Assembly (NCBI RefSeq): GCF_001613545.1
Contig: NZ_BDCO01000002.1
Span: 2,108,001-2,172,000, forward strand
From: Terrimicrobium sacchariphilum
Lineage (GTDB): Bacteria; Verrucomicrobiota; Verrucomicrobiia; Chthoniobacterales; Terrimicrobiaceae
DNA: 64,000 nt
Direction: 5' to 3'
This document shows positions 1-64,000 of the stretch, in pieces. The translations under genes were made by a program, and so were the position numbers. The notes below the pieces were generated by a model that saw nothing but the letters and a program-made list of their open reading frames with translations, had not been told where the DNA came from and searched no databases. Every line of letters starts with the position of its first letter. Position 1 is the first letter of the stretch.

Positions 1-2063
1 ATGCCCAAATCGGGGGGGTGATGTCCCGTGTAGCGAAGGATGGAAAGCCTGGGTGTTCCTCGGGCTTTGTCGTGATCTCCAATATGCTTTGCAGTGTGAG
101 CTTCCTCAAGTTGGATGGCGCGCCCAATAAAGTTGTCGTTGGGCGAATTTTCGACAAGGACGCTTGGACGTTTATTGAACAGATGTTCTCTGCCGAGATC
201 GGCTTTGGATCGTTTGGTGAACCTACAGCTGGTGTGATTTCTCCTGAAAATATCGTCGATCTTTTCAATAAGCAGGATGTCGTTATCAATGTGGAAAACA
301 GTGACAGAATCACTGGTATCCGTTTGCTGAGAGGTATTGACGGTACGCCTCTTGGCTACATCAAGGTCTCGCAAGGTCGTCCTTTACGGCAGGAGGGGCT
401 GCACGCCAGCAGTGTATTTTTGATCGGGATCTCTCTGGCGGGAAGCGCGCTGGTGGTTCTTGTGTGGATATTGCTGGATCGCACCATCTTGGCGAGAATC
501 AGTGACCTGACTCGAAAGCTGGAACTTGAAAAACGCTCCGGGCGCTTGCCTGTGCGACTCGAGTTTAAGGGCGATGATGAATTGGGCACGCTGGCCAGAA
601 GCATTGAGGATCTCGCCTCCAAGCTGGAACACTCTCAGGATCAGTATCGCGCCATCGTGGAAGATCAGGCGGAGTTGATTTGTCGATTTGACGAGAATTT
701 CACCCTTACTTTCGGCAATGAGGTTTTCTGTCGGTATCTGCTGAACGGCAGGGCGACCATTGCGGATACAGTTCTGCTTGAGGTCTTGCCCGACGATGTG
801 GCTGGTGAACTGAGGCGTGCTTTTGGGAGTCTCTCCAAGGACAGGCCGATGGTGATCCAAACGGTGGAGTTTTCCTTTCCTGATGGAAGGAACTCCATGT
901 GGTTGCGAACTACGCTCAGGCGGGGGTTTGACGATCACGGGCGCTCCCGCGGCGGCCAGTGGGTGGCCTCTGACGTAACCACTCAGGTTCTTGCGCAGAA
1001 ACAGGCTCTGGAAACGGAGCGGAGGTTTCGACGTCTCTTTGAGACTTCCTCCGACGGCATTCTGTTGATCGACGTCGGAACGATGTTTGTAACCGACATC
1101 AATACGAGTCTCTGTCGCATGCTATTCCTGGCGGGTAGTGATGTGCTGGGCAAGAGATTGCAGGAACTTCCGATCTTTGCTCCGTGCATGCCGCTTATCC
1201 GTGACGCGTCGGCTCAGCCGTCAAAGGAGGTCTACGGCGGCAGTAAACGGGAATGTCGCCTGGATCGTGTGGACGGGACATCGCTTCATGCTGAGGTGCG
1301 ATGCTCCAGTTATCTGGTGGGTGATCGCAACTACATCCAGCTGAATTTCCGCAACATCAGTGAACGGGTGGAGGGAGAACACCAGATGCGGCTTCTCTCC
1401 GCCAAGCTCCTGCGATTGCAGGATGAGGAGCGACGACGCATTGCTCGGGAGTTGCATGACTCCACGGCTCAGAATCTCTCGGCGCTCGAAATGAATATCA
1501 GCCTGCTGGAGCCGATTATTCAGCCGAAAAACGGTCGAGCCACCCGGATCATCAAGGAAACCCGGGAGATCGTGCAGGAGTGCTCAAAGGAATTGAGAAA
1601 TATCTCCTATTTGCTCCATCCACCGCTCATCGACGAGGTTGGGTTGGCCTTTGCTGTGAAGTGGTTTGTCGATGGATTCGCCAAGCGCACGGGAATGGCC
1701 GTGCACCTCGAGGTTGATCCGCTGTTTCCTCGTCTCGCGGCTGAGATTGAGATGCCGCTTTTCCGGGTGGTACAGGAGGCGATGACCAATGTGTACCGGC
1801 ACTCCCGGGCGGACGATGTCTGGATCACGCTGCACCATACGGAAAATGAGGTCTCGCTGGAAATCCGAGACAATGGAAGGGGCTTCCCCGATCCTGAAGT
1901 ACTCGAGGCCGGGGGCATGGGCGGCGGGGTCGGCTTGGCGGGAATGAGGGAGAGGTTGTCCAATCTCGGGGGCTCGCTGGATGTGGCCAGTTCATCATTT
2001 GGGGTTGTCGTAACCGCTACTCTGGGGCTTGATTCCAACCATGTCCGACCAACTGCCGATTAG
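1..2063 (+). CDS. Sensor histidine kinase, CHASE4-HAMP-PAS-PAS-HisKA_3-HATPase, 5' end cut by window
   Basis: Membrane sensor kinase that should phosphorylate the NarL-type regulator encoded next. The frame is open from base 1, so the start and first membrane helix probably lie upstream; the GTG/ATG at 18/21 is only the first visible start. Residues counted from base 18: about 1-120 resemble the second half of a periplasmic CHASE4 sensor domain, about 134-152 are a transmembrane helix, HAMP follows to about 205, then two PAS-like domains (about 210-330 and 340-465). The HisKA_3 domain carries the phospho-acceptor His in ARELHDS (about residue 480), and the ATPase domain has the N box (QEAMTNVYRHS) and DNGRGF/GVGLAGMRERL. 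The 3' end overlaps the regulator gene by 23 nt, so they are co-translated. Ligand unknown. Confidence 0.9.
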   Translation, partial: AQIGGVMSRVAKDGKPGCSSGFVVISNMLCSVSFLKLDGAPNKVVVGRIFDKDAWTFIEQMFSAEIGFGSFGEPTAGVISPENIVDLFNKQDVVINVENSDRITGIRLLRGIDGTPLGYIKVSQGRPLRQEGLHASSVFLIGISLAGSALVVLVWILLDRTILARISDLTRKLELEKRSGRLPVRLEFKGDDELGTLARSIEDLASKLEHSQDQYRAIVEDQAELICRFDENFTLTFGNEVFCRYLLNGRATIADTVLLEVLPDDVAGELRRAFGSLSKDRPMVIQTVEFSFPDGRNSMWLRTTLRRGFDDHGRSRGGQWVASDVTTQVLAQKQALETERRFRRLFETSSDGILLIDVGTMFVTDINTSLCRMLFLAGSDVLGKRLQELPIFAPCMPLIRDASAQPSKEVYGGSKRECRLDRVDGTSLHAEVRCSSYLVGDRNYIQLNFRNISERVEGEHQMRLLSAKLLRLQDEERRRIARELHDSTAQNLSALEMNISLLEPIIQPKNGRATRIIKETREIVQECSKELRNISYLLHPPLIDEVGLAFAVKWFVDGFAKRTGMAVHLEVDPLFPRLAAEIEMPLFRVVQEAMTNVYRHSRADDVWITLHHTENEVSLEIRDNGRGFPDPEVLEAGGMGGGVGLAGMRERLSNLGGSLDVASSSFGVVVTATLGLDSNHVRPTAD

Positions 2064-2703
2064 GATCGTCATCGCAGACGACCATGAAATCGTCCGCCAA
2101 GGGGTCCGCAATCTGATCGAGAGCGAACCGGACATGGAGCTATGCGGCGAGGCTACCATCGGTAGGGATGCCGTCGATATCGTTACGCAGACGACTCCCG
2201 ATGTGGTTGTGCTGGATATCAGCATGCCGGGTTTGAACGGAATCGAGGCGACACGACAGATTTTGAGGCAGTCGCCGAGGACGCGAGTGCTCATGTTTAC
2301 CATGCACGATGCGGAGCAGTTGGTGCTGGAGGTTTTTAATGCCGGGGCTCACGGCTACCTGCTCAAGTCCGACGCTGGCAGGCACCTCATCACGGCGATC
2401 CGTACAGTCGCGTCGGGTTCGCGCTATTTCAGCTCCAAGCTCTCGGAGGTCATCTTTGAGAGCTTTTTGCACAAGGATTTGCCGCACACGCCAGAAAGTA
2501 CTCAGCCCAAGCCGAGTTCCCGCGAGCGGGAGATCATTCAGCTCCTCGCGGAGGGCAAGAGTAACAAGGAGGTTGCTGCGGTCTTGGGGATCAGCGTCAA
2601 AACAGCGGAAACACATCGGGCCGCGGTGATGCGGAAGCTGGGGCTTCACTCGATCAGTGAGCTGGTTCGGTACGCCATCCGCAATAAAATCATCGAAGCG
2701 TGA
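2041..2703 (+). CDS. NarL/FixJ-type response regulator
   Basis: 220-residue two-domain regulator. The receiver domain has the acidic pocket (IADDHE), the phospho-acceptor Asp59 in VVVLDISMPG and a late conserved Lys (LLKSDA). The C-terminal LuxR-type HTH reads SSREREIIQLLAEGKSNKEV and then VKTAETHRAAVMRKLGLHS. I chose the ATG at 2041; an in-frame TTG at 2029 would add four residues. It overlaps the kinase stop by 23 nt, so the two form a cognate pair. The prepilin operon starts about 100 bp downstream on the same strand and is an obvious candidate target, but no binding site can be assigned from sequence alone. Confidence 0.93.
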   Translation: MSDQLPIRIVIADDHEIVRQGVRNLIESEPDMELCGEATIGRDAVDIVTQTTPDVVVLDISMPGLNGIEATRQILRQSPRTRVLMFTMHDAEQLVLEVFNAGAHGYLLKSDAGRHLITAIRTVASGSRYFSSKLSEVIFESFLHKDLPHTPESTQPKPSSREREIIQLLAEGKSNKEVAAVLGISVKTAETHRAAVMRKLGLHSISELVRYAIRNKIIEA

Positions 2704-2723
2704 TGCAACTGTTGCGTGAATCC

Positions 2724-2765
2724 CTACAGGGAATTCCTAAGAGGAATTGCGGGTTTCCTGCTGTA
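2724..2765 (+). promoter_or_regulatory. Dyad-rich segment between regulator and first prepilin gene
   Basis: A perfect 6-bp stem, ATTCCT-AAG-AGGAAT (2733-2747), sits inside a looser outer dyad formed by CTACAG (2724) and CTGTAG (2760). There is no U-tract after it, so it is not a clear intrinsic terminator. It could be an RNA hairpin in the leader of the prepilin operon or a protein site. A very similar 15-nt palindrome occurs after icd at 13720-13734. Function unknown. Confidence 0.3.
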
Positions 2766-2801
2766 GCGAAAGTGCGAACTTCTTGCCATGATAGGGATGC
2801 T

Positions 2802-3179
2802 ATGAAATCCAAGCATCTCTCGTCGGCTCAGGGCTTCAGCCTTGTGGAACTTCTCGTGGTTGTTGCAGTGATCGCGATCATTGCAGCTATTGCAATCCCG
2901 AATATCGCAAATATCACTTCGTCGGCTACGTCCGCCAAAGACCAGCGAAACGCGCAAAATATTGCGTCCGTGGCTTCCGCGGCCAGAGCGGCTGGAATAA
3001 CGAACCAGTGGACAACCACTCAGGGTGTAGTTGATAGTCTGGTTGCCGGCGTCAGCACGAACGGACTGAATTTTGGTATTTCGCCCCTTTCGGCCGCTGA
3101 GGTTACTGCAGCCGACAAATACCTCACTTATGGTGGCAATGGCCTGCCTTCGTATTCCACCTCGCCAAAGTCCAACTAG
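2802..3179 (+). CDS. Type IV pilin-like/pseudopilin protein 1
   Basis: 125 residues starting at the ATG at 2802, which has AGGG just upstream; the longer frame from 2700 has no convincing start. The N-terminus has a class III (prepilin peptidase) signal: short basic leader, cleavage after Gly in QGFSLVELLV, Glu at mature position 5, then a hydrophobic alpha-1 helix ending in AIAIPNI. The rest is small, Ala/Ser/Thr-rich and without Cys. First of four consecutive prepilin-like genes. Small size and lack of a disulphide loop fit a GspG/GspH-like pseudopilin or a minor pilin; I cannot say which filament it builds. Confidence 0.85.
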   Translation: MKSKHLSSAQGFSLVELLVVVAVIAIIAAIAIPNIANITSSATSAKDQRNAQNIASVASAARAAGITNQWTTTQGVVDSLVAGVSTNGLNFGISPLSAAEVTAADKYLTYGGNGLPSYSTSPKSN

Positions 3180-3202
3180 GAACTCCCTTAGGTAACGGTT
3201 GA

Positions 3203-3649
3203 ATGATGTTTCCCGATCGACATGATACTCGTAGTGGGAATACGGCATTCACCCTGATCGAACTCCTTGTCGTCATCGCCGTCATTGGAATCATGGCGGC
3301 GCTGATTGTGGCCTCGATAACCAACACCGCGCGGGATACCCACGCGGTGTTGGCTCGTCAACAGGCGGTAGTGGTGCAGGAGGCGCTTAATGCCTGGGTC
3401 GCGGCAGAGTCCAGCGGAACCAGGAGCCTCCAGGTCGCGCGGTCGAATTATAACGCCGCCGCGACGGGAGCGCAGAAGCTCGCGCTCATTCAGGACTATC
3501 TCGATAGCTCGACCCGGGGAAACCTGACTGCTGTCGGCAATTACATCCGCAGTGATTCCATGATCATGCAGGGGAATGCCTTGAGCTTCTCCACCTGGCC
3601 AGCCAATGGCTACCCGAGCGTTCAGCTCTCCACCTATTCCTCCCAATGA
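3203..3649 (+). CDS. Type IV pilin-like/pseudopilin protein 2
   Basis: 148 residues with a prepilin signal. The residue before the cleavage site appears to be Ala, not the usual Gly (NTAFTLIELLVV), with Glu5 kept and the hydrophobic helix continuing to about residue 38. The body has no recognisable domain. Tandem ATG codons at 3203 and 3206 are both possible starts, with only weak upstream complementarity to 16S rRNA. The stop overlaps the next prepilin start by 4 nt (ATGA), so they are translationally coupled. Confidence 0.83.
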   Translation: MMFPDRHDTRSGNTAFTLIELLVVIAVIGIMAALIVASITNTARDTHAVLARQQAVVVQEALNAWVAAESSGTRSLQVARSNYNAAATGAQKLALIQDYLDSSTRGNLTAVGNYIRSDSMIMQGNALSFSTWPANGYPSVQLSTYSSQ

Positions 3650-4038
3650 ATTTCCAGATCCGTCATCGCGGGTTTTCGCTCGTCGAGGTGCTGGCTGCTG
3701 TCGCCATCATCGGGATCATTACATTCCTTGCCATCCCCAATCTGATTCGTATCAAGGAGGACAGCGAAAAGAATCTCGCCATGGCACGAGCCGAGAGCCT
3801 GAACATGGCGATGGCAACCTATGTGCAGGCAGCCGGACAGTCTGCTGCGACCGCAAACTGGACCGGTGCAACCACGGATGACCAGCGGTACATCCAGCTC
3901 GCGCCGTATCTGGCCTTTGCTCCCGATACCTTGGATAACTACATGCCGCTGGGTTATACCGTTACCTTCCCAGCCACGTTGGTGCCGCTTTCCAAGGCGA
4001 CGCTAAAAGGCCCGGGCAACGCGGCTATCGCCTATTAG
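3646..4038 (+). CDS. Type IV pilin-like/pseudopilin protein 3
   Basis: 130 residues. A short basic leader (MNFQIRHRG) is followed by FSLVEVLAAVAIIGII, a class III signal with Gly at -1 and Glu at +5. The C-terminal half has aromatic-rich segments (YIQLAPYLAFAPDTLDNYMPLG is the densest stretch, at about residues 84-105). Starts inside the stop codon of the previous gene, so it is coupled to it. Third of four related but divergent prepilins, suggesting different positions in one filament or pseudopilus. Confidence 0.85.
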   Translation: MNFQIRHRGFSLVEVLAAVAIIGIITFLAIPNLIRIKEDSEKNLAMARAESLNMAMATYVQAAGQSAATANWTGATTDDQRYIQLAPYLAFAPDTLDNYMPLGYTVTFPATLVPLSKATLKGPGNAAIAY

Positions 4039-4047
4039 GAGTCAGAT

Positions 4048-4566
4048 ATGATGGCTGCTCTTCATCCCGTTGCACCTTGGGGGAAGAAGGGGCGATCGGG
4101 TTTTTCCCTAACGGAAGTAATAATCGTCATCGGAGCCATCGGCGTCCTGGCTGCAGTTTGCATTCCGATCATTGGCGGAGTGGCGACGCAGTCGAAAGCG
4201 GCGGTGGCGGAAAAGAACATGCGCTCGCTCAACGCAGCCGTTCAGAGTTTCAATCAAGCCAACTGGGAGTTGGTGTTAGCCCCCGAGGAGGGAACGGACG
4301 ATGAGCTTGCAATTTTCCTGTCGTTACAGTATAGAGACAGTGCCGTGTCGCGACAAGCGCCCGGTTCGCCGTATCTCAATCCGATGTTTGATTTTGTCCG
4401 CTCGAGCGATCCCCAAGATTATCGGGCCATCTGGAATGGCCGAATGTTCGAGATGGTGAATCCAAATGCAACAGGTGACGGTATCAATCTGATGCGTCTC
4501 GGAGAGATGGCGGGCGGCGGAGCCTCGTTCCCCAATGGCTATAGACCCGTAGGAGCACCCTGGTGA
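4048..4566 (+). CDS. Type IV pilin-like/pseudopilin protein 4
   Basis: 172 residues, the longest of the four. The ATG at 4048 is preceded by a good AGGAG at 4037-4041. The prepilin signal is RSGFSLTEVIIVIGAIGVLAA with Gly-1 and Glu5; a Cys lies just after the hydrophobic helix, which is unusual for this position. The C-terminal domain (from about residue 60) is unique among the four and could be a larger minor-pilin head. The stop overlaps the GTG start of the ATPase gene (GTGA). Confidence 0.85.
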   Translation: MMAALHPVAPWGKKGRSGFSLTEVIIVIGAIGVLAAVCIPIIGGVATQSKAAVAEKNMRSLNAAVQSFNQANWELVLAPEEGTDDELAIFLSLQYRDSAVSRQAPGSPYLNPMFDFVRSSDPQDYRAIWNGRMFEMVNPNATGDGINLMRLGEMAGGGASFPNGYRPVGAPW

Positions 4567-6848
4567 AAGAAAACGACTGGAGATTTTTGCAGGACGCGCT
4601 TCGTAGCTGTGGCTACGAGGTCGATGAGTCCGTGTCTCCAGGAGAGGAGCTCCACGTCGTACTCGCTCAGCGAAATGGCGTCCCGCCCGAGCAGGCACTC
4701 GAGTGGCTGGCCTCTCTTTTCCAGATTTTGCCGCTCGACCCGAACCGCACGGCTTGCTCGACTCAGGCTGAGGCGTTGTTCCGGCGGCTTGCGGTGGCGA
4801 CCGATGATTCGGAGCCGTGGTTGCCGCTGGGTACTGTCGGCCCTCTTTTGATTTGTGCGCATTACAATCCGGCCTGCTCGGAATTTTGGAAGATTCCCGC
4901 CGAGTTGCTCGTGCCGGTGCTGATTCCCAAGGCTAAATACGATACCTTGCGTCGGGATGTGTTTGACCGGGTGGCGACGAGTCCACTGGAAAACACCAAT
5001 CGCATCCGGTTTTCCGAACCTCTTCAGCCTGATCAGGGATACTCCGAGGTGCTCGGATGGATGCTCCGGGAGTTTCCGCTCGATGATGTCGAGGTCCGGG
5101 CAAAGCTTGAGCAGGAACGCCGTTCCCTCGCCGAGGGAGCGCACCATGACTACTCGGCCCTGAAGGGATTGCCCCGGCATTATGCCTGTACGGTGCATCA
5201 TCTTGCGACAGGTGAGCCGTGCTTCAACCCGGAGTATGCACCTTCCCAGACGATGTTCTCCGAGAACCTTCTCGAGAAGCATGCGGTTTATCCGATGTAT
5301 TGCGGGAGCAAGGTGGTCTATCTGCTCTCGGCAGAGAAAAACAATTTCGCCTTTGAGGACGAGTGGCTCTCCAGCGGGAATGAGGCGATCGATTTTCGGA
5401 CGATCTATGCGGATCGCGACACGATCATGGCGATCATCGCCAAGGAGCGCGGTCGGGTGGCGGCATCTGGTGCGGTCGAGATTTCCGGGGATCTCACGTA
5501 CTCGGACGTCGCAAACATCGTCGAGATCGACTTGCAGGAGGTGCAACGCATCAATCCCTCGAGCATCAATGTGACCTCTGAGCAGGTCGTCCATTGGGTG
5601 CTGTACCGCGCGATCACGGGACGCGCGAGCGATCTGCATATCGAGAAGTATTTCAACACAGCCCGATTCCGTGCGCGTATCGATGGCGAGATGAAGGTCA
5701 TTCACTCCTGTCCCGAGGAGATGCTGGCCCGTTTCATCAGCCTCATCAAAAACTACGCCAACATGGGCCAGCGCCGCCAGGATGCGCAGGACGCCCGGTT
5801 CTCGCTCATCCTGGGTAAAAAGCGCGTGGATTGCCGTGTGTCGGCTATTCCCTGCCGCAAGGATCTCCAGAAAATCACGATCCGCTTTCTCGACAAGGAT
5901 GGGGGCCTGAAGAAGCTCTCCGAGCTCAAGCTCTCGCCACGGCAGACGAAGCTGCTGACTGACGCGATGGGCCGCGACCAGGGGCTCATCCTCATCACCG
6001 GCCCGACCGGCAGCGGCAAGACGACTACGCTCTACGCTCTGCTCAACAGCATTAATAGCGAGAATATCAACATCCACACAGTGGAGGACCCGATCGAGTA
6101 CGAGATCGAAGGCATGAACCAGACGCAGACCGACCCGATCCATAATCTGGATTTCGCGGAAGGCCTGCGACGTCTGATGCGTGCCGATCCCGACGTGATT
6201 CTTATCGGTGAGTGTCGTGATAACGAAACGGCGATGGCAGCAATCAATGCCGCTCTCACAGGTCACCTCGTGCTGACCACACTGCACGCCAATGACTGCC
6301 TGCGCGCCGTGAGCCGGCTTATTTCCATGGGAGTGCCTGCTTATTTGCTGGCAGATTCACTCGCCCTTACCCAGGCCCAGCGTCTCGTGCGTCGTCTATG
6401 CACTTTCTGCAAAAGACCGACTCCGATCACTCCGGAGATCCAGGCGATTTTTGACGCCAACATGGTCCCGATCAAACCCGAGGTGACTTCGATCTATTCG
6501 AAGAACGGTTGCCCCGAGTGCAATGAGAGCGGGTACAGCGGACGTCTGGCTTTGATGGAACTCGTGGCTGTCGACCATGCGCTGGGCGATCTGATCTCCC
6601 GTAATGCTCCTCAGAGTCAGATGCGCCGTCTTGCCTTCCGGCAGGGGATGCTGACCCTGTATCAGGAGGGGCTCGTGCAGGTCCTCAATGGCAATACCTC
6701 CCTCGATGAGATTAGCTGCCTGAGCTACACCTCCATCACCGCTGAGAACCACGACGACGATCCGCCGGATGGCAAGATCGTGGGCATGCCTGTCCGCCGG
6801 GCTCCTGCCGTGGAAAACGAGGTGCTCGAGTCGAAGTTCGAAGCCTGA
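4563..6848 (+). CDS. GspE/PilB-family secretion or pilus assembly ATPase
   Basis: 761 residues, GTG start overlapping the previous stop by 4 nt. The cytoplasmic hexameric ATPase should power assembly of the filament made from the four upstream prepilins. The first 310 or so residues are a variable T2SSE_N-like region. The ATPase core has RASDLHIEKY, Walker A GPTGSGKT (about residue 480), the Asp box TVEDPIEYEI, Walker B ADPDVILIGECRD (about 540), the His box LTTLHAND, and a zinc-binding tetracysteine CTFC...CPEC (about 612-653). These fit GspE or PilB and not the retraction ATPase PilT. The last 45 residues are an extra acidic tail. No GspF/PilC platform, secretin or prepilin peptidase gene follows within this window. 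Confidence 0.92.
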   Translation: MKENDWRFLQDALRSCGYEVDESVSPGEELHVVLAQRNGVPPEQALEWLASLFQILPLDPNRTACSTQAEALFRRLAVATDDSEPWLPLGTVGPLLICAHYNPACSEFWKIPAELLVPVLIPKAKYDTLRRDVFDRVATSPLENTNRIRFSEPLQPDQGYSEVLGWMLREFPLDDVEVRAKLEQERRSLAEGAHHDYSALKGLPRHYACTVHHLATGEPCFNPEYAPSQTMFSENLLEKHAVYPMYCGSKVVYLLSAEKNNFAFEDEWLSSGNEAIDFRTIYADRDTIMAIIAKERGRVAASGAVEISGDLTYSDVANIVEIDLQEVQRINPSSINVTSEQVVHWVLYRAITGRASDLHIEKYFNTARFRARIDGEMKVIHSCPEEMLARFISLIKNYANMGQRRQDAQDARFSLILGKKRVDCRVSAIPCRKDLQKITIRFLDKDGGLKKLSELKLSPRQTKLLTDAMGRDQGLILITGPTGSGKTTTLYALLNSINSENINIHTVEDPIEYEIEGMNQTQTDPIHNLDFAEGLRRLMRADPDVILIGECRDNETAMAAINAALTGHLVLTTLHANDCLRAVSRLISMGVPAYLLADSLALTQAQRLVRRLCTFCKRPTPITPEIQAIFDANMVPIKPEVTSIYSKNGCPECNESGYSGRLALMELVAVDHALGDLISRNAPQSQMRRLAFRQGMLTLYQEGLVQVLNGNTSLDEISCLSYTSITAENHDDDPPDGKIVGMPVRRAPAVENEVLESKFEA

Positions 6849-6892
6849 GATTTCGGCTAGCCGCGTCGGTGACTGCCGCTATGTTGAGGCGC

Positions 6893-7543
6893 ATGCCGAA
6901 CGTAAAATCCCTCCTTTGGGTTTTTCTTATGGTCGTAATAGGAGGGATCGCCTTTGCCCAGAATCAACCTCAACCAACTGGTTGGGTCGTGGAGGATGAC
7001 TCGGTCGGCGTGGTTCAGCCGCCCGCCATCGTGGCGCCGCAGGCTCAGCCAGCGACTCCTGCACCGCCGCCGAAATGGGCCGTTGCCGCGATGTTGTCGC
7101 TCGATCCGAAATATGCCGGCGGTATCGTCGATGTGTCGGCTTCGGGCGGGACGCCGGAGCCGAAGCAGTGGATCATTCTCGCTCGGGATACGGCCGATCA
7201 AGGTGTGCTCCACCGCATCACAGTGGCCGAGGGGCAGGTTATTTCGGATGTGCCTTCCGTGAATCTGGTCGAGAGCATGCGCCAGCGGGTTGTGATCGCT
7301 CCTCAATCGGTGCAGGTGGACTCCGGCGATGCCTATCTGGTGGTCGAGCCGATCGCGGCAGCGAGCGGCAAGATCATCGGTCATGTGGATTACTCCCTGC
7401 ATCAGGAGGCTTCCGATGCAGGGTCGGTCTGGACCTTGAACTGCTTTGACCTCGACGGTGTCTACATCGGGAAGGTCAACCTGCTCGCCTCGACGGGAAA
7501 TGTCCTTTCTTCCTCGGGATTCAAGAGCGTACAGGGGAATTGA
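6893..7543 (+). CDS. Small exported protein, lineage-specific family (paralogue of the protein at 12267-12779)
   Basis: 216 residues from the ATG at 6893 (GAGG upstream); the ATG at 6881 is also possible. Begins with a Sec signal peptide (hydrophobic helix ending in GGIAFAQ), then a Pro/Ala-rich linker to about residue 60, then a globular domain. That domain aligns with the minus-strand protein at 12267-12779: GTPEPKQWIILARD against GTPNPPQWYITALN, and VWTLNCFDLDGVYIGKVNLLASTGNVLSS against LWSIWCYDKGGSYIGFLKLLATTGTVISS (stretches at the C-termini). Lies 44 bp after the secretion ATPase on the same strand. The 3' end overlaps the convergent dehydrogenase by 23 nt. No known family recognised. 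Confidence 0.8.
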   Translation: MPNVKSLLWVFLMVVIGGIAFAQNQPQPTGWVVEDDSVGVVQPPAIVAPQAQPATPAPPPKWAVAAMLSLDPKYAGGIVDVSASGGTPEPKQWIILARDTADQGVLHRITVAEGQVISDVPSVNLVESMRQRVVIAPQSVQVDSGDAYLVVEPIAAASGKIIGHVDYSLHQEASDAGSVWTLNCFDLDGVYIGKVNLLASTGNVLSSSGFKSVQGN

Positions 7544-8513
7544 CCACGTTGGAGGGAATTCCCGAAAGGAAGGCCTTCACATTGCCGACAAGTGCATCCA
7601 TCAGTCGCTGGCGGGCCTCGACGGAAGCCCAGGCGACATGCGGGGTAAGGACGGAACGCGGGGCAGAGATAAGCGGGCTTCCGTGCACGGGAGGTTCCGC
7701 GAGCAGGACGTCGCCTCCGTAGCCACCGAGCTGTCCCGCCTCGAGTGCTGCCGCCACGGCCTGCTCCTCGACCAAGGGACCGCGTCCTGTGTTGATGAGG
7801 AGCGCGGAGGGCTTCATTCCAGCCAGGGTCTTGGCGTTAATCAAATGATGCGTCTCGGGAGTGAGCGGGCAATGCAGGCTGACAACGTCCGCCCGGCGGA
7901 GCAGGTCCTCGGTCGAGACCCAGTCCACGGGAAAATCGACCTGTTTAGGTGACCGGGCGGTGGCGATGATTTTCATGCCAAAAGCGACGCCAATCCGAGC
8001 AACCGCCTGACCGATGGCTCCGAGACCCACGATGCCGAGAGTCTTGCCATCGAGTTCGTGCAGGGGAGCCACGGTGAAACAAAAATCGGGACAAGCTTGC
8101 CAGCGGCCAGATTTGACCTCCCGATCCAGTGGACCGACCTGCGAGCAGAGTTCCAGGATGAGCGCAAAGACATGCTGCGCGACCGACATGGTCGAGTAGC
8201 CGGGGACATTGGTAACGACGATGCCGTGCTCGCTGGCAGCTTTGAGGTCGACGATGTTGGTGCCCGTCGCCATCACTCCGATGTATTTCAGATGCGGCAG
8301 GCTGGAGATCGTTTCGCGGGAGAGTGGTGCTTTGTTTGTGAGTACGATCTCGGCGTCGGCGATGCGGGCGGGGATATCTGCGGGAGTGGAGCGTTCATGG
8401 ATCGTCAGGTCACCGAGGGTGGCCAGGGCATGCCACGAAGGATGGTCGGGGGAGGACTCTGCGGCGGGAAGCGGATTCAGTGTATAGCCATCGAGGACGA
8501 CGATCTTGGGCAT
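7521..8513 (-). CDS. D-2-hydroxyacid dehydrogenase (glycerate/hydroxypyruvate reductase type)
   Basis: 330 residues from the ATG at 8513; the frame runs further upstream but would overlap the divergent flavoprotein gene. NAD(P)-dependent interconversion of a 2-oxoacid and a D-2-hydroxyacid, most similar in layout to glyoxylate/hydroxypyruvate reductases. The Rossmann motif is GLGAIGQAVARIG; the catalytic triad is visible as Arg in INTGRGPLVEE, Glu in LLAEPPVHG and His in LTPHVAW. Divergent from a glycolate-oxidase-type gene with a 73-bp shared upstream region, which suggests joint work on glycolate/glyoxylate/glycerate. Exact substrate is inference. Confidence 0.9.
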   Translation of the reverse strand: MPKIVVLDGYTLNPLPAAESSPDHPSWHALATLGDLTIHERSTPADIPARIADAEIVLTNKAPLSRETISSLPHLKYIGVMATGTNIVDLKAASEHGIVVTNVPGYSTMSVAQHVFALILELCSQVGPLDREVKSGRWQACPDFCFTVAPLHELDGKTLGIVGLGAIGQAVARIGVAFGMKIIATARSPKQVDFPVDWVSTEDLLRRADVVSLHCPLTPETHHLINAKTLAGMKPSALLINTGRGPLVEEQAVAAALEAGQLGGYGGDVLLAEPPVHGSPLISAPRSVLTPHVAWASVEARQRLMDALVGNVKAFLSGIPSNVVNSPVRS

Positions 8514-8523
8514 GAGCAGTTGT

Positions 8524-8541
8524 AGATTGAGCGCAGATTGA
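8524..8541. promoter_or_regulatory. Direct heptamer repeat in the divergent hydroxyacid dehydrogenase/glcD-like promoter region
   Basis: AGATTGA occurs twice (8524-8530 and 8535-8541) with an 11-bp period, so both copies face the same side of the helix. It lies in the 73-bp intergenic space between two divergent genes of apparently linked metabolism. A plausible regulator site, with no known regulator gene beside it. Confidence 0.3.
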
Positions 8542-8586
8542 AAAGTGGAGCTTCGATCCGCAAGGGCAATCGTGTATGCTCGCGTA

Positions 8587-9987
8587 ATGAGTAGTGTATC
8601 CTCGCCCATTTCGACCATCGCAGCCGAACTGAAGAAGAAGCTCGGGTCGGATAACGTGATTTCCGATGCGGGTGATCTGGCGAAACTTGGCGGCGACAAA
8701 TGGTTTGCGAGCCATCAGCCGGATCTTGCGGTGTTTCCCCGCAATGCCGAGGAGGCCTCGCTCGTGATGCGGCTGTCTCATGAAAACGACATCCCAGTCA
8801 CCACACGTGGAGCGGGGTACGGGTATGTGGGCGGTTGCGTGCCGGTGCGGGGCGGGATCGTGCTGGGTGTGCGGAACCTGGCGCGCATCAAGGAGATTCA
8901 CAACACGGACTTTGTCGCGGTCGTGGAACCGGGCGTCATCACTGGTGATCTGCAGGATGCCGTGCAGGCGCAAAAGCTCTTTTATCCTCCCGATCCCGCC
9001 AGCCTGCGGGATTGCAGCATCGGAGGGAATATTGCGACCAACGCGGGCGGCCCGCGATGCCTGAAATACGGCGTGACCCGCAGCTATGTGCTTGGCCTGG
9101 AGGTTGTCCTGCCAGGGGGAGACGTGGTGCGGTGCGGCGGGCGTACGCACAAGAACAAGACAGGCTTCGACCTCGTGGGCCTCTTTTGCGGCTCGGAAGG
9201 GTTGCTTGGCGTGATCACGGAGGCGACGCTCCGGCTATTGCCTCTTCCTCCCGCGCGGGCCTCGGTGTCGGCGGGATTTGTCGACATGGCAGCGGCAGCG
9301 AAAGCTCTGCAGGCTGTTTTTGCCGAGGGGTTTCTGCCGGCGGCGCTGGAGGTGGCGGATGGGTTTACTCTCAACGCAGCACGCAATTACAAGCCGGGTG
9401 CGCATTTCCCTCCCGGCGATGCCTTGTTGCTTCTCGACCTCGATGGACAGAAGGAAAGCGTGATGAATGAGGCCAGGGTGCTCGGAAAGCTGCTGGAATC
9501 CTGCGGGTCGACCGGAGTCGAGGTTGCCACGACCGAGGAGGATCGGGAGAAAATCTGGGACCTGCGCCGCGCATTTTCACAGAGCCTCAAGGCGACGGGG
9601 TTGCGCAAGCTCAATGAAGACATCGTCGTGCCGCGTGGGCGGTTGGTCGATCTTGTGAATTTTGCCCGAGATTTGCAGGGGCGGAGCGGATTTCCCATCG
9701 CGTGCTTCGGACATGCGGGAGACGGCAATATTCACACCAACATCATGGTGGGCGATTACGATAACCCGGAGATTCGCGCCCGCGCAGATGCCGCGCTCGA
9801 CGAACTCTTTGGCCAGATCATCGCCTGGGAGGGCGCGATCACCGGCGAGCACGGCATCGGTCTTGCCAAGATGCGCTGGTGGGACAAGGCGCTCTCTGTG
9901 GAGAATCGCGCCTTGCACCAGCGGATCAAGCAGGCCGTCGACCCGAAGAACCTGCTGAATCCGGGGAAGTTTGTTTCGCTGGATTAG
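8587..9987 (+). CDS. glcD: FAD-linked oxidase, glycolate oxidase GlcD / D-lactate dehydrogenase family
   Basis: 466 residues, ATG at 8587. Oxidises an alpha-hydroxyacid such as glycolate or D-lactate, passing electrons on through FAD. The N-terminal PCMH-type FAD-binding domain (about 35-215) has TTRGAGYGYVGGCVPV and IGGNIATNAGGPRC; the C-terminal oxidase domain has the conserved FGHAGDGNIHTNI and ITGEHGIGLAKMRWW. Size matches GlcD. The usual partners GlcE and GlcF are absent nearby, so the electron acceptor is unclear and the substrate could be D-lactate or another 2-hydroxyacid. The 3' end overlaps the convergent EamA gene by 62 nt. Confidence 0.88.
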   Translation: MSSVSSPISTIAAELKKKLGSDNVISDAGDLAKLGGDKWFASHQPDLAVFPRNAEEASLVMRLSHENDIPVTTRGAGYGYVGGCVPVRGGIVLGVRNLARIKEIHNTDFVAVVEPGVITGDLQDAVQAQKLFYPPDPASLRDCSIGGNIATNAGGPRCLKYGVTRSYVLGLEVVLPGGDVVRCGGRTHKNKTGFDLVGLFCGSEGLLGVITEATLRLLPLPPARASVSAGFVDMAAAAKALQAVFAEGFLPAALEVADGFTLNAARNYKPGAHFPPGDALLLLDLDGQKESVMNEARVLGKLLESCGSTGVEVATTEEDREKIWDLRRAFSQSLKATGLRKLNEDIVVPRGRLVDLVNFARDLQGRSGFPIACFGHAGDGNIHTNIMVGDYDNPEIRARADAALDELFGQIIAWEGAITGEHGIGLAKMRWWDKALSVENRALHQRIKQAVDPKNLLNPGKFVSLD

Positions 9988-10894
9988 GCGACTCCTTAAG
10001 CAGGCTGACGCCGAGTCCTCCAACAAGCGTGAGGAGGAATCCGCCAAGCTGGGCAAAGTTGGGACGTTCTCCGAGCACGGCCCAAGCCAGAGCAAAGGTT
10101 GTCACTGGTCCCACGGTAGAGATGATGGCAAATCGCTGCGCCCCGGCGCGCTTCAGTCCGATGCTCAGGAGCAGGGCGGGAAGCACAGTGCCGAGAATGG
10201 CAAGGATCAGGCCATACCCATAGACGGCCGGCTTTTGATTCACCAGTCCTGTGATGTCGCGTGTTAGTATTTCATGGGAAAGGATGAAAACGCATGAGAA
10301 TCCCACCGCAATGCCTGTGAACCGCATCGATCCGACACGGCTGATCGTGTCGCCGCTTAGCAGAATAAATGCGCCATAGCTCACTGCGCTCGCAAAAATG
10401 AGCATCGCTCCGAAAGCGGCATGACCATTTGCGACGGGGTTGTGCATTTCTCCACCAAAGGCGGCGAGGATGCCCAGCCATGTGATGGAACTGGCCAGCC
10501 ACACGGCGGCGCGTACGGGTTTCTTCAGCACCAGCGCGGAGAAGGCGAGGAGCAGGGTGGGGTAGGTATAGAGGATGACCCGCTCCAGCCCGACGCTGAC
10601 GTATTGCAGCCCGGTGAAGTTCACGAGCGAGGAAAAGTAATACCCCACGAAGCCGAGGCCCGCGAGCTTCAACCACATCGCAGCAGTCAGCGGGGCTTGT
10701 CCTCGGGAGCCGAGGATGACCATCGCAATAAAGAAGGGCAGGGCAAAGCCCATGCGGAGCGACAGTACGGTGAGTGCGTCCGCGCCGAGAGAATAGGCGA
10801 GCTTCGCGAAGACGCTCTTTGAGCAAAATAGCACCGAGCTCATCGCCACGATGAGAAAGGTCGAGATTGCGCTGGTGGATCGGTGGGTGGTCAT
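9926..10894 (-). CDS. EamA-family (DMT superfamily) transporter, ten predicted helices
   Basis: 322 residues from the ATG at 10894. Two EamA repeats, about ten hydrophobic segments, and typical DMT signatures: SLRMGFALPFF, VGYYFSSLVNFTGLQYVS, LERVILYTYPTLLL, and GPVTTFALAWAVLGERPNFAQLGGFLL in the second half. Many such proteins export amino acids or metabolites, but the substrate cannot be read from sequence. The start has no ordinary ribosome site: the 3' arm and U-tract of a strong terminator hairpin end only 7 nt before it, and a 23-codon ORF precedes that hairpin, so expression is probably attenuated (see the regulatory entry). Confidence 0.9.
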   Translation of the reverse strand: MTTHRSTSAISTFLIVAMSSVLFCSKSVFAKLAYSLGADALTVLSLRMGFALPFFIAMVILGSRGQAPLTAAMWLKLAGLGFVGYYFSSLVNFTGLQYVSVGLERVILYTYPTLLLAFSALVLKKPVRAAVWLASSITWLGILAAFGGEMHNPVANGHAAFGAMLIFASAVSYGAFILLSGDTISRVGSMRFTGIAVGFSCVFILSHEILTRDITGLVNQKPAVYGYGLILAILGTVLPALLLSIGLKRAGAQRFAIISTVGPVTTFALAWAVLGERPNFAQLGGFLLTLVGGLGVSLLKESPNPAKQTSPDSAGSSGRRPA

Positions 10895-10900
10895 AAATAC

Positions 10901-10932
10901 GAAAAAACCCGCCTGAGTTGCCTCGGGCGGGT
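10901..10932 (-). terminator. Intrinsic terminator directly in front of the EamA transporter start
   Basis: On the minus strand ACCCGCCCGAG-GCAA-CUCAGGCGGGU forms a 10-bp stem with one C-A mismatch and a GNRA tetraloop, followed by six U (10907-10902). It ends 7 nt before the EamA ATG and 27 nt after the stop of the leader ORF, the position expected of an attenuator. It could alternatively be the ordinary terminator of the 12779-11074 operon, with EamA using a promoter I did not find. Confidence 0.85.
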
Positions 10933-10958
10933 GATGGTTGACTTGCTGGAAAAGAAAC

Positions 10959-11030
10959 TTACACGGCAATAGACCACGCTCCCGCCCGCAGGCGGAGAAT
11001 CCAGATCGTGGCTTTGCCGAGTTTCAGCAT
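10959..11030 (-). CDS. Putative 23-residue leader peptide upstream of the EamA transporter
   Basis: Minus-strand ORF, ATG at 11030, stop at 10959, encoding 23 residues with two Trp (positions 10 and 19) and the segment WILRLRAGAW. Its codons 12-17 form a hairpin: CUCCGCC (10997-10991) pairs with GGCGGGAG (10986-10979, one bulged G). Codons 15-17 also contain CGGGCGGG (10988-10981), the exact complement of CCCGCCCG (10931-10924) in the 5' arm of the downstream terminator. A ribosome paused at Trp10 would cover the first arm and free the second. The upstream ribosome-binding site is weak. Inferred from geometry; no homologue is claimed. Confidence 0.5.
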   Translation of the reverse strand: MLKLGKATIWILRLRAGAWSIAV

Positions 11031-11073
11031 GTCAGGACTTTGCGGGTGAATCGGCCCGGAGGCAAGGAGAGTT

Positions 11074-11586
11074 CTAGTATTTTCTTTCTGCGGCTTTTTG
11101 CCAGCCGAGTAGAATGAAGCCAATGACCGGAAGCAGAATGTCACTCCAGAGCATGATTCCCGCATTTCCGGGAGCCATGTTGTGCTGGGTGGCAATTTGG
11201 TAAATGTGGCCTGCGGCTGCACCCCAGAGGAAGAAGGCCGGACCAATCAGGGCGGCGGCACGAAATGAGATCCTGCTCCATGTGGCAATGATGCCCACGA
11301 TGCCAAATCCCAGACTCGCGTAGCCGACCTCATACTGGAACGGGCTGTTGGCCCAACCGATGAATCGCGCCGCCATCTCTGCGAAGAAGACGTGCATCGC
11401 GAAGTTGTAAAGAAAGCTGAGGCCGACGGAGAAAAAGAGAAACCAGCCAAGAAAAATGCGAGCGGTCTCGAAGCGCTTTCTTTCCGGCGAAAGCATTGAG
11501 CATCGGATAAACGCTCCGACAATGCCGAGCACGAAGAAAGTGAGGGTGAAGTTGCTCAGGACAAAGGCGATGGCTGCTTCAATCAT
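11074..11586 (-). CDS. Integral membrane protein, DUF6790-like
   Basis: 170 residues with four or five hydrophobic helices, a short loop with SPERKRFETARIF and a basic C-terminus (GWQKAAERKY). General appearance matches small membrane proteins filed as DUF6790, an assignment I make with only moderate certainty. The start overlaps the 3' end of the DJ-1/PfpI gene by 8 nt, so it is the last gene of a three-gene minus-strand operon. No catalytic motif seen. Confidence 0.75.
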   Translation of the reverse strand: MIEAAIAFVLSNFTLTFFVLGIVGAFIRCSMLSPERKRFETARIFLGWFLFFSVGLSFLYNFAMHVFFAEMAARFIGWANSPFQYEVGYASLGFGIVGIIATWSRISFRAAALIGPAFFLWGAAAGHIYQIATQHNMAPGNAGIMLWSDILLPVIGFILLGWQKAAERKY

Positions 11587-12262
11587 GAGGAAAAAGCTTT
11601 TGGTGCACCCGGGAGACGATGGCGGCGCGTTCGTTCACCGTGGGGCTCAGAATGGTATTGACTGCCTCGAGGACCTCGGCAGGGCTGGTTTCGGGAGTTC
11701 CGCCCGGGAAGGGAGGAGCTGGAGCATATTCGATATAAAGCTGGATCTGACGTGCGACATCCTCGCCGGAGGCGAGGGCAGCCACCTGAAGCGCGGCGTC
11801 GATGCCCGAGGTGACACCTGCTGCGAAGACGAAGGGCAGATCGACCACCACGCGGTTCTCCTGCGGGATGGCTCCAAGAGCAGGGAGGAACTGCTTCGCA
11901 GCCCAGTGGGTCGTGGCTCTTCGCCCCTGAAGCAATCCCGCTGCACCGAGGATGAGCGCTCCTGTGCAGACGGAGAGCGTGATCGAGGCGGCGGAGACCT
12001 GTGCCCGGATGAAGTCCAGTGTCTCCTCATCCTCCATCAGACGATTCACGCCGGAACCGCCGGGAACCAAGAGGATATCGAGATCCGGGGCGGAGGTGAA
12101 ATCGTGGGTCGGCGTGAGGATTAATTGCTTGGCATCCTTAACGGGAGAGAGATTCTTCCCGATGACGAGAAAGTCCGCTCCCGGCAGACGGGAAAGGACT
12201 TCGAACGGACCGGTAAAGTCGGCTTGATCGATGCCGGGAAAAATCAGGCCTCCGACGTTCAT
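11579..12262 (-). CDS. DJ-1/PfpI-family protein, isonitrile hydratase-like
   Basis: 227 residues, one class I glutamine-amidotransferase-like domain. The nucleophilic elbow has Cys99 in LSVCTGALILGAAGLLQGR, and an early acidic residue sits in DQADFTGPFEV (Asp15), the same arrangement described for isonitrile hydratase (Asp17/Cys101 in the Pseudomonas enzyme). VPGG precedes the elbow. It lacks the AraC HTH domain found in many relatives, so it is an enzyme and not a GlxA-type regulator. Could hydrate isonitriles or act as a deglycase-like protein. Five nt separate it from the upstream gene and it overlaps the downstream one. Confidence 0.87.
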   Translation of the reverse strand: MNVGGLIFPGIDQADFTGPFEVLSRLPGADFLVIGKNLSPVKDAKQLILTPTHDFTSAPDLDILLVPGGSGVNRLMEDEETLDFIRAQVSAASITLSVCTGALILGAAGLLQGRRATTHWAAKQFLPALGAIPQENRVVVDLPFVFAAGVTSGIDAALQVAALASGEDVARQIQLYIEYAPAPPFPGGTPETSPAEVLEAVNTILSPTVNERAAIVSRVHQKLFPHD

Positions 12263-12266
12263 CGTC

Positions 12267-12779
12267 CTAATCGCTGGAGATCACAGTGCCGGTAGTGGCG
12301 AGGAGCTTGAGGAATCCGATGTAGCTGCCGCCCTTGTCGTAGCACCAGATGGACCAGAGCGGTGCGGCGTCCTTGCCCTGCTGCTGCAGGACATAGCTTA
12401 CGCTGCTCAAGGTCTTTCCTTTTCCCCTACAGTAGCCCGCCGCAGCATTCCATGCCTCCGTCGATCCGATGCGGATCGCCCCAAGGTTTAGCGGGCTATT
12501 CTGCACTGCCGAGCGCAGATCGAGAGAGAGCTTCTCACTCGTGATCTGTCCATCCGTGATGATGATGGAGTGAATGGTGTTGCTCGCATCGGAGTTCAAT
12601 GCCGTGATGTACCACTGGGGAGGGTTGGGCGTGCCATTATCGGCAGAAAGTTTGAGTACCCCATCGCGGTATTTTTGGGGCAGGGCGTTAAGAGCAGCGA
12701 GTGCCCCTCCAGAGTCCTGTGCGGAAAGGGTGATAACGCCGGAGATCAAGACGGCAAGGAAGGGTAGGGCGGATTTCAT
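12267..12779 (-). CDS. Small exported protein, paralogue of the protein at 6893-7543
   Basis: 170 residues from the ATG at 12779; the frame extends to 13781 but that part lies opposite the hydrolase gene and is a shadow. Sec signal peptide (SALPFLAVLISGVITLSAQ), then a globular domain with two Cys (GYCRGKG and WCYDKGG). Matches the protein at 6893-7543 over roughly 130 residues, with shared blocks around GTPxPxQW, the T/SxxxGQI/V segment and the C-terminal YIGxxxLLAxTGxVxSS. First gene of a minus-strand operon with the DJ-1-like and membrane protein genes. No known domain recognised. Confidence 0.8.
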   Translation of the reverse strand: MKSALPFLAVLISGVITLSAQDSGGALAALNALPQKYRDGVLKLSADNGTPNPPQWYITALNSDASNTIHSIIITDGQITSEKLSLDLRSAVQNSPLNLGAIRIGSTEAWNAAAGYCRGKGKTLSSVSYVLQQQGKDAAPLWSIWCYDKGGSYIGFLKLLATTGTVISSD

Positions 12780-12839
12780 TGCGCTTTCAGCGAAGCTTAC
12801 GCTCTCGATCCCGCCTGTCGAGTTTTCGAGGTGAAAAGA

Positions 12840-13685
12840 ATGCGGAAACCCTTTAGCCTGACGGTAATGCCCCTCCTTCGTCGCATGGCTGAGTGGATCA
12901 TCGCCTTCATCGTTCTTTTCGCCGTTCTGCTGGTGGCAGCTTACGTTTATCAGGATCAGCTGATTTTTCATCCATGGCGGGGTGATGCGGGCGGCCTGGA
13001 AACGGAAGCCAATCGCGCGGGTTTGATTCCGTGGCGCGATGCTCGAGGCACGCGCATCGGATGGCAGTCCAAGGCAGGCGATCCCCGGGAGGTTATCGTT
13101 CTTTTTCACGGAAATGCCGGAGCGGCGCTGCATCGGGCCGATTACCCTTCTTTCCTCCATGGTAACTCCAGAAAGTTCTACGTATTGGAATATCCGGGCT
13201 ACGCGGATCGATCTGGGCGGCCCGGGGAAAAGCCAATGACGGAGGCTGCAGTGCAAGCTCTGGATGGACTCGCTCTCGGGGGAGCCCAAAGCATCTGGGT
13301 GCTGGGTGAATCCATCGGCACCGGGGTGGCTTGCGGAGCGGTGCGCGGACGCCCGAAGCTTGTCCAGGCGCTGGTGCTGATCACGCCGTTTGATTCCCTC
13401 GTCCATGCTGCGCAGGTGCATTATCCCATGCTTCCGGTATCCCTGCTGATCCGGCATCGGTTCAATTCCGTTGAGAATCTGAAGGACTACCCCGGCCCGG
13501 TCGCTTTTCTCCTGGCAGAGGATGACCGCACTGTCCCCGCACAGCTCGGGCGAGCACTGTACGAAGCCTATCCCGGTGTGAAGCGGCTCTGGGTGACGGC
13601 GCAAGCCGATCATAATGATACTCCGCTGATGCTTTCTGCGTGGCCGGAGATTGCGGCCTGGCTGAAGGAAAGCGGGGCAAAATAA
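12840..13685 (+). CDS. Membrane-anchored alpha/beta hydrolase (ABHD13/BEM46-like)
   Basis: 281 residues. I chose the ATG at 12840, which has GAGGTG 6 nt upstream; a GTG at 12831 is in frame. An N-terminal helix (AFIVLFAVLLVAAYVY) anchors it, with the catalytic domain outside the cytoplasm or at the membrane. Oxyanion-hole motif LFHGNAG, nucleophile Ser in GESIG, acid Asp in AEDDRTVP and His in QADHND are all present. BEM46-type organisation (LIFHPWRG near the start). Substrate unknown; probably an ester or acyl chain. Divergent from the secreted-protein operon. Confidence 0.87.
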   Translation: MRKPFSLTVMPLLRRMAEWIIAFIVLFAVLLVAAYVYQDQLIFHPWRGDAGGLETEANRAGLIPWRDARGTRIGWQSKAGDPREVIVLFHGNAGAALHRADYPSFLHGNSRKFYVLEYPGYADRSGRPGEKPMTEAAVQALDGLALGGAQSIWVLGESIGTGVACGAVRGRPKLVQALVLITPFDSLVHAAQVHYPMLPVSLLIRHRFNSVENLKDYPGPVAFLLAEDDRTVPAQLGRALYEAYPGVKRLWVTAQADHNDTPLMLSAWPEIAAWLKESGAK

Positions 13686-13714
13686 AAGGCGCGACCGGAT
13701 ACCGGCCGCGCCTT
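13686..13714 (-). terminator. Intrinsic terminator of icd
   Basis: AAGGCGCG and CGCGCCTT flank an inner CCGG-ATA-CCGG, giving a long GC-rich hairpin. On the minus strand it is followed by UUUUAUUUUG, so it terminates icd. It also sits right after the hydrolase stop and may work in both directions, though the plus-strand side lacks a U-tract. Confidence 0.8.
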
Positions 13715-13718
13715 GGGT

Positions 13719-13735
13719 GATTCCTTGAGGGAATC
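13719..13735. repeat. Short palindrome between icd stop and its terminator
   Basis: GATTCC-TTGAG-GGAATC is a perfect 6-bp dyad. Its core ATTCCTTGAGGGAAT differs little from the palindrome at 2733-2747 (ATTCCTAAGAGGAAT). Possibly a small dispersed hairpin element; two copies are weak evidence. Confidence 0.35.
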
Positions 13736-13741
13736 GGTGAC

Positions 13742-14995
13742 TTACATGTGGGCGATGATGTTGTCGCCGAATTCCGAGCACTTGATCTTCGTCGCGCCTT
13801 CCATGAGGCGGGCGAAGTCGTAGGTGACCTTCTTGGAGCCGATCGCGCCGTTGAGACCCTTGATGATGAGGTCGGCGGCTTCGTTCCAGCCGAGGTAACG
13901 GAACATCATCTCGCCGGAGAGCACGACGGAACCGGGGTTCACGACGTCCTGGTTGGCGTACTTCGGAGCGGTGCCGTGCGTGGCTTCGAAGATGGCGTGG
14001 CCGGTGAGGTAATTGATGTTGCCGCCGGGAGCGATGCCGATGCCACCCACCTGGGCCGCGAGGGCGTCGGAGAGGTAGTCACCATTGAGGTTGAGCGTCG
14101 CAATGACGTCGAAATCCTCGGGGCGGGTGAGCACCTGCTGGAGCGTGATGTCGGCGATGGCGTCCTTGATGATGATGCCATTCGGGAGCTTGCACCACGG
14201 GCCGCCGTCGATTTCGACCGCGCCGAACTCGCTCTTGGCGACTTCGTAGCCCCAGTCACGGAAGGCGCCTTCCGTGTACTTCATGATGTTGCCCTTGTGG
14301 ACGAACGTGACGGACTTCTTGCCCTGGTCGATGGCGTACTGGATGGCCGAGCGCACGAGGCGCTGGGTGCCGGGCTTGGACACGGGCTTGATGCCGACGC
14401 CGACGGATGCGATGTCCTCTTCGCCGAAGCGGACTTTCTTGAATTCCTTCGGGTAGTTCGCCTTGAGGAACTCGAGGGTCTTGAGCGCCTGCTCGCTGCC
14501 GGCCTGGAAGTCGATGCCAGCGTAGATGTCCTCGGTGTTCTCACGGAAGATGACCATGTCGACCTTTTCCGGAGCCTTGACCGGCGAGGGCACGCCCGTG
14601 AAGTACTGCACGGGGCGCAGACAGACGTAGAGGTCGAGGAGCTGACGGAGGGCGACGTTCAGGGAACGGATGCCGCCGCCGACGGGAGTCGTGAGCGGGC
14701 CCTTGATGCCGACGAGGTATTCGTTGAAAGCCTCGACCGTGTCGTCCGGGAGCCAGTTGTCGAACTTGGTCTTGGAAGCTTCACCGGCGAAGACCTCGAA
14801 CCAAGCGATCTTCTTCTTGCCGCCGTAGGCTTTTTCCACCGCCGCGTCAAAAACGCGCTCGCTCGCCGCCCAGATGTCCGGACCGGTTCCGTCGCCGCGG
14901 ATGAACGGAAGCACCGGATTATCCGGCACATTGAGCTTCCCGTTCGTGATCGAGATTTTTCCCCCTGCTGGTGGTGTCACTGTCGTGTAGGCCAT
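13742..14995 (-). CDS. icd: NADP-dependent isocitrate dehydrogenase
   Basis: 417 residues, close to the 416 of the E. coli enzyme. Oxidative decarboxylation of isocitrate to 2-oxoglutarate in the TCA cycle, cytoplasmic homodimer. The substrate loop RSLNVALRQ contains the phosphorylatable Ser113 equivalent. NADP-specificity residues match the E. coli set: Lys-Tyr in GTAPKY, Val in QDVVNPG, and Tyr/Arg in VTYDFARL. I chose the ATG at 14995 over an in-frame GTG at 15028, since it gives the family N-terminus. Whether it is regulated by AceK cannot be told here; no aceK is nearby. Confidence 0.96.
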
Positions 14996-15070
14996 AGATT
15001 TTCGTGAACTTGTAAGCAACTCGGCCACAAGAAAAGTAAAAACTCGCCGTGAGCGCCCTCGGGGGCAAAT

Positions 15071-15781
15071 TTACTTTCCGGCAGCTTTTTTCCGGGCGTT
15101 GCGGATCTGTTTCGCCTTGCGAACGAGGAGGAGCCAGGTGAGGTCGCCCTTGGTGCGCACCCAGCGCCAGACAAAAAACGCCACGATCAGTGACAGGATG
15201 ATGGAAATCACCACATCCGAGGGATGGTGCGCTCCGATGACGACGCTGGCCCAGGCGATCAGGGCGGCGGGGACGAGGGCAGCGATACCGATCCATGGGC
15301 TGGCGAAAAGCACGACCCCGGCGAAACCAAAGGCCGTCGCCGTATGCCCCGATGGGAAGGAGTTGTAGCGAGGGTCGCCGATGAGGAGTTTCCCATTGTG
15401 CCAGGGGCCATAGAATCCCTGCTCGATCTTGGGACTCTCGCGGGGCCGGGTGCGGCCCGTGGTGAGGCGGGAGGCGTTGGCGAGCATTCCAGCGAGGGTC
15501 GAGGCAATGAGGGCGGCAACAAGGATGCGCATCCACTCGCGGCTCCTCAGCTTCCACGCGATAAGGAGTCCGACTATGGCCAGGGCGACGATTTGCGGGT
15601 AATCACCGAATTTCCGTACGCTGGTGTAGAACTTGTAGTCGTCACTCTTTTTCCACTTCTTTCCCTGGGCTGTCACCAGGGCCTTGCGGATATCGTGATC
15701 GTATCGGAAGGCAAGGGTGACCGCGGTGACGCTGGCCAGAGCCAGGACAATGATCAGGATGAGTCGGGCGGTAGGCGACAT
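15071..15781 (-). CDS. PAP2-family membrane phosphatase with altered third motif
   Basis: 236 residues, about five or six helices. PAP2 motif 1 is represented by SRLTTGRTRPRE, motif 2 by the clear PSGHTATAFG, and motif 3 by ASVVIGAHHPSDV, where the usual Ser-Arg pair is Ala-Ser while the catalytic His and Asp remain. Expected role: dephosphorylation of a lipid phosphate or undecaprenyl-diphosphate outside the cytoplasm. Very basic C-terminal tail. 17 nt after the upstream gene, so both belong to one operon. The missing Arg may lower or change activity. Confidence 0.85.
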   Translation of the reverse strand: MSPTARLILIIVLALASVTAVTLAFRYDHDIRKALVTAQGKKWKKSDDYKFYTSVRKFGDYPQIVALAIVGLLIAWKLRSREWMRILVAALIASTLAGMLANASRLTTGRTRPRESPKIEQGFYGPWHNGKLLIGDPRYNSFPSGHTATAFGFAGVVLFASPWIGIAALVPAALIAWASVVIGAHHPSDVVISIILSLIVAFFVWRWVRTKGDLTWLLLVRKAKQIRNARKKAAGK

Positions 15782-15798
15782 GACGCTGGGGGAAGAGA

Positions 15799-16641
15799 TT
15801 ACTGGACGGCCGGAGTATCGCCCGGAGCAGCGGTGGGAGCGATGTCCTTCGTCTTGAGGGAGTTCATGATGACGTAGAGCACTCCATCGAGATGGTCGGC
15901 ATCAGTGTGGTAGATATCCGTGACCCCGGCGGGCGGCTGCCACATGGCTGGCTGGAGAGCGGGGCCAAACTTCAGGTCGGTGATCGTGACCGTGGCGGAG
16001 AGATCCGGCTGCTTGATGGTAATGCGGCGTGGGAGGTAGCCCGGCCCGATCCACAACATGGCGCGAAAGCCTTCCGCCTTGGCTGCCCTGGCAAGATCAG
16101 GCATGAGGCCGGCCGTAATCAGGCGGCAATCCTCGCCATCGAGATTGCTGATCTCCGCCGTATCGGCGTTATAAATCGTGAAGAGGGCGGGGATAAAGGC
16201 GGCCTGCTGCGCAGTGAGCGGCAGAAAGATCGGGGTGCCCTTTTTTACTGTCTTGCCGGGCTTCACCTTGAACTGCTTGAGGAGGTACTCGACCTTGGCG
16301 CCGGGAACGGCCCAGACATCGTTGCCATTGCGGCAGACGGTGATTTCCTCACCGAGGACGGGAGCCTGGAGGCGGACTTTGTCCGGAAACTCGACGGCGG
16401 CTTTGAGAATGGAGCCTTCCATCTGCTTGGGCAGGTGGCCGGTGACCTCGGTCATCGTAAGTGTCATCACGCAGGCATTGTTGGTGCCCTTGCCGCCCGA
16501 CAAGAGGACCGGCATGAAAGGGGCAAGCACCCGACCGATCACGTCGTACGGATTGTCGCGAGGCGGGCCGTCCTGTGCGCGCAGGGTCGGGGAGCCAATG
16601 AGGACCGTGGCGGCAAGGACGCAGATGAGGCGGGCTGTCAT
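15799..16641 (-). CDS. Exported protein of unknown function, LolA-like appearance
   Basis: 280 residues with a signal peptide ending at LRAQ (about residue 23). The mature part has alternating beta segments (MTLTMTEVTG, KVRLQAPVLG, ITVCRNGNDVWAVPG) reminiscent of LolA/outer-membrane lipoprotein-sorting folds, then CRLITAGLMPDL and a predicted strand LPRRITIKQPD. No catalytic motif. AGGG seven nt before the ATG at 16641 supports the start. Operon leader of the PAP2 gene, which hints at an envelope-lipid role, but this is inference. Confidence 0.75.
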   Translation of the reverse strand: MTARLICVLAATVLIGSPTLRAQDGPPRDNPYDVIGRVLAPFMPVLLSGGKGTNNACVMTLTMTEVTGHLPKQMEGSILKAAVEFPDKVRLQAPVLGEEITVCRNGNDVWAVPGAKVEYLLKQFKVKPGKTVKKGTPIFLPLTAQQAAFIPALFTIYNADTAEISNLDGEDCRLITAGLMPDLARAAKAEGFRAMLWIGPGYLPRRITIKQPDLSATVTITDLKFGPALQPAMWQPPAGVTDIYHTDADHLDGVLYVIMNSLKTKDIAPTAAPGDTPAVQ

Positions 16642-16726
16642 GACGGCCCTACATAAGCAGGAAATGGTTGGGTGGCAAAAAGTTTAGTGACTCCGGGCGG
16701 GAGTTGGGCAAATCTTTGCCCCGGTA

Positions 16727-17494
16727 ATGATGGCAACTGGAATCACGCTGCCGCTGGCAACGGGTCTGGTGTACGCTTTTCTCGAATCGACCGTCGAGGG
16801 AAAGGCCGTGCTCCTGGGGCTCTTTCTGGCGTCTATCTTCAGCTGGTCGGTCATGGTGACCAAGATCCGGTACCTGAACTTCGCCAAAAGGCAGTCGGGA
16901 CGCTTTTCCGTGCTCTTTCACCGCGATCGCGCTCCGCTGCGCATTTACGAGCAGGGGCTTCGCTTTGAGGGTTCGCCCCTTTATGAGATCTACAAGGCGG
17001 GTTGCAGCGAGCTTTGCTTCCAGATGCTCGGGTCCACGGAGGTGGACGAGACTTTCCGCGCCCGGCTCGATAGCGCGGAGAAAATCTCCCCCTCGCAGAT
17101 GCGAGCCGTGACCGTGGCCATGGAGCGCGCGGTGGGCGAGGCGGGGCTGAAGCTCGAGTCGCAGATGATCATTCTTTCCACCGCCGTCAGCGGTGCGCCT
17201 TTCCTCGGCCTGCTCGGTACGGTCTGGGGCGTGATGGACGCCTTCTCCGGCATCGCCCAGTCGGGCAGTGCGAATCTCGCCGCCATGGCTCCCGGCGTTT
17301 CGGGCGCCCTGATCACCACGGTCGTTGGGCTGCTCGTCGCCATTCCGGCGATGTTTGGCTACAATTTCCTCGTCACCAGCGTGCGGTCGATGATCGTGCA
17401 GGCGGAGAATTTCGCCGCGGAGCTTTCCTCGGAGATCGAGCACAAGTTTGTGGATCACGGCGGACGCGAGCCGCGCAAATCCTACACGCACTAA
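16727..17494 (+). CDS. exbB: MotA/TolQ/ExbB-family proton channel protein
   Basis: 255 residues, tandem ATG start. Three membrane helices: about 8-40, about 145-170 and about 190-215. The conserved family block is STAVSGAPFLGLLGTVWGVMDAF followed by GVSGALITTVVGLLVAIPAMFGYN (stretches near residues 148-225). With the ExbD-like partner it would form a proton-driven motor energising the periplasm-spanning TonB-like protein two genes on. Could equally be a TolQ; the absence of tolA/tolB/pal nearby and the TonB-like third gene favour ExbB. Confidence 0.9.
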   Translation: MMATGITLPLATGLVYAFLESTVEGKAVLLGLFLASIFSWSVMVTKIRYLNFAKRQSGRFSVLFHRDRAPLRIYEQGLRFEGSPLYEIYKAGCSELCFQMLGSTEVDETFRARLDSAEKISPSQMRAVTVAMERAVGEAGLKLESQMIILSTAVSGAPFLGLLGTVWGVMDAFSGIAQSGSANLAAMAPGVSGALITTVVGLLVAIPAMFGYNFLVTSVRSMIVQAENFAAELSSEIEHKFVDHGGREPRKSYTH

Positions 17495-17497
17495 GCC

Positions 17498-17929
17498 ATG
17501 CGCCGCTTCAGCAGCCGCAATTCGCTCTCGACGCTCACGGAGTTGAACATCACTCCGCTGCTCGACCTGTGCTTTGTGCTCCTGATCATCTTCATGATCA
17601 CCACGCCGCTCATGGAAAACAGCATCGAGCTGGTGGTGCCATCGAGCTCGACCGCGAAGAGCGAGGTCAACCCTTCGCAGGTCCAGATGATCGAGATGGA
17701 TCGCAATGACAACATCAAGCTGAACGGCGAGGTGACATCGCTGGCGCTCCTGCCCGATCAGCTTGCCGCTCTGAAGGCTCAGGACCCGCAGATTGCCGTG
17801 GTCGTGCGACCAGACCGGGACCTTGCCATTCAGAAGTTCATCGGCGTAATGGATATCCTCAAACAAGTGGGCATCGCCAAGGTGGGCGTCATGACGCGCC
17901 CCGAGGATGCGGCGCCTCCCCGCAACTGA
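17498..17929 (+). CDS. exbD: ExbD/TolR-family biopolymer transport protein
   Basis: 143 residues. Short cytoplasmic N-terminus, one helix with the essential Asp in [22 protein letters not shown], then a periplasmic domain ending in [18 protein letters not shown]. The Asp carries the proton in the ExbBD/TolQR motor. Three nt after the exbB-like gene and 1 nt overlap (TGATG) with the TonB-like gene. Confidence 0.93.
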
Positions 17930-18984
17930 TGGGCGACCGCCAATTTCGGCGCAATTTCATCATCATCGCCCTCGTGCACATCCTCGTGCTGGGGGCGATC
18001 CTCTTCCTTGCCCGCCGCGAGATCAAGAAGCCGCAGGGCGAGGTGATCTGGATGGACCCAGGCACCTTCTCTGCTGCCGCCGCGGGTGATGCGGGAGCGG
18101 CCAATACGCCGGAACCTGAATCCAATCCGACGCCGGAACCGACCCCGGAGGCAGCGCCCGAGCCCACCCCTCCGCCGACTCCAGAGCCCACTCCGGAAAT
18201 GACTCCTCCGCCTCCGACCCCCGAACCAACCATGGAGGAGACGATCCCGCTGGCTACTCCGACGCCGACACCAACCCCGACGCCGACCCCCAAGCCAACC
18301 CCTACACCCACGCCCAAACCGACGCCGACTCCCACACCGAAGCCAACGCCTACCCCGACTCCAAAACCCACGGCGACGCCGACGCCTAAACCTACTCCGA
18401 AGCCGAGTCCCTCGGTGACGCCGAAACCGTCTCCGAAGCCAACGCCTTCCGCTTCGCCGAAGCCGAAGGCCAGCGCTTCGCCCAAGGCCTCGCCGAAAGC
18501 GTCGCCCAAGGCGAGTTCCTCGCCATCGGCGAAGTCGGACTCAGGGTCCTCCAAGGCCACTCCCAAACCGGGAGCCACGCCGGGCTCTGGTGGCGGAGCA
18601 AAGAACTCCTCTTCCGACAAGCCGACAAGCGGCAGCGAATCGGGGCCGGGGGGCGGAGCGTCATCCGGAAAACCGGGTGGTGGAGGCGGGAATGCTTCGC
18701 AGTTCGGCTGGTATCATGAGTTGATCCACGACCGTTTTTACAGCCAGTGGGAGCAGCCGACATCGATCTTCGACTCGGCAAAGAACTTCGTTTGTACCGT
18801 ACAAATCCGCATTAAGGCGGACGGTTCCATTGCCGAGGTGAAAATTGTGCGTAGCAGCGGCAATGTCGTGATGGATAATTCTGTGATGGAGGCGGCCAAG
18901 CGTGTTTCCCAAATTGACCCGCTCCCTTCCGGCCTCGGCAGCGGCGGCGAGTACACGGTGAATATCAATTTCGAGCTGCAATAA
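17929..18984 (+). CDS. TonB/TolA-like energy transducer with long Pro/Thr-repeat linker
   Basis: 351 residues. N-terminal anchor helix ([19 protein letters not shown]), a linker from about 62 to 260 that begins with PTPE and PTPK-type repeats and becomes Ser/Lys/Ala- then Gly-rich, and a C-terminal domain (about 265-351) with the TonB/TolA-type pattern [18 protein letters not shown]...[10 protein letters not shown]. The linker would span the periplasm as an extended rod. Overlaps exbD by 1 nt, completing an ExbB-ExbD-TonB operon. No TonB-dependent receptor lies in the window, so the partner is unknown; a TolA-like role is the alternative. Confidence 0.87.
18110..18460 (+). repeat. Low-complexity Pro-Thr coding repeat
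   Basis: Degenerate 6-18 bp units encoding PT, PTPE and PTPK runs, with synonymous variation among copies (ccgacg, cctaca, ccaacc), so selection seems to act on the protein and not on identical DNA units. Forms the periplasm-spanning linker of the TonB-like protein and is prone to length change. Confidence 0.8.
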
Positions 18985-18991
18985 GTGGCAT

Positions 18992-19005
18992 ACGCCATTT
19001 GGCGT
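18992..19005 (+). terminator. Weak hairpin after the TonB-like gene
   Basis: ACGCCA-TT-TGGCGT is a perfect 14-nt palindrome 8 nt after the stop, followed at a short distance by GTTTTG. The stem is short and the U-tract imperfect, so terminator status is tentative. Confidence 0.35.
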
Positions 19006-19074
19006 GGCGTGTTTTGCGAGTTGATTGGCGTGATTTGCAAGTGAGAAAAGGCCAGGCGAAGCTATGGTGTGTCC

Positions 19075-20126
19075 ATGGCTAACACGAATGTCCGCGCGTA
19101 TGCGGCCCAAGACGCCGCTTCCACCCTCGCTCCCTTTCCCATCAACCGCCGGGACCCCGGTCCGCTCGATGTCGAGATCGACATTCTCTACTGCGGAGTC
19201 TGTCACTCGGACCTGCATCAGGCCCGCAACGAATGGCACAACACGATTTACCCTTGCGTGCCGGGTCATGAGATCGTCGGTCGCGTTGTGCGAGTCGGCG
19301 AGAAGGTGACGAAGTTCAAAGCCGGCGACCTGAGCGCGGTCGGATGCATGGTGGACTCCTGTCGCGAGTGCCCGAGCTGCAAGTCGGGTCTGGAGCAGTA
19401 TTGCCAGAACATCGCGACATTTACCTACAATAGCGAGGATCACCATCTTGGCGGACCGACCTTCGGCGGTTATTCCGACCGCATCGTGGTCGATCAGGAT
19501 TTTGTGCTTCGCGTACCGGAGGGTCTCGACCTCGCCGCGACCGCGCCGTTGCTCTGCGCGGGCATTACGACCTACTCGCCATTGCGCCATTGGAAGGTGG
19601 GGCCGGGCCAGAAGGTCGGCATCGTCGGCCTCGGTGGGCTGGGGCACATGGGCGTGAAGTTCGCCCACGCTTTCGGAGCGCATGTCGTGCTCTTCACCAC
19701 CTCACCGGGCAAGATCGAAGACGGTCTGCGTCTCGGTGCGGATGAGGTGGTCGTATCAAAGGACGCTGACGCCATGGCAAAGCACACCGCGAGTTTTGAC
19801 TTCATCCTCGATACGGTCTCGGCCCAGCATGACATCAATGCCTATCTCTCACTGGTAAAACTCGATGGCACGCTCACGCTGGTCGGGGTACCGGAGCATC
19901 CGCTGCCGGTGGCTGCCTTCAACGTCATCATGCCTCGTCGCAACTTTGCCGGTTCCGGTATCGGCGGCATCGCGGAGACCCAGGAGATGCTGGATTTCTG
20001 CGCCGAAAAGGGAATCACCTCGGACATCGAGATCATCCCAATCCAGAAGGTTAACGAGGCATGGGAGCGCCTGCTCAAGCAGGACGTGCGCTATCGCTTC
20101 GTCATCGACATGGCGTCGCTGAAGGC

Positions 20127-20130
<4 letters not shown>
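19075..20130 (+). CDS. Zinc-dependent NAD(P) alcohol dehydrogenase (YahK/cinnamyl-alcohol dehydrogenase type)
   Basis: 351 residues from the ATG at 19075. Reduces aldehydes to alcohols, typically with NADPH. Catalytic zinc ligands are visible in YCGVCHSD, PGHEIVGRV and LLCAGITTYSP; the structural zinc site is CRECPSCKSGLEQYC. The nucleotide-binding loop is GLGGLGHMGVK. All family residues are present and the length is normal. Its stop overlaps the AraC-type regulator start (ATGA), so the regulator is co-expressed and may control this gene and the following aldo/keto reductase. Confidence 0.93.
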
Positions 20131-22162
<2,032 letters not shown>

Positions 22163-22209
22163 TCGTCCCGGGAATTGCCTTTCTGCCTAACCGGCGGGAT
22201 AATGCGCTT

Positions 22210-22671
22210 ATGCCCGCCGGTTATCATCTCATCACGCCGGAAGATCTCACCTGGCGTCCATCGAATATGATGAAAGTCCCGAACGCCGATTACCTCGAGC
22301 GTACCGGGAGTGAAAAGATGGGGGCGCGTCTCTGGCGCATGCCGCCCAAGAGTGCCAACACGCTGCACAAGCACATCCGGGCCGAGGAGTTTTATTTCGT
22401 CCTGGAAGGAACGGGTAGGATGCGCATCGGGGATGATACCGTGACCGTACCGAAATATGGCGGCGTGTGGGTTCCTCCCGAGTTGATCCGGCAGCCCTTC
22501 AACGACACGGACGAGGAGGTGCTGTGGCTGATCTTCGGCGCACCCGAGGAACTGGAGTTTCTCCAGGGATCAAAGTCCCAGATGGATCTTTCACTGATTT
22601 ACCCGAGCGATCCGACCGTTCTGCCCAAGGAACTCGATGGCTTTGAGTGGCCGCCGAATGAAGACGGTTAG
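22210..22671 (+). CDS. Single-domain cupin protein
   Basis: 153 residues. Cupin motif 1 is HKHIRAEEFYFVLEGTGRMRI (His, His, Glu as metal ligands) and motif 2 follows as PKYGGVWVPPELIRQPFN, where the usual His is not obvious, so metal binding may be by three ligands. No signal peptide. 47 bp after the aldo/keto reductase and possibly in the same transcript; it overlaps the convergent EamA gene by 4 nt. Function could be sugar epimerisation, oxygenase or sensing; not resolvable. Confidence 0.85.
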   Translation: MPAGYHLITPEDLTWRPSNMMKVPNADYLERTGSEKMGARLWRMPPKSANTLHKHIRAEEFYFVLEGTGRMRIGDDTVTVPKYGGVWVPPELIRQPFNDTDEEVLWLIFGAPEELEFLQGSKSQMDLSLIYPSDPTVLPKELDGFEWPPNEDG

Positions 22672-23090
22672 CGTTTCGCGATAACGAGCAGTCCCGAGAG
22701 CATAAGCGACCCTCCGAGGATGGTCCGCCAGGTGATCTGTTCCTTCAGGATGAAGTAGGCGCAGACCACGGCAATGACCATGCTGCCCTTGTCGATCAGG
22801 GCGATAGTGGAGACCTGGCCATCCTTGAGCGCCTTGTAATAGAAGATCCACGAAAGTGAGGTCGTTACACCGGAGACGCCGAGCCAGAAGAGATTGTCGC
22901 GAGTCACCGTCGCGAGTTGTTGGGCGGGCACGACGACGAAGGCAAAGCCCAGGACGATGGCAAAGACAAAGCAGGTCCGGATCGCCAGGCCAAGTTCACC
23001 AGAAATTCCCGAGAGGCCCATCTTGGCGATCACCGAGGTCAGGCCCGCAAAAACCATCGAGATAATGGCATAAACCACCCAAGTTTTCAC
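22668..23090 (-). CDS. Half-size EamA (DMT) membrane protein
   Basis: 140 residues with a single EamA repeat (about five helices): VFAGLTSVIAKMGLSGI, SWIFYYKALKDGQVSTIALI and LKEQITWRTILGGSLMLSGLL. Typical of five-helix bacterial EamA proteins that work as dimers. The start is a GTG at 23090 with no clear ribosome site. The overlapping plus-strand ORF there is a shadow upstream of the porin gene. Substrate unknown. Confidence 0.85.
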   Translation of the reverse strand: MKTWVVYAIISMVFAGLTSVIAKMGLSGISGELGLAIRTCFVFAIVLGFAFVVVPAQQLATVTRDNLFWLGVSGVTTSLSWIFYYKALKDGQVSTIALIDKGSMVIAVVCAYFILKEQITWRTILGGSLMLSGLLVIAKR

Positions 23091-23177
23091 AAGGGAGATA
23101 GTTTCTCCAGAACAGCGGAAAATCCAGTCTCGTTTGGAATTGTCAAATTTCCAGTCCAGCCTAGGAGTCTTCCGGAG

Positions 23178-24620
23178 ATGTGCGCGAGGAGCCTTGGGAT
23201 CGGCGTCCGGTATATGCTGCGTGAGAGATTTCGCGCGGCTCTCGTTGCGTTAGCCTTGATATTGTCGGACAACGCCGGGGCTCAGATCGCGGCGGATGGC
23301 CGCACGGGAAGGGTGGGGCCGTTTCGAGGTGAGCAGACGACCTTCATGTTTCAGTGGAACATGTCGCCGGAGGACTATTTGCAAAAGAACTGGCTCGATC
23401 AGCCGCAGGCGCTGGGGGCGATTTTCGGCTTTCGGCTGTGGGCGCTGGAGCATGGCGTGACGCTGGCGGGCACGTATACAGGATCAGTCATGGGCGGTGT
23501 GCTGGGCGGCAAGTCGCAGGGCGCGGCCTACACGGATGTTTTCTTCATGAGCGCCATCCTGGACCTGGGCAAGCTGATCGGCCTGGAGGGTTGGTCGATC
23601 TCCATTTCCGCCCGGCAGACCGACGGAAGTTTCATCGCCGATATCGTGGGTTCCACGCCGCTGATGAGTCCTGTCTCCGAAGCCAATCGCAGCTTTCGCC
23701 TGGGGCAGCTTAGCCTAAGTTGGGAGGGCTTTGATGATAAGTTCCAGGTGTCGGCGGGACGGTTGGTCTTGAACAACACTTTTGCCCACATCCCGCAGTC
23801 GTCACTGTTTATGAATGCTTCGATGAGTGGCTATCCCGGAGCCATCTCCAATGACGTAGCTTTTACGGGAACGAATTCCGCGCGGTGGGGCGCGTTGGTG
23901 AATGTACAGCCGGTCGAGTATGCGTATTTTCTCGCCGGGGTGTTCAGCGCCGATACCTCGCTGGAGATCAATAGCGCTCACGGGTGCGATTTCTCGATGC
24001 GTCCGCGATCGGGGACGATCGAGATCATGGAGCTTGGCATGTATACGGGCACCTACAATGTGGCGTCCGACGGAAAGGAATCGCAGCTTTCCTCCACCGG
24101 TCCGGAGACGTGGTTCGGCGGAAACCCGGGAGCCTACAAGATCGGAGGCATTATCTCCACCGCGCCATATGATGACTTTCAGTCAGGCGATCAGGTCTGG
24201 GGAAACTGGGGGATGTACGCGACTGCGAGCCAGATGGTTTACCGGGAGCCCGGCGGCACGGGAGGGCAGGAGGGGCTGACTCTCTTTGGATCGGTGACCT
24301 ATTTCCCGCCGGATCGCAATTACGTGCCGTGGTTCTTCATGGGTGGAGCGTTCTATCAAGGGCTGGTTCCCGGGCGGGAACGCGATCAATGCGGCGTGGC
24401 GTTTTCCTGCGCGTTTTTCAGCGAGGATCTGAAGCGACTGGAGCAGTCCGTGGGCAATCCCGGCCCCACCAACGAAATGGCGCTGGAGTTTGCCTATTCG
24501 ATCTCGATTACACCTTGGGCTTATGTCACGCCGGACGTTCAGGTCCTGGTGAATCCGGGCGCGGCGGGAAGCTACCCGACGGCGGTAGTGGTCGGATTTG
24601 AGACCGGCATTACGTTCTAG
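23178..24620 (+). CDS. OprB-family carbohydrate porin
   Basis: 480 residues from the ATG at 23178, which has AGGAG 10 nt upstream; an ATG at 23214 is also in frame. Signal peptide with a long n-region and AALVALALILSDNAGAQ. The mature protein is a beta-barrel rich in aromatic strand ends, with OprB hallmarks (GSVMGGVLGG, ISISARQTDGSFIADIVG, LNNTFAHIPQ, and a terminal strand ending in Phe, GFETGITF). Likely passive sugar uptake across the outer membrane. Its 3' end overlaps the convergent MFS gene by 11 nt; the pair could form one uptake route. Confidence 0.88.
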   Translation: MCARSLGIGVRYMLRERFRAALVALALILSDNAGAQIAADGRTGRVGPFRGEQTTFMFQWNMSPEDYLQKNWLDQPQALGAIFGFRLWALEHGVTLAGTYTGSVMGGVLGGKSQGAAYTDVFFMSAILDLGKLIGLEGWSISISARQTDGSFIADIVGSTPLMSPVSEANRSFRLGQLSLSWEGFDDKFQVSAGRLVLNNTFAHIPQSSLFMNASMSGYPGAISNDVAFTGTNSARWGALVNVQPVEYAYFLAGVFSADTSLEINSAHGCDFSMRPRSGTIEIMELGMYTGTYNVASDGKESQLSSTGPETWFGGNPGAYKIGGIISTAPYDDFQSGDQVWGNWGMYATASQMVYREPGGTGGQEGLTLFGSVTYFPPDRNYVPWFFMGGAFYQGLVPGRERDQCGVAFSCAFFSEDLKRLEQSVGNPGPTNEMALEFAYSISITPWAYVTPDVQVLVNPGAAGSYPTAVVVGFETGITF

Positions 24621-25914
24621 GATACGGGACTCGGAACTCCCGTCGCCAACCGATCAGCGCCACTGCGCAGCCGGCGAGAAAGACCCCGCTGAGGATAATA
24701 CCGCCGCTCAGGCTCCCGAGTGATTGGGCGATCCAGCCGATGGCGACCGGGCTGATCAACGCTCCGGCAAATCCGGCGGCATTTACGAGAGGGATTCCCA
24801 CAGCCGCCTTTTCTCCAGCCAGGACCTCGGGAGGCAACCCCCAGAACGTCACGGAGAGCGACAGCATCGACGCAGTGGCGATGGTCATGAGACTGAGGAC
24901 CAGCCATCGATCCTGCACGATGCCGGCGAGACCGAACGCCACAGCAGCGGAGACTGCGGAGATCGCGGCCACGCGCCCGAAATCACGCGAGCGGTCGGCC
25001 ATACGACTCGCCACGACGATGGAGACTGATCCGAATGCCCACGGAATCGCGCTGATCCAGCCGATAACCTGCGGGCTCTCCCAGCCGGGCCGGCGCAGAA
25101 ACTGAGGCAGCCAGAGCACGATCCCGAACGTCCCGCCTACGAGTAGAAAATACGTGACGCACAATCGCCAGACGGCTGGTGACCGAAGAGTGATGAGTAT
25201 CTGTGCCCGATCCACTGGTCGAGGAGAGGCTCCGGCCAGGGTCGATGCGGCAGCAATCTCGGCCGCCTCCGTTTCCGACAGCCAGCGGGCCTCGCGTGGG
25301 GCATTCGGCAAAGTTGCGAGCATCCACAGGCCAACCAGGATTGACGGTGCACCTTCGCAAAACATGAGGGCCCGCCAGCTTTCGGATTCGGCTGGCGTGG
25401 CAAAGACAGTCATCAGCCAACCCGCCAGCGGTCCGCCTATGATTCCTGCAATCGGGACGCCCTGGCCGTAGATGGCCACAGTCTGGGTCCGCATCCGCGT
25501 AGGGAACCACCAGGAGAGATAAAGTACGATGGCCGGGACAAATCCAGCCTCGACCGCCCCAAGCAGGAACCGCGCGGCATAGAGCTCGGTCGGCGTACGA
25601 ACCAGCCCCGTGAGGCAGACAATCAGCCCCCATCCGATGGCGAGGATCCCGAGCCAACGCCGTGCGCCGATGCGCATGAGGCCGATATTGGCCGGGATCT
25701 GAAACAGAAGATATCCGATGGCAAAGCACGACCCTGCCCAGCCAAAGCCGACTGGTGAAAGGCCCAGTGACTCCTCCATCTGAAGTCCGGCGAAGGAGAT
25801 GTTAAATCGATCAAGGTAATTAAGGAGAAATGCGATCGAGATCGCGGGCAGGAGATGGCGAAGCACGCGATGCGTAAGATCATCCGGGATATCGGGTGTT
25901 TCTCCGGTATTCAT
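24610..25914 (-). CDS. MFS transporter, anion:cation symporter (ACS) type
   Basis: 434 residues, twelve predicted helices. NYLDRFNISFAGLQM in helix 1, the loop 2-3 motif around LMRIGARRWLG, and FLLGAVEAGFVPAIVLYLSWWFP match the ACS family (phthalate, tartrate, glucarate and hydroxyphenylacetate permeases). Substrate probably an organic anion or sugar acid. Faces a 0.6-kb upstream gap and converges on the OprB porin. Confidence 0.9.
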   Translation of the reverse strand: MNTGETPDIPDDLTHRVLRHLLPAISIAFLLNYLDRFNISFAGLQMEESLGLSPVGFGWAGSCFAIGYLLFQIPANIGLMRIGARRWLGILAIGWGLIVCLTGLVRTPTELYAARFLLGAVEAGFVPAIVLYLSWWFPTRMRTQTVAIYGQGVPIAGIIGGPLAGWLMTVFATPAESESWRALMFCEGAPSILVGLWMLATLPNAPREARWLSETEAAEIAAASTLAGASPRPVDRAQILITLRSPAVWRLCVTYFLLVGGTFGIVLWLPQFLRRPGWESPQVIGWISAIPWAFGSVSIVVASRMADRSRDFGRVAAISAVSAAVAFGLAGIVQDRWLVLSLMTIATASMLSLSVTFWGLPPEVLAGEKAAVGIPLVNAAGFAGALISPVAIGWIAQSLGSLSGGIILSGVFLAGCAVALIGWRREFRVPYPRT

Positions 25915-26556
25915 CCCCTTTTAGTGAGACCGCAGCCTAGCCGGGGATTTCGCGCTGACAATCTTTCCTCAGCGGACGGACCGGGATTTACGGCTACGAT
26001 TCCGCTGGATGGCAAAAGCAATGTACAGACTGCACCACAATGCGAACCCTCGGCGCGGTTGCTCGTGGGCAGGCGCGAAACCTGTCCAGTCATACGTGGT
26101 CACCCGTATACTGGCATATGGGGGGCGTACAAAGCGGTGTAAATCCGATATAGCTAATAGTCTCTATGTCGCATCGAAAGCTCATAGACCGCTATCCGAC
26201 GGGGTGAGTTGTGAATTTCATCAGGTAGGGTCGTGAGGATGTTTTTGGAGTGTTTGGGCGCGGGTGTCTTCCTCCCGGGTGAAGGAGTTCAGAGGCCGCG
26301 AAAGTCACGGCCTTTCGGCATGCTGGTACGATACTGCCGAGGTATGGCGGGGGAGTTTGCGGTCGAGGGAATGCGGTGGATTCGCCAGAGACTGAAGTCC
26401 TGTTTCGTGACCGGCCTGCGGAGGAGGATTGTCCTGGAATGAACGTTTAGTCTCAGCCGTTCTCAAGTCTTCATCTCGAATGCTTAGAGATGGTCTCCTT
26501 TGTCAAAATGTCCTGCGCTTGACCAAGTCTGGCTCTCTCCCTATCTGAAGAGGCGA
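25915..26556. other. Gene-poor region between MFS permease and MoxR/VWA cluster 1
   Basis: About 640 bp with no convincing gene. A 67-codon plus-strand frame from 26239 has Arg-rich, unbiased codon content and no homology I recognise. Between 26152 and 26196 two loosely similar 16-17 nt segments begin AGCTAATAG and AGCTCATAG. Since the two flanking genes diverge, promoters for both the permease and the large downstream cluster must lie here. I could not pick a reliable -35/-10 pair. Confidence 0.5.
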
Positions 26557-28092
26557 ATGCTCCCTTCCCGGATTCCGCAAAAAGCACGGCTGGAACGACG
26601 CTGGTGTCTTGAGCGTGTCGTGGCTGCCATCGCGTGGTGGAGTGTGGCGATTTGCGGAGTGTCACTCCTGCTTGGCGCGGTGCTCGCTTTTATTGCACTT
26701 TCGCGGTTCGGGATATTGATCGCGTTGGGCGTGCTCGGGGGCGTCTGGTTGCTTGGAGTTGGCGTGGTGGTCCTCAAATTGCTTCGGAAGCCCGGCTTGG
26801 GGACTTTGGTGAAGCGTGCCGATGCCGTGCTTCGCCTGCCGGATGATTTGCTGACCCTCAGCGAGTTGAATGAGGAGCAGAAAAGCGAGCCGTGGAGGGC
26901 GGCCACGTGGCAGAAGCTCGAGGAGTATCTGACAAGGCTCAATCTTCGAGAGGCCTGGCCAGTCCGGCTGTCGCGTCGAGGGGTCGGAGCGCTGATCGCA
27001 GCCGGGATTGCGACAGGATTGACCGTTTGGCTGGGGGGCTTTCGGCTTCAGCAGGATAATGAACGAGTCGCCCGGGAGGCGGCAGCCCAGGAGGAACGCC
27101 TCGCCGCGGGTGAGGAATTGCTGAAAGACTGGAAGGAATTTGCCGAAAAGACTGATGATCCGGAACTGAAGAAGCTCTTTGCCGAGGCGGAGAAAATCCG
27201 GGAAGCGCTGAAACAGGGTGATCCCATGGTCGCCATGCTCGCCATGGACCGCCTCGATCAGCAACTCAACTCGCTCCAGGCCGAAATCGACAAGGACAGC
27301 ATCTCCGCGCAAGCCGGCGGGATCGCCGACGCAATGGAGTCATTTGCCGGCGCGGGCGCGATGAGTGCGGCTTTGCGCAACCAGAATTACGAGCAGGCGG
27401 CGACCGAGGCTGAGAAATTGAGGGAAAAGCTCGCCAAGGATCCAACCGGAAAAACGGAGGTGAAGCGTGACGCAGCTGCTTCCGAGATGCTTCAGACCGA
27501 GGCAAAAAAGGCTGCGAACCGGGGCAACCAGAGCTTGTCTGACGCCCTGAACAAGCTCTCGCAACTCGCGCAATCGGGATCGGTGGCAAACTCGGATTTG
27601 CAGGCGCCATTACAGAAACTCCAGGAGCAGTATCTCCAGGAGTGTTCGAGGCAGGGGAGGGGACTGGCATCGCGCCTCGGGAAAAAGCAGATGGAAACTT
27701 TGCGCAGGAGGTTGCGAGGCGAGGAGCCCAAGGATTCCTTTTGCCAGTCGCTTTGCCAATCGTGTCTGAAGCCCGGCAGCAAACCCGGGGGAAACAAGGC
27801 CGGTCGCGGGGCGGCGGGTGATCCCAGAGGCACGCCCACCGAACTCGCCAGCGCAGGCGTGCAAGAGCAAGTCTCGGGAACGATGACGGACGGTGAGACG
27901 GAGGTGACGGTAAGCTCCTCGGCCTCCGGTGCGGGGGGGGCGGTCAATGGCGGACGCAAAGCGGCCTTTTCCGATTACGTGGAGCTTTCGCAAAAGGCGG
28001 TCGCCGACGAAAATCTTCCCCTGGCTTATCGCCAGGTGATCCGAGCGTATTTCGAAAAAATCCGACCAGTTGCCGAAAGCCAGAATCCATGA
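26557..28092 (+). CDS. Membrane-anchored coiled-coil protein, first gene of MoxR/VWA cluster 1
   Basis: 511 residues from the ATG at 26557 (GAAGAG upstream); a TTG at 26500 would add 19. Two helices near the N-terminus (about 25-70) and a third at about 145-165, then long charged heptad-like helices (about 170-400: EERLAAGEELLKDWKEFAEK, AATEAEKLREKLAKD). The tail has a small Cys patch (FCQSLCQSC) and Gly/Ser-rich stretch before a final helix. Looks like the DUF4175-like or otherwise unnamed proteins that precede moxR in such clusters. Overlaps moxR by 4 nt. Function unknown; a periplasmic scaffold is conceivable. Confidence 0.8.
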   Translation: MLPSRIPQKARLERRWCLERVVAAIAWWSVAICGVSLLLGAVLAFIALSRFGILIALGVLGGVWLLGVGVVVLKLLRKPGLGTLVKRADAVLRLPDDLLTLSELNEEQKSEPWRAATWQKLEEYLTRLNLREAWPVRLSRRGVGALIAAGIATGLTVWLGGFRLQQDNERVAREAAAQEERLAAGEELLKDWKEFAEKTDDPELKKLFAEAEKIREALKQGDPMVAMLAMDRLDQQLNSLQAEIDKDSISAQAGGIADAMESFAGAGAMSAALRNQNYEQAATEAEKLREKLAKDPTGKTEVKRDAAASEMLQTEAKKAANRGNQSLSDALNKLSQLAQSGSVANSDLQAPLQKLQEQYLQECSRQGRGLASRLGKKQMETLRRRLRGEEPKDSFCQSLCQSCLKPGSKPGGNKAGRGAAGDPRGTPTELASAGVQEQVSGTMTDGETEVTVSSSASGAGGAVNGGRKAAFSDYVELSQKAVADENLPLAYRQVIRAYFEKIRPVAESQNP

Positions 28093-29108
28093 TCGAAGAG
28101 CCTAAAGTGTCCCCCGAGGAGCAGATCGCCCTGCTCCAGCATCGTTTCGCCACCATGCAAAGCGCCATTCAAAAAGCCGTGGTGGGGCAGGACGAAATCG
28201 TTCGTTATACGCTGATGGCTGTCGTGGCGGGTGGGCATGTGTTGCTGGAAGGAGTGCCGGGGTTAGGCAAGACGCTGCTCGTCAAAACGATCGCATCCGC
28301 GCTGCACTTGAAGTTTCAGCGTGTGCAATTCACGCCGGACCTGATGCCGTCGGATCTCCTCGGCACCACGCTGCTCGTCGATGACGGGCGGGGCCATCAT
28401 CAGTTTCGCTTTGAGGCCGGTCCGATCTTTTCCAATGTCCTGCTCGGCGATGAGATCAACCGCGCCACTCCCAAGACCCAGTCTGCCCTGCTCGAGGCGA
28501 TGCAGGAGGGGCATGTCACGGTGGGAGGGGAGACTAGGCACCTGCCTCAGCCCTTCTTTGTTCTTGCGACCCAGAATCCTCTGGAGATGGAGGGAACCTA
28601 CCCGCTGCCGGAGGCGCAGATGGACCGTTTCTTCTTCCAACTCATCGTGCCGTATCCGGCGGAGGAGGAGTTTGCCCGCATCCTGGAGTTGACCACATCC
28701 GGCACGAAAGAGGCGGTGACTCCCGTTCTCTCCGGGCAGGAACTCCTCGAGATGCGTGCCGTGGCAGCCTCTGTGCCAGCCACGGCCACCATGCGCCAGC
28801 GAGCTGTGCGTCTGGTCATGGCGACGCATCCGGAGTCGCCCTATGCGACGACCGAGGTGAAGCGCTATGTCCGGTACGGCGCTAGTCCGCGTGCCGGCCA
28901 GGCTTGTATTGCCGCAGCCAAGATTGCGGCGGCTCTGGCGGGACGTTTCCATGTTGCATCCGAGGATCTCATCTCGGTGGCGCACCCGATCCTGAGGCAT
29001 CGCATGATGCTGAACTTTGAGGCGCAGGCCGATGGACTCACGGCCGACCGCATCCTTGACGGTGTGGTGAGCGAATGTCGTGCCGCCTGGGCACGCGAGG
29101 CGAGCTAG
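28089..29108 (+). CDS. moxR: MoxR-family AAA+ ATPase (cluster 1)
   Basis: 339 residues, ATGA overlap with the previous gene. AAA_3 core: Walker A GVPGLGKTLLVKT, Walker B VLLGDEINRATPKTQSALLEAMQE, sensor 1 FVLATQNPLEMEGTYPLPEAQMDRF, and a C-terminal lid with GASPRAGQACIAAAK. MoxR proteins act as chaperone-like remodellers that work with VWA-domain partners by metal-dependent contacts; DUF58 and two VWA genes follow directly. About 50% similar by eye to the second moxR at 47249. Confidence 0.95.
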   Translation: MIEEPKVSPEEQIALLQHRFATMQSAIQKAVVGQDEIVRYTLMAVVAGGHVLLEGVPGLGKTLLVKTIASALHLKFQRVQFTPDLMPSDLLGTTLLVDDGRGHHQFRFEAGPIFSNVLLGDEINRATPKTQSALLEAMQEGHVTVGGETRHLPQPFFVLATQNPLEMEGTYPLPEAQMDRFFFQLIVPYPAEEEFARILELTTSGTKEAVTPVLSGQELLEMRAVAASVPATATMRQRAVRLVMATHPESPYATTEVKRYVRYGASPRAGQACIAAAKIAAALAGRFHVASEDLISVAHPILRHRMMLNFEAQADGLTADRILDGVVSECRAAWAREAS

Positions 29109-29125
29109 TTTGTTTCCCCCGGATC

Positions 29126-30013
29126 GTGGCTGAACTTTTCCCGGCGGATTTCCTCAAGCAACTGGAGGGACTGCACCTGCTCGCGCGCCAGATCTCGCGT
29201 GGTCGCATGCGCGCGGAGCGGCGTAGCGTGAAGCAAGGGGCCGGGTTGGAGTTTGCGGATTATCGTCAGTTTTCTCCCGGCGATGACATTCGCGCGATCG
29301 ACTGGAACGTCTACGCTCGCAATCGTCATCTCCTGCTCAAGCTTTTTGAGGAAGAGGAGGATCTGCATGTGCATCTCCTGCTCGATTGTACGGCATCGAT
29401 GGCCTGGGGTGCTCCGCAAAAATTTGACCCTGCCCGTCAGATTGTGGCTGGCCTGGCGTATCTCGCTCTGGCCAACCTGGATCGGGCGGGCGTGGCGATG
29501 ATTGGTCCGCACGCCCAGACACCATGGTCGCCGAGTCGTGGGCGGGCGCGGTTTTTGCGCCTCCTGAGGCACCTGGAATCCTGCACCACAAACCCCGGGC
29601 CGTGCGGGCTGGCGGACACGGTAGGTCGCTGGCTGGCCAGTCGTCCCCGGCGAGGCCTGGTAATCTGGGTCACCGACGCATGGGGCGCCGATCCGGACGA
29701 TGCTTTCAATGCCTTGGACCGCCTGCGTTATGCCCGCCACGACATCGGCATTGTGCAGATACGTCATCGCGACGAGGGGGAGGCAGGGGAGCTGGGCGAA
29801 TACGAGTACGAGGAAGTCGAGACCGGAGAGGTCAAGGCGATGATCGTCGATCGTGCGGTGGCTGCCGCCTACCGCGAGGCGGTGATCGCGTATGAGGGGC
29901 GGTTGAAGGAATACTGCCGCCGTCACGGCGTGGCTCATCTGCGAGCGGATGCCTCGGAGCCGGCCGTGGACGTGCTGCGGCGCTCGCTGCTGGAGGGAGG
30001 ATTCATCGGATGA
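29126..30013 (+). CDS. DUF58 protein with VWA-like fold (cluster 1)
   Basis: 295 residues from the GTG at 29126; earlier in-frame starts would lie inside moxR. DUF58 signature GAGLEFADYRQFSPGDDIRAIDWNVYAR (about residues 32-60) and a VWA-like MIDAS, DCTASM. Usual partner of MoxR. The region DPDDAFNALDRLRYARHDIG forms the second half. The stop overlaps the next start by 4 nt. Confidence 0.92.
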   Translation: MAELFPADFLKQLEGLHLLARQISRGRMRAERRSVKQGAGLEFADYRQFSPGDDIRAIDWNVYARNRHLLLKLFEEEEDLHVHLLLDCTASMAWGAPQKFDPARQIVAGLAYLALANLDRAGVAMIGPHAQTPWSPSRGRARFLRLLRHLESCTTNPGPCGLADTVGRWLASRPRRGLVIWVTDAWGADPDDAFNALDRLRYARHDIGIVQIRHRDEGEAGELGEYEYEEVETGEVKAMIVDRAVAAAYREAVIAYEGRLKEYCRRHGVAHLRADASEPAVDVLRRSLLEGGFIG

Positions 30014-31659
30014 GCCTGCTTTTTCCCGCCGCTCTCTGGTTGTCGCTTCTCGGCCTTCCGATCATTGGGTTTTATCTGCTGAAGACGCGCCAGCGTCGTC
30101 GGCAGGTCAGCACGCTTCTTTTCTGGCAACAGATCAAACCCAAGATCGAGAACAGTCCGCTGTGGAGGAAGCTTCGACGCTGGCTATCCCTCCTGCTGCA
30201 GCTTTTGATTCTCCTGCTCGTGGTACTGGCCATTTGCCGCCCGGCCTTTGATTGGGAAAAGCGGGCCGCGCAACGCACTGTAGCGGTCTTTGATCCCTCG
30301 GCCAGCATGCAGGCGGTCGACGGCAAGGCAACCCGATGGCAGACCGCCCGCGCCCGGCTCGATGAGGCGATCTCCCGGCTGCGTGTCCAGGATGAGATGG
30401 CGATCCTCAGCGCGGAAACTCCACCTCGGATTCTTAGCGGCTGGACAGCGAGCAAGCGGACCCTTCGCGAGGCAATGGCTGGGGTTGAGGAACTCCGGAC
30501 GGGTACGGATCCTCGGGCCGCCCTCGACCTCGCCCGCGAGTTGACTGTGGTACGGGAAAATGCCCGCATCGAGGTCTACTCGGATTCCGTCTGGCCCGAG
30601 GTCGCTCGAGATGCGGTGAAGCCCGATCTCGTTCTGCGCGGCGACCGCAACGACAAGGCGGAGAATGCCGGCATCACCCTGCTGGCCGTAAGGCGCTCCC
30701 CGGTTTCTCCAGGAGATTGGCAACTCGATGCCGAGGTGGTGTCCCCGGCTGCTTTCACTGGTACGCTGGAGATGCGACGGGATGGCATGCCGATGGATCG
30801 CGTGGAGGTAAAGTGCGAGCCGGGGCTGCCATGGAAAAAAAGCTGGCGGGGTAGCACAGAGTCTGGCTCCACCTTTGCGGCGACCCTCCAGGTCGCAGAG
30901 GGCGATGCGCTGCCGATCGATAACCAGGCGTCTTGCGAACTCGCTCCTTTGCGGTCGTTGCGTGTGCTGCTGGCGGGACCGCCGGACCCTTATATGGAGG
31001 CTCTGCTGGAATCCATCCCTCTCGTGCAGACTTCGCGCGTCCTGATGTTTCCTCTCAAGGCTCCAGATGGCACGGATTTGATCATTGGCAGCGGCTCGCA
31101 TGGCCCGGAGGAGCGTTTCCCATCCACGCCGGTACTGCTGGTCAATCCGACGACCAGCGGGCTGTGGGGAAAACTGGAGGGGAGCCTAAAGGACACGCCG
31201 GTGACCGATCTCGACAAGAAGTCCGCTCTCGCGAGTCACGCCAACCTCGGTTCCGTCGTGATTGAGGAGGCGGGGCAGTGGAAGCCTTCCCCAGGTGCCA
31301 AGGTGCTCGCAGCCAGTCTGGGGAACCCCCTTATTTTCGGCCAATGGGATGAACGGGCAAAGTGGATGGTCATCGGATTCGATCCCGCAAAGTCCGACCT
31401 GCCCCTGCGTACGGCGTTCCCGATCTTCGTCAGCAACCTTCTCCAGTCCCTCCGCGACGAGTCGGGAGGAGGCAAGGCCATGGCCGTGCTGCCTGGACGG
31501 GTGGAATCTGAACTGCGGCCTGTGGCTCCGGCGGAGAATTTTCAATCCGCGCAGGGAAGCGCCCTGCCCGTCTTTCCGGGCTGGTGGCTGGTACTGCTGG
31601 CTGGTGTCGTGGTTCTGGTGTTGGAGTGGTTTTTCTACAGCCGGAGGTTGACCGATTGA
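30010..31659 (+). CDS. BatA-like membrane VWA protein (cluster 1)
   Basis: 549 residues. BatA-type N-terminus: hydrophobic segment LFPAALWLSLLGLPIIGFYLL, a basic loop, then a second helix around LSLLLQLLILLLVVLAI. A VWA domain follows with MIDAS DPSASM (about residue 100). Residues 200-380 are a beta-rich domain, and a third helix (WWLVLLAGVVVLVLEWFFY) ends the protein, so the VWA domain and the middle part lie on one side of the membrane, probably periplasmic. The gene start and stop overlap both neighbours. Confidence 0.88.
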   Translation: MSLLFPAALWLSLLGLPIIGFYLLKTRQRRRQVSTLLFWQQIKPKIENSPLWRKLRRWLSLLLQLLILLLVVLAICRPAFDWEKRAAQRTVAVFDPSASMQAVDGKATRWQTARARLDEAISRLRVQDEMAILSAETPPRILSGWTASKRTLREAMAGVEELRTGTDPRAALDLARELTVVRENARIEVYSDSVWPEVARDAVKPDLVLRGDRNDKAENAGITLLAVRRSPVSPGDWQLDAEVVSPAAFTGTLEMRRDGMPMDRVEVKCEPGLPWKKSWRGSTESGSTFAATLQVAEGDALPIDNQASCELAPLRSLRVLLAGPPDPYMEALLESIPLVQTSRVLMFPLKAPDGTDLIIGSGSHGPEERFPSTPVLLVNPTTSGLWGKLEGSLKDTPVTDLDKKSALASHANLGSVVIEEAGQWKPSPGAKVLAASLGNPLIFGQWDERAKWMVIGFDPAKSDLPLRTAFPIFVSNLLQSLRDESGGGKAMAVLPGRVESELRPVAPAENFQSAQGSALPVFPGWWLVLLAGVVVLVLEWFFYSRRLTD

Positions 31660-34172
31660 GCTTCGAGATTCTTCGCCCTGCCTGGTTGTTTCTGCTTTTG
31701 CTCGTGCCGATCGTCTGGTGGGTGCATGTGCGATCCATCGCGCCGTTACGGGGCAGACGCAGACTGGCGACTGTCATCATTCGCAGCGTGCTGGTCGTGC
31801 TGCTTGTTTTCGCCCTCAGTGAGCCGAGGTGGGTGCGCCTCTCGGATCGCGAGGAGGTTATCCTGCTGGTGGATGAGAGCCGGAGTGTCGACGGCAAGGC
31901 GGTGGAGGCCGCGGAAAAGTTTGCCCGCGAGGCGGATTTTGCCGGCGCCGATGTCGTCTGGATGGGGTTTGCCGGAGGCGGGAGGATCTTCCGTGGGATC
32001 GACGAGCTGAAAAAAGCCGACCCTGGCGACGTGCGCCCGTCGGAAACCCGGTTCGATACAGCGCTATCGCTGGCGGCGGCGAATTTCCGCCCGGGACGGG
32101 TCAAGTCGGTGGTGGTTTTTTCCGATGGCGTGGCGACGGGAGGGGATGACAAGCTGGGATCTCTTCTCAAAGAGAAGGCGATCCGGATGCACGCAGTACC
32201 CGTGGCTCCGCCCGATCGGCCCGAGGTTTTGGTGCGCGAAGTGAATGCGCCTGCCTCCGTGAGGACGAACGAGCCGATGCAGATAACGGCGACCGTGCAG
32301 ACAAATCGTCCAGGCTCCGCCGACGTCGATCTGTTCCGAAACGGAGTGCGTATCGCCACGCGCAAAGTCGACTTGAAGAGTGGTCCCAACGATGTGCGTT
32401 TTGAGGATCGGGCCGATCGCGAGAAGTTGCTTCACTACGAGGTGGGAGTGCGCTCGGCGCAGGACTCCATTGCGGAGAACAACCAACTGGGAGCGGCTGT
32501 GATTTCGGAGGGAGCGGCGAAAGTGTTGCTCGTGACTGATCGCCCGGAATCGGCGAGGTACCTGGAATGGGCATTGCGGCAGGAGGGGATCGAACTGAGC
32601 GTGCGGCCAGGGCAGGGAATGCCCTCTCAGATGAGCGATATTCAGAATTACGATACCCTCGTCATCGACAATGTCCCTGCCTCCGATTTGTCCCGCCAGC
32701 AGATGGATCTGCTCCATTCCTATGTGCGCGATTTCGGTGGCGGGTTGCTCATGCTGGGCGGCGACCAGGCCTATGGACTTGGCGGGTATTACCGTACCCC
32801 GGTTGAGGATGTGCTGCCTGTCAGTTGTGACTTCCAGCGTGAGGAGGAAGCTCCTTCGCTCGCTCTCGCGCTGGTGATCGATCGAAGTGGAAGCATGCAG
32901 GGAGAGAAGATCGAGATGGCCAAGGCGGCAGCCAAGGCGAGCGCGGAACTGCTCGGTCCGAAAGACTACGTGAGCGTCATCGCGTTTGATAGCGAGTGCT
33001 ATCCGGTCGTGCCGTTGCAATCCGCCGGAAACAGCAGCGTCGCAACGCAAATCGCATCCATCGAGTCTGCGGGAGGAACCAATATGGCACCGGCGATGGA
33101 GGAGGCCTTGCGTCAGCTTTCCGGGAGCAGCGCCAAACTGAAGCATGTGATCCTGCTCACGGATGGAATGTCGGAAGAGGGACCATTCTACGAACTTACC
33201 AACCAGATGTCTCAAGGCGGCATCACGGTGAGTACTGTCGCAGTGGGCGAGGGTGCGGATACCGAACTGCTCTCGCAGATCGCACAATGGGGTGGGGGAC
33301 GGTATTACGAAACGAACGATCCCTCGGCGGTACCGCAGATTTTCACCAAGGAGACGATGACCGCGTCAAAGTCGGCCATCCAGGAGTTTCCCTTTCTGGC
33401 CAAGCCGGTGCGTGCGGTCGATTTTCTCGAGGGCGTGCCTTGGAACGACACGCCGTTTCTGCTCGGTTATGTGCGGACCAAACCAAAGCCGACTTCGGAA
33501 ACCTGGCTGGTCACCGAGCGGGGTGATCCGCTGCTGACCACCTGGCGTTATGGACTCGGCACCACGGCTGCCTTCACCTCCGACGCCCGCAATCGCTGGG
33601 CGGTCGAGTGGCTGCGCTGGAACGGGTTTGGCAAGTTCTGGGCGCAGCTCCTGAGGCGTCTCAGCCGACCGGAATCTCTGGGATTGTCTGAGGTCGCGAT
33701 CAAGGAAAAAGACGGAACGGTACACGTCACCGTCGATGCGCTCGATCCTGTGGAGGGATTCCCGAGCGGCCTGACTGGGTCGATCCGCCTGGCTGATCCC
33801 GACGGCAAGGCTCGCGAGCTACCATTGGAGAAAACCCTGCCGGGCCGCTGGGAGACGACCTTTGCCGCTCCACTCAAAGGCATCTACTCCGCCCAGATGC
33901 TGCTGGCTCGTGACGGGCAGCCGGTGGATTCTCGCTTCTTTACCTATTCACGGGGCTACTCGAAGGAGTTCCTCTTTGATCCCCCGGATCGCGAGTTTCT
34001 CTCGGGTCTGGCCTCCGAGACTGGAGGCATGATCGATCCAGACCCGAAGACCGTATTTACCAGAAAAGATCGCAAGGCCTCGCTCGAGGAAGAGCTGTGG
34101 CCGCTCCTGGCGCTGCTGGCACTCGTCGGATTCGTGCTGGATGTGGCGATCCGACGCTGGCCGGAACGATAG
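31656..34172 (+). CDS. Large membrane VWA protein with glutamine-amidotransferase-like domain (cluster 1)
   Basis: 838 residues from a TTG at 31656 (TTGA overlap with the previous stop), supported by GGAGG 8 nt upstream; ORF continuation further up is not needed. Two N-terminal helices (about 8-22, 45-60), a first MIDAS-like DESRS (about 77), a GATase1-like domain (about 285-385: VLLVTDRPESARYLEWALR, LGGDQAYGLGGYYR) without an evident catalytic Cys, then a full VWA domain with DRSGSM (about 410) and TDGMSEEG. A C-terminal helix (LWPLLALLALVGFVLDVAI) closes it. This architecture is known from planctomycete and verrucomicrobial genomes; role unknown. Confidence 0.88.
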   Translation: MSFEILRPAWLFLLLLVPIVWWVHVRSIAPLRGRRRLATVIIRSVLVVLLVFALSEPRWVRLSDREEVILLVDESRSVDGKAVEAAEKFAREADFAGADVVWMGFAGGGRIFRGIDELKKADPGDVRPSETRFDTALSLAAANFRPGRVKSVVVFSDGVATGGDDKLGSLLKEKAIRMHAVPVAPPDRPEVLVREVNAPASVRTNEPMQITATVQTNRPGSADVDLFRNGVRIATRKVDLKSGPNDVRFEDRADREKLLHYEVGVRSAQDSIAENNQLGAAVISEGAAKVLLVTDRPESARYLEWALRQEGIELSVRPGQGMPSQMSDIQNYDTLVIDNVPASDLSRQQMDLLHSYVRDFGGGLLMLGGDQAYGLGGYYRTPVEDVLPVSCDFQREEEAPSLALALVIDRSGSMQGEKIEMAKAAAKASAELLGPKDYVSVIAFDSECYPVVPLQSAGNSSVATQIASIESAGGTNMAPAMEEALRQLSGSSAKLKHVILLTDGMSEEGPFYELTNQMSQGGITVSTVAVGEGADTELLSQIAQWGGGRYYETNDPSAVPQIFTKETMTASKSAIQEFPFLAKPVRAVDFLEGVPWNDTPFLLGYVRTKPKPTSETWLVTERGDPLLTTWRYGLGTTAAFTSDARNRWAVEWLRWNGFGKFWAQLLRRLSRPESLGLSEVAIKEKDGTVHVTVDALDPVEGFPSGLTGSIRLADPDGKARELPLEKTLPGRWETTFAAPLKGIYSAQMLLARDGQPVDSRFFTYSRGYSKEFLFDPPDREFLSGLASETGGMIDPDPKTVFTRKDRKASLEEELWPLLALLALVGFVLDVAIRRWPER

Positions 34173-34180
34173 ACAACTTT

Positions 34181-37100
34181 ATGAAAACTTCCCCGTATCT
34201 TCTCCTGATCCTTTGCCTGTGCCTCATCTCGGCCCGGCCGGCGATGGCGGAGGCCGAACTCAATCAGCAGATCGCAGATCGGTATGAGCTGCTCCTCATC
34301 AAGTCTCCCCAGCCCGGGGCGCCGTTCGACCGCGTGGTGGAGTGGTACTCGACCGGAGGCGGTGGACTCGAGGTGCTGCAGCAACGCTGGAAGGATGCCG
34401 CAGCGAAGGACGAAGGGGCAAGGTCCTCCTACCTGCTGCTCCAGGGACTGCTCGCCGAGAGACGCCGCGATGCCGAGGCTGCTCGCAATGCCTACCGGGA
34501 CGCGCTGGCGCTGGGGGCGAATCCTGCCCAGGCCGGACGGCTGCTCGGAGCTCTGGAAACCACTGAGGGGCGCTTTGATGCCGCTGCCGCCGCCTATGAA
34601 AAGGCGCTCACCGTTGAGGAACTGCCCTCCGTCGATCGGCTCGATCTCATGCGCTCACTCGCCTTGCTTTACCAGCGCTCTTTCAATGAGGACAAGGCTC
34701 TCGCGGTGTGGCGGGATGCGCTTATCCGGTTTCCTGGCGATCAGTATGTGCTCGAGGAGTCCGGTGAAGCCTTTCTGGTGGCTGGCAACTATGCCGAGGC
34801 TCGCAAGGCATTCACCGCGATGCGTGACGCTGGCGCCAATGATCCATATCGCCGCGTAGCAGCATCGTTGCGTCTCGCCCGCACGGCCGAGGCCGAGGGA
34901 AAAATCGATGAGGCTGTAAGCATCTACGATCACGCGCTGGAAGAGACGAGCGAGGGAAGCTGGATTCAGCGCGATGTCCGGAACCGAATCGAGGAACTCT
35001 TCCGCCGGAAAAATGACCTTCCCGGCCTGCTGGCGTACTACGAGAAGCGCACCAACGCTGTTCCAGGCGACTACGTCTCCCTGGTAGCTCGCGCCGAGGT
35101 GCTCGATGAGCTCGGGCGGAGCAGCGACGGAGTGGACCTGATGCGAAAGGCGGCGCAACTTGCCCCGGACAACAAGGACCTTCAGCTTTCTCTCGTTCGC
35201 TGGCTCAGGCAGATCGGCAATACCGATGAAGCCATCGCCGAGGCGGAAAAGCTCGCCCTTGCCAAGGACGCCCAGGACGATGTGCTCATCCTGCTCGGTG
35301 ACCTGCGGTGGAGCGTCTACGAGGGAACGAAACAGGATAAGTCTCGCGACGAAGCACTTGCTGCCTGGGGCCGCATCGCTCCCTCCGATTCGCAGGATGT
35401 CGCCCGGATCGCTCGGCTGGCAGACATCTTTCAGTCTCATGGCCTGACCGATGAGGCAATGAATCAATGGAAACGCATCGTCACGCTCTCTCCCGGCTCG
35501 TCCGATGCCCGCCAGCGGCTCGCGGAGATTTACCTGAAGCGTAACGACAAACCGGCGGCGGAAACCATCGTGGCCGGACTCGTCGAGGGCGAGCGTACCC
35601 GGCCGGAGAATTACCTTTCCCTGGCACGCATCCAGGAGAAGTTTGAGTGGTTCGATCTGGCCCGTGCGACGGTTCGGCAAGGGCTGGAACGAAATCCCTC
35701 GGATTACGATCTGCTCAATCTCTCGTGGACCCTTGCGCTCAACGCCAAGGATCGAGATGCCGTGGACTCGCTGTTTCCCCAGGTTTGGGCGCAGGCTCCG
35801 AATGAGTTCTTCGCCGAGGACGCGGCGAAGAAATATGCCTCCTTCCTGTCGGAAAACGACTCGTCCCAGCCGGAAGGGCGAAAGATGGCCGATCGCCTGA
35901 CCCGCGATCCGGAGAATCCGCAGGATGCCGTTATCCTTCTCCGGCTCGCCTTGTCGGCGCAGGATGAAAAGGCGGCGACGAAGGCCGTGGAGTACCTGAA
36001 AACCCAGGGCAATGCCTTGCGCACGGCGCGAGCGCAGGCAGACTTCGCCCAGGCTTTCGGATCCGTCGACGACCAGATTGCCTCATGGCAGGCTGTAGCG
36101 GTGGCAGATCCACGCATGGCCGTCGATAGTTTGAGGACAGCCGCCCGCATCCAGGCGGACAACGGGAAGACCGATGCGGCGCTGGCGACCATGAAGCAGC
36201 TGATCGAGAAATCCCCCGCAGATGCCTCACTCTATGCCTATTATGCCGATATAGCGGCTCGCTCGGGACGTATGGAGTCTGCCGTGGAGGAACTCCGCAA
36301 GGCTGTGCGTTATGTCGAGGATGCCACCAGTCTGCGACTCAAGCTTGCAGAGTTGCTGCAAATGCAGCAGCGAAACGATGAGGCGGCCGCGGTACTGGAG
36401 GAGGCTTTTGTCCGGGAGGATCGTGATGCGCGGCGCATGGAGATCTTTCGCCGACAGATCGAGGTTGCCAGCCAGGCGGGACGGATTGATGAACTGATCG
36501 CCAAGCTGAAGGAACGTCAGGCCAAGGAGCAGGGCGGAGCAAAGTATGGAGCTTATCTCGCCGAGATCTACATGGCCCAGGGCGATACACTTTCGGCCCG
36601 GGACGAACTCGAGAGGAGCCTTGGACGTAATCCCGATAACGCATCCGCGGTCTCTCGACTACGTGATCTTTCCGAGCAGGGCGGGGACCAGGATGACGTA
36701 TTGCGCCTTTCCGCGCGGCTTTACGAACTGGAGCCGAGCACAAGCAACCGGGCAGACTATATCGAGCGCCTTTTCAGCGCAGGGGAAACGGAAAAAGGAC
36801 TTGAGGAGTTTGGGAAGGCCCGCGAGGCAGCTTTGAAGAAGCCCGGCGATTGGAGTTCCGTCCTCATCGCCATGCGGCGCGCCGGATTGGATGCCGAGGC
36901 GGATGCATTCATCGCCGAGGTCGCGAGTCGGCCGGATGCGTCGATCGAGCAGCGCTGGGATATGGCCAATCTCCGCCTGCAGCAACGGCAGTTCATCCAG
37001 GCCAAGGAAGCGATGTGGCAGCTCCTTTCAATGGGTAGCCTCGCGGATGCCCTGCAGGCGGTTTCGCAGGACACCTCGGCCAATCGGATGTACGGGTCGT

Positions 37101-40100
37101 CCGGCCCGTGGTTGCGATATGCTCCCTTTTACGCAATCATGAACGGGGCGCAAGGGTCGCTCCAGCAGATGTTCACCAACTATCGGGGCAGAGGAATTTA
37201 TCGCTCTTATCCGATGATGTACTACCCCGCGATAGGAGGAGGTAATGCGTCTCCGGTCACTCCCGAGCAAAAAGCCCAGGTCATGGCGCTTTTCACGCTC
37301 CAGCGTCTTGCTTTCGCCGAGGGGCAGTCGAAGGAGTTTCAATCCAGGCTGCATGAGTTGCTAAAAAAGAATAATGTTCCCCGAAGCCTTCAGGCGACGA
37401 TCTATCAGGTGACGAATGATACCGACGGATTGCGCGCCATTGTCGCCGCAGAAGCGGATGATCCGAGCAGCGACCTGACGACCGCCCGGCTCCTGATTGA
37501 AGGGAGCCTTGCCGAGCATCCGGATGACAAGGAACGGAAAGCCCGCATCACCGAACGTCTGGAAAAGGCTGATCCGGTCTTTGCCTGCAGCAAGATGCTG
37601 GCCGACACCCGCAAGGAGTTCCTTGAGACGGGGAACACCGTTCCCGCAGAGAAGCGCGAGGCGTTGAAAAAGCGGATTCAGGAGATCCGCCAGCGGCCGG
37701 AGGTATCGACTTCTCCTCAGCTCCAGATACAGCTGGTGTCCCTGGCCCTGGCGGGGAAGTTCTTTGATACGGCGATCGAGATATTGGATGGCATGGACGA
37801 CAAGTCGGGAAACTTGCCGGCGGATTTGCTGACGCAGATTCTGATGCTGCGCAACTCGGTCCTGATGCAGGCCATCATGGCGGACAGCCCGCTCGCCCCC
37901 GATCTCTTTGTCCGTTTGATCAAGGATGCGTCCTCGGCGCAGATAAAGACGTCGCCGTTTATGTTCCGCTCCGGCATGCTCCTGCGTGGAGTCCGCCAAC
38001 CGTATCTCCTCATACAAAACTCGAACGATCTGGCGGTGGGCGACAGCGAGCTGCCGGTCGCGACCTATCGGACCATGACTCAGTCCGCCGGCCAGGAAAC
38101 GGCAGTCGACCGGGATGGGAAGATAAGCGCCTGGCTCGCGAAGCGAGCCTCAACGGACACGCTCGACGTCTACGGGGTGGCGATGTTTTACCAGACGTGG
38201 TTCGCGGGAAATCGCGATGAAGCCATCAAGCGCCTGGAGGCGGTCCAGAAAAAGAACCCGACACCCCGTGGTGCAGCGTTGCTGCTGGAAGCCTATGAAC
38301 GCTCGAACGCCAACGACAAGGCTCTCGCAGTCATCGATGTCGCTGAGATGCAGGACGGAGAGACCGCGGAGATTCGGACCTTCCGCAAGCTCCGGCTGTT
38401 GAGAACTGCCGGAAAACTTGACGAGGCCCGTGCTCTGCTCGACAAGCTGGCCAAGGGGCGAGTCTCCTACACGCTGCGTGACCAGATTGCCAACGAGGTG
38501 AATCTCATGGGCATCCCGGTGGCCAATTATCAGAATCTTGCCCAGCAGCCCTTCCGGACGTCTCGAAGCTCACGCGGGTCAGATCCCATGCAGGAAACGG
38601 TGTCCCGGCTGGTGAATGGAGGACGGAAGGATGAGGCGGAGAAGCTCGCCCGGCAGGTGCTGCAGCGTCCGTTCCCTTCGGCGAACGATTATCAGGCGAT
38701 CAATCAGCGAGACTTCATGTTGCGGACTTTATATTCCATGAAGCGCCTCGATGCGCTCGAGTCGGAACTCCGTGATCAGCTGGCGGAAAATCCCAAGGAT
38801 TTTAACACAATCGTGCGGCTCGCCGAGATTCTTACTCTGAATGACTCGTCCAATATCGCTGCGGATCTCCTGATAAAGGCAGTGGACGATGGAGTTCCTA
38901 CGGGTTCGCAGCTCAGCTATGCCGTGTCGCGCATGCAGCGAGGTAATGGCGGGCAGGAGAAGATTGCGGAACTGCTCTGCCGGATCATCAAGCGTAATCC
39001 GGATGAACTCTACACCGGCGGAATCCAGCTTCAGGAAGTCCTGCAGCGTGGCGATGACCAGAAAAGCCAGGAGTTGCTGGCCGACACAATCGCCAGTCTC
39101 GACCAGAAGCGTTACGATCAGCTCTTTCTACCGCAAAGGCTCTCTGGACAGTATTCGGAAGTGGCAATACTTCCGCGACTCGCTGAGTTTTCCTATCAGG
39201 CAGGCAAGACCGATCAGGCCATCGCCCTGCTGTCCCGGGCAAAGGACGAGTCTCTGACCAATCTCTATCAAAGCTGGCCGCTCCTCATCCGGTTGATGGA
39301 GTTTCAACTCCTTCAGGGAAAGAAGGACGACGCACGGGCCATCATGCTTTCACTCGTGGGAGACTCCTCCCAGTCGCCGGCGATAAGGTCCCAAGGTGGC
39401 ATTGCCGGCATCCTGATGAACATGATGCAGAACTCCTATGGAGGAGGAAAGTCCACGGAGGATCAATTGATACGGTTCGGCAAGATAGCCGAGCAGACTG
39501 ATACCTTCCAGGTTCTCATGGACAGTCTTTCTCCCAAGGAAGGTCAGCCAGTCATGCCGGGCATCTCTGCGGGATTGGTCCTGCGGACGATCTACAAGCA
39601 GCCTGGAGTGGTCAAGGAGTGGAAGGAAATCGCCAATAACAAGACGACTACCCTGGGATATGTGAGTCCCTCTGTCCTCGCAACAGGGCTGAACGTGCTC
39701 GCGGAGCAGAGTGATGGGGAAAAGACCGTTCCCGCTCTCCTGGCGAAGATGCCGGATGCGCAATATTACTCAGGAGACGGCCAGTTGGCCTTCCTGGTTC
39801 AGATCCGTCCGATCCTGGAGAAGTATCGCGACAATCCCAAGGTGGCCAAGTTCCTCGAAAGTATCGTGGGCAAGAGCCTTTCCGACCCGAACGCAGTGAA
39901 CTACCTTGCCTATTCGGAGAACTATCCTGAGGCCGTAAGCATTTTGATTGATCTGGGTCAGGTCGATCTGGCGCAAAAGCTCTTTGATGCCACGGCCACC
40001 GTCCGGTCGAACCGCAATAGCGGGCGGGATATTGTTTTTCAGACGCTTGAAGCCAAGCTGAATGCCTCCCGTGGCAGTTCCAGCGCCTATCAGTTTCTCT

Positions 40101-43100
40101 GTGCCGGAACACCCGGTGCGGATGGCAAATTGAAAGTATTCTGGAAAGCCAGTCTCGCTGTCGACGATAGCAGCATGTCGGAGTATTATAATCGCAAAAT
40201 TGTACAGTGGGATTCCGGCAGCTTTGCCTTTGGTACGAAGCAGAAGCCGTTGGAACTCGAGATCCTGGCCGGGCCGAATCCTCTGGCAATGGAGCGTGTC
40301 GCACTCGTCAAGGGACCGGCTGCCTCGGGCAGCATTGACGTGAAGGCGCCAGGTTCACTGGGTCTGCTCCAGGCGCGATGGAAGCGTTCGGATGGCACCG
40401 AGGGATGGGGCCCCCTGACGGCTTATTTACAGGGTGAGAATCTGGCATCGGGTAATGCCATTCCCACCTCGATCGGAGGTGCGGGTAAGGATGCATTCAG
40501 CGCGGAACAGCCGGGTCCGCTCGGGCCAAAATCTGCCGTGACGTTGGAAACCTTGTCGCCGCAGACGGAGCTTAAGGTCGACCTCGCCTCAGTGAAGATT
40601 ACCGAGTCGGAGGAGGGACTCGCTTTTCTCGGCTGGTTTGGGTCCAGATCCCGCAATGGTGCTCCGTCCATTACGTTTCGCATAAAGACCACCGGGGGAA
40701 ATGACTCCACCGATGGCGACTACATCTCTCAGCTTTCCGACGGCATGTGGACGCAATCGGTGAAGATCTATAGCAAAAGCGACAGTGACCGCGGTTGGTC
40801 TTCTCTTCCGGCCAAGGCCGAGCAATTCACTGTCACCGGGCAGTTTCGTGCTACAAACGGGTATAACAGCCAATGGGCGATTTCCGGGGCGTGGTCCGGA
40901 GTGCAGGTGATCCGTTTTCCCTGGAAGGAACAGGCTGCGGAGGTCAAGGCCCTGCTCGAGGAAGCCGGAAAGGCCAGGGGAAAGAAGGATTTTGCAGGGG
41001 CGACCGATGCCTACTTCAAGGCGTTGAAACTCAGTCCTGGCCAGGTGTTGCGTCAAAACAGCTCCTCGGTTTTTGAGTGTGCGGAGAAGGCGCAGAAGCT
41101 TCCTGAGATGTATAGTCTGTTCCTCGCGCCGGCATTGTACCTTCCCAATCCATTGACGGACAATCGTATGGACCTGCAGGGGGACGGGTTCCTTGCCCGA
41201 TTGGTGGAGGTCGCTTCGCGTCCGGATGCTTCACCCTCTGCAAAGGAGTGGCTGCAGCGGATTCAGGACATTCCTCTTTCAGAGAGCACGCGATTTGCCA
41301 TCGATGTCGCCCTGCTGAAAGCAGCCAAGGATAATCCGGAAAAGACTACGCCCGAGAAGCTGGCCGCATTCCTGGGCTGGCAGCCGGAAAAGGCGAATAT
41401 TGGACGCTTGCGTATGCTTTGGTACTCGCGTGGCAGCGATGTCTATCCGGTCAAGACCGTTCTGGAGGTCATTGAAGCGACGAACAATACCGCGAAGGTG
41501 CGGGAGTTGATGAAGAAAATGCCGGTGACGGCGGATGTTGTCGCGTCGCAGCTGATGTTGGAGGCATGGCTGGCCGCACCGACAGACCCGCAGGCTGCGC
41601 TGACGGCATTCAACCAGGCTCTCGCCCAGCAAAAATCCGGCCAGAACTCGGTGAGCTTCGGTGGCAACATGCAGGACTGGGTCTTGCGGCGCATCGCGCT
41701 TACGCATCCGGAGCCGGGCAATATCCTGGCAGCCTTTACCGCACTACAGGGTCAGCGCAGCTCCGATCCGAGGTATGCACAAAAGACCACGGTGGAGTTT
41801 CTGTACACCATGAGCAAGCAGGAGACGCCGTTGGGAGCCAAATTTGCCTCGCTGTGGGCGGATGCGGAGTTTGCGGGCTACAAGATTCCCGGATATGAGG
41901 CATCCCGTGAACGACTGGGTGCGTTGATTCGGCGGTTGCAGGAAGCGCAGGATTGGGAGCGGATAGAGACTCTCAAAGGCCTCGTGGAATCGAGCAAGAC
42001 CATCGATCAGGGAATCCGGCAGGAGTTGGCCCGTCTGAGCGCCGTCGCGGCCTTGAGGCGTGGCGATAGTGACATTGCCTGGCCCGTGGTATGGAGCAAG
42101 CCGGGAGCGAGTCCGACCGAGGCGACGGTCTGCTGGCAGTGGAATCTCCGCGACACGCGCCCGGACGAGGGATTCTTTGATATGGTGACTGCGGTGTCGG
42201 ACAAGCCCGCTCTGACCGAGATCAATGGGCAGGACCGTGTGGAGATTTATTTCGGAGAGATGCCGAATGACTTGAAGCTCATCGGCAAGGTGGATGGAAG
42301 TGCTGCGGCTGGCGAACTCGCCCTGGATCTCCCAGCGGCAAATGGATTCCTGCGCGCAGTGGCTGTGCTGGGAGACCGACAGGTCCGTGGTCCCATGGCT
42401 GTGGTTGTTTCAGGCCCGCCCATCTATCCACCCGTGGACCAGGGGCTGAAAGAGCTCCTCATGAGCGGCGCGAAGCCGCTCGACGCATCGCAGCTCTTCG
42501 TAAAGGGAGCCGCTCCAGATGGCTCCCCGGCGGTCCAGCTTGGTGTGCTGGGAGAGGGGGATAACCTGAGCTACGAGGGGCCGTCCTTTCCCCTGCCTCC
42601 GGCTCGCTTCTGTGTTTCCCGATGCTGGTTGCGCCGCGCGGGAAATGGCGTTGCCACCGTCACCACGCGGTTCCAGGGAGATGCGGGTGCTGGCAAGCAG
42701 GAGGTGGATTTGCTCCTTGCATATCGGTCGGAGTCCGCTGGCTCCTGGGTCTACTACACCCGAGCCGTGCCGAGCCTGCCGTCACACACGTTCTGGGTTC
42801 CCTACGATCACCTTACCGGAGTGATCCCCTGCATCCAGTCGGCGCAGCCTGGAACGCAACTGGCTACTTGGGAGATGATCGATGCGACAGATTCCGCGTA
42901 CGGTAGGTGGCTTGTTGAACTCGTGCTCCTGAAAGGGCAGCTTGAGAAGGCCTCGACGCCACAACTGGTCGATCGCCTTGCCCAGTTGGTGGCGGTGGAG
43001 CCGCTCACAGTGCTGGACTATCACGGGGACTGGGTTTGCCGGGAACTGATCAAGGGAGGAAAATCCTCCGCGCTGCCGCCGCTGTTTCGGACGGCGCTCG

Positions 43101-44062
43101 AAGCTGAAGCAAATCCGTTGTTTGCCCGCACCCGCCCCGAGCGAGTATATGCCAATCTCTTTTCCGTGATCGACAATCCGGACGTGCCGCTTGAGGTACG
43201 GCAGCAGGCGCTCGAGATCGGTCTGGCATCTTGCAGCAAGAATCGGCTGGCACGGAAGATCTCGCTCGAGCGCCGTGAACTCGATCTCGCCAAGGTCGCC
43301 GGAAAGGACGCGGAAGTTCGGACCCGTCTCAAGGGCGAGTTGCTCGATCTCGTGAAATCCGGCGACGATCAACGAAAGACCCTGCTGGGTGCACTGAAGG
43401 AAAAAGCCGTCTGGCGGGACCGCCTCGTGAACGATCTCTTCACCATCGTCATCGCATTGGACGATGAAACGATTACCCGGGGTCTGCTCTCTGCCGTATC
43501 CAACGCCAAGGATGACAGCCTGGAGGCTTATCGCCGGACTTTTGCCGCTCTTGCCCTCGAGATGAGTCTGCCGGACCCCAAGCTCGACGAGCAATGGCAG
43601 GCCCGAGTGGATAAAGGATTCGCCCTGACAGAACGAGTCCAGAATGCCCGCGACATCCTGCTATGGCCGTCGGTCATGGCGGACACGCTAGCTGCCAAGG
43701 CTCTCTTCCCCGAGATGCAAGGGACCCTTCGGCAGAAGGCTTTCGATCAACTGATCAAACTCGATATCAACAAGTCCGAAAACGCAGTCGAGTTGACCCG
43801 TTCAGCTGCGCAGCTCATTCAGGCCGACCTCGAGAAAAAGGACACCTCCAGCGCCAGGGAGGTCTCCGACCGGCTGGGCAAGCGATTGGGCGAGCGTGAA
43901 GCCAAGCTATCCGATGAAAACCTGCGGCTCTTGCTGCCGGTACTAGACGGTCTCATGGCGGAGAAGATCATCGATCCCGGTTCGCCCCTGCTCCAGCGGG
44001 CAGCCAAAGATGCCGCTGATTCGCAGACCATGGCAGACGCCTATGAAAAATATCGGCCCTAG
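34181..44062 (+). CDS. Giant exported TPR-repeat protein (3293 residues), last gene of cluster 1
   Basis: Starts at the ATG at 34181, 8 nt after the VWA gene, with a signal peptide SPYLLLILCLCLISARPAMA. The frame is open for 9.9 kb with no break. Most of it is a superhelix of TPR-type repeats (for example residues about 80-1000: RLLGALETTEGRFDAAAAAY, AIAEAEKLALAKDAQDDVL). Two regions are not TPR: about 1985-2245 (strand-rich, Gly/Ser/Trp, e.g. ISGAWSGVQVIRFPW) and about 2630-2915 (strand-rich, RVEIYFGEMPNDLKLIG, SFPLPPARFCVSRCWLRR). A Gly/Tyr-rich insert lies at about 985-1025. No anchor, so presumably free in the periplasm or bound to the VWA proteins. No family name recognised. Confidence 0.88.
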   Translation: MKTSPYLLLILCLCLISARPAMAEAELNQQIADRYELLLIKSPQPGAPFDRVVEWYSTGGGGLEVLQQRWKDAAAKDEGARSSYLLLQGLLAERRRDAEAARNAYRDALALGANPAQAGRLLGALETTEGRFDAAAAAYEKALTVEELPSVDRLDLMRSLALLYQRSFNEDKALAVWRDALIRFPGDQYVLEESGEAFLVAGNYAEARKAFTAMRDAGANDPYRRVAASLRLARTAEAEGKIDEAVSIYDHALEETSEGSWIQRDVRNRIEELFRRKNDLPGLLAYYEKRTNAVPGDYVSLVARAEVLDELGRSSDGVDLMRKAAQLAPDNKDLQLSLVRWLRQIGNTDEAIAEAEKLALAKDAQDDVLILLGDLRWSVYEGTKQDKSRDEALAAWGRIAPSDSQDVARIARLADIFQSHGLTDEAMNQWKRIVTLSPGSSDARQRLAEIYLKRNDKPAAETIVAGLVEGERTRPENYLSLARIQEKFEWFDLARATVRQGLERNPSDYDLLNLSWTLALNAKDRDAVDSLFPQVWAQAPNEFFAEDAAKKYASFLSENDSSQPEGRKMADRLTRDPENPQDAVILLRLALSAQDEKAATKAVEYLKTQGNALRTARAQADFAQAFGSVDDQIASWQAVAVADPRMAVDSLRTAARIQADNGKTDAALATMKQLIEKSPADASLYAYYADIAARSGRMESAVEELRKAVRYVEDATSLRLKLAELLQMQQRNDEAAAVLEEAFVREDRDARRMEIFRRQIEVASQAGRIDELIAKLKERQAKEQGGAKYGAYLAEIYMAQGDTLSARDELERSLGRNPDNASAVSRLRDLSEQGGDQDDVLRLSARLYELEPSTSNRADYIERLFSAGETEKGLEEFGKAREAALKKPGDWSSVLIAMRRAGLDAEADAFIAEVASRPDASIEQRWDMANLRLQQRQFIQAKEAMWQLLSMGSLADALQAVSQDTSANRMYGSSGPWLRYAPFYAIMNGAQGSLQQMFTNYRGRGIYRSYPMMYYPAIGGGNASPVTPEQKAQVMALFTLQRLAFAEGQSKEFQSRLHELLKKNNVPRSLQATIYQVTNDTDGLRAIVAAEADDPSSDLTTARLLIEGSLAEHPDDKERKARITERLEKADPVFACSKMLADTRKEFLETGNTVPAEKREALKKRIQEIRQRPEVSTSPQLQIQLVSLALAGKFFDTAIEILDGMDDKSGNLPADLLTQILMLRNSVLMQAIMADSPLAPDLFVRLIKDASSAQIKTSPFMFRSGMLLRGVRQPYLLIQNSNDLAVGDSELPVATYRTMTQSAGQETAVDRDGKISAWLAKRASTDTLDVYGVAMFYQTWFAGNRDEAIKRLEAVQKKNPTPRGAALLLEAYERSNANDKALAVIDVAEMQDGETAEIRTFRKLRLLRTAGKLDEARALLDKLAKGRVSYTLRDQIANEVNLMGIPVANYQNLAQQPFRTSRSSRGSDPMQETVSRLVNGGRKDEAEKLARQVLQRPFPSANDYQAINQRDFMLRTLYSMKRLDALESELRDQLAENPKDFNTIVRLAEILTLNDSSNIAADLLIKAVDDGVPTGSQLSYAVSRMQRGNGGQEKIAELLCRIIKRNPDELYTGGIQLQEVLQRGDDQKSQELLADTIASLDQKRYDQLFLPQRLSGQYSEVAILPRLAEFSYQAGKTDQAIALLSRAKDESLTNLYQSWPLLIRLMEFQLLQGKKDDARAIMLSLVGDSSQSPAIRSQGGIAGILMNMMQNSYGGGKSTEDQLIRFGKIAEQTDTFQVLMDSLSPKEGQPVMPGISAGLVLRTIYKQPGVVKEWKEIANNKTTTLGYVSPSVLATGLNVLAEQSDGEKTVPALLAKMPDAQYYSGDGQLAFLVQIRPILEKYRDNPKVAKFLESIVGKSLSDPNAVNYLAYSENYPEAVSILIDLGQVDLAQKLFDATATVRSNRNSGRDIVFQTLEAKLNASRGSSSAYQFLCAGTPGADGKLKVFWKASLAVDDSSMSEYYNRKIVQWDSGSFAFGTKQKPLELEILAGPNPLAMERVALVKGPAASGSIDVKAPGSLGLLQARWKRSDGTEGWGPLTAYLQGENLASGNAIPTSIGGAGKDAFSAEQPGPLGPKSAVTLETLSPQTELKVDLASVKITESEEGLAFLGWFGSRSRNGAPSITFRIKTTGGNDSTDGDYISQLSDGMWTQSVKIYSKSDSDRGWSSLPAKAEQFTVTGQFRATNGYNSQWAISGAWSGVQVIRFPWKEQAAEVKALLEEAGKARGKKDFAGATDAYFKALKLSPGQVLRQNSSSVFECAEKAQKLPEMYSLFLAPALYLPNPLTDNRMDLQGDGFLARLVEVASRPDASPSAKEWLQRIQDIPLSESTRFAIDVALLKAAKDNPEKTTPEKLAAFLGWQPEKANIGRLRMLWYSRGSDVYPVKTVLEVIEATNNTAKVRELMKKMPVTADVVASQLMLEAWLAAPTDPQAALTAFNQALAQQKSGQNSVSFGGNMQDWVLRRIALTHPEPGNILAAFTALQGQRSSDPRYAQKTTVEFLYTMSKQETPLGAKFASLWADAEFAGYKIPGYEASRERLGALIRRLQEAQDWERIETLKGLVESSKTIDQGIRQELARLSAVAALRRGDSDIAWPVVWSKPGASPTEATVCWQWNLRDTRPDEGFFDMVTAVSDKPALTEINGQDRVEIYFGEMPNDLKLIGKVDGSAAAGELALDLPAANGFLRAVAVLGDRQVRGPMAVVVSGPPIYPPVDQGLKELLMSGAKPLDASQLFVKGAAPDGSPAVQLGVLGEGDNLSYEGPSFPLPPARFCVSRCWLRRAGNGVATVTTRFQGDAGAGKQEVDLLLAYRSESAGSWVYYTRAVPSLPSHTFWVPYDHLTGVIPCIQSAQPGTQLATWEMIDATDSAYGRWLVELVLLKGQLEKASTPQLVDRLAQLVAVEPLTVLDYHGDWVCRELIKGGKSSALPPLFRTALEAEANPLFARTRPERVYANLFSVIDNPDVPLEVRQQALEIGLASCSKNRLARKISLERRELDLAKVAGKDAEVRTRLKGELLDLVKSGDDQRKTLLGALKEKAVWRDRLVNDLFTIVIALDDETITRGLLSAVSNAKDDSLEAYRRTFAALALEMSLPDPKLDEQWQARVDKGFALTERVQNARDILLWPSVMADTLAAKALFPEMQGTLRQKAFDQLIKLDINKSENAVELTRSAAQLIQADLEKKDTSSAREVSDRLGKRLGEREAKLSDENLRLLLPVLDGLMAEKIIDPGSPLLQRAAKDAADSQTMADAYEKYRP

Positions 44063-44731
44063 GCCGGAAGTACCTGCGCCCTGCGTCAGCCAACGCATAA
44101 GCAAACACCTAGCCAGGATCGGGGCGCAGGGGACTTTGATAACCGGGAGGGGGGGATGACATGACCGCCGGCGTTGGAAAAATGCCTAAAATGTGGGTGA
44201 CCTTGAAGCCTGCGGTAGCCAGTAATCAGGTCCTGCGGGTGTTGGCCAATGAGGGCCGCATTACGATGCGTGACGATATCTTTTGCCCCCCGAGTCGTAT
44301 CTCTCAGACCACAAAGCCCGGCGGCCATAGAGGTTAAGTTGATGGCTGACAAACTTCTCAGTGCTTCGATGTCGTGAAAGGAAGGCCTTCGCACGCTGCC
44401 TGGCAGGGTTATCGATACCGACGGGTGGATCGACGAGAATGCTCCCTGGACCGCATTGGCTACGGAATTCTTCCTGAGACCGCGGCATGGAGGTGCGGCT
44501 GTGCAGTATTATTCTTTTCCCTCGGAAGAAGCGGCATGCTGGATCGCCAGCGCCATAACGTTTGGTCCGAGCCCCAACCAGTGCGCGTAAGGCTTGGACC
44601 TGTGATGCGACGTGAAAAAACCTCGGCGTGCAACCCATGGGCATCAGTCGTTTTATATGGACCTGATCGTGGCCCCCAAAGGCGCTGAGCTGCTTTCCGA
44701 GATCTCAACGGCAGTTATTGACTCTAATAAC
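44063..44731. other. Gene-poor region before tRNA-Ala, with possible gene remnants
   Basis: No complete gene is convincing. A 58-codon plus-strand ORF begins at 44161 (purine-rich GGGAGGGGGG upstream; contains LKPAVASNQVLRVLANEG). A second plus-strand frame, 44378-44590, opens right after a TGA, lacks any start codon, yet reads like protein (DTDGWIDENAPWTALATEFF early, then SFPSEEAACWIASAITFG) to a stop at 44588. These may be pieces of a decayed gene. None has a recognisable family. Confidence 0.4.
44378..44590 (+). pseudogene. Possible start-less gene fragment
   Basis: Seventy codons open between TGA (44375) and TAA (44588) with no ATG/GTG/TTG near the front. The amino-acid composition is balanced and aromatic-rich, unlike the Arg/Pro-heavy shadow frames around it. 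I read it as a possible 3' remnant of a decayed gene; it could equally be chance. Confidence 0.2.
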
Positions 44732-44733
44732 TG
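44712..44733. repeat. Perfect 8-bp inverted repeat touching the 3' end of tRNA-Ala
   Basis: CAGTTATT-GACTCT-AATAACTG. The right arm covers the discriminator base and the last acceptor pair of the tRNA gene. On the tRNA transcript it would form a weak AT-rich hairpin straight after the mature end, perhaps a processing or termination signal. Confidence 0.4.
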
Positions 44734-44804
44734 GAGGTAAGGGGATTCGAACCCCTGGCCTCTTCATTGCGAACGAAGCGCTCTACCAACTGAGCTATAC
44801 CCCC
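44732..44804 (-). tRNA. tRNA-Ala (anticodon CGC)
   Basis: 73-nt cloverleaf on the minus strand. The acceptor stem is GGGGGTA/TACCTCC with the G3-U70 pair that marks tRNA-Ala. D arm GCTCAGTTGGTAGAGC; anticodon stem-loop CTTCG-TTCGCAA-TGAAG with anticodon CGC (reads GCG); T arm AGGGG-TTCGAAT-CCCCT; discriminator A. The CCA end is not encoded. Confidence 0.95.
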
Positions 44805-45138
44805 GTTGAGTGGGAGAGGGACCATATACGGTCTTTTGGCAAAGGGAAAGCGATTTATGCGGGGAGTGGCTCGCCTCGGCGGCGCCATGTGGTGGCGAGC
44901 AGGACGATGGCAAGCATCACCCCGGAGAGATAGGCCGTGATCTGGATGGTCTGGGTGATAAGGAGGCCATGGGAATCATCTGGATAAACCCACCCGGGAG
45001 TTGAGGCGGAAGGGCGGGGGAGTCGGCATGGGGCGGATTCTCGGTCAAGGATCGGGACAAGCCAGCCATTACCTTGTGTGCCGACCTGACGAGTTGGGCG
45101 GAATTGCTCCCCGGCGCGAGATATGTCTTCATGAGGCA
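44805..45138. other. Intergenic region between tRNA-Ala and the serine hydrolase
   Basis: About 330 bp. On the minus strand a frame ending near 44855 codes a hydrophobic segment (QITAYLSGVMLAIVLLATTW) and a basic tail, like the C-terminus of a membrane protein, but it has no credible start (first option is a TTG at 45139). It may be the remnant of a lost membrane gene. Nothing else stands out. Confidence 0.4.
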
Positions 45139-46224
45139 ATGCACTCTGCCGATCGCGACCTTCAGGCTTTGTTGGACAGTTACACCTCGACGGGAAGGGA
45201 GCGAGGGCTGCAACTGGCGGTTTATAAGGATGGCAAGCTCGTCGTTGATCTGAGCTCGGGGATTGCCAATGTCGAGACCGGCGAAAAAGTCACCAGCCAC
45301 ACGCTCTTCCCGGTCTTCTCCGTTTCCAAGGGCATCGCGGCGACGATCGTTCACCGGTTGGTGGCGAGGGGATTGCTGGCTTATGATGAACCGCTCGCCA
45401 CGTGGTGGCCGGAGTTTGGCTGCCTCGGCAAGGAGGAAATCACGCTCGCCGATGTCCTGAGCCACTCCGCGGGAATGCAAAACATCCCGGCGGGAACGAA
45501 ATGGGCCGATCTGGCCGACTGGTCCGGCATGTGCCGCAAACTGGCGGAGTCCAGCCCGATATTTCCCCCGGGAACCGCGGTGGAGTATCATGCCATCACG
45601 TACGGTTGGCTGGTCGGGGAACCTGCCTGTCGGGTGACGGGGTGCGATTTCCCGGCGCTATTGAGGCGTGAAATTCTCGAGCCTCTTGGCCTGTCGGAAC
45701 TCTTTATCGGCAACGATCAGCCCTGGACTCTCCCGATCTCGCTGCTCGAGGAGGAGGGGGGCTCCGTCGATGTTCCCGATCCGGAGACCCCGAGATCGAT
45801 ACCGGTGTGGCTGCTGCCGCTTGCGTCGCTGATGAATGACCCGGATGCCCAGCGCGCCTGCATGCCCGCATCGAGCGGTCTGGCTACGGCGCGGGCGATT
45901 GCTCGGCATTATGCCGCCCTTCTTCCCGGAGGAGTCGATGGCGTGCGCTTGCTGGATGATGAGGCGTTGAATCGTGTGGTGACACGGCATCCGCCTCGGC
46001 TGGCGCCGGACGTGGAGAGCGGCTTTGGTCTAGGGTATCATGTCGAGACCATTACCGGTTCCACAGGCGGGAAGATTCGGTCGTTTGGCCATGGGGGGCA
46101 TGGAGGCTCGAAGGGATTTGCCGACATAGAAAGCGGGCTGGCGATCAGCTTGACCAAGAACAAACTGAGCGCAGACCCGCATGCGCAGGAGATCATTGAC
46201 GGGGTGAGAAGCCTCCTGGGATAG
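45139..46224 (+). CDS. Serine hydrolase of the beta-lactamase/EstB (class C) family
   Basis: 361 residues from the ATG at 45139; the frame extends upstream without a better start. The S-x-x-K nucleophile is FSVSKGIAATIVHR, the Tyr motif is VEYHAITYGWLVG, and the third motif is the HGG in FGHGGHGGSKGF. This set is typical of EstB-type esterases and related cytoplasmic proteins more than of true beta-lactamases, and there is no signal peptide, so antibiotic resistance is unlikely. Substrate unknown. Confidence 0.9.
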   Translation: MHSADRDLQALLDSYTSTGRERGLQLAVYKDGKLVVDLSSGIANVETGEKVTSHTLFPVFSVSKGIAATIVHRLVARGLLAYDEPLATWWPEFGCLGKEEITLADVLSHSAGMQNIPAGTKWADLADWSGMCRKLAESSPIFPPGTAVEYHAITYGWLVGEPACRVTGCDFPALLRREILEPLGLSELFIGNDQPWTLPISLLEEEGGSVDVPDPETPRSIPVWLLPLASLMNDPDAQRACMPASSGLATARAIARHYAALLPGGVDGVRLLDDEALNRVVTRHPPRLAPDVESGFGLGYHVETITGSTGGKIRSFGHGGHGGSKGFADIESGLAISLTKNKLSADPHAQEIIDGVRSLLG

Positions 46225-46276
46225 CCGGCTCGGTGTTGCAGGCGGCGAGAGACTGCATACGGTGAACGATCAAGGT

Positions 46277-46741
46277 ATGAAAAGAGCCCTCGTCGTCTTC
46301 TGCGGAGCACTGGTGTTTTCGGCCCTCGGTTTTGTGCCTCTGGCGGCTGCGGCGGAGGACGATGCGTGGATTGAGGACTTTGCCCAGGCCAGTGCGCTGT
46401 CGAAGAAACTGAACCGGCCGATGTTGGTGGAGTTTACCGGTTCGGACTGGTGCCCGCCTTGTATCCAGATGAACAAACAGATTTTCTCCACGAAGAAGTT
46501 CCAGGACTTTGCCAAGGACAAGCTGGTCCTGATGAAGGTCGACTTTCCGATGCGGAAGCCTCAAAACACCGCGCTCAAGCAGCAAAATCTTCAACTTGAT
46601 GAGAAATTTGGCGTAAATGGAGCGGTCCCGACCGTGGTTCTCCTTTCACCGGATGGCAAGGTGCTGGCGGCTCACCAAGGGCTCTTCATGGCAGGTCCTG
46701 ACGCCTTTATCCAGTGGATCCGGGACAATACAAAGGCATGA
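46277..46741 (+). CDS. Exported thioredoxin-fold protein
   Basis: 154 residues from the ATG at 46277. Signal peptide (ALVVFCGALVFSALGFVPLAAAAE), then a Thioredoxin_7/DUF255-like domain with active site WCPPC (about residue 60) and the cis-Pro region AVPTVVLLSPDGKVLA. Probably a periplasmic thiol-disulphide protein. Lies just before the Bat operon region but 56 bp separate it from the next gene. Confidence 0.9.
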   Translation: MKRALVVFCGALVFSALGFVPLAAAAEDDAWIEDFAQASALSKKLNRPMLVEFTGSDWCPPCIQMNKQIFSTKKFQDFAKDKLVLMKVDFPMRKPQNTALKQQNLQLDEKFGVNGAVPTVVLLSPDGKVLAAHQGLFMAGPDAFIQWIRDNTKA

Positions 46742-46797
46742 GCGGGTATCGCGACTTTTTGATTCTATCCGGCAGCCTTTTGCTCTAGGGTCAGGTC

Positions 46798-47169
46798 ATG
46801 GCTGACCCTCGTACTGTCAAGCCGAAGATCCCCGCCCGTGTGGTTATCACGGCGGTGGCCATCGGCCTCGCTGTGTTTTTGTTCGTCGTTGTCGCTGTCA
46901 TGCAGAGCGGGAGAGGTCTCGCCCAGGCCAGGATGGCTGGAAAGATTATCAAAAAGGAGTTCAACCCTGCTCCCGAGGAACAAATCGTTCTCGGCCGTGA
47001 CGGCAAGGTCAATGCCCGTCACAAGGAAGGGGATTTCATTCTCACCGTGGAGGTGCCTCAGAAAGACGGCACAGTGAAGATCTTCAATGTCTTTCTCGAC
47101 AAGGCTAGGTATGACGCTGTCAATGTGGGCGATACCTATGATGTCGGTCCCGCTTTGGTGCCGGAATAG
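46798..47169 (+). CDS. Small membrane-anchored protein of unknown function
   Basis: 123 residues. One N-terminal helix (VVITAVAIGLAVFLFVVVAVM) and a compact outside domain with a strand-rich core (FILTVEVPQKDGTVKIFNVF, then YDVGPALVPE). No Cys, no known motif. Same strand as the thioredoxin-like gene and the Bat operon, with an 80-bp gap to moxR that holds an inverted repeat. Confidence 0.75.
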   Translation: MADPRTVKPKIPARVVITAVAIGLAVFLFVVVAVMQSGRGLAQARMAGKIIKKEFNPAPEEQIVLGRDGKVNARHKEGDFILTVEVPQKDGTVKIFNVFLDKARYDAVNVGDTYDVGPALVPE

Positions 47170-47222
47170 TCTCAGGTAAATTTTGAACGGCGGGCGCATC
47201 CTGATGTCTCAGGATGTAAATA
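47169..47222. promoter_or_regulatory. Inverted and direct repeat cluster upstream of the Bat operon
   Basis: CATCCTGA-TGTC-TCAGGATG (47197-47216) is a perfect 8-bp dyad. Its right half, within GTCTCAGGATGTAAAT (47207-47222), repeats GTCTCAGGTAAAT at 47169-47181 apart from an inserted triplet. So three TCAGG units, two direct and one inverted, sit within 55 bp, about 33 bp before the moxR start. No U-tract follows, so an operator is more likely than a terminator. Confidence 0.5.
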
Positions 47223-47248
47223 CATTGTGATTCTCTAAATCATCTCCC

Positions 47249-48238
<990 letters not shown>

Positions 48239-48313
48239 TCGTTCCAAGGATTATTGCGCCTGTAATGGTAATGGGGAGCGCGCAGCCCGTGCTCCCCGGT
48301 GTGAACCCCTGCC

Positions 48314-49201
48314 ATGAAAAGAGACCCCAAAGAGATTCTAAAGAAGATTCGCCGTATCGAGTTGCGTACGCGGCGCCTGGTGAACTCCTCGTTCGCTGGT
48401 CAATACCACAGCGTGTTCAAAGGCCGAGGCATGAACTTCGAGGAAGTGCGCGAGTATGCACCCGGCGATGAGATTCGCTCCATCGACTGGAACGTCACGG
48501 CTCGCATGAATGCGCCTTACGTGAAGAAGTTCACCGAGGAACGCGAGATGACCGTGATGTTGTTGGTGGACGTGAGTGCCTCGGGCAGCTTCGGCAGCGT
48601 CGAGTTGAGCAAGCGCGAGCTAGCCGCGGAGGTTGCCGCCATTCTCGCCTTCAGCGCCATCAACAATAACGACAAGGTCGGCCTGATTCTTTTTTCAGAT
48701 CACGTAGAGCTTTTCATTCCACCAAAGAAAGGCCGTCTGCACACATTGCGGCTTATTCGCGAGATGCTGTATTTCGAACCCAGGGGCACAGGAACAAATA
48801 TCTCGGTGGCTCTCGATTACCTAAACAAGGTGGTGGCCCGTCGGGCCGTTGTCTTCATGATTTCGGACTTTATCGCTCCTGATTATAGCAAGCCGCTTAC
48901 CGCCGCCAGCCGCCGTCACGATCTCGTAGCCATGCCGGTGGTCGATCCCGGTGAGGAGACTCTTCCCGACATCGGCCTGGTCACGCTGGAGGACGCGGAG
49001 AGTGGAGAGTTGATCGAGATCGACACCTCCAGTCGAGAGACCCGCAACGCCTATGCTGCCGCGGAGGAGCGCCGCCGCAAGGATCTCAAGAAGCTCCTTG
49101 GATCAAGGGGCATCGACCAGGTGCCGCTGGTAACCAATGAGGATTACCTTATCCCACTGCGCAGCTTCTTTGAACAGCGTGAAAGGAGGCAGGCAGCATG
49201 A
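48314..49201 (+). CDS. DUF58 protein (Bat operon)
   Basis: 295 residues. DUF58 core GRGMNFEEVREYAPGDEIRS followed by IDWNVTAR, then a VWA-like domain with MIDAS DVSASG and AVVFMISDFIAPDYS. Partner of MoxR, predicted cytoplasmic. Seventy-five bp after moxR; overlaps the next gene by 4 nt. Confidence 0.94.
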   Translation: MKRDPKEILKKIRRIELRTRRLVNSSFAGQYHSVFKGRGMNFEEVREYAPGDEIRSIDWNVTARMNAPYVKKFTEEREMTVMLLVDVSASGSFGSVELSKRELAAEVAAILAFSAINNNDKVGLILFSDHVELFIPPKKGRLHTLRLIREMLYFEPRGTGTNISVALDYLNKVVARRAVVFMISDFIAPDYSKPLTAASRRHDLVAMPVVDPGEETLPDIGLVTLEDAESGELIEIDTSSRETRNAYAAAEERRRKDLKKLLGSRGIDQVPLVTNEDYLIPLRSFFEQRERRQAA

Positions 49202-49713
49202 TGCCCACCCAGCCAGCCGCCACGCCCGCGCCTATCAATGACATCGTCGGCCCGGTGTGGATATTTCCTTATCCCGTGTGGGGAGTGATCGGGGCCGGAG
49301 TGCTCCTGCTTGTCCTCCTCGGTGTTGCCGTGTGGTTCCTGCGGCGCAAGCCGGGGCCGCGCATCCTGACCGCGAAGCAGCGAGCGCTTAACGCCATCGC
49401 GGCGTTTCGCGCCAAAGGTGCGGAAGCCGACGCCTACGAGTTTGGTGTGAAGGTTTCCGACGCGCTGCGCACCTACATTCGCGATCAGTATGGAGTGGAT
49501 GCGGTCACCCGCACCTCGGTGGAGTTCCTGGATGTCATCCGCACAAATGCGGTTTTCAGCGCCAATGAAAAAGCCGCCATCTCGGAGTTTCTCGAATCGG
49601 TGGACTTGTTGAAGTTTGCCCGTCAGACGGCGGGCGTTGAGCAAATCACCGAGTTGCTCGATATTGCCGAGCGTGTGGTGAACGGGCAAGAAGCAGCGGG
49701 AGCGAGCAAATGA
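49198..49713 (+). CDS. DUF4381-like membrane protein (Bat operon)
   Basis: 171 residues. One helix near the N-terminus (VWGVIGAGVLLLVLLGVAVWFL) and a helical cytoplasmic domain with SDALRTYIRDQYGVDAVTRTS, as in the DUF4381 proteins that sit between the DUF58 and batA genes. Tandem ATG start overlapping the previous stop; overlaps batA by 4 nt. Function in the complex unknown. Confidence 0.85.
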   Translation: MMPTQPAATPAPINDIVGPVWIFPYPVWGVIGAGVLLLVLLGVAVWFLRRKPGPRILTAKQRALNAIAAFRAKGAEADAYEFGVKVSDALRTYIRDQYGVDAVTRTSVEFLDVIRTNAVFSANEKAAISEFLESVDLLKFARQTAGVEQITELLDIAERVVNGQEAAGASK

Positions 49714-50732
49714 TGGACAGTACGCCATTCGGTTTCAGTTTTGCCCATCCTTGGGTTCTGCTGCTGCTGCTGCTCATCCCGGTGCTGGCGATCCTGAAAG
49801 GTCGTGTCGGGGGCTCCCCTGGCATCACATTCTCCAGCACCAGCGCTCTCGCCGAGATAGGAAAACGCCGCAAGTCCCGGGCAGGGGCCTTTCTCAACAT
49901 GATCGCCTACCTCGCGGTCGCCTGCATGATCGTAGCCCTGGCGCGGCCGCAACTCGGCCGTACCCTCACGCGGGTGCAGGCCAGCGGTGTCGACATCATG
50001 CTCGTGATCGACGTGTCGCGCTCGATGCTTGCCGAGGACTACACCATTGGCAATGAGCATGCCAACCGCATCGATGCAGTCAAGCAGGTGACGGAGCAGT
50101 TCATACGGCAGCGTCCGAATGACCGCATAGGAATCATCGCCTTCGCGGGCAAACCATACCTCGTGAGTCCGCTGACGCTGGATCATGACTGGCTCATCCA
50201 GAATCTCGACCGCGTACGCATCGGCATGGTGGAGGATGGCACGGCGATCGGGTCTGCCACTGCGGCCGCGGCGAACCGGCTCAAGGACAAGGAAGCCAAG
50301 ACCAAGCTCATCGTACTCCTGAGTGATGGCGACAATAACGCAGGCCGGGTCACTCCGATCACGGCGGCCGAGGCGGCCAAGGCACTGGGCATCCGCATCT
50401 ACACGATCGGTGCGGGTTCGCAGCAGCCTACGGTCCCATTTCCCTTTACCGATCCTTTTGGACGGACTCAGTACCAGATGGTGCCGATGGAGTTCAACGA
50501 AGACACGCTCAAGGAGATCGCCAAGATCACCAAGGGCAAATACTTCCCGGCAACCGATACCGCATCGCTCAAGAAAACCTTTAACGAGATCGACAACATG
50601 GAAAAGACCAAGGTCGAGGTTTCAAAAACCGCCGACTATCGCGACCTCTTCGCGTGGTTTCTCATCGCCGGCTTCGGCTTTCTGAGTCTCGAAATCATTC
50701 TTTCCCAAACCGTATGGAGACGTCTTCCCTGA
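49710..50732 (+). CDS. batA: BatA, VWA-domain membrane protein
   Basis: 340 residues. Helices at about 10-27 and 60-80, then a VWA domain with complete MIDAS DVSRSM (about 97) and LIVLLSDGDNNAG, and a C-terminal helix (FAWFLIAGFGFLSLEIIL). The VWA domain faces the periplasm. Forms a membrane complex with the BatB part of the next protein. Overlaps its neighbour by 19 nt. Confidence 0.94.
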   Translation: MMDSTPFGFSFAHPWVLLLLLLIPVLAILKGRVGGSPGITFSSTSALAEIGKRRKSRAGAFLNMIAYLAVACMIVALARPQLGRTLTRVQASGVDIMLVIDVSRSMLAEDYTIGNEHANRIDAVKQVTEQFIRQRPNDRIGIIAFAGKPYLVSPLTLDHDWLIQNLDRVRIGMVEDGTAIGSATAAAANRLKDKEAKTKLIVLLSDGDNNAGRVTPITAAEAAKALGIRIYTIGAGSQQPTVPFPFTDPFGRTQYQMVPMEFNEDTLKEIAKITKGKYFPATDTASLKKTFNEIDNMEKTKVEVSKTADYRDLFAWFLIAGFGFLSLEIILSQTVWRRLP

Positions 50733-52828
50733 CCTTTGCCCAGCCTTGGTGGCTGCTCGGCATCCTGGCTGCGCCTGCCTTTGCGATCCTTTATATCTGG
50801 TCGCAGCGGCGCGGCGATGCTCTCATCTCCCGCCTGGTGGCTCCCCGTCTCAAGGCGGAGCTGGCAAATGGGGTAAGCATTGGGCGGCGCATTCTTCGCG
50901 CAGTGCTCGTACTGGGGGCTGTCGTCCTCATGGCCATCGCGCTGGCCCGCCCGCAGCTGGGTTTCATCGAGAATGAGATCAAGCATCGCGGACGCGATAT
51001 CATCATCGCGGTGGACACCTCGAGAAGCATGCTTGCGACCGACGTGCCGCCGACCCGGCTGGCGCGAGCCAAACTGCTGGCGCAGGATTTGATGCGCTTT
51101 GCCGCAGGTGACCGCATCGGGCTGGTGGCCTTTGCGGGAAGCTCATTCCTCCAGGCGCCGCTCACGCTCGACCAGTCGGCCGTGCTTCAGGCCCTGGACG
51201 AACTCGACACCAATGTGATTCCCAAGGGAGGCACAAATATAGCGGCTGCCATTCGTACTGCCGACGAAGCGTTCGGCAAGGGAGAGGGCAACACACGAGC
51301 ACTCGTGATCCTTACCGACGGCGAGGAACTGGATGCTGATGGCATCGCCGCGGCGAAAAAGGCCGCTGAGCAAGGCGTGAGGGTGTTCACCGTAGGTATC
51401 GGCTCGTCGGAAGGATCGCTTATTCCCATCCCTTCAGAAGGTGGCGGCTCGGACTTCGTACGCGATCAGGCGGGTAAGCCGGTGCAGAGCCGCCTGGATG
51501 CCAACCGCCTCAAGGAAATCGCCGCAGCGGGCGGGGGATTTTACCAACCGCTCGGCCCCGATGCCGCCAAGGCCATTTTTGAAAAGGGCATCCTCCCCAT
51601 GGAGGAGGCGGATTCCACGACCGCGACCTCGCGGCAGCCGATCGAGCGTTATCAATGGCCGCTGGGGTTTGCCCTCGGTTTGATTGTGGTCTGGCTGCTC
51701 GTTGGCGACCGTCGCAGGCCCGCACGGGTTTTGCGGTACGCGCTCGGCGCTCTCGTCATCCTCCTCGCACCTTCGGCCCGGGCGGATGCTTTGGGCGACT
51801 ATCAGGCGGGAAATTACGACAAGGCCATGCAGCAGTTTTCCGAGCGACTCAAGGCCAGCCCGGATTCCGTGAAGCTCCAGTACAACGCGGGAGCCGCCGC
51901 TTACAAAATGGGCGACTACGGCAAGGCGGTGGAGCATTTTACCAAGGCCATCCTTGCCGAGGACAACAAGCTCCGTGAGGAGGCTCTTTATAACCTGGGT
52001 AACTCCCTCGTGCGTCGAGGCGAGGCAGCCAAGGGCAAAGAAGAAAAGAAGGCGGATTGGAAGAACGCCATCCAGCACTACACCGAGGCATTGAAGGTCG
52101 ATCCCAAGGACAAGAAGGCCGAGGAAAATCGTGAGATCGTGAAGAAGCTGCTCGAGGAACTCGAAAAGCAGGAGAAGCAGCAGGACCAGCAAAAGAACGA
52201 TCAGCAAAAGCAGGACCAGAAGGACCAGAAGGACCAGAAGGACCAGAAGGACCAGAAGGACCAGAAGGACCAAAACAAAGATCAGCAGCAGCAACAGCAG
52301 CAGAATCAGCAGCAAAAGGATCAGAATAAGGACCAACAGCAGAAAGATCAGCAAAACCAGCAGCAGCAAAACCAGGACCAGAAGAAGGACGACAAGCAGG
52401 AGCAAAAGCCCGACCAGCAGAAGCAACAGGGCCAGGGCCAGAACTCCCAGGATCAAAAGAAAGATCAGGACCAGAACGGAAAGTCCGGCGATCAGGAGAA
52501 AAAGGACCAGCAGGGCGGGGATAAGAAGGATCAGCAAAAAGATCAGCAGTCCAAGGGCGACCAGAAGCAGGATCAGAATCAGCCCGCGCCCCAGCCGACG
52601 CCCGGAGAAAAGAAACAGGGCGAGTTGAAGTCTGCCGGAGACCAGCAGGGCCAGCAGCAACCCCAGGGCCAGGAAGGCCAGGGGGCGGCCGCAGGGGAGG
52701 GCGAGGAAAAGGACGGGGAAATGTCTGCCGCCCAGGCTCGCAGCTTGCTAAATTCCCTGCGCTCCGACGAAGAACGCGTGAAATTGATGCAACGTCAGCA
52801 AACAGAAGATACGGTGAAGGACTGGTAA
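50714..52828 (+). CDS. batB: BatB-BatC fusion: VWA domain, TPRs and a Q/D/K-rich tail
   Basis: 704 residues from the ATG at 50714. BatB-like half: two helices, VWA domain with MIDAS DTSRSM (about 101) and VILTDGEELDADG, third helix about 315-335. After a short helix with RADALGDYQAGNYDKAMQQF begins a BatC-like TPR region (about 363-476). The next 190 residues are almost only Gln, Lys and Asp (KDQKDQKDQ and QQQQNQQQKD types). The end, ARSLLNSLRSDEERVKLM, matches BatC C-termini. BatB and BatC are normally separate; here a single frame covers both. Confidence 0.92.
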   Translation: METSSLTFAQPWWLLGILAAPAFAILYIWSQRRGDALISRLVAPRLKAELANGVSIGRRILRAVLVLGAVVLMAIALARPQLGFIENEIKHRGRDIIIAVDTSRSMLATDVPPTRLARAKLLAQDLMRFAAGDRIGLVAFAGSSFLQAPLTLDQSAVLQALDELDTNVIPKGGTNIAAAIRTADEAFGKGEGNTRALVILTDGEELDADGIAAAKKAAEQGVRVFTVGIGSSEGSLIPIPSEGGGSDFVRDQAGKPVQSRLDANRLKEIAAAGGGFYQPLGPDAAKAIFEKGILPMEEADSTTATSRQPIERYQWPLGFALGLIVVWLLVGDRRRPARVLRYALGALVILLAPSARADALGDYQAGNYDKAMQQFSERLKASPDSVKLQYNAGAAAYKMGDYGKAVEHFTKAILAEDNKLREEALYNLGNSLVRRGEAAKGKEEKKADWKNAIQHYTEALKVDPKDKKAEENREIVKKLLEELEKQEKQQDQQKNDQQKQDQKDQKDQKDQKDQKDQKDQNKDQQQQQQQNQQQKDQNKDQQQKDQQNQQQQNQDQKKDDKQEQKPDQQKQQGQGQNSQDQKKDQDQNGKSGDQEKKDQQGGDKKDQQKDQQSKGDQKQDQNQPAPQPTPGEKKQGELKSAGDQQGQQQPQGQEGQGAAAGEGEEKDGEMSAAQARSLLNSLRSDEERVKLMQRQQTEDTVKDW
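52209..52269 (+). repeat. 9-bp tandem repeat coding KDQ
   Basis: The unit GACCAGAAG occurs seven times almost without change in the batBC gene (about 52213-52269), followed by a longer degenerate Gln/Asp/Lys-rich stretch to about 52720. The identical copies point to recent slippage or unequal recombination. In-frame, so only tail length varies. Confidence 0.85.
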
Positions 52829-54762
52829 TGCATACGCTAACCAATAAACGGATGAAGTTTGGCGCAGTCGCGTTGTTGGCCGCGATGCTTGTGGCGGCCT
52901 CCAGTTACGCCCAGAAGGTGTCGGCCGATCTTTCCCAGGAGGTTACGGCCGTCGGCGAGGCTGTGCAGTTGAATATCTCGGTGACTGGTGCGACCGGCGC
53001 CCGGGTGCCTGGTCAGCTCAAAGTCGACGGACTGCAGATCGATTTTGCGGGTCGCAGCGAGCAGATCAATATCATCAACTTTCAGAAAACTGTCTCGGCG
53101 GTTTATACCTACCTGATCGTTCCTCTCAAGACGGGCGATTTCACCATTCCTCCGATCGACGTTTTGATCAACGGACAGAAGTACAAGACAGCTCCGCTGA
53201 CGTTGCGGGTGGGAACCAGTTCCGGAGGGTTCGCAGGCGGGCAGGGGCAGCCGGGTCGCGCCCGTTCGCCCCAATCCCAGATGCAGGCTCAGATGCAGGC
53301 GCTCATGCAGTTCATGAATCAGGGTGTGCAGCCGCCGCAACCCCAGCAGATTCAGCCGGGGCAGCAGAGTCAGAGCCGTCAGTCCTCTGCTGGCGACGAT
53401 GCGGAGCCGGCCTACGGAGACCTGATCATTCCCAAGACATCAGCTTACGTTGGAGAGGTCATTCCCGTGGAGATCCGGTTCTACTTTAATGCCAACTATC
53501 CTACCCAGTTGCGGGACCACCCGACTTTTGGCGGTGACGGATTCACCGTGATGGACTTTTCAAAGCCCACCCAGCGCGAGCAGGAAATCAATGGCGTCCC
53601 GTACAACGTGGTGATCTTCCAGACGGCGATTACGGCGGTGAAGTCCGGCCCGTTGGAGATTCCGCCCGCGAAGATCGAGGGGCGTATCCAGGTTCCAGCT
53701 CGGGGAAGTTCTCAGGATGACTTTTTCAACGGATTCTTCGGTGGTCAGGGATTTGGCATGACCGCGCGCGACATGACGGTTTCCACGAAACCGTCCAAGA
53801 TCGACATCAAGCCGCTGCCGAAGGACGGCCGTCCGGATGATTTCTCCGGAGCCATCGGACAATTCTCGCTTGATGCCAAGGCGACGCCAAAAAAAGTCGA
53901 TGCTGGCGAACCCATCACCCTTTCCGTGAAAGTCGCAGGGCGTGGAAACTTCGGTGCGATTACGGCGCCGACACTTTTGGACGCGGAGAACTGGCGCAGC
54001 TATCCGCCGAATGAGAAATTCACCCCGAGTGCCTCCGATCCGATCGGCTACAATGGCGAGAAGGTCTTTGAGTACACCATCGTCGCTCGCAATGATGCAA
54101 CCCTCACCCCGACACCGGAGTTTTCCTTCTTTGACCCGGCGGTCGAGAAGTACGTGACGCTCAAGGCCGCCCCCATCGCGGTGGTGGCTCGGGGATCGTC
54201 CACTGCGACCCAGACCACGACGGTCCAGGCGGCATCCAGCAGCCCCACACCCCAGGCCGCGACACCGGCCCCTGCGACACCGGCTCCTGCGGAGAAGGTC
54301 GTGGATCTCGTGACGAGCTTCCGGCGCGGAGCATTCCTGCCGACATTGACCGATCCGACCTTCCTTACTGTGAACGGAGTAGTGGCTCTCGCGTTGCTTG
54401 CTTTGCTTGCACTTGGCATTCTCCGTGCGGTTGCGAGTTCCGACGCATCGCAACGCGCCGCTCGCTTGCGGGAGGTACGGCGCACCTTGCATGCTGCGGA
54501 AGATCCCAGCAAATCCGCGGAGGAGTTCTTTGCGCTGGCGGCGGACTTTGTTCATGGCCGTCTCTCCATTGCGGGAGGCCAGGGTTCAACCCGGGATATG
54601 TTGGAGTCGAGCAAGGTCTCCGAGGAAACGCGCACGGCGATTTATGCGCTGCTCAATCAGGCTGATGAGGCCCGATATGCGGCTACTCATGGCACCTCGC
54701 TCGATCGCGAGGCCCGTCACACCTACATCCAGCAACTCAAGAAATTCGATGCGCAGGTTTAG
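52828..54762 (+). CDS. batD: BatD, exported oxygen-tolerance-like protein
   Basis: 644 residues. Signal peptide to about 27 (MLVAASSYAQ), then several Ig-like beta domains with the BatD opening VSADLSQEVTAVGEAVQLNI. A Gln/Met/Pro-rich linker lies at about 130-185, and one helix at about 511-531 (VNGVVALALLALLALGIL) precedes a cytoplasmic helical tail. Starts on the last base of the previous stop (TAATG). Would bring together the BatA/BatB VWA domains in the periplasm. Confidence 0.93.
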   Translation: MHTLTNKRMKFGAVALLAAMLVAASSYAQKVSADLSQEVTAVGEAVQLNISVTGATGARVPGQLKVDGLQIDFAGRSEQINIINFQKTVSAVYTYLIVPLKTGDFTIPPIDVLINGQKYKTAPLTLRVGTSSGGFAGGQGQPGRARSPQSQMQAQMQALMQFMNQGVQPPQPQQIQPGQQSQSRQSSAGDDAEPAYGDLIIPKTSAYVGEVIPVEIRFYFNANYPTQLRDHPTFGGDGFTVMDFSKPTQREQEINGVPYNVVIFQTAITAVKSGPLEIPPAKIEGRIQVPARGSSQDDFFNGFFGGQGFGMTARDMTVSTKPSKIDIKPLPKDGRPDDFSGAIGQFSLDAKATPKKVDAGEPITLSVKVAGRGNFGAITAPTLLDAENWRSYPPNEKFTPSASDPIGYNGEKVFEYTIVARNDATLTPTPEFSFFDPAVEKYVTLKAAPIAVVARGSSTATQTTTVQAASSSPTPQAATPAPATPAPAEKVVDLVTSFRRGAFLPTLTDPTFLTVNGVVALALLALLALGILRAVASSDASQRAARLREVRRTLHAAEDPSKSAEEFFALAADFVHGRLSIAGGQGSTRDMLESSKVSEETRTAIYALLNQADEARYAATHGTSLDREARHTYIQQLKKFDAQV

Positions 54763-55489
54763 CTCACTTCTCTTGGTCAGTTTTACGGCGGCAATCCTTG
54801 TTGGTCGCGTGCAGGCAGGTCCCGCCGAGGATGCTGCGGCAGCCTACGCAAAGGGGGATTATCAGGCCGCCGCCCGCGGATATGAGACTGCGGTGGCTAC
54901 GCTGCCGAGTTCCGGGCTCTACTACAATCTCGCCATGGCGGAGATGAAAGCGGGCGACCGTCCTGCGGCGGCGCTGAATTTCCGCCGTGCTCTTGTTCTC
55001 GATCCGCGCATGGTCGACGCGAAGATCGCGCTTTCCGAGATCGAGCGATCGCAAGGTCTGCCCGTAGCCAAGGAGGGCATCTTTGACAAGATCAGCCCCT
55101 ACGTGCCTTTCGCCACGATCATCACCGTAGGGAGCGTGCTGTTTTGGCTCGGTGCTTTTCTCGCGGTCGGCCTGCTTGTCTTCCGGCGCGGCGGCATTGG
55201 CGTGGTCATGGGAGTGGTCCTCGTCGTGATTGGCGGAGCCCTTGCTGCGGCGGCTTTGATTTCTGAACCCGCCTGGGCTCAGCGTAATGATGGGGTGGTT
55301 ATTTCCACCAAGCCCGTCGCCTTGCTCGATGCCCCGGCTGATCAATCACCCACGCTCACGAATCTGCCCCCGGCCTCGTGCGTTCGCATCATCAGCAAGC
55401 GCGGAGAGTGGACCTACTGCGAATCTCCTGGTGGAGAAAAAGGATGGCTACCCTCGGCAAACTTGCAACCCGTCATTCCCGCAGCCTGA
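54749..55489 (+). CDS. batE: BatE-like TPR/SH3 membrane protein
   Basis: 246 residues from the ATG at 54749, overlapping batD by 14 nt. Signal peptide, a TPR pair (AYAKGDYQAAARGYETAVAT, YYNLAMAEMKAGDRPAAALN), two helices (about 127-150 and 155-175), and a C-terminal SH3-like domain with SCVRIISKRGEWTYCESPGG. This order matches BatE proteins. Last canonical Bat gene; overlaps the next gene by 46 nt. Confidence 0.88.
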   Translation: MRRFSSLLLVSFTAAILVGRVQAGPAEDAAAAYAKGDYQAAARGYETAVATLPSSGLYYNLAMAEMKAGDRPAAALNFRRALVLDPRMVDAKIALSEIERSQGLPVAKEGIFDKISPYVPFATIITVGSVLFWLGAFLAVGLLVFRRGGIGVVMGVVLVVIGGALAAAALISEPAWAQRNDGVVISTKPVALLDAPADQSPTLTNLPPASCVRIISKRGEWTYCESPGGEKGWLPSANLQPVIPAA

Positions 55490-56292
55490 TCGCTGCGCTG
55501 GCTGTCGCGGTGTTCCTGCCAGCGGCGGGCTATGCTGCTGGCGAACCGTGGGCGGGCAAGATCACACCGCTTACGAAGGGAGCCTTCCCGGACATCCCTC
55601 CGTTTGAGGGGGAGTTTCGCTTTGGCTGGTCCGACATCGAGGCGGCGCGTGCGAAAGCAATCTTCGATAAAAAGGGGGACAAGTACGTTGTCGATGTGTC
55701 CGGTGGCACATCGGGTTTGGCTCGCACCCTCTGGTCGCTGGATGCCACTCACCACGCGGAGTTCTATGTGGATACGTTGCGACCCACGGCTTTTGATCAG
55801 GTGGAAAAATACGCCAAGCGTACCATCACCACGCGCGGGGAGTTTCGCCCAGATGGTTTCTGGCGGCATCGGGAGTCCAAGCCCGGCAAGCCGGAGAAAT
55901 GGAAGAAGATCAAGATCGAGCCGATCTGGGACATGGTGGCCGGGATGTTCTTCGTGCGCAGCCAGCGCCTCGCCGATGGCGACAAGGTGGTGATCAATCT
56001 CTACCCCGGCGACTCCGCCTTTTTCACCGAGATCAGCGTGCTCAAGCACGAGAAAATCACCATCGATGGCAAGGCGCACGATGCGATCAAGCTGGAGTTC
56101 AAACCCCAGCGCATCACCCGCAAGGACGGCAAATTTGGCCTCGAGCCTCACGGCAAGTTCAAGCGCGGCGTGGTCTGGCTTTCCGACGACAAATACCGGA
56201 TGCCTCTGCGAGCCGAGGTGGATATTTTTATCGGCTACGTGTTCGGAGAGCTTGCCAATGTGAGGTTCCAGGATGGTAGCACTCTTCCGTGA
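55444..56292 (+). CDS. DUF3108-like exported protein
   Basis: 282 residues from the ATG at 55444, set by GGAGAAAAAGG just upstream. Signal peptide (LIAALAVAVFLPAAGYAAGE), then a beta-rich domain: FEGEFRFGWSDIEAARAKAI, AEFYVDTLRPTAFDQVEKYA, with the late block DDKYRMPLRAEVDIFIGYVFG resembling DUF3108. Overlaps batE and the next gene, so it belongs to the Bat transcript. Function unknown; probably periplasmic or outer-membrane associated. Confidence 0.78.
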   Translation: MATLGKLATRHSRSLIAALAVAVFLPAAGYAAGEPWAGKITPLTKGAFPDIPPFEGEFRFGWSDIEAARAKAIFDKKGDKYVVDVSGGTSGLARTLWSLDATHHAEFYVDTLRPTAFDQVEKYAKRTITTRGEFRPDGFWRHRESKPGKPEKWKKIKIEPIWDMVAGMFFVRSQRLADGDKVVINLYPGDSAFFTEISVLKHEKITIDGKAHDAIKLEFKPQRITRKDGKFGLEPHGKFKRGVVWLSDDKYRMPLRAEVDIFIGYVFGELANVRFQDGSTLP

Positions 56293-57221
56293 CCGATACA
56301 CGGCTCGTTGCGGACCTCTCCTCTCTCACTCGTCGTCTCAAGGCGCTTGCGCCTGAGGCGAGGAGTGTGGCCATGCCGGGCGTGCCGGATGATGTGGCTC
56401 GGGCGGCGGCATCGGACAATGACCTGACTCTTGTCGATGGCACTCCTGATCTTGCGGTGATCTATCGTCCGGGGGAGGAGAATGTCCATCTCCCTCACAG
56501 TGCACGCTTCGGTGAGGTCGCGGTATGTCGTTCCGTGGCGAACTCCGCGGCCTGCTGCCGCAGCGCCCCGGCCCGCCGCTACATCTCTCTCCGCGAGTGG
56601 GTGGAGGGTTGGTTCCCGGAGAACTCCAGCGCCGGTCGATTTCTCGCTCACCGCCTGGTCTCGCAAGCCGTGGCAGATCGCCTGACCGTCGCGAAATACC
56701 CGGGCAACTCGGAGTGGTTCGCCGTGGCCGACGGTGTGGACATTTCTCGCGCCGGAGCAGGGGAGATAACGCGGTTGCTCACTGTGACCTATTTCGGAAC
56801 CGGCCTGTTTCCGATTATGCCCGCCACGGTCGCCTGTCTCGGGATGGCTCCGCTGGGACTACTCGCGGTGTGGTTGATGCCACCGCTGGCGTTTCAGCTT
56901 CTCTGGTTCGCGGTGGCGGTGGCGGCGACGTGGGGGTGTTTCGTATTGGAGAAATGGTCGGCGAGGCGCTTCCAGTCGGAGGACCCGAAGGAATTCGTCC
57001 TCGATGAGGTGGCCGGGCTGGCGCTGGTCTGGGCCTTGCTTCCTGCCCACACTGTGGCGGCGGTGCTGTGGGGAGTGCTGGCGTTTCGCGTCTTCGATAT
57101 CTTCAAGTGGGGCGTGAAATGGGTCGAGCGCCGCAACTGGCCCGGGACCATCGTGTGGGATGATCTTGTCGCAGCCTTGTACGCTGCGGCGGTGGTCTGG
57201 CTCGGGTATCGGGTTCTTTAG
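56289..57221 (+). CDS. pgpA: Phosphatidylglycerophosphatase A domain with an extra N-terminal region
   Basis: 310 residues, GTG start overlapping the previous stop. Residues about 160-310 are a PgpA domain: TVTYFGTGLFPIMPAT (normally ends PGT), DPKEFVLDEVAGLA, FRVFDIFKWGVKWVERR and TIVWDDLVAALYA, with four helices. PgpA removes the phosphate of phosphatidylglycerol phosphate at the inner membrane. The first 150 residues are soluble with no match I recognise (DLTLVDGTPDLAVIYRPGEE) and a pair of Cys (NSAACCRSA). Bacterial PgpA proteins are usually about 170 residues, so this is a fusion. Its place in the Bat transcript is unusual. Confidence 0.83.
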   Translation: MTDTRLVADLSSLTRRLKALAPEARSVAMPGVPDDVARAAASDNDLTLVDGTPDLAVIYRPGEENVHLPHSARFGEVAVCRSVANSAACCRSAPARRYISLREWVEGWFPENSSAGRFLAHRLVSQAVADRLTVAKYPGNSEWFAVADGVDISRAGAGEITRLLTVTYFGTGLFPIMPATVACLGMAPLGLLAVWLMPPLAFQLLWFAVAVAATWGCFVLEKWSARRFQSEDPKEFVLDEVAGLALVWALLPAHTVAAVLWGVLAFRVFDIFKWGVKWVERRNWPGTIVWDDLVAALYAAAVVWLGYRVL

Positions 57222-57274
57222 CGCCCTGTCGATTTTCATGGCGTGTGGCCGCCTCGTTGGCTAGGGAAGGGGGC

Positions 57275-57769
57275 ATGATCGCTCTCCGGTTATTCGTTGC
57301 GGCTCTTGCCGCCGCCGTCCTGGCCTCCTGCGCCACCACCACTGCTCCGCGGCATACCGGCAATCCGCCCGTCCTCGCCAAGCTCGAGGCCATGGGCATC
57401 GACAGCCGTACGTATGCGAAGATCGCCAACCATCGCATCCTCGATTTCGGCGACATTCTCGGCCTGCTGAAGAAGGGCGTGCCGTCGCCGGTCATTCTCA
57501 CCTACATCCAGAGCACCCACGCGCCCTACACCCTTACGGATGATCAGCTCAACCAGCTGATGAATGCCGGAGCCAGCGCCGACCTCGTGAACTACCTCGG
57601 CAAATCCGTCGGCTTCTTCGAGGCCACTGAGCGCAGCCAGACCGGCGGCGCGGGCAAGTGGAAGACCGATCCGTTCTTTGCCGATCCGTATTACATGGGT
57701 GTCGGGCCGTTCCCATACGCCTGGCCGGATGAGTGGTACGACCAGAACTGGATCGCAGGCGTCTTTTAA
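57275..57769 (+). CDS. Small lipoprotein of unknown function
   Basis: 164 residues from the ATG at 57275 with GGGAAGGGGG upstream. Lipobox LASC at residues about 16-19, then a helical domain (FGDILGLLKKGVPSPVILTY, LTDDQLNQLMNAGASADLVN) that resembles a pair of short helix-hairpin repeats, and a Tyr/Trp/Pro-rich tail (YYMGVGPFPYAWPDEWYDQN). Anchored in inner or outer membrane. Confidence 0.82.
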   Translation: MIALRLFVAALAAAVLASCATTTAPRHTGNPPVLAKLEAMGIDSRTYAKIANHRILDFGDILGLLKKGVPSPVILTYIQSTHAPYTLTDDQLNQLMNAGASADLVNYLGKSVGFFEATERSQTGGAGKWKTDPFFADPYYMGVGPFPYAWPDEWYDQNWIAGVF

Positions 57770-57781
57770 CCTTTGCCGATC

Positions 57782-58759
57782 ATGAAGGCGGCCCAGCTTT
57801 CCTCTTTCGGTTCCGCCAGCGACGCCCTGCGCGTCGTTGATCTGGAGATCCCCAAGCCCGAGGCAGGCGAGGTGCTCATTCGCATTCTCGCCTCGCCGAT
57901 CAATCCCGCCGATCTCAATGTGATCGAGGGTACGTATGGCGAACTGCCTGAGCTTCCCGCGGTCATTGGCAATGAAGCTGTCGGACGCGTCGAGGAGGTC
58001 GGGCCGGACGCCACGCGCTTCGCCGTCGGAGATCTCGTCATTCCGCTGACCAGCGGCAACTGGACGCAGCTCCGGGTTCTCCGCGAGGACGAACTCATCA
58101 AGATTCCGGCGGATACCGAAGTCCTCCAAGGCTCCATGCTCCTCGTGAATCCCGTCACCGCGTGGTTCATGCTGAAGGATTGCGTCGACCTTCACCCCGG
58201 AGATTGGGTGGTGCAAAATGCCGCCAATTCCGCCGTCGGTCGCTCCGTGATTCAAATTGCCCATGCTCGCGGCCTGAAGACGCTCAACGTCGTCCGCCGT
58301 CCCGAACTGATCGATGAACTCAAAGCCCTCGGAGCCGATGTCGTGGTGACTGAGGAGACCGACCTGCGTGCCTCGGTCGAGGAACTTTGCGAAGGCACCC
58401 GTCCGCGTCTCGCTCTCAATGCTGTCGGCGGGGCCAGCGCCCTCAATCTCGCCAATGCCCTCGCCGACCGGGGAACGCACGTGACTTATGGGGCCATGGG
58501 GCGCCAGCCGCTCAAGATTCCCAACGGCCTGCTGATTTTCCGGGAGATCACCTTCCGGGGATTCTGGCTGCGGAACTGGCGTTACGACGCGACCCTTGCT
58601 CAGAAGGAAGAAACGCTCGGCGTCCTCGCGACCATGATCGCCGGGGGCAAGCTCACTCTGCCTGTGCACCGGACCTATCCGCTCGACGACATCCATGCTG
58701 CCCTCGCAGAGGCCGCCGAGGGACAGCGCTCGGGCAAGGTCGTGATCGATCTGCGCTGA
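57782..58759 (+). CDS. MDR-family oxidoreductase, zinc-independent (2-enoyl reductase type)
   Basis: 325 residues from the ATG at 57782. GroES-like N-domain with SPINPADLNVIEGTYG and PAVIGNEAVGRV, no structural zinc Cys, then Rossmann domain with NAANSAVGRSVIQIA. The FWLRNW block and overall pattern match mitochondrial-type trans-2-enoyl-CoA/ACP reductases (MECR/ETR1). Role could be NADPH-dependent reduction of enoyl thioesters or quinones. Start follows the lipoprotein by 12 nt. Confidence 0.88.
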   Translation: MKAAQLSSFGSASDALRVVDLEIPKPEAGEVLIRILASPINPADLNVIEGTYGELPELPAVIGNEAVGRVEEVGPDATRFAVGDLVIPLTSGNWTQLRVLREDELIKIPADTEVLQGSMLLVNPVTAWFMLKDCVDLHPGDWVVQNAANSAVGRSVIQIAHARGLKTLNVVRRPELIDELKALGADVVVTEETDLRASVEELCEGTRPRLALNAVGGASALNLANALADRGTHVTYGAMGRQPLKIPNGLLIFREITFRGFWLRNWRYDATLAQKEETLGVLATMIAGGKLTLPVHRTYPLDDIHAALAEAAEGQRSGKVVIDLR

Positions 58760-58807
58760 CGGGTTGCCTCCGCGCTCCGCGTCCGCTAAGACTGTCCGTC
58801 TTTACCC

Positions 58808-60067
58808 ATGCAGAATCTACCTGGCTTCCGGGATTTCCCACCGGAAGATTGCGCCCGCCGCAACTACATCCTGAATACCTGGCGCTCCGTCGCCCGTCGC
58901 TACGGCTTTGTCGAGTACGATGGCCCGACCCTGGAAAGCGTCGAGCTTTACGCCAAGAAGAACGAGAGCGGCGCGGAGATCATGCAGCAGCTCTACAGTT
59001 TCGAGGATCGCGGCGGTCGTCCGGTCGCTCTGCGCCCCGAGATGACTCCCACGCTCGCCCGCATGGTGGCCTCCCGGGAAAAACAGTACAAGAAGCCCAT
59101 CAAGTGGTTCTCCTCCAGTACGTTCTTCCGCTACGAGCGCCAGCAAAAGGGCCGCCTGCGCGAGTTCATCCAGCTGAATTGCGACCTCATCGGCGAAACC
59201 GGCCCCGCCGCCGACGCCGAGGTGCTGGCCCTCGCCATTGACCTCGTGCGCGCCTTTGGTTTTGGCCCGGAGGATTTCGTCGTTCGACTTAGCGACCGCA
59301 AGGCGTGGATGGATTTCCTCACCGCCCGGGGTGTTCCTGAGGCCCAGTTCGGCACGGTGCTCCAGGCCGCTGACAAGATCGAGCGCGAGTCACCCGACTC
59401 CCTCAATGCCAAGCTCGCTCCCGCCGGGCTTACGGTGGACGACCTGAAGGCCTTCATCGCCTCCGGAAGCCCGGAGTCTTTCCGTCCGCTCATCGAGGAG
59501 CTAACGGCTCGCGGACTCGCGGGCTACGTCGAGGTGGATCTCTCCATCGTGCGCGGACTCGCCTACTACACCGGAGTCGTCTTCGAGGTCTTTGACCGCT
59601 CGAAATCCATGCGCGCTCTGGCGGGTGGGGGACGGTACGACGACCTCATCGCCGGGCTGAGCGATGGCGCGGCGAATCTCTCCGCCATGGGCTTCGGCAT
59701 GGGCGACGTGGTGCTGGCAAATTTTGTCAGCGAAACGCCGAAGGCGGCCGAACGTATGGCCGCCGCATTGGCTGCTGACGCTCCGGTCGATATTTATGTG
59801 ATCATCGCCGACGCCACCCGCCGGGCGGAGGGCTTGCAGACCGTGCAGGCCTTGCGCGATGCGGGCTGGAAGGCTGATTTCTCACTCGCCGGGGCCAAGG
59901 TCGGGAAGCAATTCCAGACCGCCGAGGGGCTGGGGGCGAAATTTGCCGTCGTTGTCGGTGGCGAATGGCCTGAGGTGAAGGTGAAAACCCTCGCCACCCG
60001 GCAGGAGGTGCAGGTGCCGCAAAGCGGGCTTGCGGATTGGCTGAAAAGCGGCGAAAACTCCCTTTGA
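58808..60067 (+). CDS. hisS: Histidyl-tRNA synthetase
   Basis: 419 residues, normal length. Class II core: LPGFRDFPPEDCARR at the start, motif 2 WFSSSTFFRYERQQKGRLREF (at about 97-117), the histidine-binding LAYYTGVVFEVFD, motif 3 GGGRYDDLIAGL and AMGFGMGDVVL, and an anticodon-binding C-terminal domain. Upstream gap only 48 bp. A long-stem terminator follows. Confidence 0.96.
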   Translation: MQNLPGFRDFPPEDCARRNYILNTWRSVARRYGFVEYDGPTLESVELYAKKNESGAEIMQQLYSFEDRGGRPVALRPEMTPTLARMVASREKQYKKPIKWFSSSTFFRYERQQKGRLREFIQLNCDLIGETGPAADAEVLALAIDLVRAFGFGPEDFVVRLSDRKAWMDFLTARGVPEAQFGTVLQAADKIERESPDSLNAKLAPAGLTVDDLKAFIASGSPESFRPLIEELTARGLAGYVEVDLSIVRGLAYYTGVVFEVFDRSKSMRALAGGGRYDDLIAGLSDGAANLSAMGFGMGDVVLANFVSETPKAAERMAAALAADAPVDIYVIIADATRRAEGLQTVQALRDAGWKADFSLAGAKVGKQFQTAEGLGAKFAVVVGGEWPEVKVKTLATRQEVQVPQSGLADWLKSGENSL

Positions 60068-60124
60068 CCACAGAGAACACGGGAGCACAGCGTCGAGTTC
60101 TGTGCCGACCGCGCTCTCTGTGGT
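60067..60124 (+). terminator. Long-stem terminator between hisS and aspS
   Basis: ACCACAGAGA (60067-60076) pairs perfectly with TCTCTGTGGT (60115-60124), enclosing a loop with its own GCACAG/CTGTGC hairpin, and TTGTTTTTCTG follows. Probably an intrinsic terminator of hisS; the aspS ATG lies just 16 nt beyond, so some readthrough or regulated termination is possible. Confidence 0.7.
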
Positions 60125-60140
60125 TTGTTTTTCTGATTTT

Positions 60141-61910
60141 ATGACTTATCGCACACATCATTGCGGCGCTTTGCGCAAGGCGGACTCCGGTTCGCGCGTC
60201 ACCCTCTGCGGCTGGGTGGATTCCCGTCGTGACCACGGCGGAGTGGTTTTCATCGATCTCCGCGACCGCAATGGCATCACCCAGGTCGTTTTCCGCCCCG
60301 AGGAACATGCCGAGGCGGCCTCCGCTGCCCACGGCCTCCGCGTTGAGGACGTCGTGCAGGTTTCCGGCACCGTGGCTCCGCGCCTCACCGGCACTGAGAA
60401 CACCAAGCTCGCCACCGGCGAGATCGAGATCGTGGCCGACACGCTCGTCATTCTCAACAAGGCTGACGTATTGCCTTTCCCGCTCGATGAGGATTCGGTC
60501 AACGAAGACCTCCGCCTCGAGCACCGCTACCTCGACCTCCGCCGTCCGGCGATGGTGCGCAACCTCACCGTGCGCCACAAGGTGGTGAAGACGACCCGCG
60601 ATTATTTCGACCGCCAGGGCTTCTTGGAAATCGAGACGCCGGTCCTGTCGAAGAGCACGCCCGAGGGCGCCCGCGAGTTCCTCGTGCCGAGCCGCATTTT
60701 CCCCGGCAGCTTTTACGCTCTGTCGCAGTCTCCGCAGCAGTACAAGCAGCTCCTCATGGTGGCTGGCCTGGAGCGCTATTTCCAGATCGCCAAGTGCTTC
60801 CGCGACGAGGACCCGCGCGCGGACCGCATTACTGAGCTGACCCAGGTCGACCTGGAGGCTTCTTTCATCACTCAGGAGGACATCATCGAGCTGATCGAGG
60901 GATTGCTCGTCGAGATCTTCCGCGAGGTGCGCGGCGTGGAGATTCCGCGTCCGTTCCTGCGCATGACGTATCAGGAGGCGATGAACCGCTACGGCAGCGA
61001 CAAACCCGATCGTCGCTTCGGCCTCGAGCTCATCACGCTCGACGAGGTTTTCAAGGCCAGCGAATTTAAGGTCTTCCGCGGCGCGCTTGACAATGGCGGC
61101 ACCGTGAAGGCGATCAACGCCAAGGGCTTTGCCGGCATCACCACCGGGCAGATCGAAGGCCTGACCGAGCTCGCCAAGCAATATGGAGCGAAAGGCCTCG
61201 CCTTCATCAAGGTTGAGAACGGCGAGTGGAAGTCGCCCATCGCGAAGTTCCTCACCGACGCCGAGAAGCAGGCGCTCATCAGCCAGCTCGGCATCGAGGA
61301 GGGCGACCTGATCCTCTTCGGCGCGGGCGACTGGGAGACCGTCTGCAACGTGCTCGGCCGCATCCGCCTCCGCGTGGCGGAGCTGCAGAAGCTCATCACA
61401 GACCCGAACGCCCTGGAGTTCCTCTGGGTCGTCGAGTTCCCGCTTCTCGCCTACAACGCCGAGGAGCAGAAGTGGAACGCCGTTCACCATCCCTTTACCC
61501 GTCCGCATGCCGATGACGTCGCCCTCATCGAGGCGGGCGAATACGGCAAGGTTCGCGCCCAGGCCTATGACGTCGTTTTGAATGGCGTGGAAATTGGCGG
61601 CGGCAGCATCCGTATCCACGAGTCCGATCTGCAGGCGAAGCTCTTCGAGGTGCTCGGCATCTCGCCGGAGAAGCAGCAGCTTCTCTTCCCGCATCTGCTC
61701 AAGGCTTTCCGCTTTGGCGCTCCTCCGCATGGCGGCGTGGCGCTCGGCGTGGATCGTCTGGTCATGCTGGCAGTTGGCACCGAGAACATTCGCGACGTCG
61801 TGGCGTTCCCGAAGAACAACCGTGGCGAAGATCTCATGATGAGCTCGCCGACCCCGGCCGAGCCTCGGCAGTTGCGCGAACTGGGCATCCAGGTCACCCG
61901 CAAGGCCTAG
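60141..61910 (+). CDS. aspS: Aspartyl-tRNA synthetase (bacterial type, probably non-discriminating)
   Basis: 589 residues from the ATG at 60141. OB-fold anticodon domain with CGWVDSRRDHGGVVFIDLRDR region, class II motif 2 CFRDEDPRADRITELTQVD, GAD insertion domain (about 280-420) and motif 3 GVALGVDRLVMLAVG. At the position where E. coli has Leu30, this protein has His32 (RRDHGG), the residue associated with bacterial AspRS enzymes that also charge tRNA-Asn, later amidated by GatCAB. That reading is inference from one residue. Confidence 0.96.
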   Translation: MTYRTHHCGALRKADSGSRVTLCGWVDSRRDHGGVVFIDLRDRNGITQVVFRPEEHAEAASAAHGLRVEDVVQVSGTVAPRLTGTENTKLATGEIEIVADTLVILNKADVLPFPLDEDSVNEDLRLEHRYLDLRRPAMVRNLTVRHKVVKTTRDYFDRQGFLEIETPVLSKSTPEGAREFLVPSRIFPGSFYALSQSPQQYKQLLMVAGLERYFQIAKCFRDEDPRADRITELTQVDLEASFITQEDIIELIEGLLVEIFREVRGVEIPRPFLRMTYQEAMNRYGSDKPDRRFGLELITLDEVFKASEFKVFRGALDNGGTVKAINAKGFAGITTGQIEGLTELAKQYGAKGLAFIKVENGEWKSPIAKFLTDAEKQALISQLGIEEGDLILFGAGDWETVCNVLGRIRLRVAELQKLITDPNALEFLWVVEFPLLAYNAEEQKWNAVHHPFTRPHADDVALIEAGEYGKVRAQAYDVVLNGVEIGGGSIRIHESDLQAKLFEVLGISPEKQQLLFPHLLKAFRFGAPPHGGVALGVDRLVMLAVGTENIRDVVAFPKNNRGEDLMMSSPTPAEPRQLRELGIQVTRKA

Positions 61911-61940
61911 CCTTTTCCCCGGTTACATTTTCGTTATCCG

Positions 61941-61967
61941 TCCGTCCGGTTTGCCAAAACCGGCGGA
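61941..61967 (+). other. Bulged hairpin between aspS and the START-like gene
   Basis: TCCGTCCGGTTT-GCCA-AAACCGGCGGA makes a strong stem with one unpaired base. There is no U-tract, so it is either a weak terminator of aspS or a 5'-leader hairpin of the next gene, whose ATG is 19 nt away. Confidence 0.4.
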
Positions 61968-61985
61968 CTCGGGTATGACTGCGCC

Positions 61986-62591
61986 ATGAAGTTGCGATTC
62001 CTCCTCCCCCTGGCGGTTCTTGCCGCGTCTGTCGCTTCTCTTTCCGCGGACCTCCTCAGCGAAGTCCCCAAATACGCCCAGGACGAACTGGCCGAGGGCC
62101 AGATCGTCGTCAAGAGCGAGAATATTCAAGGCGCACCCTGGCCGAAGCTTATGCTCTACCAGGTGGTCAATGCCTCGCCCTCCGTGGTGTGGAATCTTTT
62201 CAACGACTATGCCGCGGCCCCGGAGTACACCCCGGGCCTGATCGCAGCCAAGATCATCGAGACCTACCCCGATGGCAGCAAGGACGTGCAGTACACGGTC
62301 AAGGTGCCGATCATCCAGCGCGCCACCTACGTCGTCCACAATACGTATACGACGAAGGGTAAAATGCAGGAGGTGGCCTGGAATCTGGTGAAATCGCCAT
62401 TGGCCAAGTCCAGCACCGGCTCCCTGCGCATCGAGCCTTACGGCAAGAACCAGACGCTCCTTTGTTACACGAACCTCGTGGTTCCGATCACCAACCTCGT
62501 GGCAGGCCTCAAGAACGAGGCGCTTTCCGAGGCCAAGACCACTGTGCGCGCGCTCAAGGCTGAAGCCGAGCGCCGTGCCTCCGGTTCCTAG
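61986..62591 (+). CDS. Exported START/SRPBCC-like protein
   Basis: 201 residues with signal peptide (LPLAVLAASVASLSAD). The domain has the SRPBCC opening (YQVVNASPSVVWNLFNDY) and closing long helix (LKNEALSEAKTTVRALKAEA). Ligand probably hydrophobic; location periplasmic. Nine bp before the next gene, so the two may be co-transcribed. Confidence 0.85.
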   Translation: MKLRFLLPLAVLAASVASLSADLLSEVPKYAQDELAEGQIVVKSENIQGAPWPKLMLYQVVNASPSVVWNLFNDYAAAPEYTPGLIAAKIIETYPDGSKDVQYTVKVPIIQRATYVVHNTYTTKGKMQEVAWNLVKSPLAKSSTGSLRIEPYGKNQTLLCYTNLVVPITNLVAGLKNEALSEAKTTVRALKAEAERRASGS

Positions 62592-62599
62592 ATTTTTCA

Positions 62600-63943
62600 A
62601 TGTCAGCATCATTCGATCCCTTCCGCCAAAAAATGGAATCGGCCGGCCTGAGCAAGGCGGCCATCGCAGCATTTGAACGCTCCTACGGCCTGCTGGCCGC
62701 CAATGAATCGGGCCTGATCCCCGAGAGCGCCATCACTCCCGCCCAGGGACTGCCGCTTTACGAAGATGTGGCAACGACGCAGGCAACGCCCGACCTCCTC
62801 GCCAAGACTGTCCTGCTCAAGCTCAATGGCGGTCTCGGCACCGGCATGGGACTCGAGAAAGCCAAGTCGCTCCTGCCCGTGCGCGACGGTCAGACGTTCC
62901 TTGACCTCATCGTTCGCCAGGTGCTCGCCGCCCGCAAGGCCACGGGATCGGATCTGAAATTTCTCCTGCTGAATAGCTTCAGCACCAGCGAGGATACGCT
63001 TGCGCATCTCGCGAAGTATCCCGAGTTGGGCAAGCCCTCCGACCTTGAGCTGATGCAGAACAAGGTGCCCAAGATCGACGCCGCCACGCTGGCTCCGGTC
63101 GAATGGTCGGTCGATCGAGACCACGAATGGTGCCCGCCGGGTCATGGCGACCTGTACCCGGCCATCCTGGGTTCCGGCATGCTCCAGCAGCTCCTCGACG
63201 CCGGATATCGCTATCTTTTCGTCAGCAACTCCGACAACCTCGGTGCCACTCTCGATCTCGGCCTGCTCGGCTGGTTCGCCGCCTCCGGCAAGCCCTTTGT
63301 CATGGAGGTGACGGCCCGCACCGCCGCCGACCGCAAGGGTGGCCATCTCGCCAGCCGCGCCACGGATGGCCAGTTGCTCCTGCGCGAGTCGGCCCAGTGC
63401 CCGGATGAGGACATGGATGCCTTCCAGGACATCTCGAAGCATCGCTATTTCAACACCAACAACCTCTGGCTCCGGCTCGACCTCCTTGCCGAGGCGCTCG
63501 ACGCCAACGGCGGCCTGCTTCCGCTGCCGGTCATCAAGAACAAGAAGACCGTCGACCCGCGCGACAAGAAATCGCCCGCCGTCTACCAGCTTGAGACCGC
63601 CATGGGCGCTGCCATCGAGTGCTTTGCCGACGCGGGTGCCGTGGTCGTGCCGCGTACGCGCTTTGCCCCGGTCAAGACGACCGCAGACCTGCTCGCCCTC
63701 CGCTCGGATGCCTATGTCATCACCGACGACGGCCGCGCGGTGCTCGCCCCCGAGCGCAATGGAATTCCGCCGGAGATCAATCTCGACGGCGACCACTTCA
63801 AGATGGTCGACCAGCTCGATGTCGCCCTCGCGGGAGGCGTGCCGTCCCTCATTCGCTGCAAGCGCCTCGATGTCAAAGGCCCGGCCAAATTCACCTCCTC
63901 AGACGTATATGAGGGTGATGCCGTGGTCGATGTTCGTAGCTAG
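62600..63943 (+). CDS. UTP-glucose-1-phosphate uridylyltransferase, eukaryote-type UDPGP family
   Basis: 447 residues. Makes UDP-glucose from UTP and glucose-1-phosphate in the cytoplasm. The nucleotide-binding loop is LKLNGGLGTGMGLEKAKS, the uridine/sugar region is PPGHGDLYPAILGSGM, and NSDNLGATLD and FNTNNLWLRL follow; these match UGP2-type enzymes and not bacterial GalU. C-terminal beta-helix-like part is present. UDP-glucose feeds glycogen, polysaccharide and galactose pathways. Confidence 0.94.
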   Translation: MSASFDPFRQKMESAGLSKAAIAAFERSYGLLAANESGLIPESAITPAQGLPLYEDVATTQATPDLLAKTVLLKLNGGLGTGMGLEKAKSLLPVRDGQTFLDLIVRQVLAARKATGSDLKFLLLNSFSTSEDTLAHLAKYPELGKPSDLELMQNKVPKIDAATLAPVEWSVDRDHEWCPPGHGDLYPAILGSGMLQQLLDAGYRYLFVSNSDNLGATLDLGLLGWFAASGKPFVMEVTARTAADRKGGHLASRATDGQLLLRESAQCPDEDMDAFQDISKHRYFNTNNLWLRLDLLAEALDANGGLLPLPVIKNKKTVDPRDKKSPAVYQLETAMGAAIECFADAGAVVVPRTRFAPVKTTADLLALRSDAYVITDDGRAVLAPERNGIPPEINLDGDHFKMVDQLDVALAGGVPSLIRCKRLDVKGPAKFTSSDVYEGDAVVDVRS

Positions 63944-63967
63944 TTGCCAGCCCGTGCCCGCTCGTTT

Positions 63968-64000
63968 ATGGAGAATCGCGTGAACGAGCTGTACGATGTC
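63968..64000 (+). CDS. Possible start of a gene running off the window
   Basis: An ATG at 63968 opens a frame (MENRVNELYDV) that stays open to the last base, 24 bp after the UDP-glucose pyrophosphorylase stop. Eleven codons are too few to identify a product. Confidence 0.3.
   Translation, partial: MENRVNELYDV

Follow-up and report, generated by a model that had tools for sequence, protein, structure and literature searches.

Layout of the leader region

The window, that is, the whole 64,000-nucleotide stretch of Terrimicrobium sacchariphilum DNA analysed here, carries on its minus strand a DUF6790 gene that ends at 11074, followed by a leader region and then by a gene for an EamA transporter. 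The initial annotation had described in this leader a 23-codon ORF and a terminator hairpin with six U residues shortly before the transporter ATG, and we found both exactly where it had placed them. The features of the region, all on the minus strand, are as follows:

11030-10959, minus strand: leader ORF of 23 codons, encoding MLKLGKATIWILRLRAGAWSIAV and a stop; start, stop and Trp codon kept in two congeneric genomes, counterparts in 20 orthologs
11019-10964, minus strand: long leader hairpin whose tip is the protector; -26 kcal/mol in the minimum free energy (MFE) fold, spanning most of the ORF
11003-11001, minus strand: codon 10, a UGG (Trp) codon with a putative regulatory role, where the ribosome is presumed to stall; in-frame motif in 19 of 20 orthologs, at about the last stall position that would spare the antiterminator
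10997-10991 with 10988-10981, minus strand: protector arms 1 and 2, respectively, in the MFE fold
10994-10920, minus strand: predicted antiterminator (2:3) of the stalled-ribosome state; MFE structure of the RNA that a ribosome with Trp10 in the A-site leaves free, -33 kcal/mol with the intervening stems counted in
10988-10972, minus strand: arm 2, CGGGCGGGAGCGUGGUC, the 5' strand of the antiterminator; pairs with the terminator 5' arm at -31 kcal/mol, z = -4.5
10932-10902, minus strand: intrinsic terminator (3:4) with U6 at 10907-10902; -18.4 to -18.9 kcal/mol, z = -5 against shuffles
10894-9926, minus strand: EamA/DMT-family transporter gene, the presumed controlled gene; Pfam PF00892, E 1.4e-26

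The terminator ends 7 nt before the EamA ATG at 10894. Within the ORF, codons 12-14 contain CUCCGCC (10997-10991), and codons 15-17 contain CGGGCGGG (10988-10981), which we verified to be the exact complement of CCCGCCCG in the terminator 5' arm (10931-10924). The protector pairing that had been proposed between these two ORF segments is present, but merely as the tip of the longer hairpin, and the antiterminator, whose 8-bp core is exact, reaches beyond those 8 bp through an outer GUGGU:ACCAU and an inner GCC:GGC pairing. The entire 131-nt leader folds with z = -3.9. The complementarity between leader and terminator is not due to chance, because it exceeds that of dinucleotide shuffles (z = -4.5) and the leader is conserved above the third codon positions of EamA. 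The leader ATG in the window lacks an evident Shine-Dalgarno sequence, and a search for a promoter of the leader-EamA unit identified none. We also considered a mobile or REP-like repeat, which was rejected, the leader being single-copy in its own genome.

Conservation of the leader within and between genera

The ORF, the Trp codons, the stop codon (TAA/TAA/TAG), arms 2 and 3 and the terminator are all conserved in two genomes of the same genus, Spartobacteria bacterium LR76 and the SCN18 MAG. Identity over the leader ORF is 97% and 94% in these two genomes, versus 87% and 69% at the third codon positions of EamA, and the 43 nt immediately upstream of the ORF are 77% identical within the genus. 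Three of the changes in the leader ORF are amino-acid replacements and therefore give no codon-level purifying signal inside the genus, so that the sequence conserved there could be that of the RNA as much as that of the peptide.

Beyond the genus, protein searches returned 20 EamA orthologs from 12 genera (window included), all with usable upstream sequence, whose proteins are 37-96% identical to that of the window or to a near relative. Ahead of EamA, all 20 have a short ORF of 20-38 codons followed by an intrinsic terminator, the ORF of G896 being doubtful and the terminator site of G810 having been set by hand; start codons of the ortholog leaders were assigned by us, with G033 and G275 (both GTG) and G795 (TTG) less certain. 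The motif (L/I/S)W(L/I/V/R) occurs in frame in 19 of the 20 leader ORFs; in the other two frames the counts are 0 and 1. At least 11 genera of Verrucomicrobiota thus have a leader ORF with a Trp codon and an overridable terminator before this transporter gene, and the small ORF proposed in the initial annotation is conserved with its Trp codon in 19 of 20 orthologs. Examples of the leader peptides are:

G094: MAKRIKALLWIGGLPGPARRVFVV
G043: MAKRIPLLIWLVGPLGPARRNFALA
G815: MRAIAAIIISVTRLWLIKPDGRSGDAVMR
G873: MSPVVTRPKWQHRWLWLLKPKGAVVK
G863: MLRSRSLRPAAWLWIIQSAGFCGRTTRY
G724: MIRIASATLLNLLLWLRPVGRNVRAID
G934: MTSFPPSHRKELLLWLDQMAGAKRVSG

Outside the W motif the peptides are dissimilar, the leaders do not align between genera, and each leader holds one to three non-adjacent Trp codons, mostly one or two. 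At the G896 locus (L061) the terminator is present and the leader ORF lacks Trp (MKRGFIRALIAGDGPLGNLAI); this leader is possibly degenerate or differently placed. In the loci read, the Leu codon before Trp is CTC or CTT. At L045, L053, L054, L057 and L058, unlike in the window, the Trp codon forms part of the 5' arm of a small, nearly perfect hairpin, for example CTTTGG-ATTA-TCCAAAG in L057.

The distant EamA relatives L046 and L049 (family f19, 35-37% identity) have no leader, the gene following directly on the upstream ORF. EamA relatives on proteobacterial plasmids (Vitreoscilla, Acinetobacter and Azospirillum; 34-41% identity) show no recognisable leader in the 160 nt upstream, and further family searches returned no new orthologs. 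Leader DNA matches in G007 and G051 were rejected as extra cases, since they are short and show no leader architecture. A scan of 0.8 Mb of strand sequence, covering 460 long-ORF starts, found the combined signature only at the four EamA loci included in it; this serves as a check of specificity and not as an independent test because the motif had been defined from the same loci.

Antiterminator pairing across genera

Next, we compared the pairing of the leader with its terminator to that of dinucleotide shuffles. In nearly every locus the duplex of the terminator 5' arm with the region from the Trp codon to the end of the ORF is stronger than in the shuffles, with per-locus z-scores of -4.5 in the window, -4.2 in G815, -3.0 in G848, -3.0 in G795, -2.8 in G863 and about 0 in G094. 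With one representative per genus, the duplex between the leader after Trp and the terminator 5' arm reaches p = 9e-9 (Fisher), while the same test on control regions gives p = 0.1 for the 60 nt upstream of the ORF and p = 0.99 for the stretch from start to Trp. The complementarity is weaker in the g13 and g303 genera, and G094 shows no excess. Furthermore, leaders pair with their own terminators (-24.2) better than with those of other genera (-20.0; p = 1.5e-4), and this, together with the complementarity above shuffles, indicates that the pairing has been re-formed between genera with different sequences. The initial annotation had named covariation of the stems as a check; within the genus too few positions differ, and no compensation of single bases was observed.

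Folding with the ribosome at successive positions

We modelled the ribosome by letting the free RNA start 12 nt past the first base of the A-site codon and computing equilibrium folds. In the window, with the A-site at Trp10, the antiterminator is favoured and the probability of the terminator falls to 0.29, in agreement with the earlier proposal that a ribosome paused at this codon would cover arm 1. With the ribosome at the stop codon the terminator is freed (P = 0.99), and with no ribosome the protector and the terminator form. The mutual exclusion of protector, antiterminator and terminator that had been put forward is reproduced in these folds, and the three-state behaviour that they predict is that of a classical attenuator.

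When the ribosome was moved along each ORF, the antiterminator pairing stayed high up to the Trp codon and dropped past it. The switch point lies 0-4 codons past Trp in 11 of 19 loci and before Trp in none of the 19, and the mean distance from Trp to the switch is 4.0 codons, compared with 7.3 for random codon positions (p = 0.008, in silico). The model thus places the Trp codon close to the furthest position where stalling would still allow read-through. In about half of the orthologs the equilibrium probability of the terminator is still close to 1 at the Trp position, and a kinetic, co-transcriptional advantage of the earlier-formed antiterminator must therefore be assumed for them. Such an advantage is also assumed for known attenuators.

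Proposed mechanism and signal

We consider it likely that the EamA gene is under the control of a ribosome-mediated transcription attenuator in this region, as had been suggested for the window; across the 20 orthologs of 12 genera the leader is kept and the alternative stems are preserved, and in several genera the upstream gene is divergent. Because a leader with a Trp codon and a terminator precede the same gene in so many genera, the transporter is probably switched on by ribosome stalling in the leader, with lack of tryptophan as the most likely cause. RNA polymerase would transcribe the leader while a ribosome translates the 23-codon ORF, and the ribosome would pause with the UGG of codon 10 in its A-site, most likely from scarcity of charged tRNA-Trp. 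The paused ribosome would cover arm 1 and leave arm 2 (codons 15-20) exposed; arm 2 would then pair with the terminator 5' arm, so that the antiterminator would form in place of the terminator and EamA would be transcribed. A ribosome that reaches the stop codon would instead cover arm 2, allowing the terminator to form and transcription to end just short of the EamA start, and with no ribosome the leader would fold on itself and the terminator would form too.

The comparisons support, at the level of sequence, the existence of the ORF, its alternative pairings and their conservation, as well as the placement of the Trp codon, and from them we infer that the leader is translated and that ribosomes stall at this codon. 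Trp-tRNA is the likely signal, its scarcity being the simplest reading because a near-invariant Trp codon stands at the decision point, and the transporter may serve tryptophan or a Trp-related compound. Against this signal stand the lack of tandem Trp codons and the Leu/Ile neighbours found almost everywhere. Upstream regions of trpE in the same genomes (14 loci) hold no comparable leader, and a Trp regulon is therefore not corroborated. We consider it somewhat more likely than not that this is a Verrucomicrobiota-wide attenuator in which a single Leu/Ile-Trp-Leu/Ile site senses tryptophan supply and controls a DMT transporter, which would point to a clade of transporters for tryptophan or its derivatives whose regulation is independent of the trp biosynthetic genes.

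Alternative explanations

The hairpin could be the ordinary terminator of the upstream DUF6790 operon (12779-11074), standing before EamA by chance and with the ORF a chance frame, as the initial annotation had itself allowed; in the window DUF6790 does lie upstream of the leader on the same strand. We regard this as extremely improbable, since the ORF and terminator persist in other genera while the upstream genes differ and diverge. Judged from their translations, the upstream neighbours are an opposite-strand murI in G033 and G043 and an opposite-strand bioD-like gene in G275; G815, G753 and G848 have other unrelated genes there, most of them likewise on the opposite strand. The terminator therefore serves no upstream operon and the unit travels with EamA; at least where the upstream gene runs on the opposite strand, the leader-EamA unit needs a promoter of its own. 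The conservation of the leader and the antiterminator statistics likewise contradict an operon terminator. If the leader does attenuate, the stall could in principle come from the nascent peptide, as in SecM or TnaC, with the conserved Trp acting in the exit tunnel, and the W-I...R-A-G of the window peptide bears what we take to be a superficial resemblance to the SecM motif. This is very doubtful: an arrest would be expected about 8-12 codons past Trp, where the ribosome would cover arm 2 and the terminator would form in most loci, and the residues beyond LW(L/I) are not conserved.

The sensed amino acid might also be leucine or isoleucine, or the whole Leu-Trp-Leu/Ile run, given that Leu or Ile adjoins Trp almost everywhere and that several leaders have runs such as LLL or IIII, among them LLLWL in G724 and G934, IIIITKLSWL in G275 and AAIIISVTRLWLI in G815. 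As these are common residues whose runs are not shared, and near-invariance is limited to Trp, we judge this improbable. The main rival to sensing of Trp-tRNA is an attenuator that responds to slowed or antibiotic-blocked translation in general, with EamA as an efflux pump. The RNA evidence would be identical, EamA/DMT proteins include exporters, and a single Trp codon makes a weaker sensor than a tandem run; moreover, the bmrB-bmrCD leader of Bacillus subtilis sets a precedent, in which a multidrug transporter is induced by ribosome-targeting antibiotics through a leader peptide and three alternative stem-loops (PMC4191407). A general stall sensor, however, needs no near-invariant Trp codon at the switch point, and we hold this explanation to be unlikely, leaving Trp-tRNA scarcity as the preferred signal.

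Relation to known systems

With classical trp attenuators (trpL of E. coli and the trp leaders of Corynebacterium and Streptomyces; PMC1262725), the leader shares a short ORF with Trp codons, the exclusion among protector, antiterminator and terminator, and a terminator before the structural gene. The known trp leaders carry tandem UGG codons (PMC1262725), whereas here the Trp codons are non-adjacent and in a Leu/Ile-Trp-Leu/Ile context, the target is a DMT/EamA transporter in place of trp biosynthesis, and the host phylum is Verrucomicrobiota. Membership in the homologous trp-operon attenuator family was rejected, there being no tandem Trp codons, the gene being EamA and trpE (14 loci) being without the leader. 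The bmrB-bmrCD leader likewise uses a leader ORF and three alternative stem-loops for ribosome-mediated transcription attenuation of a transporter gene, and demonstrates that control of a transporter by stalled translation is possible in general (PMC4191407); there the target is an ABC multidrug transporter with an antibiotic-induced leader of 53 residues, whereas here the leader is shorter, has a conserved Trp codon and precedes a DMT transporter. A T-box was rejected, no covariance model for it matching in the window or in 14 ortholog loci, and Rfam gave no match in the same sequences except tRNAs.

YcbK of Bacillus subtilis is of the EamA/DMT type. With rtpA(yczA)-ycbK it sets a precedent for a transporter, here a putative efflux protein, in a Trp-responsive regulon controlled by TRAP (PMC11255114; Yakhnin 2006, as cited in PMC3971595), there by a T-box for anti-TRAP and a TRAP block of ycbK translation, in contrast to the leader-peptide terminator switch proposed here. 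Leader-peptide attenuation has been described mainly in Proteobacteria and Actinobacteria, and in a few cases in Firmicutes, from which a his example was added in 2010 (PMC2965389). Our search of literature available without subscription returned no paper joining EamA with an attenuator or leader peptide, none joining the DMT superfamily, T-box and tryptophan, and no description of a leader-peptide attenuator for Verrucomicrobiota. The proposed mechanism is classical, and what appears to be new is the phylum and the target, a DMT/EamA transporter being unexpected. The proposed unit would add a conserved leader-peptide attenuator for Verrucomicrobiota, tie a transporter clade to a specific, testable signal (Trp-tRNA) and offer a substrate hypothesis for a DMT transporter that lies beyond the reach of sequence similarity alone.

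Neighbouring genes

The window EamA protein has no sequence match among solved structures. Its gene overlaps at the 3' end, by about 62 bp (9926-9987), with a convergent FAD-linked oxidase gene on the plus strand (8545-9987). Two small putative secreted proteins, encoded at 6869-7543 (plus strand) and 12267-12779 (minus strand; no Pfam match), flank the leader region. They are alike by eye, both carrying GTPxPxQW and C-terminal YIGxxxLLATTGxVxSS-like stretches.
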